From Haloquadratum walsbyi J07HQW2 (GTDB lineage Archaea > Halobacteriota > Halobacteria > Halobacteriales > Haloferacaceae): a stretch of DNA of 35,070 nt. Numbering within the stretch: the stretch's first letter is position 1; every line of letters starts with the position of its first letter. Under the pieces are notes generated by a model. The model did no database searches. It worked only from the letters and a program-made list of their open reading frames with translations, and was not told the origin of the DNA. Shown here one piece after another: positions 1 to 35,070 of this stretch. The translations under genes were made by a program, and so were the position numbers. The stretch is from the NCBI RefSeq assembly GCF_000415985.1, contig NZ_KE356561.1:516956-552025 (forward strand), read 5' to 3'.

Positions 1-576
1 TTTGAGCTTGTCCTAGATGATGCAGTGAATCCAAAAGCATCAACGACTGCTGAAGACCTTATCGAGATCACAAATAACGGTGAAGAGCCGGTTGATGTGT
101 GGATTGCAACACAGGGCGGTGCGCAAGCAGATAATACGTCGATTAACACATCGTTCTATATTAGCAGTGAGCATATCAACAGCAGTAATGCGGGCGAGGG
201 CGACGTAGCACCTAGTGAGGTGACTAGCAGTCCTGATCCAAAGCCATTAAGAGATGATATTTCAACTCACACCGCATTCGTCGATGGCAATGGCGAGACG
301 ACCGCAGACTCGGATGCTGTTATCTCGGAGGTAGAGTCTGATGAAGATCAATCTCCTGATGAGGCTTCTGCAGTGACGGTGGCGCCTGGTGACTCAATCA
401 GAGTTAGCTTTGCAGTCGAAATTGATGGAGAGGCAAACACTCTAACTAATAATAATGATACCCCAATACTGAGCAATATAGTTATTTTTGCGGTCAATGA
501 CGATGAAGACGGAAGCACAACCATAGATCAGCAACTCGCTACATCCCCCGGTAGCAGTGACGAAACCCCAGCATAA
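1..576 (+). CDS. Secreted/surface Asn-Thr-rich protein, 5' end outside window
   Basis: The frame is open from base 1 to a TAA at 574-576, so this is the C-terminal 191 residues of a longer protein; the GTG at 25 is only an internal codon. The product is acidic and rich in Asn, Thr and Ser. Near its start is a motif of the form 'ITNNGEEPVDVWIATQGG-ADN', and near its end 'VAPGDSIRVSFAVEIDG', the pattern of a beta-sandwich surface domain. A similar motif recurs in the next gene (ITNTDTEAVTIWV, ADTSV), so the two are probably paralogous extracellular proteins of the DUF1102-like haloarchaeal type (inference). No catalytic motif is visible. The gap to the next gene is 171 bases without a clear TATA box, so co-transcription is possible. 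Confidence 0.75.
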   Translation, partial: FELVLDDAVNPKASTTAEDLIEITNNGEEPVDVWIATQGGAQADNTSINTSFYISSEHINSSNAGEGDVAPSEVTSSPDPKPLRDDISTHTAFVDGNGETTADSDAVISEVESDEDQSPDEASAVTVAPGDSIRVSFAVEIDGEANTLTNNNDTPILSNIVIFAVNDDEDGSTTIDQQLATSPGSSDETPA

Positions 577-747
577 TCTGAACAATCGGTTTTTAAAATC
601 AAAATAGGTAATCGACGCTCATCCGACCGCACCTGAGAGTTTCCCACTCACCCTCAGTGGGTATCTCTTCTAGTCGTATGTCTGGTTACGTAGTATCACA
701 ATTACATCGTAACTGACTCTTCCAGAGATATCACTCTGCATCAGACC

Positions 748-1398
748 ATGTCAAATACACCCCGATTAGCCAAGTTGCTCGCCCTCGCAGCCGTCATCAC
801 GGCGATCATTGACTCAAGTGGATTGGTCTCGGCGATAGACGCCACCAATCCCAGTCCCAGTGGATCAGCCTCTGCATCAGCAGCGTCAACACCTGCCTCC
901 ACCGCAGAGGACAATTCACAGAGACAGCCGCAATCACAGACAGTGATGATTGAGCCTGCTGAGGGTGCCCCAGGAGCACTCACGAGCCAGAACACACTGC
1001 GTGATGGGGCTATCACAAGTGTGGACATTGCGCCTCCGCAGGCAATTCCAACGCAACCAAATCCATCTCAGCCAGTGTTCACGATAACGAACACTGACAC
1101 AGAAGCGGTGACCATCTGGGTCACTGATGAGGGCTTCAGCGCAGACACGAGTGTAAGCGCGGATGCGAATGAAACTTCATCTTCTCAGTCGGCATCCAGT
1201 GCTATTGATCTACAGTATCGTGATGCTGAGACTGGCGAGCGATTGAGCGGGGCTGATGTCACTGTGACAGTTGAGCCAGGTGAAGAGCGTGTCGTCGGGG
1301 TTGTCGCTAGCGACTCTGCATCGACATCGGCATCAGCGAGTTCGACACTCACTGCGACCGTCCACGTTCGACAGACAGGGGCTACAGATGAGAGTTAA
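748..1398 (+). CDS. Secreted Ser/Ala-rich protein with DUF1102-like motif
   Basis: 216 residues. Residues 5-30 form a hydrophobic signal-type segment (LAKLLALAAVITAIIDSSGLVSA). Residues about 30-70 are low-complexity Ser/Ala/Pro/Gln, a likely linker. The remainder carries 'FTITNTDTEAVTIWVTDEG' followed by 'ADTSV', matching the 1-576 product, then 'VTVEPGEERVVGV' and a final beta-strand pattern. It is therefore likely exported and surface-associated. The 3' end overlaps the start of the next gene by 11 bases, strong evidence for translational coupling. The ATG at 748 was chosen because it directly precedes the signal segment. Function unknown. Confidence 0.75.
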   Translation: MSNTPRLAKLLALAAVITAIIDSSGLVSAIDATNPSPSGSASASAASTPASTAEDNSQRQPQSQTVMIEPAEGAPGALTSQNTLRDGAITSVDIAPPQAIPTQPNPSQPVFTITNTDTEAVTIWVTDEGFSADTSVSADANETSSSQSASSAIDLQYRDAETGERLSGADVTVTVEPGEERVVGVVASDSASTSASASSTLTATVHVRQTGATDES

Positions 1399-4309
1399 TT
1401 CAGTCAGTCCAGCACTTGCTGCCGTGTGCGTGTGTCTTGTCGTCGTTCCTGGAGCCATTGTCGGGACGCCAGGCGTCGTTGAAGACGAGCTGTTCTCCGA
1501 GCAGGCTCCAGAGATTACCGTTGAGCCGGCTCCTGGAGCCGAACAGTATGTCACAGACACGTCGCAGACAGCAAACGGGAACACGAACGTCTCGATTGAC
1601 ATTGCTAACCCAGGTGTCAATGCAGATGCGATTACCGAATTTCGGGAATTACTCGTTATTACTCACACTGATAATACGAACGCTGGATCTGTCAGTGTCA
1701 TCGTTGAGCAACAAGACCAACAACTCACGGTTGGGCAAGATCTCACATTTCTTGAGGCCGATAGCGGCGTTGGAGCCGCTGGGAGCAACCTGACACTCTC
1801 GCCCGGAGAGTCTGAAACGCTCGGTATTGAGATCGATACAACCGATGTGGATGTTGGAGAAACGCTCACAACGACAATCACAATCAAAACACAAGTGGGA
1901 CCGATTTCGCGTCCGTCTGATCCGATCCCGCCTACACTGATTAGCGCAACAGGATCACCAACAGCAGATATAACGCTCGATGTTGAATCCGAGGTTCCTG
2001 TGAATCAGCCTGTCAATCTCACAGCAGCCGGCTCGACAGCGCCGAGCCTGAGTTCGTTCGTTAAAGGACAGGTTGGGACTCCTAAAAAGAATCAAGCTGT
2101 GATTGACGGACCATTCAATATCTCGGGAGATGACCCCGCAGTCACTTCCTCTGAGGCAATCCAGTTTACACTCGAGAGACAAACGATAACGGTTGAAAAC
2201 CCGTCCGAGGATGTTCGAATCATTCATAGCCCCGCCGGAGACGAATGGACACTCCTTGAGACAGATGTGACTATTCAACAAGAAGAACTGATTCTGGAAG
2301 CGACCCCACAAGCAGACCGCTTCGGAACGGTCGCTATCGTTGATGACTCAAATGTACAGTTTGGATGGACAGGTGACCTTCCTGGGAGTGCTGGCACTGA
2401 TAGTGGCGAGAGTGTAAGCACGCTCACGGGTAAAAATATAGTCGGTAGTGACCGCATCCCAACCCAGACTGTGAGAGCAATCCCGACAGCGTCAGTGTTC
2501 ATTTCTTCAGGGAATTCGGGGATTGTTGATCGTGTTGAGAAGACTGCCGGCATTACCGAGCAGGTTCAGGATGGAGCACCCACTCCGATATTGACTGGGT
2601 TTGCGGCTGAAAATGTGGAGTTCGCTGAGGGTGGCTCAAAGGACATTCGCGTGACAGTCACCGATGCAGACGGGAGGAGCAGGAGCGACAACACGACAAT
2701 TGATATCATTGATTCCTCAACAGCAGGGGAAAATGATAACTCAGATGGCTCAAACTCGGACGAGGAGTTAATTTCGGGTGGAGAGCAAGAACAGACAGGG
2801 GGCGCAGCAACTGCTCCTGCAGAGCAACAACCAGACCAATCGGAGCAAGGGTCTAATATTGAAGTTGACGTTGAAACCCAAACTCAGGATCAAGATCAAT
2901 CACAACAGGCTGTCATTGATACTGAGCCTATCCCTGAAGAGACACTCCCAGAAGGGGATACTCAGCCAACCGCCGTGATCACCACTGAGACACCTACCGT
3001 TATTACAGCTGAGACGGACGCCAGTTCAGATGCAGAGACAAGTGCAGGTGACGGACTAGCGTCTGAAACGTCTGCATTAGAGGTAAGTGACTCTAACATT
3101 ATCGCGACGACAGATGAAACGGTTACGCTTGGTGCGACTCGCTCAACAGTCGGATCAACTGAAACAGTGTCTTCCTCACGGCAGGTGTCGGCACCAGTCG
3201 ACATCGATCCTGAATCAATCCAAAGCGATACCGAGGCAACAGTCACACTGACAGCGGATCAAGCGACATTCGATCAGGTTAATCCAGCTGGAGCTGTCAT
3301 TGCGCGACTGACCGATAATGGCTGGCAGGTGTTGGACACCACTGTTGCTGTCCAGGGAGACTCGGTCGCACTTGAGGCAGAGACGCCTGGATTCTCTCCA
3401 TTTGCAATCTTCACCGATCCTGATGTTCGATACATTTGGACACTCCCAGATGGATCAACAAAAACTGGAAGGGACATTCGGACAGAATTCACCGAGCCAG
3501 GGATATATGAAGCTGAATTAACAGTCACAAACACCCTCGGGCAGTCAGACACCACAACCCGAACGATCATTGTGAATGATATTCCAACGATTGAGAACAT
3601 AAGTACGACTCAGACTCAGACTGACACCGATGAGACAACGCTCACCGCGAATATCTCAGATGAGATTGGCAACTCCTCTGTGCGATGGGAATTCCCTGAT
3701 GGGACAATCAAGACTGGACAAATAGTCACGTATCCGACACAGAAAACTCAGTACACGGTCCAAGTGCATGTGGAGGATGAGTACGGTGCCGATGCATCGG
3801 CTATTGAGACAGTTGTGACTCCACCGGAGAAGACACTGATTGAGCAATCAACTGTTCCACAGCAGGCGCTTGTTCCGGGGATCCTATCGCTCATCGGAAT
3901 TCTTGGATCAGTGGGTGGGTATCGGGTCGTCCCGTGGGCAACAATCCTCACCCGGATTCGTCGAAATCCTCGAATCGTGGAGCTTGGAACCATATTCTAT
4001 GATCATGAGGATCGATGTCTGGGCGTGGAATCAATTATCGTTGAAGATGATGATCACCCAATTATCGCCATCAGGCTTTCAATTGTCAATAGTGACGGAG
4101 ATCAACTTCTGACTAAAGAGGTCACACCAACTGGAACCGGAACAAGCGAAATTGGGACGTACCGGTATGAGTTGACCCCAGCGGAATTGTATGTCCCCCC
4201 AACGCTCTCAATTGATGAGACAGAACCATACACGATTGCAGTGAAGACTGTGAATGAAACAGAAAAGACAGCCACAGAACACACGGAAGAATTTCGATTT
4301 AATCCGTGA
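1388..4309 (+). CDS. Large surface protein with PKD domains and C-terminal membrane anchor
   Basis: 973 residues from the ATG at 1388, which begins a signal peptide (residues 1 to about 26, MRVNSVSPALAAVCVCLVVV) and overlaps the upstream stop region by 11 bases. An upstream in-frame ATG at 1271 lies inside the previous gene and lacks a signal. Much of the chain is Thr/Ser/Gln/Asp-rich; residues about 450-560 are Gln/Glu-rich linker. Around residues 600-675 is a segment (VTLTADQATFDQV...PGFSPFAIF) resembling the PGF-pre-PGF domain of archaeal surface proteins. Two PKD-like domains follow at about 680-727 (YIWTLPDGSTKTG, FTEPGIYEAELTVTN) and 737-814 (WEFPDGTIKTGQ). A hydrophobic segment at about 825-848 is followed by a basic stretch and a roughly 120-residue domain, presumably cytoplasmic. 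Likely a cell-surface adhesion or sensing protein; the ligand is unknown. Confidence 0.85.
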   Translation: MRVNSVSPALAAVCVCLVVVPGAIVGTPGVVEDELFSEQAPEITVEPAPGAEQYVTDTSQTANGNTNVSIDIANPGVNADAITEFRELLVITHTDNTNAGSVSVIVEQQDQQLTVGQDLTFLEADSGVGAAGSNLTLSPGESETLGIEIDTTDVDVGETLTTTITIKTQVGPISRPSDPIPPTLISATGSPTADITLDVESEVPVNQPVNLTAAGSTAPSLSSFVKGQVGTPKKNQAVIDGPFNISGDDPAVTSSEAIQFTLERQTITVENPSEDVRIIHSPAGDEWTLLETDVTIQQEELILEATPQADRFGTVAIVDDSNVQFGWTGDLPGSAGTDSGESVSTLTGKNIVGSDRIPTQTVRAIPTASVFISSGNSGIVDRVEKTAGITEQVQDGAPTPILTGFAAENVEFAEGGSKDIRVTVTDADGRSRSDNTTIDIIDSSTAGENDNSDGSNSDEELISGGEQEQTGGAATAPAEQQPDQSEQGSNIEVDVETQTQDQDQSQQAVIDTEPIPEETLPEGDTQPTAVITTETPTVITAETDASSDAETSAGDGLASETSALEVSDSNIIATTDETVTLGATRSTVGSTETVSSSRQVSAPVDIDPESIQSDTEATVTLTADQATFDQVNPAGAVIARLTDNGWQVLDTTVAVQGDSVALEAETPGFSPFAIFTDPDVRYIWTLPDGSTKTGRDIRTEFTEPGIYEAELTVTNTLGQSDTTTRTIIVNDIPTIENISTTQTQTDTDETTLTANISDEIGNSSVRWEFPDGTIKTGQIVTYPTQKTQYTVQVHVEDEYGADASAIETVVTPPEKTLIEQSTVPQQALVPGILSLIGILGSVGGYRVVPWATILTRIRRNPRIVELGTIFYDHEDRCLGVESIIVEDDDHPIIAIRLSIVNSDGDQLLTKEVTPTGTGTSEIGTYRYELTPAELYVPPTLSIDETEPYTIAVKTVNETEKTATEHTEEFRFNP

Positions 4310-4365
4310 GTCACTCAGGTGATTAAGAATAGATTGATCAGATGTCGGGTGAGGGTATATGAACT

Positions 4366-4392
4366 CCAAAGACAAACTTTGGCTTAGTTTTT
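4366..4392 (+). terminator. Hairpin plus T-run after the PKD gene
   Basis: CCAAAG (4366-4371), a 5-base loop and CTTTGG (4377-4382) are followed by a T-rich tract (4383-4392). It lies 57 bases after the stop at 4309 and fits a transcription end for the three-gene surface run. Archaeal termination depends mainly on the T-tract, so the stem may be incidental. Confidence 0.4.
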
Positions 4393-4608
4393 AGTATAAA
4401 CGTGTGGTTGCACCTGCACAACTAATTCTTCGTAATTGTGTGTATGTAATCTTTCTGAGAGAACTGAGGCATAGACTGCTAGTTATGACATTTCTCAATC
4501 GTTCTCGACTGTGAGCATTCATCCGGTGAGGGTGAATCCACTGATAACTCCTGGGGAGAGACGACTCAAAATAGCCGGGGACAAATCCAGTTGCTATCGC
4601 TATCGCTC

Positions 4609-5958
4609 TCACTTTCTGCCGAATCCTAACCCGACCTTCTCGACAGGCGTGATTGTCTTCCCATCTGCTTTGAGTGTCTTGATTGTATTGGAGCTTAATA
4701 CATCGTCGACATATTGTATCTTCCCTTCGTCATTGCCTAAGAATAAGAGCTCGAGATCCCCGTCAGCGTCAATATCGACAGGGGCGACTCCAGCCTTCCG
4801 TGCGACCCCATTCTTGTTCAAAATTGTCTTTTTTCCATCAACTGTAATGAGTGCTGGATTCTGACTCCCATTAATAAATGGAATTCTCGGAATACCATCA
4901 CCGTCAAAATCTGCAGGCGGACCAATTCCACTCCCGTTGTTGCTTCCGACACCTCCTGTTTGGACTTTCTCCGTACTGCCGTCCTGATTGAGGTAGCGGA
5001 TTTCTTGGGATCCATCAAAGAAAATTATCTCATCAGTTCCATCGTTGTCAATATCAGCGACGCCCATCACAGCACTACAGCCGTTGCCGGGCTGAGCGAT
5101 GATTTCAGCATTTCCATCTGGATCGACGCCAGCAATGTTTCCTTGATTACTCTCAGCGAGAATGAGTTTCCCTGACAGGGTTGCTGGTTGCCACTCACCA
5201 ACTGCGATCCGCGTTGGCTTGTTCGGATCAATTTTTGGGTTGGTGCTATTGCTCTTCGGGATTTTTGTATCCTCGTTGTTCCCAACAGTGGTCGCGAAAA
5301 TCCGATTGCTCCCTTCCTTAGTGAGGTATGGAATATCAGCCGTGCTGTCGCCGACGATATCTGCTGTGTCTCCGAGGGCAGATGCAGGTCTGGTCTGTGG
5401 CGGCTCATTGACCGTATCGGCGACTGGGTCGTACACTCTGATGTCTCCATTCGACTGATCGGTCTTGACTGCATAGACGAGTTGCCCCTTGTTCGCTCCA
5501 AGAGAGTCCGATCTGATTGTGAGTTGCCGAGCCACCTGAATATTTGTTCCATTCTCAGGAGACTCTGCAAGGAACTGAATCACATCTGAGACATCGCCAG
5601 TCTGATCGGTGGCGGTGGAGACGGATGTATCTCCACTCTGCCCGGAGTCGGAGTTTAATCTCAGTTGAGATGTGCTGAAATTGAACCGATTGTTTCGGCT
5701 TTGAATCGTCACTTCCAGCGAGCTTTGAGTTCGATTTGTGAGCGTAATCGTCTGGGGTTCTTCAACAACCGTTTGTGAGTCAATCCCCTGAATTCCGAGG
5801 AGTGTGGTTTCACCAGAACCGGCACTCATAGTAGCTGATCGGGTTGTCTCTGCAGAGCTGAATGCGCCTGTTTCACTCGCCCAGAAAACACTCCCTCCGA
5901 TGATCAGGGCGATAGCTCCTCGGCGTGTGTATGACACAGTGATATAGACATACTTCAC
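4609..5958 (-). CDS. Secreted FG-GAP/VCBS-like protein with Ca-binding loops
   Basis: 449 residues. Residues 11-34 (TRRGAIALIIGGSVFWASETGAFSS) form a signal/anchor ending in the TGAFSS signature common in haloarchaeal DUF1102-type secreted proteins. Residues about 66-150 hold a beta-sandwich pattern (TITLTNRTQSSLEVTI) like that of the + strand surface proteins. The C-terminal half carries three DxDxDG-type loops, at about 302-309 (DIDNDGTD), 350-355 (DFDGDG) and 395-400 (DIDADG), each preceding hydrophobic strands (EIIFF, LELLFLG). This is the hallmark of FG-GAP/VCBS beta-propeller repeats that bind calcium and often proteins or glycans. It is convergent with the PKD gene and probably also surface-exposed. 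Ligand unknown. Confidence 0.8.
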   Translation of the reverse strand: MKYVYITVSYTRRGAIALIIGGSVFWASETGAFSSAETTRSATMSAGSGETTLLGIQGIDSQTVVEEPQTITLTNRTQSSLEVTIQSRNNRFNFSTSQLRLNSDSGQSGDTSVSTATDQTGDVSDVIQFLAESPENGTNIQVARQLTIRSDSLGANKGQLVYAVKTDQSNGDIRVYDPVADTVNEPPQTRPASALGDTADIVGDSTADIPYLTKEGSNRIFATTVGNNEDTKIPKSNSTNPKIDPNKPTRIAVGEWQPATLSGKLILAESNQGNIAGVDPDGNAEIIAQPGNGCSAVMGVADIDNDGTDEIIFFDGSQEIRYLNQDGSTEKVQTGGVGSNNGSGIGPPADFDGDGIPRIPFINGSQNPALITVDGKKTILNKNGVARKAGVAPVDIDADGDLELLFLGNDEGKIQYVDDVLSSNTIKTLKADGKTITPVEKVGLGFGRK

Positions 5959-5973
5959 GACTTTTATTGAACT

Positions 5974-5990
5974 TTTTGATTATATCAAAA
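5974..5990. promoter_or_regulatory. Perfect inverted repeat in AT-rich upstream region
   Basis: TTTTGAT (5974-5980), a 3-base spacer and ATCAAAA (5984-5990) lie 16-32 bases upstream of the 5958 start codon (minus strand), inside a very AT-rich stretch (about 5960-6055). The position overlaps where the TATA element should be, so it could be an operator or part of the core promoter. No regulator gene is nearby. Confidence 0.35.
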
Positions 5991-6049
5991 TATAGTGATA
6001 ACATGCAAAAATAATGTAAGATATAGTATATATTATAAAACTGATAACA

Positions 6050-6337
6050 TTGATATCAGAACCGTCTGTGACCCCAGAATATGTGATACAGAGCATCGAG
6101 CTCGTCACAGGGGATACTCAGGGGGATCCCGTCTCAACAACAGGTTACTGCGAAAAAATCCTGAACACTCGTGCCCAGACTCAAACACGCACGGTGGAAG
6201 TAAATGCGTTTCAGCAGGACCGCTCTGGGATTGAAGCGAGTATTCTCCACATATTAAACACGGGTATTATATACACCCGAACGAAAATACAGGATTCGCT
6301 CACATCGTCGGGGACGACCATTATGAGCGTGTCATAG
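6050..6337 (+). CDS. Uncertain 95-residue ORF
   Basis: An open frame from a TTG codon encodes 95 residues with no recognisable motif, no signal and no clear codon-position bias. It fills the space between two minus-strand genes and lies downstream of AT-rich promoter-like DNA. It could be a small hypothetical protein, a decayed fragment or a chance ORF. Confidence 0.2.
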   Translation: MISEPSVTPEYVIQSIELVTGDTQGDPVSTTGYCEKILNTRAQTQTRTVEVNAFQQDRSGIEASILHILNTGIIYTRTKIQDSLTSSGTTIMSVS

Positions 6338-6455
6338 AATCCATCTCATAGCTTCTTGCAGCCTGGTTCGTAGCTGGAGATTGCAACGGCATCGTAGGCA
6401 AAGCGCAGCGAATTTGAACAGAATTGTGTAGAACTCTCAAAGGCGGACGACAGAG

Positions 6456-7163
6456 TCAGGCGTTTTCTGCCGCCGAGGATGGCCCAGATCGACCTCCATA
6501 CACACGCACTACGTTACGTAGTGCACGACCCAGAACTAACCCACTGACGGTAGCGGGGACTCCAAACCCGAGTGCGAAAAGCACAGCAATTCCTACCGCA
6601 TTTGGAAGCGACACGACCTGGCTTCCCCACGTGTAGGTGACGGTCGTTCCGTATCGGGTGACGGCTGCACCAAAGATTGGCGCCCCCACAAGGAGGCCTG
6701 TTGGGAGCAGTCCCGAGTTGATGCCCGCGCTAATCGCTCCAAGCACAAGCAACCCGCTGACGCCGAGGAAGATTGCCAGCGAGGGCTCAGTGCCAAACCA
6801 CGTCCCACGAACCCACGCAGTCAACGTCTCATAGCCGACCGTCGACCCGACCCACCAAGCCGTCACGAGCGCCAATACCGGCGATAATAGCGCGATGAGC
6901 AGCGAGACGTCACGACGCTTTCCTAGAAGGACGACCCATAGCGGTCCGGTCACGAACTGTTTGACAGGCCCAGAGAGGACCATGCTTGATTTACTGTGGG
7001 TGGTGATCCCCAGTGACCATAGAGCGCGAGCGAGCCGTTTGAGAATATTCCACATCGTCAAGATCATCAAATGGATAGCACCGGCTATTCGTTTACCCTT
7101 TATTACGAGAAAACTAGTCGCCTCTGTGACCGCAGTCTGGAGGGGGGACCAATCAGAGCGCAT
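6456..7163 (-). CDS. Polytopic membrane protein, unknown function
   Basis: 235 residues. An N-terminal soluble or amphipathic stretch (about 1-65) is followed by about five hydrophobic segments: near 70-105 (LWVVLLGKRRDVSLLIALLSPVLALV), 130-150 (AIFLGVSGLLVLGAISAG), 155-170, 185-205 and 205-220. The protein ends in a basic then Ser/Gly-rich tail. No family was recognised. The start at 7163 is supported by an AT-rich TATA-like element at 7187-7197, 24-34 bases upstream, which would give a leaderless transcript as is common in haloarchaea. An internal Met near residue 33 is a less likely alternative. Confidence 0.7.
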   Translation of the reverse strand: MRSDWSPLQTAVTEATSFLVIKGKRIAGAIHLMILTMWNILKRLARALWSLGITTHSKSSMVLSGPVKQFVTGPLWVVLLGKRRDVSLLIALLSPVLALVTAWWVGSTVGYETLTAWVRGTWFGTEPSLAIFLGVSGLLVLGAISAGINSGLLPTGLLVGAPIFGAAVTRYGTTVTYTWGSQVVSLPNAVGIAVLFALGFGVPATVSGLVLGRALRNVVRVYGGRSGPSSAAENA

Positions 7164-7186
7164 GTTGCATAGCTTCTACTGAATCT

Positions 7187-7197
7187 GTTTAATTATT
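7187..7197 (-). promoter_or_regulatory. TATA-like element for the 7163 gene
   Basis: On the minus strand the sequence reads aataattaaac, centred about 29 bases before the ATG. This is the spacing expected for a leaderless haloarchaeal transcript. Confidence 0.45.
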
Positions 7198-7604
7198 TGG
7201 TAAGCTAAAATGCTGACTACATTCTCTGTCCTCTCTATCTTGCACGCCAGCTAGTAGCAATATCAGTAGTCTGTCTGTTGTTTCACCAGATTAGGCAAGA
7301 GCCAGGCGTGAGGAGAAGCGCGAGCGTACACTCTAGGAGCGGAAGGCACAGACCGGAGTCACGGCGCGGGCAAAGTGGGCGACTTCGGTATGGACGACGA
7401 GGAGTGACTCGGCCACCCCCCGCTCATCACGCGTCTACCCCGGCATATACCCTTTACCCACACTTGTGTGCACAATATTACCGTTTAGGATACTTTGAAC
7501 GCACTCATACCGGTAAATCCTTTCTTATGCAGGCACACGTGCCTGATCAGTATCATAACTGAGAGCCGGATGTATTTTCTGTGATAATATACCTATGCTA
7601 TATC
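7198..7604. other. Gene-free stretch with a GC-rich coding-like patch
   Basis: No intact gene. About 7290-7430 is markedly GC-richer than its surroundings; on the + strand a short frame there ends in the acidic tail GKVGDFGMDDEE before a stop, with an in-frame stop upstream. It looks like the 3' tip of a lost gene. The rest is AT-rich and shows nothing else. Confidence 0.3.
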
Positions 7605-7826
7605 ATGCCGTCATGTCCTATCTGTGGAGATGAATGTGATGCCACACGCGAAATAAGGATCCACGCTTCCCGTTCGCATGATACGACTCTCGCGGGAGAA
7701 CCAACCGAGTGTGGGAACTGTGGGACAGATATACGCCGTCCACAACACCAACTTGAGAAGAATCAGAACGTCTTTTGCTCAGATGAGTGTGAAGCCGAGT
7801 GGCGCACGGAAGCCAAACGTGGGTGA
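7605..7826 (+). CDS. Small Cys-rich zinc-finger-like protein
   Basis: 73 residues from the ATG at 7605. Cys pairs are visible: C-P-I-C-G near the N-terminus, with H-x3-H (HASRSH) following as in a C2H2-type knuckle, then ECGNCG and later FCSDEC in a treble-clef arrangement with W nearby. The protein probably binds one or two zinc ions. Such small zinc-finger proteins are frequent in haloarchaea and often regulatory or nucleic-acid-associated, but no specific role can be assigned. AT-rich DNA (about 7583-7590) precedes the start. An upstream in-frame codon at 7581 would add eight residues lacking motif support. Confidence 0.7.
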   Translation: MPSCPICGDECDATREIRIHASRSHDTTLAGEPTECGNCGTDIRRPQHQLEKNQNVFCSDECEAEWRTEAKRG

Positions 7827-8016
7827 GTTGTTGTGCGTGTTCACACTCACTCCTTGCCAACTGAAGAGTGTGTTTTCATATGTTGCTGGGAGCTCCCCGC
7901 TCGAAATTTATTTTAATCTGTAATTAAATAATATGATACTCCGAAGTCAGGAATCAGACATTCGGTTGCCTCTTCACATGAAAACATGCCCATTTTCACC
8001 GTCACTGACTTCGGAG

Positions 8017-8288
8017 TTATTCTCCGCCGACTGTCGACGTGGTTTCGTGCTTCACTGGTAACTCACGTTCATCAAGAACCGCAGCAATCTCCGGAGCGGT
8101 GAGGCTTCCGTGTTCTTCATCTGCATCAAGCAACCGTTGCAGTCACCACGCCCGTATGCCTTCACACCACACATGTTCAGATAATATCTCGCAGCTGCAT
8201 CGAGTGCTTTGCTCCGGGCTTGCTCATCGGTTGCTTCACACAGACTCTCCCAGAGTTGCTCCCAGTCATCGGTTGATTTAATCCTCAT
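8017..8288 (-). pseudogene. Frameshifted small haloarchaeal gene (copy 1)
   Basis: From the ATG at 8288 the frame gives MRIKSTDDWEQLWESLCEAT... to ...KAYGRGD, a helical sequence of about 50 residues. Conceptual continuation in the next frame gives QRLLDADEEHGSLTAPEIAAVLDERELPVKHETTSTVGGE and a TAA at 8017-8019. A diverged copy at 16983-17215 has one extra C at the corresponding point (between 8141 and 8142 here), so a single-base deletion broke this gene. The second half has helix-turn-helix-like composition (LTAPEIAAVLDE), suggesting a small DNA-binding or antitoxin-like protein (inference). Family not identified. Confidence 0.65.
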
Positions 8289-8514
8289 TTTTGTACAACT
8301 CTCCCAGATCACCGTGGTTGCTGGCGTGGCTCACTGGGTCATATTCGTGATCAGTTATAAACCACGGGTGAGGTGCGAGGGTAATTACGCCACGTGTGAC
8401 GGTATGATCTCGACTTATTGCACACTCAATCGCTGCACCGATGTGCAAGACTATGGTTTGTATTTTCGCTGTGTGTTTCCCCAGGGCTTGTGTCAAGACC
8501 ACGTTTTAACCGGA

Positions 8515-8985
8515 TTACTCAGGAGTGCTGTCATTCTCGATTGCTTCTCTGAGCGACTTTATTTCGTCATCATCAACTTGAGTCGGCTGTGGTTGCTCCT
8601 GTTTTTCGAGTATTTCTGCTATCGTCGTAGCTTCGTCCTCCTCTTTGCTCAGTTTCTCGAGTTCTTTGACTGAGGACTCGGCTTCGTCATTTTTGATCTG
8701 GGTCGGCTCCAATTGTTCCAGTCCTATTCTCTCGATTTCTTCTATTAGGGACTCAGCTTCGTCCTCCTGGTTTTGGCTTTGACTCGGCTGCGATTGGTCC
8801 GGTCCCAGTTTCTCGAGTTCTTCTATTAATGATACAGCTTCAGCCACCGTGCCATCATCTGACCTCTCAAGTTCATCTGTTGCCACTTCAATGAACTGCG
8901 CCCATGTCAATTCGCGGGCCTGTTTCACTGCACGGGCATTGTCCGCCACTTCGTCAGTCACGGTGATATTCAATGTTGTTACCAT
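8515..8985 (-). CDS. Ribbon-helix-helix-like protein with repeated coiled-coil tail
   Basis: 156 residues from the ATG at 8985. Residues 3-40 (TTLNITVTDEVADNARAVKQARELTWAQFIEVATDELE) match the beta-strand plus two-helix pattern of ribbon-helix-helix (CopG/Arc-type) DNA-binding domains. The rest is very acidic and consists of three diverged repeats: AVSLIEELEKLGPDQ, AESLIEEIERIGLEQ and AESSVKELEKLSKEE, separated by Gln/Ser/Pro linkers, predicted to be helical or coiled coil. The start is supported by an AT-rich box at 9004-9017 at leaderless spacing; an upstream start at 9117 would lie outside the promoter. Flanking inverted repeats suggest autoregulation. Similarity to antitoxins is possible but no toxin partner is adjacent. 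Confidence 0.7.
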   Translation of the reverse strand: MVTTLNITVTDEVADNARAVKQARELTWAQFIEVATDELERSDDGTVAEAVSLIEELEKLGPDQSQPSQSQNQEDEAESLIEEIERIGLEQLEPTQIKNDEAESSVKELEKLSKEEDEATTIAEILEKQEQPQPTQVDDDEIKSLREAIENDSTPE

Positions 8986-9042
8986 CTCATGATGGTAAGT
9001 GACTAATTTAATTAATTGTAGCGTGCATAATTCACCATGCAC
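8981..9042 (-). promoter_or_regulatory. Promoter with two inverted repeats upstream of the RHH-like gene
   Basis: Three elements occur within 62 bases. ACCATC-TCAT-GATGGT (8981-8996) covers the start codon, an AT-rich TATA-like box lies at 9004-9017, and GTGCAT (9023-9028) is inverted as ATGCAC (9037-9042) just upstream. Two palindromes bracketing a promoter are what an autoregulating ribbon-helix-helix protein would use; that is inference. Confidence 0.45.
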
Positions 9043-9307
9043 TCGCGTCAAGAACACCAGTCTAACGCAATGGGTTACTCTAATACTCCTGAGACTCGGT
9101 ACCGCTACCCTAGACAAACCCCCCTTACTCTAGAGGCAATTGTATTGAGTCTGTCTCAACGTGTTATATCAGTAAATTGCATTTAGATTACGTGTGTACG
9201 CTGTATTGATTAATCAGACAGCCCTGATTGCTTATCTCCGACGTATTAAATACGCGCGTTGTATCGAGTGGCTCAGCATGTGTTGTTGTGAGAGAAACGC
9301 TGAGTCA

Positions 9308-9317
9308 TTTTTTATTT
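9308..9317 (+). promoter_or_regulatory. TATA-like box for the CPBP protease
   Basis: ttttttattt is centred about 27 bases before the GTG at 9341, consistent with a leaderless transcript starting at that codon. It helps choose 9341 over earlier possible starts. Confidence 0.4.
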
Positions 9318-9340
9318 CGAGTGATTCAGTTGATGACGAT

Positions 9341-10291
9341 GTGAGAGAAACGTTGAGTTCCACGGTCAGATCGGCACTACTTGGCTCTCAAGATGGACAG
9401 TTGCGATGTTCTTGGCGTGTTTTGGTAGCTGTCGTCATCACATTCGGTGCCGTTTTTGGGTTCATACTCACAGTTCGTGCAGTAGGAATAGATCCACCCG
9501 GTTGGGCAGAAATAGCCGTTGTGCATCCGGCCGCCGTTATTGGTGTCCTCATCGCAATGGTTCTGCTGAAGCGATACGTCGATCGCTGGGATATCACGGA
9601 CTACGGGTTCAATCTGTCCCGTCAGTGGGGGGCAGATACTCTCGCTGGCTTTGCGTTAGGCGTTTTCGTTGTGTCTGTGTTATTTGTCATTGAGTACCAG
9701 CAGGGAGGGGTACAAATCGTCGGCACTTGGACCGACGCGGCTGCCGTCCCAATCGTCCTTCAGGTTGGGATCCTCCTCCTCGGATGGATAGCACTCGGTG
9801 TCTGGGAGGAGACGCTATTTAGGGGTATTTTTATTACAAATGCCATTGAAGGGCTTATGTCTAGAGGGTTCTCCGACCGAGCGGTCATTCTCGGGGCTCT
9901 AGTTAGTAGTTCGATTGTCTTCGGGTTCAGTCACGGGATTTCCGGAGCAATTTCGACAGGAGACTCGCTACTCTATGCGCTGGTGATGACCTCTATCAGT
10001 GGTGTACTGTACGGGTGGGCTTATTTGCTCTCCGGGGAACTTGCGTTTTCTATCGGTCTCCACACGGGCGTTAATCTCACAACCACGATGCTCATCAGTA
10101 GTTCTGGCGCGACCTACCCAAAAGTTGTGGAGTACAGCGTTTCCGGGAGATCGATTGGACTCAACACATCCGATCCCGCCATCTTGCTCTTTGTTTTCGC
10201 AATCGAATTCCTCATAATCAGCGGGTATTTTTATTTTCAATACGGTGCCGTCGTTCCCGATCCGAACCACAGCGGATCGCGTAGTGTCTGA
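9341..10291 (+). CDS. CPBP-family intramembrane metalloprotease (CAAX protease/Abi)
   Basis: 316 residues if started at the GTG at 9341. Multi-spanning: hydrophobic segments near 27-50, 60-78, 100-118, 135-155, 185-200, 210-230 and a final one near 285-305. All three signature motifs are present: EETLFR (156-161), FGFSHG (194-199, His198) and H241-x3-N245 (HTGVN). This is the glutamate/histidine active site of CPBP (CAAX-processing or bacteriocin-immunity-like) membrane proteases. Substrate unknown; the family includes prenyl-protein proteases and proteins acting on membrane regulators. The frame stays open upstream to 9194 and has an ATG at 9278, but the TATA-like element at 9308-9317 favours 9341. 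The gene is divergent from the RHH-like gene. Confidence 0.85.
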   Translation: MRETLSSTVRSALLGSQDGQLRCSWRVLVAVVITFGAVFGFILTVRAVGIDPPGWAEIAVVHPAAVIGVLIAMVLLKRYVDRWDITDYGFNLSRQWGADTLAGFALGVFVVSVLFVIEYQQGGVQIVGTWTDAAAVPIVLQVGILLLGWIALGVWEETLFRGIFITNAIEGLMSRGFSDRAVILGALVSSSIVFGFSHGISGAISTGDSLLYALVMTSISGVLYGWAYLLSGELAFSIGLHTGVNLTTTMLISSSGATYPKVVEYSVSGRSIGLNTSDPAILLFVFAIEFLIISGYFYFQYGAVVPDPNHSGSRSV

Positions 10292-10445
10292 CCTACTGAA
10301 CTCACTGACGATTGGAGTAAATCAATGACGGCTGGAGCAACTTGACGAGGAGACAAGACTACATCCACATCCCTGGGAGAGCCACAGCCGGCGCTCTTTA
10401 GCAGATCCATCGCCGACGAAAGCAGTCAGTATCTGTCAGTATTGA

Positions 10446-10658
10446 GCGGTTCTGACTGATATACAGACGAAGATCACAGCTATCCTGATCATGCTCGGTC
10501 TCGTATCAGTGGCGGGTACACCAGTTGTGATTGACGGTCAATGGATTCAGTTTGCTGTACCCATCGGCATTGGCGTTATTAGTCTAAATCTAAACTGCGG
10601 TCAAACAGCAGTACGGGAACAGTCAGTATCAATGCAAGCAACAAACCAGCTCCAATGA
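10446..10658 (+). pseudogene. Membrane-protein gene fragment
   Basis: After an in-frame TGA at 10443 the frame reads IQTKITAILIMLGLVSVAG, then TPVVIDGQWIQFAVPIGIGVISLN, which looks like two hydrophobic segments, before degenerating to a TGA at 10656. There is no convincing start; an ATG at 10491 would give 55 residues. The last third overlaps the opposite-strand fragment, so the original gene probably ended or was broken near 10580. Confidence 0.3.
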
Positions 10659-10792
10659 TACCGAGAAACGCATCTGATAGTCCCTCTATTGTCACGTAGT
10701 CATACGACAAAGCAATCGCTGTGAGTGCCGAGGTTTCGATCAACAGTAGTTGTCGAAGTCTGAAGCCCAGTGCATGGAGAGGACGTTCATAT
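10579..10792 (-). pseudogene. 3' fragment of a membrane-protein gene
   Basis: Minus-strand reading between two stops gives ERPLHALGFRLRQLLL, then IETSALTAIALSYDYV, then a strong transmembrane stretch (FLGIIGAGLLLALILTVPVLLF) and the acidic end DRSLDLD before tandem stops (TAA at 10579-10581). It has no start codon and a TAA just upstream, so it looks like the intact C-terminus of a 5'-truncated gene. Family unknown. Confidence 0.4.
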
Positions 10793-11224
10793 TACGCGGT
10801 AGGACATCTGTGTAGACAAATACGTATGTGTGACAATTGCTTAGCACACCAACTGTACTGACCGAACCAACCTGCTCAATCTGTGGCTCACTGTGTGCGA
10901 GATATGCGCCCTGTATCTTGCATACCAGTGCGAATACCAATCCAATTTGATGGGTATCTCACCACTCAATCGACACGTTTGCCGTCGATTGAGACTGATT
11001 CCATGACGTCCTATATTAATATAATATCTGTATAACTCCTCTGGGGAGTCGGGGTTTGTTGTCTGGACCAGTTGCCCCGGTTCCAGGGGCACCCTACGTT
11101 ACCGAGGATTGAGAAGTCAATATCAATATCAGTGTGATACAGTCTTCTTGAGAATCCCGTGCTCGCGCCTGGAAAGTCACCGGTAACCGGTCATCTCGAC
11201 AGAGAGTAAACATACTGGCATGTG
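10793..11224. other. Gene-free stretch
   Basis: Only short overlapping frames on both strands and AT-rich patches are present (for example about 11010-11035). No conserved motif, hairpin or coding signal was recognised. Confidence 0.4.
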
Positions 11225-11590
11225 AGATTCATTCTACAGCAGTTAGATCGGACTGTCTCTGTACACATTACTCAGCGTAGTTTGTGAATGCATTCAGATG
11301 CAGAGTGATTATCTCAATGGGAATAAAGAGGGTGTGACTTTTTTCAGCCACTCGCTATGTGTGTCTCCCTGAGTGGGGAAATGGGAGCTTCCGAGTGTCG
11401 TCTGTCAGTGATCTACACCATAACGACTCAGTGCAGAACACTGCCAGATATACCAAACCGATGAATATTACCATCATTGTCTATCTTCAGAGATTGCAAT
11501 CCTGGCAGATAACGTCACCCTGCGAGTTAAGACAGTCAAGACGACAAAAACACTGACAGCCAGCACATCCCACGCCGTTGTGCGGTTTGT
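11225..11590. repeat. Diverged 360-base repeat, copy 1 (partner 25324-25683)
   Basis: This stretch aligns over its whole length with 25324-25683 in the same orientation. Examples are the shared start GGACTGTCTCTG, a 30-base identical block (11389-11418 and 25476-25505), the shared CAGTGCAGAACACT, and a shared GAGATTGCAATC palindrome. Small indels separate the copies. On the minus strand both copies end in a Cys-rich frame (here CAGCQCFCRLDC...VICQDCNL, stop 11487-11489; there YAGCQCFYYFDY...VICRDCNL). It may be a mobile-element remnant or a decayed duplicated gene. Confidence 0.7.
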
Positions 11591-11917
11591 GTGTTTTTGC
11601 TTGTTGTTCCATACACATAGTAACATAATGTGCATACTGGAGGGGTAAAATATCGGATCCTAAACACACTGACGCGGATCTGTAGCTATCACTATTGAGA
11701 ATAGAAGCTGTCCAGGAGGGCAAATATAACCTCCCAGACTGATCCTATGTTTTCTGACCGCAGTTATGAATGATACAAATTGTCTAGAATCACATGACGA
11801 CCCGCTCACAGTTGATATGACCATATCGACTTGAGTTGGTCGCTGTCAACAATACAGGTATTACATATTAGTTGTGAGCCTACAGCGTCACCTCCACCCC
11901 ACCCCACTATCCGCATA

Positions 11918-12070
11918 TTATCTCCAATTAAGACTGAATATCACTCCCACAACAACTCCCGCTAGTGTACTAGTTCGACCGAAAAGCATGAACGCGACTC
12001 CGCCGAATAATGCCGCCATCAACACTGTCAGTATGATCACTCGCCTCATGATCAACTCTATTTTATTCAT
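11918..12070 (-). CDS. 50-residue membrane protein
   Basis: An ATG at 12070 opens a 50-residue frame: MNKIELIMRRV, then hydrophobic IILTVLMAALFGGVAFMLF, GRTST, and a second hydrophobic stretch LAGVVVGVIFSL ending in NWR. The product is predicted to have two short membrane spans with a basic N-terminus. AT-rich DNA (about 12071-12100) precedes it. The clean two-helix hairpin argues for a real small protein, resembling holin-like or small integral membrane proteins only in shape; no function is claimed. Confidence 0.5.
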   Translation of the reverse strand: MNKIELIMRRVIILTVLMAALFGGVAFMLFGRTSTLAGVVVGVIFSLNWR

Positions 12071-12123
12071 CTGACTAATATATTAAATAACGCCTATATA
12101 GCTAATGCGAGTTCCTGCTGTAC

Positions 12124-12249
12124 TCACCCCGATTTTGTGAGATCAGACATGTGATTGGATACCTCGCCAGCCAAACCGCCCAAAATAACAAACCCTCCGC
12201 CAGATGCCAAGCGCCGTGAGGGTGAAACGGTAGATAGCCATGAGGACAT
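12124..12249 (-). CDS. Possible 41-residue small protein
   Basis: A frame from the ATG at 12249 gives MSSWLSTVSPSRRLASGGG, then FVILGGLAGEVSNHMSDLTKSG and a stop (12124-12126). The middle is a Gly-rich hydrophobic stretch. It lies 53 bases upstream of the 50-residue membrane ORF on the same strand and right after the broken end of the tnpB remnant, so it could be a small gene or a 3' fragment of a gene lost on IS insertion. Confidence 0.3.
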   Translation of the reverse strand: MSSWLSTVSPSRRLASGGGFVILGGLAGEVSNHMSDLTKSG

Positions 12250-12258
12250 CAATTTCGA

Positions 12259-13349
12259 CTACTGCGAGGTATGAGAAATCAGTTTGACTTCAACACGCTT
12301 GCGACCACAGCATGAACACGATCTTGAAGTATCCCGCTCTAACACGTCCTCAACTGTGATATTCTCCATCTCCGCTTTGTATTCAATCATCAAGATGAAG
12401 CGGTCGGACGCCCACAAGTGCATGTCGAGATTCCCGTGTTTATCCAGTTCTTCCTCCCGCCGGTCTCTTCATCCTCACGGATGCCGGAGAGATTACCCAC
12501 CACGATCGTTCCTAGTTGCTCTTCAACACACCGCTGAACGATGTGCTTCGAGAGGGTGTGGAAGTAGTGGGTGCGGCGAGTGGACTTCTTTTCACTCAGC
12601 CGGGTAGCCTGTATAGAGTCCGAGTCGTCACACCGAGCGATTCGCTCGCTGAAGTAGTAGTCATCCTGTTTCAAGCAGTTGAGTGGGTACAACTCACTGT
12701 GACCATCTTCGTAGGCGAGTGCGGCGAAGGTGTTGATACCAAGGTCAATCCCCACCGTCTTCTCACCCGGGGGCTTCATCGAGGTCGATTTTGACCTTGC
12801 AGACGAACTATAATTCCCACTTGTCGCATGTTCAGACAATCTTGACTTGTTGGACGTTCTCCACCGTGGTAAGATCAACGTCGGGACGGGGTGGTACTCA
12901 CACAGAACGAAGTCTGACCAATACGCTTTAGATTTGATCCTTGTGAGAGTCGAACGCGGTCGTACTGCGTACCGATTTTGAAGCCTTTCTCTTCGAACGT
13001 GACCGTGCTTCGTGGGTGCTCGTCGCTGTGTTTGCGGTAGCCGGGCGGGTTCGTTTTCAAATCTCCGTTTCGTCGGTTGCCGTACCAACTGTTGAACGCT
13101 TCAGCGAGTTCTTGAGGGACTCGCTGACTTGACTGTGAATGCAGGTCATCATAGTGTTCGTGGGTTTGAGGCACGGTGAGTTCGTTGTAAGTGGGGGTTG
13201 GTCGATTTGATCCCAGAGCCGGCTTCAGGTCCACCGTCCGACGTTTCAGAGCTTCGAGGCAGCGAACCTAAGCGAATCGAGGTCGTCTTGCACTCGAGAC
13301 TGGTTCCGTATGAAGCAGTATAGGTGCGTGTGACGACTTGTTTCGCCAT
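12259..13349 (-). pseudogene. Degenerate IS1341-type TnpB (transposase-associated nuclease), C-terminus lost
   Basis: From the ATG at 13349 (MAKQVVTRTYTAS) homology can be followed through several frames: THEHYDDLHSQSSQRVPQELAEAFNSWYGNRRNGD, NPPGYRKHSDEHPRSTVTFEEKG, SDFVLCEY, the RuvC-I motif GEKTVGIDLGINTFAALAYEDGHSELYP, RRTHYFHTLSKHIVQRCVEE, GTIVVGNLSGIREDEE (RuvC-II Glu), and HGNLDMHLWASDRF...DTSRSCSCCGRKR (first half of the zinc ribbon). The reading then runs off into unrelated sequence (TAG at 12259-12261). The second zinc-ribbon pair and RuvC-III are missing. Multiple frameshifts make it inactive. A left-end hairpin lies upstream (13445-13485); no right end was found. Confidence 0.85.
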
Positions 13350-13444
13350 ATGTAACTTATATTGATCAACTTAGCTAGAGCTGTGGGTTAAAGTAGCGTG
13401 GAATATCCAACCGTGCCATCGAACAGTAGAGCGTGAAGGGTAAT

Positions 13445-13485
13445 GTCGGATTCATACCCGCGCTAAAGCGCGAGGCTTTCTCCTC
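13445..13485 (-). mobile_element. IS1341-type left-end (LE) hairpin
   Basis: GTCGGATTCAT is followed by the stem CCCGCGC-taaa-GCGCG and TTTCTCCTC. It matches the LE at 25168-25219 and, in the opposite orientation, 14905-14946, 16055-16106 and 30423-30478. It sits just upstream of the degenerate tnpB, as expected for its own left end. Confidence 0.6.
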
Positions 13486-13821
13486 GGATCTCCATAGACA
13501 GCAACCACCCAGACTCGCACGATGTCTGTTTTTTATTTAGCATCACGTATCATTGGTTGATCCCCGTGCTCGGTATCCGGGAACTACTACACCTGTTTTC
13601 TCTCTCGCGTCAAGAGCACAACACTCTACCAAAGCAGCGACTACTATGATGTATCCGACATATCACTGCACTTCTTCGACTCTCTTATCAAGAAATGGCT
13701 CTCTATGGAAACAACAGGCTTACTATTCCATATCCTCTGGATCTTGGCTATATCGAAGGCGGTGTTTCCTCCTGTGTTGGGGGATTTGCCAGAAGACCGA
13801 ACTCTGAGAGCAGAGTGTCTT
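13486..13821. other. Gene-free stretch
   Basis: Short frames on both strands without motif or consistent composition. No gene or repeat was recognised between the IS left end and the lipoprotein stop. Confidence 0.4.
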
Positions 13822-14415
13822 CTATCGCCATTTGGTATGGATTGTCACCGCTAACTGTCCCATCTGATCTAAGGTAACAGGATCTTCCGGCAGATACTCT
13901 CCATCTGAGGGTCTCACCGCCCAGAGGAGATGGCAAAACACGTTCGCATCTCGAATTTTTAGAAGATACCCTGGTCCTACACCATTCTCACCATCCCATG
14001 AATACAGCTCACTTGCAACTCCAACGTTGAGTTCTCGAGATTCAGCTTCCCCTACCGATGATCCTGTGAGATATTCGGGAGTGATCGGGTCATATCCGTC
14101 TGTCGCAGCAGATACATCAGGTTTTTTCCGAATATTGAACATCACAGCAACGTAACTCTCTGGAGTCGGTTTTGAAAATCCCTGCATTGCGAATGTCGCA
14201 TCAGCACCCGACCGATTCTGTTCCCAGTCACTGCCAGGGAGATCTTCGGTTGTGAGCGTAAACTTGTCGACCGGCGATTGAATCAATTGGGAGTCGTTGC
14301 CTGTTGTTGAGAACTCTCTTTGTTGCTCTGCGGATTGTGTCTCGCCCCCAGAGCACCCAGCAATTGCGACCGTCCCCGCAGTGATGAAACTAAATACCAG
14401 TTTCCTTCGCTTCAT
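13822..14415 (-). CDS. Haloarchaeal lipoprotein, unknown function
   Basis: 197 residues from the ATG at 14415. The N-terminus MKRRKLVFSFITAGTVAIAGC is a lipoprotein signal with the lipobox Cys at residue 21, so the mature protein is probably lipid-anchored on the outer face of the membrane. The mature part starts with a Ser/Gln/Glu-rich linker, then SPVDKFTLTTEDLPGSDW and a roughly 140-residue globular domain with aromatic and charged residues, ending in VTIHTKWR. No enzyme motif was recognised; a ligand-binding or adhesion-type domain is plausible. A TATA-like dtttatg-type element (about 14440-14454) stands about 30 bases upstream. The longer frame to 14514 adds residues without a signal peptide and is rejected. 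Confidence 0.75.
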   Translation of the reverse strand: MKRRKLVFSFITAGTVAIAGCSGGETQSAEQQREFSTTGNDSQLIQSPVDKFTLTTEDLPGSDWEQNRSGADATFAMQGFSKPTPESYVAVMFNIRKKPDVSAATDGYDPITPEYLTGSSVGEAESRELNVGVASELYSWDGENGVGPGYLLKIRDANVFCHLLWAVRPSDGEYLPEDPVTLDQMGQLAVTIHTKWR

Positions 14416-14654
14416 GAGTTCGACTCCGACTCCCACTCTGGGACATAAATCGACGAGTGGTGTTTTCTCACAGAGAAACATCGACAGTTGATCTTGACAT
14501 TGATGATTCATCAACAGAGCGCATCAGGGAGTCTCTCTGTCACGAGTTCTTCATCTGTCCTCGAGTTGGCATATCAAGACGCTGTGTTCATATAGGCTGA
14601 TTTTTCTTTCAGACATGACCCTTGGAGCGTTCTCTCAACAACGCCTCGGACTAA

Positions 14655-14855
14655 ATGATAGTATTGACCTCCGGAAATCTTCCAGAGCTTGTCTCTCATA
14701 TCAAGAGCACGTCTCTCTGCCGAAACATTGAGTACTATGACGCACTCGCTGAGAGTGACATTGATTCTACGTTTTATGCGAACGTTGATCCAGAGCCGGT
14801 CTTTGTGACGGCGGGCGGTGGCGTTATTGACGGCTCACACCGGCACCGTATTTGA
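14655..14855 (+). CDS. Small hypothetical ORF, possibly a gene fragment
   Basis: 66 residues: MIVLTSGNLPELVSHIKSTS, then CRNIEYYDALAESDIDSTFY, then ANVDPEPVFVTAGGGVIDGS and HRHRI. The second half has the acidic, well-formed composition of a real haloarchaeal protein, but no family is recognised and no clear promoter or signal is present. It may be a 5'-truncated remnant. Confidence 0.35.
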   Translation: MIVLTSGNLPELVSHIKSTSLCRNIEYYDALAESDIDSTFYANVDPEPVFVTAGGGVIDGSHRHRI

Positions 14856-14904
14856 TGATGATGAAACAGAGGAGCGACCCTCGCCCGGAGATCTATGGAG
14901 AGTC

Positions 14905-15265
14905 GAGCAGAAAACCCGCTGTTGAGGGCGGAGATGAATCCGACAGATGTCCATTAATGTGAAAATATCGTATCCTATCCGAGACGGTGTACCCGCCTAT
15001 CCCGTGTAATCGGTCAATATCGGGGCCCCTGATTGCACGCAGAGATACCCGTTCTGTGCTGACACTCAGGCTTGCAGTCAATAAAAATAACTCCGATCCT
15101 CATGCCGAGGAGAGGAGAGAAGAGGAGCAACGGCTGGGTGGCACAGCCAGTCGTGGTCCACGTCAGACGGCGGCAAAACCCCACTAACCTAGCTTAACCC
15201 AACCCAACTCAGCGCAACGGCATGGTGTCGTAGGAATCCTCGCCGACGGGCGGAGAGGATCTCAA
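14905..15265 (+). mobile_element. tnpB-less IS1341 derivative with LE, tnpB 3' tip and RE
   Basis: A left-end-like hairpin (CCCGC...GGGCGG, then ATGAATCCGACA at about 14932-14946) and a right-end hairpin (GGAATCCTCGCC...GGCGGAGAGGATCTCAA, 15233-15265) enclose about 360 bases. Within it, about 15075-15170 translates to KITPILMPRRGEKRSNGWVA, then QPVVVHVR, matching the extreme C-terminus typical of haloarchaeal TnpB (NGWLAQP-type). So this is an internally deleted copy that kept only the tnpB 3' tip and both ends. A stem GGCTG (15132-15136)/CAGCC (15144-15148) overlaps the tip. This is the region that encodes the guide RNA in characterised TnpB elements. Confidence 0.6.
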
Positions 15266-15358
15266 GAGGAAGGGGATATGCTTGTGTCGGAAATAGCCTG
15301 TTTAATCCTCCCCGGTTTTCGAGACCGTCGCGTATGATATAGGTTCACAAATGGCGTA

Positions 15359-15368
15359 GATATATGTA
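15359..15368 (+). promoter_or_regulatory. TATA-like element for the 15392 gene
   Basis: gatatatgta is centred about 29 bases before the ATG at 15392, which fits a leaderless transcript. Confidence 0.45.
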
Positions 15369-15391
15369 GCTGCATTCTCTTAGGATCATAT

Positions 15392-15916
15392 ATGAAGGAC
15401 TTGCTCAACTTTTTGAAACAACTACAGTCGATGGCGGATGATCTTGATGAGGATGACTTCACTTTCGATATTGAGACTAACGCCAGCAGTCTCTCTGACA
15501 GTGACCCGCTCGGATCCAAACCACGAAGCACACGCCACCCAACAGGACGCAGAGGAAGCCGACAATCTGGCACCAGTAACAACTCTGGAGGGGACAACTT
15601 CGAAACCAAGCGAAATATAAAGCGGCTTAACCGGCTAATCAAGAAAGCCGAAAGGAAGGATGCTGATCTCAGCGACATGTTCGAAGGTGACAACCCGACA
15701 TTAACCGAGGTAAGAACTGACGATAACGCTGAAACGGCGACAATACTTATCGACTCACCTGACGCAGAAGCCGAGAGAGGTGACGCAGTTGGGGCTGTTG
15801 AGGTAACTTACGACGATGGTGAAAATACGCTGACACATGTGTTTGAGTTCCCAGTTGAAAATATCGCTGTAGACCACAATCACTCAATGTCAACAGTCCA
15901 GATTAACAAAGAATAA
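15392..15916 (+). CDS. Possible GvpH-like (Hsp20-type) protein
   Basis: 174 residues. An N-terminal amphipathic helix (MKDLLNFLKQLQSMADDLDE) is followed by a low-complexity Ser/Arg/Gly linker (about 50-75), a short basic helix (RNIKRLNRLIKKAERKDADL) and a C-terminal beta-rich domain. That domain (TLTEVRTDDNAETATILIDS, VGAVEVTYDDGENTLTHVFEFPVENIAVD, STVQINKE) resembles the alpha-crystallin fold. The order of linker plus small Hsp20-like domain recalls haloarchaeal gas vesicle accessory protein GvpH, but no other gvp gene is in the window and the match is by pattern only. It may simply be a small-chaperone-like orphan. The start is supported by the TATA-like element at 15359-15368. Confidence 0.5.
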   Translation: MKDLLNFLKQLQSMADDLDEDDFTFDIETNASSLSDSDPLGSKPRSTRHPTGRRGSRQSGTSNNSGGDNFETKRNIKRLNRLIKKAERKDADLSDMFEGDNPTLTEVRTDDNAETATILIDSPDAEAERGDAVGAVEVTYDDGENTLTHVFEFPVENIAVDHNHSMSTVQINKE

Positions 15917-16054
15917 TACTCGGATTATATAAAGATCGGTCGCTCACAGGCTCCCGTATATTGGTGACGCGTATACTGGGATCTCGGTTATTGACTGTGA
16001 GTATCACTCATAATTAATCGATTAGAAAAAACAACAGAAATTATACAGAATCAA

Positions 16055-16666
16055 GAAGAATACCTGCGCCTTTACCCGCAGGACAGATAGATAGGATGAA
16101 TCCGACACCCGAGTAACAGTCCACGGTGTGATAGCCAGCCCGAGATGTCACCATCCATCGTTTCAAGCGGCAGGCAATCATTCTGAAAGAGACGAATCAA
16201 GCCAGAATAGAGTGATTCTGCTGAATCCTCCGATGGCGGCCTGCCCTGCCCCGCCCCGCCCCAAGCCACCAAGCAAGCAATAATCGAATCGGACCCAGTC
16301 GATAACCAGCGTATTCTCACAGAATACGACTCGACTGGACTTGACTGGACTGACTGGAGTTGACTGCTGGAAGCACAACTCACAGGAACTCCGAGTCCGT
16401 GTCCGTTGAGGTCTGCTGGACGCCCCGAGGCAAACCCAACTCTGGGAGTCCGCATATGACGGAGGATAGGAGTGGAGTCCCGGGGGCGGGGCTGGGGCTT
16501 GGCACTCCCATCGCCAGCAGTCCCACTACACTCTATCCGCCACAGTCCACGGGCATCCCTTCAGATTCTTCCTGTCTGGATGCTCGGTGGGACTGCGAAC
16601 CTGAAATCTCCAACACTCACACTCACGCTCAGGATTCCTCCGCCTAAAAGCGGAGGAGGATGTCAA
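16055..16666 (+). mobile_element. tnpB-less IS1341 derivative (MITE-like)
   Basis: It begins with an LE hairpin (GAATACCTGCGCC-tttac-CCGCAGGACAG...GGATGAATCCGAC, 16055-16106) and ends with an RE hairpin (GGATTCCTCCGC-ctaaaa-GCGGAGGAGGATGTCAA, 16632-16666), both in + orientation. The 610-base interior has no open tnpB. Near the right end, GGACTGCGAACCTGAAATC matches the 3' flank of the degenerate tnpB at 23567-25219 (reads GTANLKS against ETANPQI), so the RE-proximal tnpB tail is retained. The interior also contains GC-rich patches and short tandem-like GACTGGACTT runs (about 16325-16365). Confidence 0.65.
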
Positions 16667-16982
16667 TGATATCGCCTTCACCATCTTAAACAATGATCTA
16701 CTGTATGAGTCTTTTAGCAGGTACTATATACAATCTGACAGGTGTACCAAATTACTTAATGCATGAAACCGCTAGTTCAGCTTGATTGCTAGGGGCATAC
16801 CTCCGAATTAGCCAAGTTTGTTCTTTGGATGAGTCAGCCTCGGTTAATTCTGAGACCCGGAATCATCATTTGATTTCGTACCCCTAGCAGTCATTCTTTT
16901 TATCATCATCACATATAAAATCTCGTGATATTTGTTTTTTCAGAGTAGCAACACTATTTTTTCAATCTCTTGCACCACGTAA
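16667..16982. other. Gene-free AT-rich stretch with an inverted-repeat pair
   Basis: No gene. It contains GCTAGGGG (16788-16795) and its reverse complement CCCCTAGC (16881-16888) 85 bases apart, with a nested pair CCGAATTAGCC / GGTTAATTC, and long AT-rich tracts around 16895-16950. Confidence 0.5.
16788..16888. repeat. 101-base element with 8-base terminal inverted repeats
   Basis: Ends GCTAGGGG and CCCCTAGC are perfect inverted repeats (followed inward by caTAC and preceded by GTA), with a nested GAATTA/TAATTC pair. No target duplication is evident. It could be a tiny inverted-repeat element or a structured RNA. Confidence 0.3.
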
Positions 16983-17215
16983 TTAACATGATTGTTGATC
17001 GTGCTTACTTACCGATGAGCGTGTCTTATATTCAACGGGTAACTCCCGCTCATCGAGAATCGTAGCAATCTCGGGCGCGGTAAGTGATCCGTGCTCGTCG
17101 GCTGCATCAAGCAACCGTTGCACGTCACCACGTCGGAGTCGAACACCACCGATAGTGCGTAATCGCCCGGTTCGGACCCGTCGTACGCAAGTAGTATTTC
17201 AAATATTGCACAACA
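16983..17215 (-). pseudogene. Decayed copy 2 of the 8017-8288 small gene
   Basis: Minus-strand reading gives GVRLRRGDVQRLLDAADEHG, then SLTAPEIATILDERELPVEY, then KTRSSVSKHDQQSC and a TAA (16983-16985). This aligns with the second half of the 8017-8288 gene but keeps the frame where that copy lost a base. Upstream, a KYYLRTTG piece in another frame corresponds to ARYYLNM of copy 1, and the N-terminal half is absent. It is therefore truncated and frameshifted on the opposite side. Confidence 0.6.
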
Positions 17216-17370
17216 CCATATTCCAGTTTAGTGTACGATAGTCATGTGCAGGATGTAAATTCTCCATTTATAACATTTATATAATCTCTTTTAGCCTGAT
17301 CGTCACCTTGAGGACGGCAACGGCTGTTGTTGGCAAAATAGTCTTGTGCGTAGAGCCCAATATATAATAT

Positions 17371-17874
17371 ATGCTAGCAGATAGCGATTCGACGTTCGAG
17401 GAATCGTTCGCAGACATCGGTGCCCGCGAGACCTATCTCGAGACCGACCACGAGGACGCCGTCGAGCGGGTGCAAACGGCGTTTACCGACGCCGGCTTCG
17501 GCACCCCAACAGAGTTCTCCCCCTCAGAGAACATCCGCGAACACACCGGCGAGGAACTCCCAGCGACTCGCGTTATCGGCATCGGAAACCCGCACGCCGG
17601 CAAGATTATAGCCGAGCAGACCCACGGCGACGCCGCCACGCTGTTCCCGTGTAACGTCATCGTTCAACAGGTCGGCGAGGAGACCCAGCGCGTCTACTAC
17701 GTCAGCCTGCCGAAGGTGCTCGAACAGGTCGGCCTCGCGCCCGACGATCCCGAGTCGTCCGTCGCCTGGCAAAAGGCACTCGACATTGCCGGGAGTGGCG
17801 TTGCTGAGGCCTTCGAGGCGCTAAACGCAAGTGAGGTGGCCGCGACCGGTGCGCCCGCCCCCACCGACGACTAA
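17371..17874 (+). CDS. DUF302-family protein
   Basis: 167 residues. The order matches DUF302: a DHEDAVERVQTAFTDAGFGTPTEFSPSENI helix-strand start, then RVIGIGNPHAGKIIAEQTHGDAATLFPCNVIVQQVGEETQRVYYVSLPKV, with the FPCNVIV strand containing the family's frequent Cys. DUF302 proteins form small alpha/beta dimers, often near sulfur, thiol or metal-handling genes; the precise function is not established. The gene is visibly GC-richer than the DNA on both sides, as is the next gene. An AT-rich box (about 17360-17370) abuts the ATG, so the exact start is uncertain. The next gene follows after 33 bases, likely the same transcript. Confidence 0.8.
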   Translation: MLADSDSTFEESFADIGARETYLETDHEDAVERVQTAFTDAGFGTPTEFSPSENIREHTGEELPATRVIGIGNPHAGKIIAEQTHGDAATLFPCNVIVQQVGEETQRVYYVSLPKVLEQVGLAPDDPESSVAWQKALDIAGSGVAEAFEALNASEVAATGAPAPTDD

Positions 17875-17907
17875 TCACCACTCTTATACACACACTTTAT
17901 TCCATTC

Positions 17908-18912
17908 ATGATCCAGAACGCTCTGACCGCTGTCAAGGAAAATCTCATCTACGTGGTCCTCGGGTCGCTCGTCGCCGGTCTCGCATTCGGGCAGGCCGCA
18001 GACGCCGGAACGAAGAGCCTCGTGAAGGCGGCCGTGCTTCCGGTGCTGTTCTTGATGATCTACCCGATGATGATCAACATCGATCTGCAGGAGGTGTTGA
18101 ACCTACGCGACCACGCGAAGCCGGTCGGGTTGAGCCTCATCGTGAACTTCGTCATCGCACCGCTTCTCGCGGTCGGCCTTGCGCGCACCTTCTTTGCGGG
18201 GAATCCAGCCTATGCGGTCGGGCTGTACTTCATCGCGCTCATTCCAACGTCCGGGATGACCGCCGCGTGGACTGGACTTGCCGACGGCGATCTTGAAGTC
18301 GCACTGGTTGCGATGGCTGTGAACCTGCTCGCGGCTGTCGCCATCCTGCCAGCGTACCTCTCGGTGCTCGTGCCCGCCTCGGTCGCGTTCGACCCGACTG
18401 CGCTGTACCAGCAGCTCGCACAGGTCGTCGCGATTCCGATGATCGCCGGCAACCTCACGCGACGCCTGTTGCTCCGGCAGTACGGGTCGGACGGGTTCAA
18501 GCGACTGAAGCCGACGTTCGGCGGCCTGAGCTCGGTTGGCGTGATGTTCATCGTCTTCATCGCCATGACGATGCGCTCACAGAGCATCCTCGCCGACCCG
18601 GTCGCCTCCGCCAGCACCATCGTCCCGCTAGTGGTCTTCTACACCGTCATCATCGCAGTCGGCGCAGGGCTCGGGCGGGCACTGCTCGACACTGAACGGA
18701 GCGTCGCGCTGGTGTACGCGACGAGCATGCGCAACCTCTCTATCGCTGTCGCGGTCGTCGTCGCCGCCGGGTCGGTGCCCGCGGAGGCGGTCCTGCCTAT
18801 CGCGTTGGCGTACATCCTCCAGCCACCGCTCGGCGCGGTCTACATGCATTACCGCCGCGACGTAGTCGGCGAGGGGCTGAGTCTGCGCGAAGCAGTAGCC
18901 GAGGTGGTCTGA
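17908..18912 (+). CDS. BASS/ACR3-like transporter (bile acid:sodium symporter superfamily)
   Basis: 334 residues with about ten hydrophobic segments and few long loops. The central motif PTSGMTAAWTGLADGD (about 113-128), followed by a long hydrophobic helix with a conserved Asn (AVNLLAAVAI), is the layout of ACR3 arsenite exporters and bile acid:sodium symporters. The second half has the matching YATSMRNLSIAVAVVVAAGSVP segment, and the protein ends in the PPLGAVYMHYRRD region. The Cys of the CxAMVxxW motif that ACR3 uses for arsenite is absent, so arsenite export is doubtful and the substrate is unknown (anion or organic acid possible). It pairs with the DUF302 gene in a GC-rich segment, suggesting transfer of the pair. 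It ends in a GGTGGTC-TGA-GACCACC palindrome over the stop. Confidence 0.8.
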   Translation: MIQNALTAVKENLIYVVLGSLVAGLAFGQAADAGTKSLVKAAVLPVLFLMIYPMMINIDLQEVLNLRDHAKPVGLSLIVNFVIAPLLAVGLARTFFAGNPAYAVGLYFIALIPTSGMTAAWTGLADGDLEVALVAMAVNLLAAVAILPAYLSVLVPASVAFDPTALYQQLAQVVAIPMIAGNLTRRLLLRQYGSDGFKRLKPTFGGLSSVGVMFIVFIAMTMRSQSILADPVASASTIVPLVVFYTVIIAVGAGLGRALLDTERSVALVYATSMRNLSIAVAVVVAAGSVPAEAVLPIALAYILQPPLGAVYMHYRRDVVGEGLSLREAVAEVV

Positions 18913-18919
18913 GACCACC
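18903..18919 (+). terminator. Palindrome over the transporter stop codon
   Basis: GGTGGTC (18903-18909) and GACCACC (18913-18919) flank the TGA stop, a perfect 7-base stem with a 3-base loop. There is no T-run after it, so a role as terminator or mRNA stabiliser is tentative. Confidence 0.3.
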
Positions 18920-19118
18920 CTGGTCAAGACCCTCGGTCGCTGATCACGACAGCCAGGAGCCACAAAAGTCGGTCCAACTGCACAGAGACAGCCCCTGCTC
19001 ATGTGGCACCGATAGGAGAAGCAGAAGTGCCGTCAGGTCTGAAACCCGACAAAGACTGAACAGGGAAGATCGTCATTATCATTTTTTCCTGAACGCGCGC
19101 TGAATCGCCGGAGAGTCC
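18920..19118. other. Gene-free GC-rich end of the island
   Basis: GC-richer than typical for the window. No gene was recognised, only AT-poor linker DNA, with a TTTTTT run near 19081. Confidence 0.3.
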
Positions 19119-19316
19119 TTATCGAACACAGTGAGGTCGGAAAAGAAAGCTCCGAGCAGAGGTATACGTGCCGAAAATCGTAATCTGGCTGCGTTGTTCT
19201 CTGTCGAAGTCGGTCAGACTGAGCTGGCGAACATCAAGCAGATGCTCCACCGTTCGCCTGCGTCCCCAGTCGTTGAGTCGCTGGACGTCTTTCGGACTGT
19301 GCGGTTCCAGGGTCAT
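19119..19316 (-). pseudogene. Small haloarchaeal gene fragment (65 residues)
   Basis: From the ATG at 19316: MTLEPHSPKDVQRLNDWGRR, then RTVEHLLDVRQLSLTDFDRE, then QRSQITIFGTYTSARSFLFR. The composition is coding-like with helical character. The start overlaps the previous frame's stop (GACGAATGACC, 4-base overlap), the arrangement of a coupled pair. The rest of the gene seems lost, as no continuation is visible before 19119. Family not recognised. Confidence 0.4.
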
Positions 19317-19440
19317 TCGTCACCACTTTTTGCCACATCGCGCGCCTGTGCGATGAGATCGTAGCCAAGCGATTCAGCCTGTTCTGGTGACAGCGACGAG
19401 TCCAACCCTTGGAGCGCCCCCCGTCCAGAGGTCGGACCTC
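19313..19440 (-). pseudogene. 3' fragment of a gene coupled to the 19316 frame
   Basis: Minus-strand reading after a TGA gives GPTSGRGALQGLDSSLSPEQ, then AESLGYDLIAQARDVAKSGDE and stop (19313-19315). The final part has the SLSPEQAxxLGxxLIxxA pattern of a common haloarchaeal small-protein C-terminus. No start codon remains. Together with the overlapping downstream frame it is the stub of a two-gene unit. Confidence 0.4.
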
Positions 19441-19710
19441 ACGGACATACCGGGGCGTATGTTGTGATCTGCGAAGAGTGCAAAGTCGAAGCCTTGCAAG
19501 GTCGCACACAACACGCAAGCCACTACGGCGGCTGTTCACACGAATAACCGACGTCTAGTCGTTTCGATTCCGGCTCGGGTGGGGGGGTCAGGAAAATGTT
19601 CCAGACCCCCGCCCGTGCCTCTGGATTGAGGAGCAGTATTCCGGTATGGTCGATCCACGTTCAAACGGGTGCCCACTGGAGCGCTGTTCCTCACAGAGAG
19701 ACGAAGAATC

Positions 19711-20028
19711 ATGACTGATACAAATGCGAGCACCGAGACCGAGCCTGGATCACCACGAATCGATGACGAACGGGAGGTTCTCATATTCGGCGAGACTATC
19801 GATGTTGCCCCTCATGGGCTGGCGAAGTTTTCCGCAGCGGACTACGCCCGAGGCGATCCAATCACGCCACAGACTGCTGAGACGGCACTAAACCGGGGAT
19901 ACGTTGCCCCTGAGGACAGCCAATACAGGGGACCGACCGCAGAGGAGTTACTAGAGATCCTCAAAGCATACGACGAGTCAACTACCCCACCCTACTTCGC
20001 TCATCGGGTAAACCGATTCGCTCGTTGA
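19711..20028 (+). CDS. Small hypothetical protein whose 3' end is supplied by an IS
   Basis: 105 residues from the ATG at 19711; an upstream in-frame start at 19669 is possible but not supported. The product is acidic: MTDTNASTETEPGSPRIDDE, then REVLIFGETIDVAPHGLAKF, SAADYARGDPITPQTAETAL and NRGYVAPEDSQYRGPTAEEL. No family was recognised; there is no signal peptide. The last 15 codons (TTPPYFAHRVNRFAR) and the stop lie inside the right-end hairpin of the neighbouring TnpB element (CCCCACCCT 19985-19993 / AGGGTGGGG 20028-20036). So the original C-terminus was replaced by IS sequence. Confidence 0.6.
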   Translation: MTDTNASTETEPGSPRIDDEREVLIFGETIDVAPHGLAKFSAADYARGDPITPQTAETALNRGYVAPEDSQYRGPTAEELLEILKAYDESTTPPYFAHRVNRFAR

Positions 20029-21410
20029 GGGTGGGGCTTGTCAGTGGCCTCTTCCTCTAACCCAAACCGACCTCGCGGCTGGTTTTGGTATGAGAGTGTA
20101 TCTCTCAACTCGGAGTCCTAGGCCCTGACTTTAGAGCGTATTGACTGACGCTCCTCCTACGAGACGGCTGATGGCCTCGTAGGAGATACAATTCTGCAAT
20201 ATTCTTAGCAGCATTATAGTCAGCGTGGTTCTGATTTCCACATCGCTGACATTCGAACTCGTCTCGATGTCGGTTATCATCTCGAACACTTCCACACTCG
20301 TTGCATCGCTTGGAAGTGTTCTTTGGGTTCACCGTATCCACGAACACGCTTTCCTCTTCAGCTTTGTACTCCACAAACTTCTTGAGCTTGCGGAAAGCCC
20401 ATATCGAATGCCAGTCAGCATATGGAAGGTCATCTCGAATACCATCGAGTTTCTCGAAGATAATGCCATCACAATCGTGTTCAACAGCTTCTCCGATAAT
20501 CCCGTTTGCCACAGAGTGCAGTACGTGCTTCACATATTCGTCTTCTCGACCGCTCACCTGCTGTAGAGTTCGGTGAGCGGATTGCTTACCACACTTTTGA
20601 AGCTTGCCACGAGTCTCCTCAAACTCTCTGCGAACGTGATTGAGTTTGCCTGCGCTGAAGAAGCGAGCCGTGCTGGTGACGGCGATTTGGTTGACTCCGA
20701 GGTCAACACCCAGAACCGTTCCGTTCTGCGTCGTTGCCTCTGGTTCAGGCTTCTTCTTTCGATAACCAAGATGAATGTACCACTCGCCGTCTCTGTGGTG
20801 TAGCGTGGTTTCAGTGTACTCCCACTCATCGTCGTTCAAGTACTGGTATTGGTATCCATCCTCGTTGTTTGGAAGTGCGAGGTCTGCCCTGACACGAGAA
20901 TGGCCACCAAGTACGGTGAGAGACACCTGCTCTTTCTCAGGAAACACGGTGAGCGTTCGTCTATCATACGTGATAGACTTCGAGGTGAAGTGTGGTTGTG
21001 TTGCTTTCTTGCCCTTTTTTCGTCGTTCGATGCAGCTTTGGATGCTACTGGCGACCTCGTGACAGGCAAGAATGGAGTGCTGACTCCCCAAATTAGTCTC
21101 TTCCTCTACTGTGCCTTTCGCTACTTTTCTGACACCAGACTGAGAGTGTTCGTTCTCCCACGCAAGGTTGGATGCAATGTTGCACCCGTCGAGCCACTCT
21201 TCGACAGTCGCTTGGAGTAGCTCATGGTCTTTTTGAGAGAGTCCGTCGAGTCGTGTAATAGCAGTTCGACGGTGGTACTCATCATCTAATGCCATCGTAA
21301 TTTCATAGAAGTACCACTAATTGTTGAAACCTTGGTTGTTTCCGTACTGGTAGACGGTTTCCTCCCCTCCCTACTCTCTCGGCTTCGCCTCGTTCCTTGA
21401 GGAAGGGGAC
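19985..21410 (-). mobile_element. IS1341-type element (tnpB only), apparently complete
   Basis: The right end lies at 19985-20036, with stem CCCCACCCT/AGGGTGGGG. The left end lies at about 21364-21409 (CCCCTCCCTACT...GAGGAAGGGG); both ends share CCCC(A/T)CCCTACT. The only gene is an intact tnpB, with no tnpA, as in IS1341-type elements of the IS200/IS605 family. The left boundary is approximate. It inserted into the 3' end of the gene at 19711. Confidence 0.7.
20105..21295 (-). CDS. tnpB: TnpB RNA-guided nuclease (IS200/IS605 OrfB), intact
   Basis: 396 residues with the full domain order. An N-terminal helical region (1-110) is followed by a beta-rich region to about 180. The RuvC-like nuclease has Asp198 in LGVDLGVN, Glu281 in IIFEKLDGIR and Asp359 in NHADYNAAKNIA. 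A zinc ribbon sits between RuvC-II and III (Cys331, Cys334, Cys349, Cys352). All three catalytic acids and all four Cys are present, so it could be active. Characterised TnpB proteins cut DNA using an omega (re) RNA made from the tnpB 3' region and right end, here 19985 to about 20150. No TnpA is present, so the element could move only in trans. The start is the ATG at 21295. Its subgroup differs from the other, degenerate tnpB copies in the window. Confidence 0.9.
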   Translation of the reverse strand: MALDDEYHRRTAITRLDGLSQKDHELLQATVEEWLDGCNIASNLAWENEHSQSGVRKVAKGTVEEETNLGSQHSILACHEVASSIQSCIERRKKGKKATQPHFTSKSITYDRRTLTVFPEKEQVSLTVLGGHSRVRADLALPNNEDGYQYQYLNDDEWEYTETTLHHRDGEWYIHLGYRKKKPEPEATTQNGTVLGVDLGVNQIAVTSTARFFSAGKLNHVRREFEETRGKLQKCGKQSAHRTLQQVSGREDEYVKHVLHSVANGIIGEAVEHDCDGIIFEKLDGIRDDLPYADWHSIWAFRKLKKFVEYKAEEESVFVDTVNPKNTSKRCNECGSVRDDNRHRDEFECQRCGNQNHADYNAAKNIAELYLLRGHQPSRRRSVSQYALKSGPRTPS

Positions 21411-21668
21411 TCCACCTCGAACATGTTGAAGCCCGACGAACTTACAACGTCCGACACGGTTGTTCGGGCGTGGTGGGATTGACCTCCCGACTCTAGGAGA
21501 GCCCTCTCGCTGGTACCCTGGCGGTCGCCTCCTTTTTTTATTGATTGAGCGGACACGTCACCATCGTGCCAATTTACAATTTACTGACATTATTTCTCTC
21601 ACTGTCGTCCATGTCAGACGGCGACAGTCGCCTCTTGGACACCACGACTCGTAGCGTCCAGATTGCAA

Positions 21669-22274
21669 TTAATTGTCCGTGCTCAATGGGTTGATCGCAA
21701 CGCCAATATCGTATGATCCAGCATCAGCGGTGTCGTCAAGTTCAGCAATGATACCAATATTATGTTTCCTAGTACCACTACCGTTAGAAGTAATATTTGC
21801 AATAAACGTGCCTTCGCCAGTCTGAACAGCTTTACCGCCATCAGGGGAAGCCCCGCTCACTCCATTATCATCAGGATCGAGATCACCAGGGGCTGATACA
21901 TCACCTCCATCACTTGCAGATGACTTGCCACTCACAACGTCGGTGTCAATCGGATCAGGTGCATCTATGGTAACTTGAACATCTAAGCCGTCCGCTGCAC
22001 TATTTATAACCTCAGCTTCAAACACAGCAAGGTCACCATTATTCAACTCAACTGCTGCCTGAAACTCTGTGTTATCGTCACTTGTGCGCGTAAACGACGC
22101 ATCTACATCAGTACCACGAACATCAACATCATTCACCGTCAGTGCTTGCTCAGCTTGGACATCGGCTTGTCCTTCGACACTACCTTGCAGCCCTCCTGCG
22201 GCAGCTGTGACTCCTGCCCCCGCGGCGGCTACTCCTGCTGTTCCAAGTATGAGTGACCGTCTTGTAAAGTCCAT
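21669..22274 (-). CDS. Secreted protein with twin-Arg-like signal
   Basis: 201 residues from the ATG at 22274. The N-terminus MDFTRRSLILGTAGVAAAGAGVTAAAGG has a twin arginine before a hydrophobic Ala/Gly-rich stretch, so export is likely by the Tat or Sec route. The mature part is acidic: ALTVNDVDVRGTDVDASFTR, then FQAAVELNNGDLAVFEAEVI, VQVTIDAP, a Gly/Asp/Ser-rich loop, and GTFIANITSNGSGTRKHNIG, IIAELDDTADAGSYDIGVAI. That is the beta-sandwich pattern of haloarchaeal DUF1102-type exported proteins. No active-site motif. The longer frame to 22346 adds residues without a promoter and is rejected. An AT-rich element sits near 22307-22318. Confidence 0.75.
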   Translation of the reverse strand: MDFTRRSLILGTAGVAAAGAGVTAAAGGLQGSVEGQADVQAEQALTVNDVDVRGTDVDASFTRTSDDNTEFQAAVELNNGDLAVFEAEVINSAADGLDVQVTIDAPDPIDTDVVSGKSSASDGGDVSAPGDLDPDDNGVSGASPDGGKAVQTGEGTFIANITSNGSGTRKHNIGIIAELDDTADAGSYDIGVAINPLSTDN

Positions 22275-22477
22275 TGTGCTTGGTAAGTTACTCTCTTGCC
22301 ATTCATGTAATATTTTTGTAACGTCAACGTAACAAGGTAGTTTCACTACTGAAAAATACAGCTTCCAACGGTGATATCAATATAAACGTGGCGTCTACTA
22401 AACTCTATCACAAATCAAGACGGTCCGTTGTCATCCAGACGACGGCTTTCCTATTTCCCGTGCGACTGCGCAACAGT

Positions 22478-22517
22478 TTGACATCCTCCTCCGCCTAAAG
22501 TTGGAGGAGGATATCAA
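22478..22517. mobile_element. Solo IS1341-type right-end hairpin
   Basis: TTGACATCCTCCTCC, a 10-base loop and GGAGGAGGATATCAA make a nearly perfect 15-base stem. The same motif forms the right ends at 16632-16666, 23567-23602 and 30897-30937. No tnpB or left end is near it, so it is an isolated end, possibly left after excision or deletion. It lies in the 384-base gap between the 22274 gene and the ferredoxin gene, which otherwise shows no gene. Confidence 0.55.
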
Positions 22518-22657
22518 TCTCGACTTTTGTGTTGCTCTCAAGAGAGTATACGCGGATTATATTTCTCTACTAGGAATATTAGCACAGCTCTTAGCCCATA
22601 TTGTCACCCTCAGTATTGAGGGAAAACAACTCCTCGGATGGTAATCATACGTCTGAT

Positions 22658-22951
22658 ATGCCTGAAGTTACATACCGTGGTATTTCACTGGAATGTGAGT
22701 CAGGAGCCACACTTCGAACCGTCTTGTTCAATAATGCTGTGTCACCACACAGTGGGGTGACAAAAGCAGTTAATTGCGGAGGCAATTCGACATGTGGAAC
22801 CTGCGCTGTCCGTATCGTGGACGGACCAATTGGGGAGCGAACAGTAAAAGAACAAACTCGACTCGCTGTCTCAACACACGATGATGCTGATAATATTCGG
22901 CTTGCATGCCAGTATCGAGTGACAGATGATGTGGTCATCGAGAAAGCGTGA
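22658..22951 (+). CDS. Plant-type [2Fe-2S] ferredoxin
   Basis: 97 residues from the ATG at 22658. The motif C40-x5-C46-x2-C49 (NCGGNSTCGTC) plus C84 (RLACQY) is the four-Cys cluster ligation of plant-type [2Fe-2S] ferredoxins, with the usual beta-grasp flanking sequence (VTYRGISLECESGATLRTVLF, AVRIVDGP, RVTDDVVIEKA). It is an electron carrier in the cytoplasm; the partner is unknown and no reductase lies adjacent. It lacks the N-terminal extension of the major haloarchaeal ferredoxin, so it is a shorter paralogue. The frame continues upstream to 22601, but the ATG at 22658 starts the conserved domain directly. Confidence 0.9.
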   Translation: MPEVTYRGISLECESGATLRTVLFNNAVSPHSGVTKAVNCGGNSTCGTCAVRIVDGPIGERTVKEQTRLAVSTHDDADNIRLACQYRVTDDVVIEKA

Positions 22952-23366
22952 GATACTCCGATTTCAGCCGATGCTGCCTAACAATCTATATAATTAATTT
23001 TCGTTATGATTGCAGTGTGATGATTGCTTAGATAATCTCCCTATGTGCTTATCCTAGAATAACAGTATTAAACCGCGTATCATGTTTCTAACTCTCGGTG
23101 CTAACCGCAAGAATACGTGGGTCTGAGTCTCTCTTGCTGGACGACCAACATATCAGAATGAATACCCTGTTTTTGATCATATATTACCGTCGTGTCATAT
23201 CGCCGAGTGGGTAATCCAGGTGTATTATTTCACCGATGCCGACTGTCAGCCGTTCGCTGATCACTCACCTCTATCCCGAATGCGACATCGACGATGCTCG
23301 TCAGCAATACAGTCGCAAGAAGAATGAGGGCCGGCAATTTATCCGATTACATCTGATTGACCAATC
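22952..23366. other. Mostly gene-free stretch
   Basis: No complete gene. From 23236 a frame reads MPTVSRSLITHLYPECDIDD, then ARQQYSRKKNEGRQFIRLHL; it is coding-like up to about 23365 and may be the N-terminal half of a gene fused out of frame to the following ORF. The rest is AT-rich with no motif. Confidence 0.35.
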
Positions 23367-23540
23367 ATGGACGCGATCGACGGCATCACAACTATCGATG
23401 ACATCGATAACCCTGATCTGCGTCTGTTGATTGCCGACCGACGTAATTCGGATGTCTCGAAAATCGACAAAGAAATCGAATCGATCAAAGACCACTTTGA
23501 CGTTGACGAGATCTTCGTGAAAGCCTGTGGTTCTGACTAA
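23367..23540 (+). CDS. Small acidic protein, 57 residues
   Basis: ATG at 23367: MDAIDGITTIDDIDNPDLRL, then LIADRRNSDVSKIDKEIESI, then KDHFDVDEIFVKACGSD. It is strongly acidic with a helical Lys/Glu pattern, typical for a haloarchaeal coding sequence. It may be an independent small protein or the remnant of a larger one, since the preceding 23236 frame has similar quality and ends inside it. No family recognised. Confidence 0.5.
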   Translation: MDAIDGITTIDDIDNPDLRLLIADRRNSDVSKIDKEIESIKDHFDVDEIFVKACGSD

Positions 23541-23566
23541 CTTATAGACCCGACCATGACCGCGGT

Positions 23567-25219
23567 TTGACATCCTCCTCCGCGTAACTGCGGAGGAATC
23601 CCACGGCACCACACCGCTGCACTCCGCTGGATTGGGATCTGAGGGTTTGCAGTCTCCCACTTCAGTTGATCCTGCGGTTGGAATCCACTGGACAAGTCAT
23701 GGAGGGAGACGTCAGGCTGTGCCAACCAGCCCAGCCGGGACTCCTCTCTTCACCCACACTGGGCGGAGACTTGGAGTTACGTTGGTTTACGTCGAGGCGG
23801 ATGTTCTCCGCCCCCGCCCCATGTCCATTCACGTCCGCGTTGAACGCCGCATCGCATTCCTCGCAGACGTACAACCCGGCGTTCAACACGTCACGTCACG
23901 CTGACTCTCGTCTTCTCTCCCTCTCCCACACATACAACACGTCATGTCTTGCTCGTGTCGTGTCACGCTCAGATACGTCCATAACCTCGATACCGATACC
24001 CTCGACCTTCGCCTTGTACGTGAGACTCGATCTGAAGCGGTCAAACGCCCAGCCATGTAGATCAAATCAAGGTTCCTGTGCCGACCCCAGTTCTTCGCTT
24101 GGCCATCTTCATCCTCACGAGCGCTCTCTAAATCGCCGACGTTGAGACGACCAACACCCCACCCCGCTCGACACAGTTCTCGACGATATGCTTAGCGAGA
24201 CCATCGAAGAAGTGGGTGCGGCGCTCCGACCACGTCACGTCTTGTGTAGCCGAGTCGCTTTGGGACCGCCTGACTCGTCGCAGCTGGCGATCTCTGTCGG
24301 AAAGTAGTATCCGTACCTATCCTGTGTGAGGCGATTGCCGGGGTAGAGGTCAGCTTCCTCGGTACTGTACGCAACTGCCGCGAACTGACAGATGCCGAAC
24401 CGAGGTCAACACCAGCCGACTCGGGACCGGGAGCATCGGGTGTCTCGACTTCATGTTTACACACTCACTGCAGTGCAGCTCCCACCAGCCCAGCCCATTG
24501 CCTCGTCATAGACGGCACGAACCTGCTGAAGGTTCTCGATGGTGATGCCGGGGCGTGTCTCGTATTCACAGAAGATGTACTCCCACGATCGTGGGTATTC
24601 GGTGTGATTTGCGCCCTTCGAGAGGCGTATTCGATTGGTTGTGGTATCGTGACGGATACCTTTCTGCTTCCACGTCACCGTCGATCGCGGGTGTTCTTCA
24701 TGGACGCGGTTGCCCTCGTCTCGTTGTCGGAGTAGTTTTGCTTGCGGTAGCCGGGCGGATTGTCCCTGTCGTCATCGGAGCCGTCCCACGACACGAGTTC
24801 GAGTTGAAGGCTTCAGCGAGTGCTTCCAGAACGCGCTGACTGGACTGTGAGTGGAGTCGTTTGTACGTGGTGTGGGCTGGGGCTTCAACTCGCGTTTCAG
24901 GACCGAATCATCAGGAATCTCGCCTGTCTCGTCCCAGACTTCTCTGGAGTGGTAGTTTGCGACGTTCCAGAGTTTCGCTGCACTCCATCCATGCCGGTCG
25001 AGCATCTCAGCCACTTGTGAGTGGGTGAGGATTGTCGCTCGGCAAGTACGGTGGATGTGCATTCGTGGAAGGCTCCATAATGAGTTATCGAACAGTATAT
25101 GCTACAGAGTCGGATTTCGAACGGAGAATATCCAGGAGTGTCGTCGGCAGTGGCTCGTGGGAACGTTGTCGGATTCATCCTGTCCTGCGCCTGAACTGAA
25201 GGCGCAGGTATTCTCCTCG
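23567..25219 (-). mobile_element. Degenerate IS1341-type element with both ends
   Basis: The right end is at 23567-23602 (TTGACATCCTCCTCCGC-gtaact-GCGGAGGAATCCC) and the left end at 25168-25219 (GTCGGATTCATCCTGTCCTGCGCC...GGCGCAGG...TTCTCCTCGT). The 1.65 kb size matches a full tnpB-only element. It shows what the three shorter LE-RE elements in the window derive from. Confidence 0.7.
23680..25062 (-). pseudogene. Degenerate TnpB with many frameshifts
   Basis: Starting at 25062 (MHIHRTCRATILTHSQVAEM, then SAAKLWNVANYHSREVWDET), TnpB homology continues in shifting frames: LHSQSSQRVLEALAEAFNSN, DRDNPPGYRKQNYSDNE, HPRSTVTWKQKGIRHDTTTN, EYIFCEYETRPGITIENLQQ, a RuvC-I-like SAGVDLGSA and LYPGNRLTQDRYYFP, then HDTSKTCCVCGREGEDESQR (zinc ribbon) and a C-terminal LAQPDVSLHDL region. 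There are many frameshifts and stops, so it is inactive. Same subgroup as the 12259-13349 pseudogene, different from the intact 20105 TnpB. Confidence 0.8.
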
Positions 25220-25323
25220 TCTCTGTATAATGACAGTGTCGAAACGAAGGCATAGAACTGAGGACTGTGTGAGGGAACAGCCGGTGCTATAGCTCAATTC
25301 GAAAAGTAGATATCCTGCATTAT

Positions 25324-25683
25324 GATGGGATTCATTCGACACACTTCGATCGGACTGTCTCTGCACAGATCACTTCCCGCAATTGTGTGAGTGATCGTCT
25401 CAGGGGGAACAAACCAGGTGTGACTTGTTCTCTCTCAGCCACCCGTCATGTGCCCCCTGAGTGGGAAATGGGAGTTTCCGAGTGTCGTCTGTCAGTGATC
25501 TACACTGGTCATAACTCAGTGCAGAACACTAATAAATATATTACACCGATGAATCTTATAATTATTGCCTAGTCTCAGAGATTGCAATCTCGGCAAATAA
25601 CGTCACTCTGCAAGCTTAGATAGTCAAAGTAATAAAAGCACTGACAGCCAGCATACGTCGCGCTGTTGTGTGCTTTGAGTATC
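25324..25683. repeat. Diverged 360-base repeat, copy 2 (partner 11225-11590)
   Basis: Same-orientation partner of 11225-11590; see that entry for matched blocks. It lies between the left end of the degenerate IS and the helicase stop. In the + frame the copies share NSVQNT and PMN (25516-25560 here); in the minus frame they share AGCQCF and VICxDCNL. Substitutions are not concentrated at third codon positions in the minus frame, so present-day coding is unproven. Confidence 0.7.
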
Positions 25684-25750
25684 TCTTTCAGAAGCCGCTG
25701 GAGTCCTGTCAGACTACGAGTGGGAGACAGGTATATCAGCGCCAACGTAT

Positions 25751-27970
25751 TTACACTCCGAGGAATGCCGGGTCGACGTTGTTTAGCCGACCGGTCGATT
25801 CGAAGTAGTTCCTGAGGTCTCGGTAGAGTTCCGTACACTTCCCATCAGTGTCGTATCTGAGGGTGTGAAAGTCAGCAACGACGGCACAGTACTGCTTGGC
25901 TCGAGTGAGAGCAACATTGAGCCGTCGCGGTCCGTCATCAGGGCGACCGAGGAAGCCGATGTCACCGTCAGCATTACTTCGAACAAGCGAAATGATGACA
26001 GCAGTCTTTTCGCTCCCTTGGAAGGAATCGATGGTGTCGACAGTGATCGAATTCGCGTGGTCGGTATGATCTTGCAGGAGGTCACGGAGGAGTTGAGCAT
26101 GGGCAGCATACGGTGTAATGACACCGATATCTTCCGGTGGGACATCTTCGAGGATGGTTTGGACAAGATGGATGACAAGGTGTGCCTCAGCCTCGTTAGC
26201 CCGCGAGTGATTGACGATATCGACTGAGCCACCGATATTGTACCCTTCGATCGCGAGTGTATCAGCAAGCGGGGTGACGACTCGACCGGTTCGCAGCGAC
26301 CCATCGTAGAACTCGCGGTTAGAGAAGTAGGCAATATCGGGGTGCATCCGATATTGGGTCTTCAGTTGCAGACCAATCCCTTCGTAGACGCCGCCATCAG
26401 CGTAGAGGTGTTCAAACAGTGAGAGCCCATATCCAGAGTCGGGTGGATTGTCTGTTGCACTGAACGGCGGGAGCTGTTGGTGGTCACCCGCAAGGACAGC
26501 TCTATCGGCGCGAGCAAGTGGAATACACGACGCGGTGCAGGTCGATTGCGTCGCTTCATCAAGAACGAGGAGGTCGAATTCACGAGCGAGTGTAGCCGCA
26601 CTGCTGTTGGTCGCTGCGACAACTTCAGCTCTCTCGGCAACATCCTGATAACCCTTTGTGAGGACGTCATTTGTCGACCGATTGGCGTTGACGCGGTCAA
26701 GAGTGAACTCCCTAGACCCGTACTGTCCGTAGGCATGGAGTGACTCAGTATCGGGATCGTCTTGTGTCGAGTTACCTGCGACAAGGTTGTCCAACGCTTG
26801 ATTTGAATCCGTACAAACGAGCACGTCCTCGCCAGCGTCGACGGCTCGACGGATGATTTCGACGAGTGTTCTTGTCTTCCCGGTGCCCGGCGGACCGTGA
26901 ATACAAAAGAGCTCATCAGCGAGAAGGGCATACTCAACAGCGAGCTGCTGCTCCTGATTAAGATCCTTATCAAACGATTCGCTAATTGCGGCAGCCTCAT
27001 TCGAGAATGTAAGCGGGCGGTCGCCGACAAGCACCTCGTGGAACGGGTCATTCTGTAAGGACTCGATAGCGGTGCACTCGCGATCGAATGGAACTGGATT
27101 GAGCCGTTCAGAACACCCGGTTGTATGACCGCTCTCCAAGTACGCGCTGACTGTTCCCGTAATATCGACGGTCTCCCACTCAAGCGTGAGCCAGATATTC
27201 AGCCCACGGACGCGCTCAACCTGCGCAGCGACTGGGAAGGACTCAGGTGCATCATCGGAGTCTGCGTGGATCAAAACCTCATTGTCTTCGTAGATACCAA
27301 ACTCATTCTCAACAAAGAAGGACCAATTATCGTCGCGACAGTCCTCTAACTGTGGATCGAGATCGACCCGAAAACGATACTCGCCACTTTCCTCGCCACG
27401 ACACATCAATTGTGGAATGGCAGATTCGCCGCGTTCGTATAGCGCTCGTGCGGAGTGGTTACCGGCTCGAGCCTCGTTACTGGCTCTCGTTGCTGCGCGC
27501 TCATCGGCAACATAGTTCTGAAACTCCGCGAGTAAGTCGCCATCTTTGACTGGGTGTTTCGGATCTTCGTGGTCATCAATCGGAGCGTCGTACCCTGGTG
27601 GGTACATTTCTGGGAGATAATCCGAATGCCAGAACCGAATACGATTCGCGAGTTGTGTGCCTCCAAACTCGTCAGCAGCAATTGGTTTTACATCGCCATC
27701 CTGCTTGACGAGAAAAATCTCGCCACGCACCTTGTGGTCGACGTAGGCCACGAACTTTGCGGTTGGCGTCGCAGTATCAGACCCGTGTAATGGGATACAG
27801 GTCCACCCCCGGTCAGGATGAGTGAGTTTGTCGTGATGGCTCGCAAATGTGGCGATAGGACGGACGGGAATATCATCTCCTTTCTCAGAAAACGCCGTCT
27901 CGGAGACAGTATGGAGGGTAGCGTCAACAATCGAAAACTGATCGATAGCATACTCGAACAGCAGGGACAT
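25751..27970 (-). CDS. DNA2/NAM7-like superfamily 1 helicase
   Basis: 739 residues with the complete SF1 (UPF1/DNA2-like) motif set: motif I GPPGTGKT (359-366), II DEAT (471-474), III GDHQQLPP (495-502), IV-like QYRMHP (539-544), V SFQG (649-652) and VI RRLNVALTRAK (682-692). These are the AAA_11/AAA_12 helicase halves. Residues 1-330 form an N-terminal region with beta-rich patches (FVAYVDHKVRGEIFLVKQDG), not recognised, which could bind nucleic acid. It probably unwinds DNA or RNA with ATP; such proteins work in replication/repair or RNA metabolism, and related ones occur in defence loci, but no defence partner is adjacent here. The start at 27970 has a TATA box at leaderless spacing. Confidence 0.9.
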   Translation of the reverse strand: MSLLFEYAIDQFSIVDATLHTVSETAFSEKGDDIPVRPIATFASHHDKLTHPDRGWTCIPLHGSDTATPTAKFVAYVDHKVRGEIFLVKQDGDVKPIAADEFGGTQLANRIRFWHSDYLPEMYPPGYDAPIDDHEDPKHPVKDGDLLAEFQNYVADERAATRASNEARAGNHSARALYERGESAIPQLMCRGEESGEYRFRVDLDPQLEDCRDDNWSFFVENEFGIYEDNEVLIHADSDDAPESFPVAAQVERVRGLNIWLTLEWETVDITGTVSAYLESGHTTGCSERLNPVPFDRECTAIESLQNDPFHEVLVGDRPLTFSNEAAAISESFDKDLNQEQQLAVEYALLADELFCIHGPPGTGKTRTLVEIIRRAVDAGEDVLVCTDSNQALDNLVAGNSTQDDPDTESLHAYGQYGSREFTLDRVNANRSTNDVLTKGYQDVAERAEVVAATNSSAATLAREFDLLVLDEATQSTCTASCIPLARADRAVLAGDHQQLPPFSATDNPPDSGYGLSLFEHLYADGGVYEGIGLQLKTQYRMHPDIAYFSNREFYDGSLRTGRVVTPLADTLAIEGYNIGGSVDIVNHSRANEAEAHLVIHLVQTILEDVPPEDIGVITPYAAHAQLLRDLLQDHTDHANSITVDTIDSFQGSEKTAVIISLVRSNADGDIGFLGRPDDGPRRLNVALTRAKQYCAVVADFHTLRYDTDGKCTELYRDLRNYFESTGRLNNVDPAFLGV

Positions 27971-27992
27971 TATCGAATCTACTTTTTTGCTA

Positions 27993-28000
27993 TTATATAA
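27993..28000 (-). promoter_or_regulatory. TATA box of the helicase gene
   Basis: TTATATAA on the minus strand is centred 26 bases before the ATG at 27970, placing the transcription start at about the first codon. This is a leaderless transcript. Confidence 0.55.
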
Positions 28001-28463
28001 CGCTTGGTCGCTATTCGTGAGTCATCAAGCCCTGCTGCGGAATACGTATTATCACCGCGGTCAGCGTCGATCGGTTCATCACAATAGTTGAGGCTGACCG
28101 TCTCAATGTATAGCATCTTCGACTTCCTCGTGGTCAAGCCTGCGGTAGCCATCGCATCATCTGCCATCAGATGGATGATTGTTCGATCCGCCGTCTTAGC
28201 ACCCTTGTTATTCAGACCTCGCCAATCTGGTGACTATGGTTATCCAAACGAGACGAACTGGCGGATACGTATCTCATCAATATTGGAGTATTGGGACTCG
28301 ACTCAACCCGTCGAAACAAATAACAGACTTTGAGAAGACCCGGCGTTCCTGACGACTTCACTGCTCCTCAAGGATGCCATAGAACTTGCTAATGATATCC
28401 CATCCCACCCCATCCCGTCCATGATGACAAGCAAACGCCATGGAAGTAATATTGTGTAAAGTA
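28001..28463. other. Stretch with a possible decayed minus-strand frame
   Basis: No intact gene. A minus-strand frame from a stop near 28250 to 27979 reads SPDWRGLNNKGAKTADRTII, then HLMADDAMATAGLTTRKSKM, and continues coding-like to SRIATK. It has no good start (an ATG at 28167 is internal) and its end overlaps the helicase promoter, so it is probably a remnant. The rest shows nothing. Confidence 0.3.
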
Positions 28464-28984
28464 TTAGCTTATCTGTATGGGATCACCTATCGCGCGACGA
28501 GACAGCTCAAAGCCAAATTTTTCATAAGCTTGAGAGCATGATCGTTCCCCATGTCGACCTCAAGTTCGAGCTTGTCACAGTCGTTTTGATGACCCCATAT
28601 TTCTCTTCGTTCAATTAGGTTTTGAGATAACCCAGTGCTACGGTAGAACTCTTTGACATAGATATCGCAGATGACGAGCCGATCAGGACGACCGAAAACA
28701 GTCGGCAACTCCGTAATGTCGGTCGCAATGAATCCAACAAACTCACCCCCAGCACTGGCAAGATTATCCTCGTCGTGATCGCCGTCGATAGCAACCCACG
28801 CTCGGTAACTTGCAGACTCATGGCGAGTAAGTCAATACTCAAGTTCCTCCATGACGATATCAGTGGTCTCGGCGAGTGAGAAGTCTTCGACAGTCTCTTC
28901 AAATTCACGATTATATGGAAGCTACAAATTCTCGATGTAGCGACGGATTGCCGCCCCATCAGCAGGAAGTCTGCAAATATTCAT
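28464..28984 (-). pseudogene. GNAT-family acetyltransferase pseudogene
   Basis: From the ATG at 28984: MNICRLPADGAAIRRYIENL, TAG stop, LPYNREFEETVEDFSLAETT, then IVMEELEY, TGA stop, LTRHESASYRAWVAIDGDHD, AGGEFVGFIATDITELPTVF, RPDRLVICDIYVKEFYRSTG, LSQNLIERREIWGHQNDCDK and LELEVDMGNDHALKL. A one-base shift then continues as YEKFGFELSRRAIGDPIQIS and stop (28464-28466). The VCDIYV-x-EFYRSTGLSQNLI acetyl-CoA-binding-like segment and ALKLYEKFGFE end are characteristic of GNAT N-acetyltransferases. Two in-frame stops plus a missing T near 28510 mark it as dead. The otherwise unbroken frame suggests recent decay. Substrate unknown. Confidence 0.8.
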
Positions 28985-29130
28985 GTCTATGTATCGGAGT
29001 CGTGTGGTTTTGTATTGTTGTTTCGAGTTGACCGAGACACGCGCTGTATCCAGAATGACACGTAATGAACGCCCGTCTGACTCTGTTGAAATCCTCAGAG
29101 GGATACAACTTCGATCATTACTGTAGCCAA

Positions 29131-29700
29131 ATGCAGGCCCTCCGAAGTCGCCGTTACTCCGGTCCGTCGAGCAGGCTTTTCACTTGACTCGATAAATTGT
29201 CGCTCGCTACTTTTCAATATTTTCGAAACGACAATACACACTCCACCAACACATTGTCCTGCTCTGCCCAAGATACAGAAGAATACGACATACCGCACGC
29301 TTCTTGAGGAACTTACCGAAATGCCTCGGATTCGGAGAGCAATTGAGCTTGAAGAACTCCCTTCTCCTTCGGCGTTGTGTAAGGCGCTCGATACGGCAAT
29401 CTGGCGTGTCCGACTCAACCTTTCGGTCACATTCCCTCCGACCAGCGGTATCGTCAGTGTTGATGCATCTGGTTTCGACCGTAGTCACGCCTCGAAGCAC
29501 GACACGAGAGCGAATGCTATCCTCGATTTCCACGTAACGACGACCAGAAGATTCGCGCGTTAGCCCGCGAAGATGGTGTTCGTCCGCTCACAGAACTGTT
29601 TCCACGATTTCCGTGGGCTCGCTGTTAGTTGTCTTACTCACAACACCGACAAGACACTCTGAACGTTAGATTCGTTGTTTATTATCGGAAATATCATACT
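29131..29700 (+). pseudogene. IS5-type transposase remnant
   Basis: Recognisable pieces follow one another: MQALRSRRYSGPSS (29131), LATFQYFRNDNTHSTNTLSC, then EMPRIRRAIELEELPSPSAL, CKALDTAIWRVRLNLSVTFP, PTSGIVSVDASGFDRSHASK (with the first DDE-type Asp in VDASGFDR), DTRANAILDFHVTTT and later IRALAREDGVRPL. Internal pieces are deleted (between ASKH and DTRAN, and after VTTT), and TGA stops interrupt the N-terminal part. This is the usual order of haloarchaeal IS5-family DDE transposases. No terminal inverted repeats were identified, so the element's ends are uncertain. Confidence 0.75.
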
Positions 29701-29724
29701 CAACCACTTCGTGGAACTGCGTAG

Positions 29725-30114
29725 ATGTCCCGCTTGAACCGCACATTATCTGCCCTCCGTACCAGAGAATCAGTCAAAGACAAATGGTGGGTTAGTCTGA
29801 TAGTTCCGTATTTGATGCTTGGGCTCCAGTTGCTTGCTATAGTGATACTGGAACCCTCGGACTACCCTTCTTTGAGTGCGTATGTCTGGGTGGCTCGATT
29901 CCTTTCTGTAGGCTTCTTCATCTCTCTCGCGATTGCCATCGTAGGACTGTACTTTGACATAATCTACGTCGCGGAGTCTTCCGACTGGAAACCATCGATG
30001 TGGTACTCGTTGATGTTCTTTATGCCTGTTGTCGGCGTGATTATCGGTCTATACTACCTCTACAGGCGGAGTCTATATGTTGGGCTATCTCTGGCTCCTT
30101 CTCCACAAGCATAG
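29725..30114 (+). CDS. Small multi-spanning membrane protein
   Basis: 129 residues. A basic N-terminus (MSRLNRTLSALRTRESVKDK) is followed by three to four hydrophobic segments: near 22-44 (WWVSLIVPYLMLGLQLLAIVI), 52-80 (VWVARFLSVGFFISLAIAIV) and 95-115 (MWYSLMFFMPVVGVIIGLYY), then YLYRRSLYVGLSLAPSPQA. Short loops and the ending YLYRR-xYVG are familiar from uncharacterised haloarchaeal membrane proteins. Role unknown. It lies just downstream of the IS5 remnant. No clear TATA was identified. Confidence 0.7.
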   Translation: MSRLNRTLSALRTRESVKDKWWVSLIVPYLMLGLQLLAIVILEPSDYPSLSAYVWVARFLSVGFFISLAIAIVGLYFDIIYVAESSDWKPSMWYSLMFFMPVVGVIIGLYYLYRRSLYVGLSLAPSPQA

Positions 30115-30422
30115 GTATGAGATTCTTCGGGGACGAACCTCGATAATTGACCGTTTTGGGGTCAGCATCACACCACACCCGCAGGTGTGGGCGACTCTCA
30201 GTCCTCCCGATGTTTTGTTTTTGCTTTTTCGTGAGGAGTCGGCTGGAGGTGGACACCCGAACACCCGCTGTGCTGTGTCCGTGGGAGTGGGAGTCGGTCG
30301 CTCCACTACGACCCGACAACTCCCGTCCCCGTCGCATCGCCAGTGACCGATTGTGAGAGGAGTCGTATTTTCAAGCCCACCCTATCGCAGCCAGCACTGA
30401 ATTAAGATTATAGAGATTCAAT
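30115..30422. other. Gene-free GC-rich stretch
   Basis: GC-rich in its middle part. Only overlapping frames without motifs; no gene, terminator or repeat recognised. Confidence 0.35.
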
Positions 30423-30937
30423 GAGAATCCCTGCGTCTGTCGGCGCAGGACAGGATAGGACAGGATAGGCTGAATCCATTATCAGCACAGCTAAAAAACT
30501 AGATAACGTGACGTGTGTTGGAACAAGGTCAGGTCGGAACGGAGCGATTCCGACCGACTTTCGGAGGCGGTCTCTCCGCCAGTAATGAGACAGTATCCGA
30601 AACGCTCACCGATGGATCACGCAGGCGAGAAGCCTGTGTCTGTGTCTGTGTCCGTGTCAGTGAGTTGAGTTGAGAACACAACCGATACCTCTACCTCCGA
30701 GTCTGCCGACGTGTCACTGACTCGCTGTTGGCAAACCAAACATAACAGCAGTGAATCAGTGACACTGAGGATACAAGAGGAGTAACGGTAGTCTGGCACT
30801 GCCAGTCAGCCAGCCACTGATCACGATGGCTGGGTGAGATGCGTTCCCGTAAAGTGACAGCAACCATGGTTGCAAACCTGCAATTCCTAACGCTCGGGAT
30901 TCCTCCCGTCTTCAGTTCAGGCGGAGGAGGATGTCAA
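30423..30937 (+). mobile_element. tnpB-less IS1341 derivative (MITE-like)
   Basis: Left end GAGAATCCCTGCGTCTGTCGGCGCAG followed by tandem GGACAGGATA units and GGCTGAATCC (30423-30478); right end GGATTCCTCCCGTC...GGCGGAGGAGGATGTCAA (30897-30937). Both are in + orientation and match the ends of the 23567-25219 element. The roughly 430-base interior shows no tnpB motif and differs from the 16055-16666 interior. It includes a (GTCTGT)-type simple repeat near 30635-30660 and inverted GCTGG/CCAGC patches near 30805-30830. Deletion derivative or chimeric MITE. Confidence 0.6.
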
Positions 30938-31905
30938 TAATTCGTCCGTGAGGTTCTCTAGCTATATATTTTTACTATTAGACGGCGTGATAACAGCGTA
31001 TGCCGGTTTTACTTCAGGGTCAACTCCCGGCTCCAAGACACTCGCCTTGCTATCTGTAGATTTACCACATATCCAGCTGCTGCTCGAGTAGAAACCCGAA
31101 CGGGCGAACAATTGTATCCAGCCAGATATCCCGTCAGATAGTGGCGCTATCCGAAGAGAATACGATATCAGTGGTCATGTCCTTTTGTCTTTGAGGTGGA
31201 TACAAAACGTACTCCACATGTCTTTAGCCAAGAGACGCAACGCACGACAGCAGTGGTTTGTTGAGGGTCCTCTTCAATAGAAATGAAGAAATGACAAGCA
31301 CCATTTCGATGAAGATGCCATGTTTGAGTGATCGTATCAGGAAGTGTTCCGCTTGTTGCTACGTTGGGATCTCAGGGCGGAGATATAAATGAGACAATTG
31401 ACCTTCTTAGGTGGGCTGACGAATCAGCCGAGTAGCGTGGAATTGGCACGATTACACGGGTGTCCGTGAACCTCAGGAGAAATCCACACGACCTCTCGTA
31501 GGTCCGTGACATAATGAGCAGCGGTGAACTCCCGTCCGCCGGAATCATGTTTGCGAGCGCGGTGCTGTTGTTGCTTCTCGACGGTCACGCTGATGTGCTT
31601 GGGTTCGAATCTACGTGGATCGACGATAGAACCGAACGAACGTAACTGTGCAACGACGTTTACGAGCATCTAGAGGAAATTAAACAGGTTGCCGAGACAC
31701 TCAGAGAAGTCATCCTCCGTGCTCAGGAAGCGATCTTAATCTTAGGAGATTGAGAACAGGTGATTACAACGTCGAAATTCACACAACTGCATCGTGGGCG
31801 CTTGCCCAGCTCAACGAATGAGGATGGTCTTGACATTTCGCTCGTTAGTTCACACGGAGAGCTTGCTGGTGCAGAATCATATGACAGGGAGTATATTATG
31901 AATTT
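30938..31905. other. Nearly 1 kb without an intact gene
   Basis: Only coding-like scraps. On + strand, a frame ends GDINETIDLLRWADESAE with a stop near 31427. Another, after a TAA at 31643, reads LCNDVYEHLEEIKQVAETLR, then EVILRAQEAILILGD to a TGA at 31751-31753. On the minus strand, 31424-31669 gives an 81-residue frame (MLVNVVAQLRSFGSIVDPRR...) without recognisable motif. These suggest the remains of lost genes; nothing else was seen. Confidence 0.35.
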
Positions 31906-33216
31906 ATGACAATTTAACGTAACGCAGAAGGGTGTCTCCTTGGGTTAATTTGTGATGACGCACTAGATCAACCAGTCGAGTTTAAAACCGCCGAGAAGAT
32001 CAACTCCCAGCATGGCGAAGTGACGGAGATGCTCGGTCACGGCACCTATGATCACCCACCGGGAACAATCACTACCGACAGTGAGATGCCGCTCTGTATC
32101 GTGGAGAGTCTCGTCGACCGCCGCGGGTTCGATCCGTCCAATGTAGCGAAGCAATTCGTCGACTAGCTCGATTCTGATCCGTTCGATATCGGACTGATGA
32201 CGCGCGATTCTCTGTCTCAGATTAGACAGGGAGCGCCGTGGGACGACGCTGGCGTGGGCATCTGGAAATCGCGTCCAGAGGGTTCTAATGCCGGCAACGG
32301 GATCGTAATGCGGTGTGCACCACACGGCGATCGCAGTTCGACATTTCGATGCGGAGCTCACTCGAGTCAGTCAGCTGTTATCGGCGGTCACACATGTCGA
32401 CCCGCGCTGTCGGTGAGGATGTGTGATTCTCAACCAGACGCTCGCAAACCTGATTCGCGACGAACGCGACCCACTTGGAACCGCGTTAAGAATACCTACT
32501 CAGCTCCAGATGAACTTCGAACAGCAGTTACGCAGGTGCAGGAAGTCATCACTGGCGACCGCGACTCAGCAGCGTTTGAATCCCAACTCGCGACCTCTGG
32601 ATGCATCCTCGACTCGCTTCAGGCTGGGATCCACCACGGTGTGACTGCTTAGTCCGCCGAAAGAGCAATTATTCAGGCTGTGAATAGTGATGGCGATACG
32701 GACACTGTCGGTGCGATTGCCGGCGCCGTCGCTGGTGCCCGATTCGGCTCGACTAACATACCAAATCGATGGATCGAAGAGATCGAGGAACCTGCCCGTC
32801 TCAAGCGATTAGCACAGCGATTGTTGACAATCCGGATGCAGATCCCCAGTAAAGAGTATACGACTATTGATGATGGGACCCTCGTTTTCAAGAGACGAAC
32901 TATCGATGGACCTGCGTATGTTTCCGCTCGGGAATTTCAGGAGGCGACCATTGGACACCGTCCTCATCCTGCGCCACATCGCACTATCAGGACCACTTCC
33001 CACAAGCTGACGCCAGCGACAGCTGCGATGCTCGACTGGGAACGGGGAGCGTGCGCGGTCGATAGTGATCGATCTTCCACCTGCGCTGCCCCACAGATCG
33101 ACCTCGATGAAGAACCGGGCTTCTCGCAGCCGACGCTTGTCCCTGTGCCGCAATATCCGTTCGTCGACACCTTCGATGAGCTCCCCAAAACAAGATCAGC
33201 GACGGATCAAGCGTGA
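31906..33216 (+). pseudogene. ADP-ribosylglycohydrolase (DraG-like) pseudogene with C-terminal extension
   Basis: The ATG at 31906 starts MTI, then TAA (31915-31917), then RNAEGCLLGLICDDALDQPV, EFKTAEKINSQHGEVTEMLG and HGTYDHPPGTITTDSEMPLC. A TAG follows at 32164, then LDSDPFDIGLMTRDSLSQIR and EGSNAGNGIVMRCAP. The frame then shifts (VTHVDPRCR...GCVILNQTLANLIRDERD), returns at about 32490, meets a TAG at 32650, then reads SAERAIIQAVNSDGDTDTVG, AIAGAVAGARFGSTNIPNRW. DSEM and DGDTDT are the metal-binding motifs of DraG-type ADP-ribose hydrolases. With three in-frame stops and two frameshifts it is non-functional. After about 32835 the frame stays open for 125 codons with unrelated sequence (a tail or a second fused gene). 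Confidence 0.8.
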
Positions 33217-33394
33217 CGGGCAGGCAGCAGCGGACGCGTTCGTTCGAGCGTACACGGCGCTCACAGGGATCCGGTACCCGATCACTGAAACCGACACCAG
33301 CATGATTGGCATCGAACGCATGGATCCGATTGCCGGGGCGACACGAGTGCTAGTCAACACGTTCGCCGACACCGTCGCCAATGCAGATGAGTGA
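33176..33394 (+). CDS. Small protein, 72 residues
   Basis: ATG at 33176, overlapping the end of the DraG-like pseudogene frame by 41 bases in another frame: MSSPKQDQRRIKRDGQAAAD, then AFVRAYTALTGIRYPITETD, TSMIGIERMDPIAGATRVLV and NTFADTVANADE. It is alanine-rich, helical and intact. No motif recognised. It may be a surviving gene of the former DraG locus or a C-terminal remnant. Confidence 0.5.
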   Translation: MSSPKQDQRRIKRDGQAAADAFVRAYTALTGIRYPITETDTSMIGIERMDPIAGATRVLVNTFADTVANADE

Positions 33395-33556
33395 ACTGAG
33401 TCCGCCAGCAGTCGGGTATTACTGTGCGCGGTTGGCGGTGTTTGCACTGATCGAATGAACGCTTGATTCTATGCTTTTAACCCTGCAGTCGGTGGACCGA
33501 GGCGACGATTTTATTCACATCTCGCTACCCACTGTTAGGTAGGTGCTTACAGCCAT
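33395..33556. promoter_or_regulatory. Upstream region of the BMP transporter genes
   Basis: AT-rich element ttttattcac near 33508-33517, about 45 bases before the ATG at 33557, is the best TATA candidate and would give a short leader of about 20 bases. Confidence 0.3.
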
Positions 33557-34690
33557 ATGGATAGACGTACATTCGTAAAAGCGATCGGCGTAGCAGGAAT
33601 CGCGGGTTTGGCGGGGTGTAGCGGCGGTCCATCCGGCGGAGCAGACAACACGGAGACCGGAACAGAGTCCAACAACTCCGGCGACGGGATGGACGGGACG
33701 ACTGCGACCGAAACCACCGAGAAGAGTCCGGCAACCAACATTGGAATGGTTTATGCAACCGGCGGTCTTGGTGATGGGTCGTTCAATGACCAGGCACAGA
33801 GTGGGGCAATCCAAGCTGAGGAGGACCTTGGCATCGTGTACAACGAGGCCCAACCTGACGAAGTCTCACAGTTCAGCAACTTCCAGCAGCAATTCGCACA
33901 GTCGACGGATCCTGATTACGACCTGGTCTGCTGTATCGGGTTCCTCCAAGCGGACTCCTTGGCTGAGAACGCAGGGTCGTTTCCCGATCAGGATTTCATG
34001 ATCGTCGACTCCGTGGTTGAATCGCCCAACGTAGCAAGTTACACATTCAAGGAGCATGAAGGATCGTACCTCGCGGGGCTGATGGCTAGCCTGCTCACGA
34101 CCCAAGAGTTCTCGGCGGGCTCAGGATCGATCGTAAGCAACTCCACCAGCGTCGGGTTCGTTGGAGGCGTCGAATCCGATCTTATAAAACGATTTCAGGC
34201 TGGATTCGAGGCGGGCGTCGCCGCCGGAGGTGACAACGTCGACGTCAGCACGAACTACACAGGGAGTTTCAACGACCCGGCAGCGGGTCGCGAGGCGGCG
34301 GCTGCGATGTACAACAGCGGCGTCGATATTATTTTTCACGCTTCCGGTAACACCGGAACTGGTGTGTTCCAGGCCGCACAGGAGGCGAGTCGGTTCGCAA
34401 TCGGTGTCGACCGCGCCCAGTCGATTACCCGGGATTCATACGCCGATGTCATCCTCGGGAGTATCATAAAGCGGGTGGATACACCGGTATATAATGCCAT
34501 CACCGCAAAAGTAAATGGCGAATTCACCGGCGGCGAGTCTCTGTCGCTCGGGCTTGCCGAGGAGGGCGTCGGACTGATCTACGGTGACTCACTGGGACCG
34601 AAAATTCCTTCTGACGTGGCTGACGAGGTCTCGACCGCACGCGATGATATTATTAGTGGCGACATCTCGGTCCCGACGTCGCCGGAATAA
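33557..34690 (+). CDS. BMP-family substrate-binding lipoprotein (PnrA/Med-like)
   Basis: 377 residues. Twin-Arg lipoprotein signal MDRRTFVKAIGVAGIAGLAGC (lipobox Cys21), then a Gly/Asn/Thr/Glu-rich linker (about 25-60), then the BMP domain: NIGMVYATGGLGDGSFNDQA, FSNFQQQFAQSTDPDYDLVC, DQDFMIVDSVVESPNVASYT, FKEHEGSYLAGLMASLLTTQ, VGFVGGVESDLIKRFQAGFE, DIIFHASGNTGTGVFQAAQE, FAIGVDRAQSITRD. This is the signature of BMP/PnrA purine-nucleoside-binding proteins. Exported, lipid-anchored, facing the outside. The next gene is the ATPase of an ABC importer, so a nucleoside uptake operon is likely. Confidence 0.92.
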   Translation: MDRRTFVKAIGVAGIAGLAGCSGGPSGGADNTETGTESNNSGDGMDGTTATETTEKSPATNIGMVYATGGLGDGSFNDQAQSGAIQAEEDLGIVYNEAQPDEVSQFSNFQQQFAQSTDPDYDLVCCIGFLQADSLAENAGSFPDQDFMIVDSVVESPNVASYTFKEHEGSYLAGLMASLLTTQEFSAGSGSIVSNSTSVGFVGGVESDLIKRFQAGFEAGVAAGGDNVDVSTNYTGSFNDPAAGREAAAAMYNSGVDIIFHASGNTGTGVFQAAQEASRFAIGVDRAQSITRDSYADVILGSIIKRVDTPVYNAITAKVNGEFTGGESLSLGLAEEGVGLIYGDSLGPKIPSDVADEVSTARDDIISGDISVPTSPE

Positions 34691-34750
34691 CTGACTCGGA
34701 GTCCAATCTAAACCTGGTTGTTTATGCTCTCGACAGGCAGTAACACAGGT

Positions 34751-35070
34751 ATGAAGACGGCCGTCCACCTCGATGGAATAACCAAACGGTTTCCTGGCGT
34801 CATTGCGAACGATAATATCGACTTCGAGGTCAAGCAGGGGACTGTTCACGCGCTGTTAGGGGAGAATGGCGCCGGGAAGACAACTCTGATGAATGTCCTC
34901 TATGGACTGTATGAACCCACCTCGGGACAAGTCGAAGTCGCCGGCGAAGATCGAGATTTCGACTCCCCGCGGGACGCCATTGACGCCGGCATCGGGATGA
35001 TTCACCAGCATTTTATGCTCGTCGACCCGATGACAGTGGTCGAAAACATCACGCTTGGCAACGAACCGCG
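34751..35070 (+). CDS. ABC transporter ATP-binding protein, 3' end outside window
   Basis: The first 106 residues are present. Walker A is GENGAGKTT (about 36-44, after VKQGTVHALL); the Q-loop region is IGMIHQHFMLVDPMTVVENI. The sequence HQHFMLV with a preceding SPRDAIDAGIG is typical of the YufO/RbsA-like ATPases of BMP-type nucleoside importers. ABC signature and Walker B would lie beyond base 35070. It starts 60 bases after the lipoprotein stop, consistent with one operon; permease genes would be expected further downstream. Confidence 0.9.
   Translation, partial: MKTAVHLDGITKRFPGVIANDNIDFEVKQGTVHALLGENGAGKTTLMNVLYGLYEPTSGQVEVAGEDRDFDSPRDAIDAGIGMIHQHFMLVDPMTVVENITLGNEP

Follow-up and report, generated by a model that had tools for sequence, protein, structure and literature searches.

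Two strains of Haloquadratum carry 528 and 536 mobile elements, and elements lacking a transposase (PATEs, MITEs and SMRs) far outnumber the transposons among them, according to the available part of Dyall-Smith et al. (2011, PMC3119063). Repeat-mediated deletions are described as frequent in the same text. In RNA-seq of strain HBSQ001, intergenic regions, chiefly UTRs, accounted for 16.5-17.2% of the reads (available part of PMC5496347). The repeat reported here is not mentioned in that part, and the supplements for C23 and HBSQ001 may list parts of it. The words 'repeat' and 'intergenic' do not occur in the main text of the Lake Tyrrell genome paper (PMC4330952), as far as that text was available.

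We analyzed a window of 35,070 nucleotides, positions 516956-552025 of the 3.59-Mb single-contig genome of Haloquadratum walsbyi J07HQW2 (label G000), which contains a repeat pair, copies A and B. Compared with PATEs, MITEs and SMRs as characterized in the available part of PMC3119063, A and B are alike in being short, transposase-free, probably non-coding, dispersed and associated with palindromes. They differ in that there are only two full copies, about 26% divergent and without terminal inverted repeats or defined ends, and in that their modules occur separately and not as one unit. The deletion scars treated in that part of PMC3119063 would explain fused 5' and 3' gene flanks whose interval has gone, but for A and B a full and a deleted allele of one site were not found, nor was a short direct repeat established at the junction. 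The minus-strand reading of copy A also resembles the small one-domain zinc-finger proteins of haloarchaea in its short length and clustered Cys pairs, but the A/B frame lacks a codon pattern and Cys conservation, and its third copy is frameshifted.

The repeat pair and its setting

The two copies were delimited as follows.
11223-11592, no strand assigned: composite repeat copy A (blastn against copy B)
25326-25680, no strand assigned: composite repeat copy B (blastn against copy A)

A and B are direct repeats about 14 kb apart with 74.1% identity over 379 columns (blastn, E 1e-62 to 1e-63; 2.4e-62 when searched in the own genome). The preliminary description had presented them as an alignable pair in the same orientation with a 30-base identical block; both statements were borne out, and its ends were right within 3 bases. 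The 30-base run (A 11389-11418) is the longest identical one. A run of this length had p = 0.0046 when the alignment columns were shuffled, therefore identity between A and B is mildly clustered. It is also uneven, with values of 0.38 and 0.43 in the 40-column steps starting at A 11317 and A 11297, and beyond the limits of A and B windowed identity drops on both sides. A gene-poor setting had been claimed for both copies, which is fair for A, but a helicase frame of 739 aa stops 71 bases before copy B.

A third full-length copy was found neither in 147 genomes (at most four candidates scored per genome) nor, with copy B as query, in the 17 genomes of the genus. The pair had been said to match no known element, and no Rfam family matched the window at the gathering cutoff. 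With E values of up to 5 admitted, two scans of the regions around A and B each returned one below-cutoff match, and a known RNA was rejected. A phage or plasmid element was likewise rejected, as 11225-11600 had no match among plasmids and phages (blastn) and the M1 pattern described below was absent from viral contigs.

Modules of the composite and their other copies

Four modules were recognized in both copies.
11193-11287, plus strand: M1 in copy A, core GATCGGACTGTCTCTG, with six close copies in the own genome, one in J07HQX50 and one in J07HQW1
25302-25387, plus strand: M1 in copy B (M1 copy searches)
11289-11357, minus strand: M2 in copy A, with homology to sequence 5' of a GLUG-repeat gene
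25389-25435, minus strand: M2 in copy B, 79% identical over 47 nt to locus L017 of J07HQX50
11371-11440, no strand assigned: M3 in copy A, the best conserved A-B stretch
25459-25528, no strand assigned: M3 in copy B (A-B alignment and model hits)
11547-11588, minus strand: hairpin-forming core of the 'Cys' module in copy A (hairpin alignment)
25635-25676, minus strand: hairpin-forming core of the 'Cys' module in copy B, outer stem AAAGCAC/GTGCTTT

Further copies were sought with sequence models built from the copies that they score best, so that only their other hits count as new evidence. The modules were detected separately in the genus, while the full-length unit, with all modules, was present only as A and B in the searches made.

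M1 was present in three of the 17 genus genomes, J07HQW2 (six close copies, A and B among them), J07HQX50 and J07HQW1. The six close core copies of J07HQW2 all lie on the plus strand between 297 and 586 kb, which is 8% of the chromosome. The model detected one more M1, degenerate but clear, on the opposite strand at 2,240,802 (E 8.6e-7); matches from E 0.0115 upward were not counted. The exact core pattern occurred in two records among genome contigs, both from Haloquadratum (the window's own possibly left out), and in none among viral contigs. The sequence upstream of M1 in copy A is repeated as well: two further loci match 10985-11276 at about 90% identity, and the tile to the left of M1 (10891-11200) occurs in J07HQX50 without M1.

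The gene context of M1 could be assigned at some loci. In J07HQW1 (L018), M1 lies 3' of a DUF5518 gene (Pfam E 5.9e-9), and in J07HQW2 (L013) 3' of a counterpart similar to that gene. At L016 and L017 it lies 3' of another frame, judged by eye to encode a small membrane protein. At L013/L018 and L016/L017, M1 is thus preceded by a gene of the same strand; these are two pairs of corresponding loci and therefore represent two contexts only. The neighbours of M1 in L014 and in copy B differ or lack a clear gene context. L013 and L012, which lie about 207 kb apart, share a region of 582 bases at 98% identity (L012 4545-5121, L013 4632-5209) and a further 308 bases at 99.7%, a recent duplication.

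M2 was traced to GLUG-type genes. The copy A module was 85% identical over 55 nt to L017 and 75% over 72 nt to L015, a locus at 558 kb of the own genome. The M2-like sequence of L015 lies just upstream of a GLUG-repeat gene (Pfam Glug, E 3.4e-19), and that of L017 upstream of a GLUG-type frame; along 395 bases these loci match at 89% identity. In L017, M2 (4821-4875) is followed by the GLUG-type frame from 5018 and by M1 at 5941-6033. The order and orientation of M2 and M1 are the same as in A and B; in L017 they are separated by about 1.1 kb that includes gene sequence, and this intervening part is missing from A and B. About 410 bases of the interval are masked, and the readable remainder consists of the GLUG-type start and then sequence matching L016. 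No match to M3 or to the 'Cys' module was found beside M2 in L017.

In M3, A and B agree at 42 of 43 positions (11376-11418). M3 was detected in another Haloquadratum genome, G012, at 1362660-1362717 (78% over 57 bases, E 8.7e-5 per genome), and the model added weaker copies in J07HQW1 (E 1.7e-5) and G012 (E 7.9e-4). Matches from E 0.042 upward were left uncounted, though L141, L148 and L149 have the M3 core by eye. Among the seven M3 loci inspected, no common gene neighbour was found.

The 'Cys' module overlaps the Cys-rich frame treated below, and its hairpin is kept in five copies. The own genome contains a third strong copy near 619,002-619,092, with 83% identity over 58 nt (E 5.9e-9). Two of the five are weak model hits, L151 (E 7.7e-4) and L158 (E 0.011); the latter was included since it resembles L151 along 280 bases, and matches from E 0.09 upward were not counted as copies. 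This 280-base region (L151 1456-1730, L158 1457-1731; J07HQW1 and J07HQW2) is 72% identical and contains the hairpin upstream of unrelated frames, one secreted and Thr-rich and one pentapeptide-like (named by eye).

Origin of the composite

Read on the minus strand, A and B consist of the 'Cys' hairpin module, M3, M2 (a GLUG-type 5' flank) and M1 (found in 3' flanks of membrane-protein genes). We regard it as probable (about 0.68) that the pair is a non-coding composite of short Haloquadratum repeat modules in which the Cys frame is fortuitous, a real but ordinary structure. Modules that occur separately in Haloquadratum would have been brought together once. The composite would then have been copied to a second site 14 kb off, with both copies drifting since, and no product would be made from the Cys frame. 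The 30-base identical run and the invariant columns of the M1 core suggest some constraint.

Because M2 and M1 have the same order and orientation in J07HQX50 with gene sequence between them, A and B can also be read as scars joining the flanks of a lost gene. The sequence between the 5' and 3' flanks may have been removed, for example by a repeat-mediated deletion. Since the L017 interval is partly masked, its readable right part matches L016, and M3 and the 'Cys' module are absent there, the gene loss is something we infer, and we hold it as a tentative part of the reading. An intact ancestor with the 'Cys' module, M3, M2, the gene and M1 together was not found in the searches made.

Relation to mobile elements

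Several dispersed repeats surround A and B.
11676-11875, no strand assigned: dispersed tile adjoining copy A, 86-87% identical to 115284-115476 and 212774-212936 of the own genome
25167-25231, no strand assigned: palindrome-bearing dispersed piece adjoining copy B, PATE/IS605-like (by eye from the description in PMC3119063)

The spacer 28000-31950 gave 50 matches elsewhere in the own genome (40 of 110 candidates scored). Among the candidates scored, 27 of the 50 fell in an element of about 530 bases, 30408-30937. This element is PATE-like by eye, with at least four near-full copies at 86-90% and many partial copies in the genome. An uninterrupted 396-aa TnpB-like frame with OrfB_IS605 and Cas12f1-like TNB domains (Pfam) lies at 20105-21295, and decayed tnpB relics (by eye), unlike this unbroken frame, lie at 12390-13234 and 24168-24856. 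The window contains a second direct repeat pair, 8054-8150 and 17035-17132 (83%); by eye its members are pieces of a small paralogous gene family, with similar peptides apparently in L062. Since the genome is rich in dispersed repeats, a two-copy repeat with 26% divergence is unremarkable there.

The preliminary description had raised an uncharacterised mobile element. In its developed form, A and B would be an old element without a transposase, such as a PATE, MITE or SMR, or else the degenerate end of an IS605-type element, with the 'Cys' hairpin and the M1 3' hairpin as subterminal palindromes and an IS605-type transposase that once moved the unit. We consider this unlikely. Such elements are very common in Haloquadratum (available part of PMC3119063), tnpB relics lie near both copies, palindromic pieces are present, and 25167-25231 beside copy B weakly matches 30407-30456, the end of the 30408 element, besides an inverted match to 16040-16107. 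However, the modules occur independently, and the 28000-31950 search did not return A or B among the 40 of 110 candidates scored. Inverted repeats joining the two ends, which a MITE or SMR would have, were not found in scans of 11150-11700 and 25290-25720. PATEs have palindromes near both termini and spread as a unit; A and B have hairpins in the 'Cys' module and at the M1 3' end, with termini that cannot be defined, and only two full copies in the 147 genomes, at most four candidates being scored in each. No empty site was seen in the one comparison made, in which the 3' end of the helicase gene was set against the homologue in J07HQW1 (protein identity 66%), and as the sequences downstream of the helicase stop are unrelated, the repeat boundary cannot be set from it. 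Thus the 360-base unit gave no sign of moving, while the earlier view of a real repeat made of dispersed, decayed material stands.

Possible regulatory or RNA functions

It is quite improbable that one or more modules are functional cis elements or small RNAs, the 'Cys' hairpin, the M1 core with its hairpin in 3' flanks, or both being selected while the rest drifts. The arguments for it come from the hairpin, from M1, and from the intergenic, mostly UTR, share of HBSQ001 reads in the available part of PMC5496347. Over the five hairpin copies, pairing was seen in 93.1% of 58 cells (L151 and L158 are set one base off at their ends in the alignment, so two outermost-pair cells are missing from the count), compared with 34-47% when the partner is slid, and there is one double change, G-C in B and A-U in three copies, unpaired in A. 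However, 204 of 500 shuffles reached this percentage paired and 101 of 500 the covariation score, so covariation gives no support for the hairpin. Folding of twelve larger pieces gave z-scores of -1.4 to 1.4, except for -2.7 at 25385-25525 of copy B (minus strand), and the equivalent place in A had -0.46; as noted, Rfam had no match at its cutoff.

For M1, the core has 11 successive invariant columns in eight copies, a palindromic piece able to form a hairpin lies at its 3' end, the module follows same-strand genes in two contexts, and recognizable similarity between L013 and L018 stops immediately to the right of it. Against this, M1 is 0.78-0.86 identical between L016 and L017 (50-base steps), which lies within the range of their flanks (0.66-1.0), and the surroundings of M1 at L014 and in copy B, like those of M3 in general, vary or are ambiguous. 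By this comparison the conservation of M1 does not clearly exceed that of its flanks. The corresponding loci gave a mixed picture, and M1 as a constrained 3' element was not supported.

A related idea, to which we give at best the same low credence, is that the modules (the 'Cys' hairpin, the 70-base M3 and the M1 core) are genus-specific cis elements in the 5' and 3' flanks of surface- and membrane-protein genes, acting in RNA-level control or as shared flanks for the exchange of gene cassettes, with A and B as empty slots of these cassettes.

The Cys-rich frame

The Cys-rich frames that cross the 'Cys' module are as follows.
11487-11723, minus strand: Cys-rich frame of copy A, 78 aa from TTG, judged to be no gene
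25575-25838, minus strand: corresponding frame of copy B, 87 aa from GTG, with Tyr at three of seven aligned Cys

On the minus strand both copies have a short frame with a common stop, A ending in CQCFCRLDCLNSQGDVICQDCNL and B in CQCFYYFDYLSLQSDVICRDCNL, and they have in common an in-frame CQCF...C(Q/R)DCNL. The frame of copy B overlaps the helicase frame in a different reading frame. In coding DNA, substitutions favour third codon positions. Between A and B, the 20 differences in the 93-nt frame were distributed as 5, 9 and 6 over codon positions 1, 2 and 3, and those in 380 alignment columns as 23, 30 and 26. In the 36-nt core of four copies (L158 included), counts summed over six pairs were 8, 28 and 14, the second position varying most. 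A check for dominance of synonymous changes had been proposed; these counts gave no codon pattern. The NG86 estimate (dN 0.21, dS 0.45) leans slightly towards constraint, with a ratio below 1 on 20 differences, too few to weigh.

The cysteines are not kept either: three of the seven in A are tyrosine in B, and in the 619-kb copy an indel shifts the frame ahead of the last CxDC, so that the frame is broken in the one other strong copy, for which the refuting outcome named in the preliminary description (a broken Cys frame in all other copies) thus came true. The conserved Cys-rich frame of the preliminary description therefore did not hold up. Pfam gave no hit for the 43-aa C-terminal part of the copy A frame, and a protein search of 60 genomes, the own genome included, gave no convincing homologue. 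Outside the own genome the best match, L021 from a genome of the same genus, had E 0.045, and its alignment of 27 residues matched four of the seven cysteines. Because each E-value refers to a single genome and the search covered 60, hits of this size are expected by chance. A TFB-like protein (identified by eye) scored less well, at E 0.2. A peptide common to L151 and L158 was also rejected, as the differences are not codon-like (four-copy count with L158; L151 against L158 by eye), L151 would require a frameshift and the similarity continues beyond the stops.

That the frame belongs to a decaying family of small, Cys-rich proteins resembling zinc ribbons is nearly refuted, as the shared motif and stop and the L021 alignment are set against a frame with neither the codon-level constraint nor the cysteines kept in all copies that a small zinc-finger gene would have. 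The Cys-rich 'protein' is most likely an accident of sequence.

Implications for Haloquadratum spacers

As a composite of non-coding modules, the repeat pair is explained without a new protein. It shows a way in which the long spacers of Haloquadratum can form, as tiles made of older repeat fragments and of the flanking sequences of genes. Should A and B be gene scars, they would record the loss of surface-protein genes in an archaeon that is among the commonest in salt-saturated brines.

Follow-up and report, generated by a model that had tools for sequence, protein, structure and literature searches.

PATEs (palindrome-associated transposable elements) are small hitch-hiking transposons of haloarchaea, and they have reportedly been mentioned in bacterial work on TnpB, from which CRISPR Cas12 descends. 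The PATEs of Haloquadratum walsbyi have been described as mobile elements that contain no protein gene, bear IS605-related subterminal palindromes, leave no target duplication and reach a high copy number (PMC3119063). The Rfam family RF02656 (sot0042) has been identified with haloarchaeal omega-RNAs (PMC12558985). We analyzed a stretch of 35,070 nucleotides, subsequently called the window, from the single-contig genome (3.59 Mb) of H. walsbyi J07HQW2, in which the own-genome copies given below were counted. Two neighboring elements of the window, named element 1 and element 2, carry no tnpB. The best explanation for them, to which we assign a probability of roughly two in three, is that they are PATEs moved in trans and that their omega scaffold was kept since a TnpB encoded elsewhere could use the transcript.

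Anatomy and boundaries of the elements

An earlier note on this DNA had reported two short elements with a left end, a tnpB-3′-like segment and a right-end hairpin but without tnpB. Both are present (Table 1): the right ends given there, 15265 and 16666, are correct, whereas the left ends lie further outward, at 14898 instead of 14905 and at 16046 instead of 16055, and the elements measure 368 bp (element 1) and 621 bp (element 2). The boundaries of element 2 were set by aligning five near-full-length copies together with their flanks; the left boundary follows directly after TTATA and the right end is the TCAA at 16666. Across the copies TTATA or a one-base variant of it is constant where the bases downstream vary, and a constant TTATA next to unrelated bases upstream is as expected of a target motif. 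TTATA likewise flanks tnpB elements of this genome directly on the left. The CTATG of element 1 has TTATG or TTTAC as its counterpart in the two relatives of this element (three-copy alignment).

The left and right ends of both elements are common to tnpB elements of the same genome and bear IS605-type near-terminal palindromes; terminal inverted repeats are absent. Neither tnpA nor tnpB nor a Pfam match was found inside elements 1 and 2 by Pfam search and tblastn. A protein gene in element 2 (16360-16647) was considered and rejected, as the frame has no Pfam match and indels between the copies have lengths not divisible by three. The genome contains 11 Y1_Tnp matches, none of them within the window elements, which so lack the Y1 TnpA of an autonomous IS200/IS605 element. 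The element 2 family is multicopy and mobile; element 1 has three copies only. Under the published definition elements 1 and 2 are PATEs.

The omega portion makes up between a third and a half of each element, on its 3′ side. In element 2 it is built, in this order, from the stem ACUCC/GGAGU, an extra long hairpin, the UGGCAC hairpin and the GGAUUC hairpin. The retained tails are unlike each other, as had been noticed before: element 2 has an additional long hairpin of 16 pairs, and element 1 is without the third omega hairpin. A search of the genome for further tnpB-less copies, which the earlier note had suggested, yielded the family copies described below and element 3, overlooked at the time.

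Other repeats surround these elements. Just left of element 1, positions 14200-14510 match G016, a congener, at 95% and another place in the own genome at 91% and represent another mobile sequence. To the right of element 2 a repeat (16713-17132) recurs at 81–86% at five or more further genomic sites, and 8054-8141 resembles 17035-17122. Direct repeats ∼14.1 kb apart (11240-11592 and 25342-25680) are 77–98% identical. A solo near-perfect inverted repeat at 22476-22517 has right-end sequence on both sides (TTGACATCCTCCTCC..GGAGGAGGATATCAA) and can be compared with terminal-only Haloquadratum PATEs.

Table 1. Features of the window discussed in the text, with positions counted from its first letter
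Feature	Position	Strand	Basis
Element 1: tnpB-free IS200/IS605-type element (PATE), one of three genome copies	14898..15265	+	copy alignment
Element 1, left flanking target/TAM-like motif CTATG	14893..14897	+	three-copy alignment
Element 1, omega-RNA (sot0042-like) region including tnpB 3′ tail	15085..15256	+	RF02656 and model R1 matches
Element 1, right-end hairpin, terminating in TCTCAA	15231..15265	+	sequence, alignment
Element 2: tnpB-free PATE, multicopy family	16046..16666	+	alignment of copies
Element 2, left flanking target/TAM-like motif TTATA	16041..16045	+	alignment of copies with flanks
Element 2, left-end hairpin (CCTGCGCCTTTACCCGCAGG)	16063..16082	+	alignment
Element 2, 5′ module replacing tnpB: non-coding, with moderate structure and lower conservation	16083..16381	+	
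Element 2, extended omega-RNA-like module	16382..16631	+	fold, covariation, covariance model
Element 2, right-end hairpin, terminating in GGATGTCAA	16632..16666	+	sequence, alignment
Element 3: TTATA, left-end hairpin, no tnpB, right-end hairpin terminating in TCAA	30408..30937	+	R1 at 30757-30896, E = 0.004
tnpB element whose tnpB is frame-broken, with the same ends and a TTATA flank; comparison copy of the earlier note	23567..25231	-	
Omega-RNA of the frame-broken tnpB element	23576..23782	-	RF02656, 31.5 bits

Relationship of the 3′ part to TnpB omega-RNA

The resemblance of the retained segment to a tnpB tail was borne out by covariance models. RF02656 matches element 1 end to end over the full model length with 27.4 bits (E = 4.7e-5 for the genome), a score that, like the 14.0 bits of the element 2 relative L005, does not reach the curated 88 bits. 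At the gathering threshold Rfam gave no match on the window, and window element 2 is not among the RF02656 matches listed. A further covariance model, R1, was built from 16 tnpB-element RNAs including that of the frame-broken copy in the window; the right-end hairpin was removed from it, so shared transposon ends cannot cause a match. R1 matches element 1 (15085-15232) with E = 2e-12, the two other members of its family with 8e-14 and 1e-22, most relatives of element 2 down to E = 3e-11 and 7 of 7 plasmid loci with 2e-9 to 9e-14. Window element 2 taken alone (16434-16619) gives a weak E = 0.43, so the omega case for this copy is carried by its family relatives. Element 1, element 2 relatives and the plasmid copies thus have detectable homology to tnpB-linked omega-RNAs beyond the hairpin of the right end. 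The unpaired conserved segments UGGCAC and ACUGCAAACC, located deep within the element, are common to tnpB-linked omega-RNAs. Similar RNAs with a tnpB-type 3′ end occur at two loci of G016 (L143 1034-1260 and L139 982-1172), and L143 joins this 3′ end with the extra hairpin of element 2. Judged by sequence comparison, the retained 3′ part is a homologue of the TnpB omega (guide) RNA.

With a score of 21.7 bits or more, RF02656 has 39 matches in the whole genome, 18 of which lack a PF01385 match close upstream. Some of these 18 retain tnpB fragments and roughly ten are without a detectable tnpB of their own.

Conservation of the fold in the element 2 family

A common fold, which the earlier note had proposed to look for, was found as a covarying + strand fold in 40 copies of the element 2 family. 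For the pairing test these copies were aligned without reference to structure: 92.8% of the cells were paired, compared with 38–45% when the partners were slid, and 18 pairs had changed on both sides, compared with 10.6 ± 2.2 in shuffles. As the shuffle control leaves relatedness in, the slid control and the pair-count measure carry more weight. The consensus fold energy of the 3′ module in 43 copies was -121.6 kcal/mol, compared with -75.9 ± 5.4 kcal/mol for shuffled columns. G-U exceeded A-C at paired sites by 110:48 and this excess was reversed (241:295) after sliding, so one strand, the + strand, is the folding strand. Identity between genomes was 78% for the omega module versus 66% for the 5′ module, with structure z values of -7.8 and -3.5, respectively. 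In the element 2 family selection on the + strand maintains the omega fold, and in this one sense, a scaffold conserved with covariation, the analysis supports the idea of RNA loci outliving their nuclease.

Internal conservation of this kind could also reflect a need at the DNA level, if hairpins of the + strand helped or protected the single-stranded DNA during single-strand transposition and no RNA acted at all. Such transposition uses one strand as well, so the G-U bias cannot separate an RNA from top-strand single-stranded DNA, and the 5′ module, which is likewise weakly structured, favors this explanation. However, the conserved module begins ∼280 nt from the right end, it is better conserved than the 5′ module, and its unpaired motifs are those of tnpB-linked omega-RNAs. 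It also counts against a DNA-level need that TnpA of IS608-type elements requires the end hairpins only. We regard this explanation as unlikely and consider a conserved omega scaffold, usable by a TnpB in trans, the better account.

Families, spread and mobility

Five near-full-length copies of element 2 with 84–89% identity are found in the own genome, so the window elements are not due to chance, together with about a dozen further divergent or partial copies, among them some with 65–76% identity. In one copy of element 2 (L100, G000:C1:1003000-1009000), positions 274 and 298 are separated by ∼3.3 kb of other sequence. The congeners G015 (Haloquadratum walsbyi C23T) and G016 contain 34 and 36 matches, and the best G016 copies are 75–76% identical to window element 2. 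The two relatives of element 1 in the genome share its anatomy at 78% and 71% identity. A same-family tnpB was found upstream in 0 of 46 fetched congener copies of element 2; the sole tnpB match among these loci (L154) lies >1 kb away and is of another type.

Plasmids of Halostagnicola, Halorubrum, Haloplanus and Natribaculum carry complete relatives of element 2 (450–523 bp) that run from a TTATA-like motif to TCAA; plasmids of Halomicrobium and Halobacterium contain the omega module as well. Plasmid elements of the same anatomy are found in Natrialbaceae and Haloferacaceae and the omega-RNA module additionally in Haloarculaceae and Halobacteriaceae. None of the 7 fetched plasmid loci matched the TnpB set by tblastn, and halovirus and phage records searched with element 2 and a Halorubrum copy gave no match. 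The element 2 family is a tnpB-free lineage spread across several haloarchaeal families. In a maximum-likelihood tree, species-specific tnpB-free clades are fully supported, for example the five own-genome copies or L093/L095/L096, so amplification continued after tnpB loss.

Mobility is seen most clearly at L093, a relative of element 2, where the joined flanks (440 bp) can be aligned over the junction with both G015 and G016 at unchanged length and, compared with these two congeners, without target-site duplication. The insertion site looks as if it lay inside a prepilin-peptidase gene (GGADAK motif) that is broken in the own genome. The sites of L091 and L096 are less clean than that of L093, with variable intergenic length or other sequence present; for the insertion points of the two window copies no congener alignment across the junction was found. 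The recent species-specific clades and the site that is uninterrupted in two congeners support mobilisation in trans, one of the earlier proposals. That interpretation as a whole stands in its trans mobilisation and its scaffold conservation, whereas it is misleading to speak, as its title does, of TnpB elements reduced to their ends, since the elements belong to tnpB-free families (PATEs) and are not local decay products.

Another explanation would regard the elements as passive relics from which an internal deletion removed tnpB, with tails that persist solely by adjoining the right end needed for transposition. The loss of the third omega hairpin from element 1 fits this picture, as do the broken neighboring tnpB element (Table 1) and the disruption of most tnpB genes in H. 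walsbyi. Relics would, however, drift neutrally, whereas this old family still keeps the module across haloarchaeal families and its double-sided pair changes lie above those in shuffles. Passive persistence is therefore disfavored for element 2 and on the whole rather unlikely; to element 1, whose family comprises three copies only, it may still apply. Use of a maintained scaffold in trans remains our preferred reading.

Candidate partners and a possible mechanism

BLAST of the ends against the genome found no tnpA with ends matching the window elements, and those TnpBs of the sot0042 class that were inspected in it seem to be truncated or to carry frameshifts. An ORF for a TnpB of 396 aa (20105-21295, - strand) has OrfB_IS605 and Cas12f1-like TNB domains; its class is unlike the omega-RNA of the elements. 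TTATA with a guide-like flank did not recur elsewhere in the fetched loci, which points neither for nor against targeting.

If the elements are mobilised in trans, a TnpA-type (Y1) transposase made elsewhere would recognize the end hairpins and the PATE would jump. The scaffold, once transcribed and recognized, could guide a TnpB encoded elsewhere, and this TnpB would cut the empty donor site left by excision, made up of TTATA and the sequence beyond the right end. Repair after the cut would restore the element, so that a nuclease-free element would gain the retention benefit of TnpB. Tentatively, and with somewhat more doubt than confidence, we extend this to a haloarchaea-wide nuclease-free lineage with an extended omega-RNA of its own that would depend on TnpA in trans to move and on TnpB in trans for donor-site retention. 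In this analysis the extended omega-RNA was found solely in tnpB-free elements, and it may be shaped for trans use.

The RNAs might instead have been repurposed without TnpB as regulatory RNAs of host or element, like the sotRNAs reported as functional ncRNAs. In a halovirus a PATE end of ∼300 bp is strongly transcribed and a role as ncRNA has been suggested (PMC10544981). A regulatory role is at odds with the copies themselves, which lie scattered at non-conserved positions and differ in their flanks. It also finds no support in this viral PATE (HRTV-DL1), which is unmatched by R1 and for which transcription was reported antisense to ORF3, contrary, as oriented here, to the direction of an omega-RNA. 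Altogether such repurposing seems quite improbable, and the published transcription of the HRTV-DL1 PATE end is a lead only. As a member of the family the HRTV-DL1 PATE was rejected, having no R1 match. In the orientation used here (L243, OP630574 600-1090) its right end lies at about 1085 on the + strand, so an antisense transcript would run counter to an omega-RNA, barring an inverted strand in the library.

Comparison with known systems

So far PATEs have been regarded as hitch-hikers that consist of ends only; should the interior prove to be a functioning guide RNA, they would be RNA-guided parasites of TnpB. They would then offer natural test material for donor-site retention by TnpB, with many copies and guide-like flanks served by one shared nuclease. 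The families moreover provide natural omega-RNA variants that do not overlap a coding gene, which could serve structural studies. Guide-RNA loci distant from the nuclease gene are known from the stand-alone IscB omega-RNAs, which belong to another nuclease family.

With haloarchaeal omega-RNAs/sotRNAs the window elements have in common the position relative to the right end, the order of stems (ACUCC/GGAGU stem, UUGGCAC hairpin, third hairpin) and sequence motifs. They differ in having no tnpB in front, in scores under the Rfam cut-off and in the hairpins gained by element 2 and missing from element 1. IS1341-type (tnpB-only) IS200/IS605 elements share the left end, the right end and a TTATA-like flank, whereas the window elements have a non-coding 5′ module in the place of tnpB. 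From the bacterium Halanaerobium hydrogeniformans a PATE-like ends-only element has been described in which both ends and the final 58 nt of tnpB remain (PMC7290912); in contrast to the families described here, it is a single copy and was reported without an RNA or a family. Closest are the PATEs of PMC3119063, with which the window elements share the lack of a protein gene and the IS605-related subterminal palindromes, and the element 2 family also the multicopy, mobile character and, at L093, insertion without target duplication; relatives of element 2 are present in the C23T genome itself. At seven G015 loci (L153, L155, L156, L158, L159, L162 and L164) foreign sequence interrupts the loop of the right-end hairpin, comparable to the SMR-A insertions (PMC3119063). 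The connection to guide RNA was not made in that study, and we found no paper in the openly accessible literature stating that PATEs carry a conserved omega-RNA. The element type itself is thus known; the new part is a conserved, covarying relative of the omega-RNA carried by a nuclease-free lineage across haloarchaeal families.
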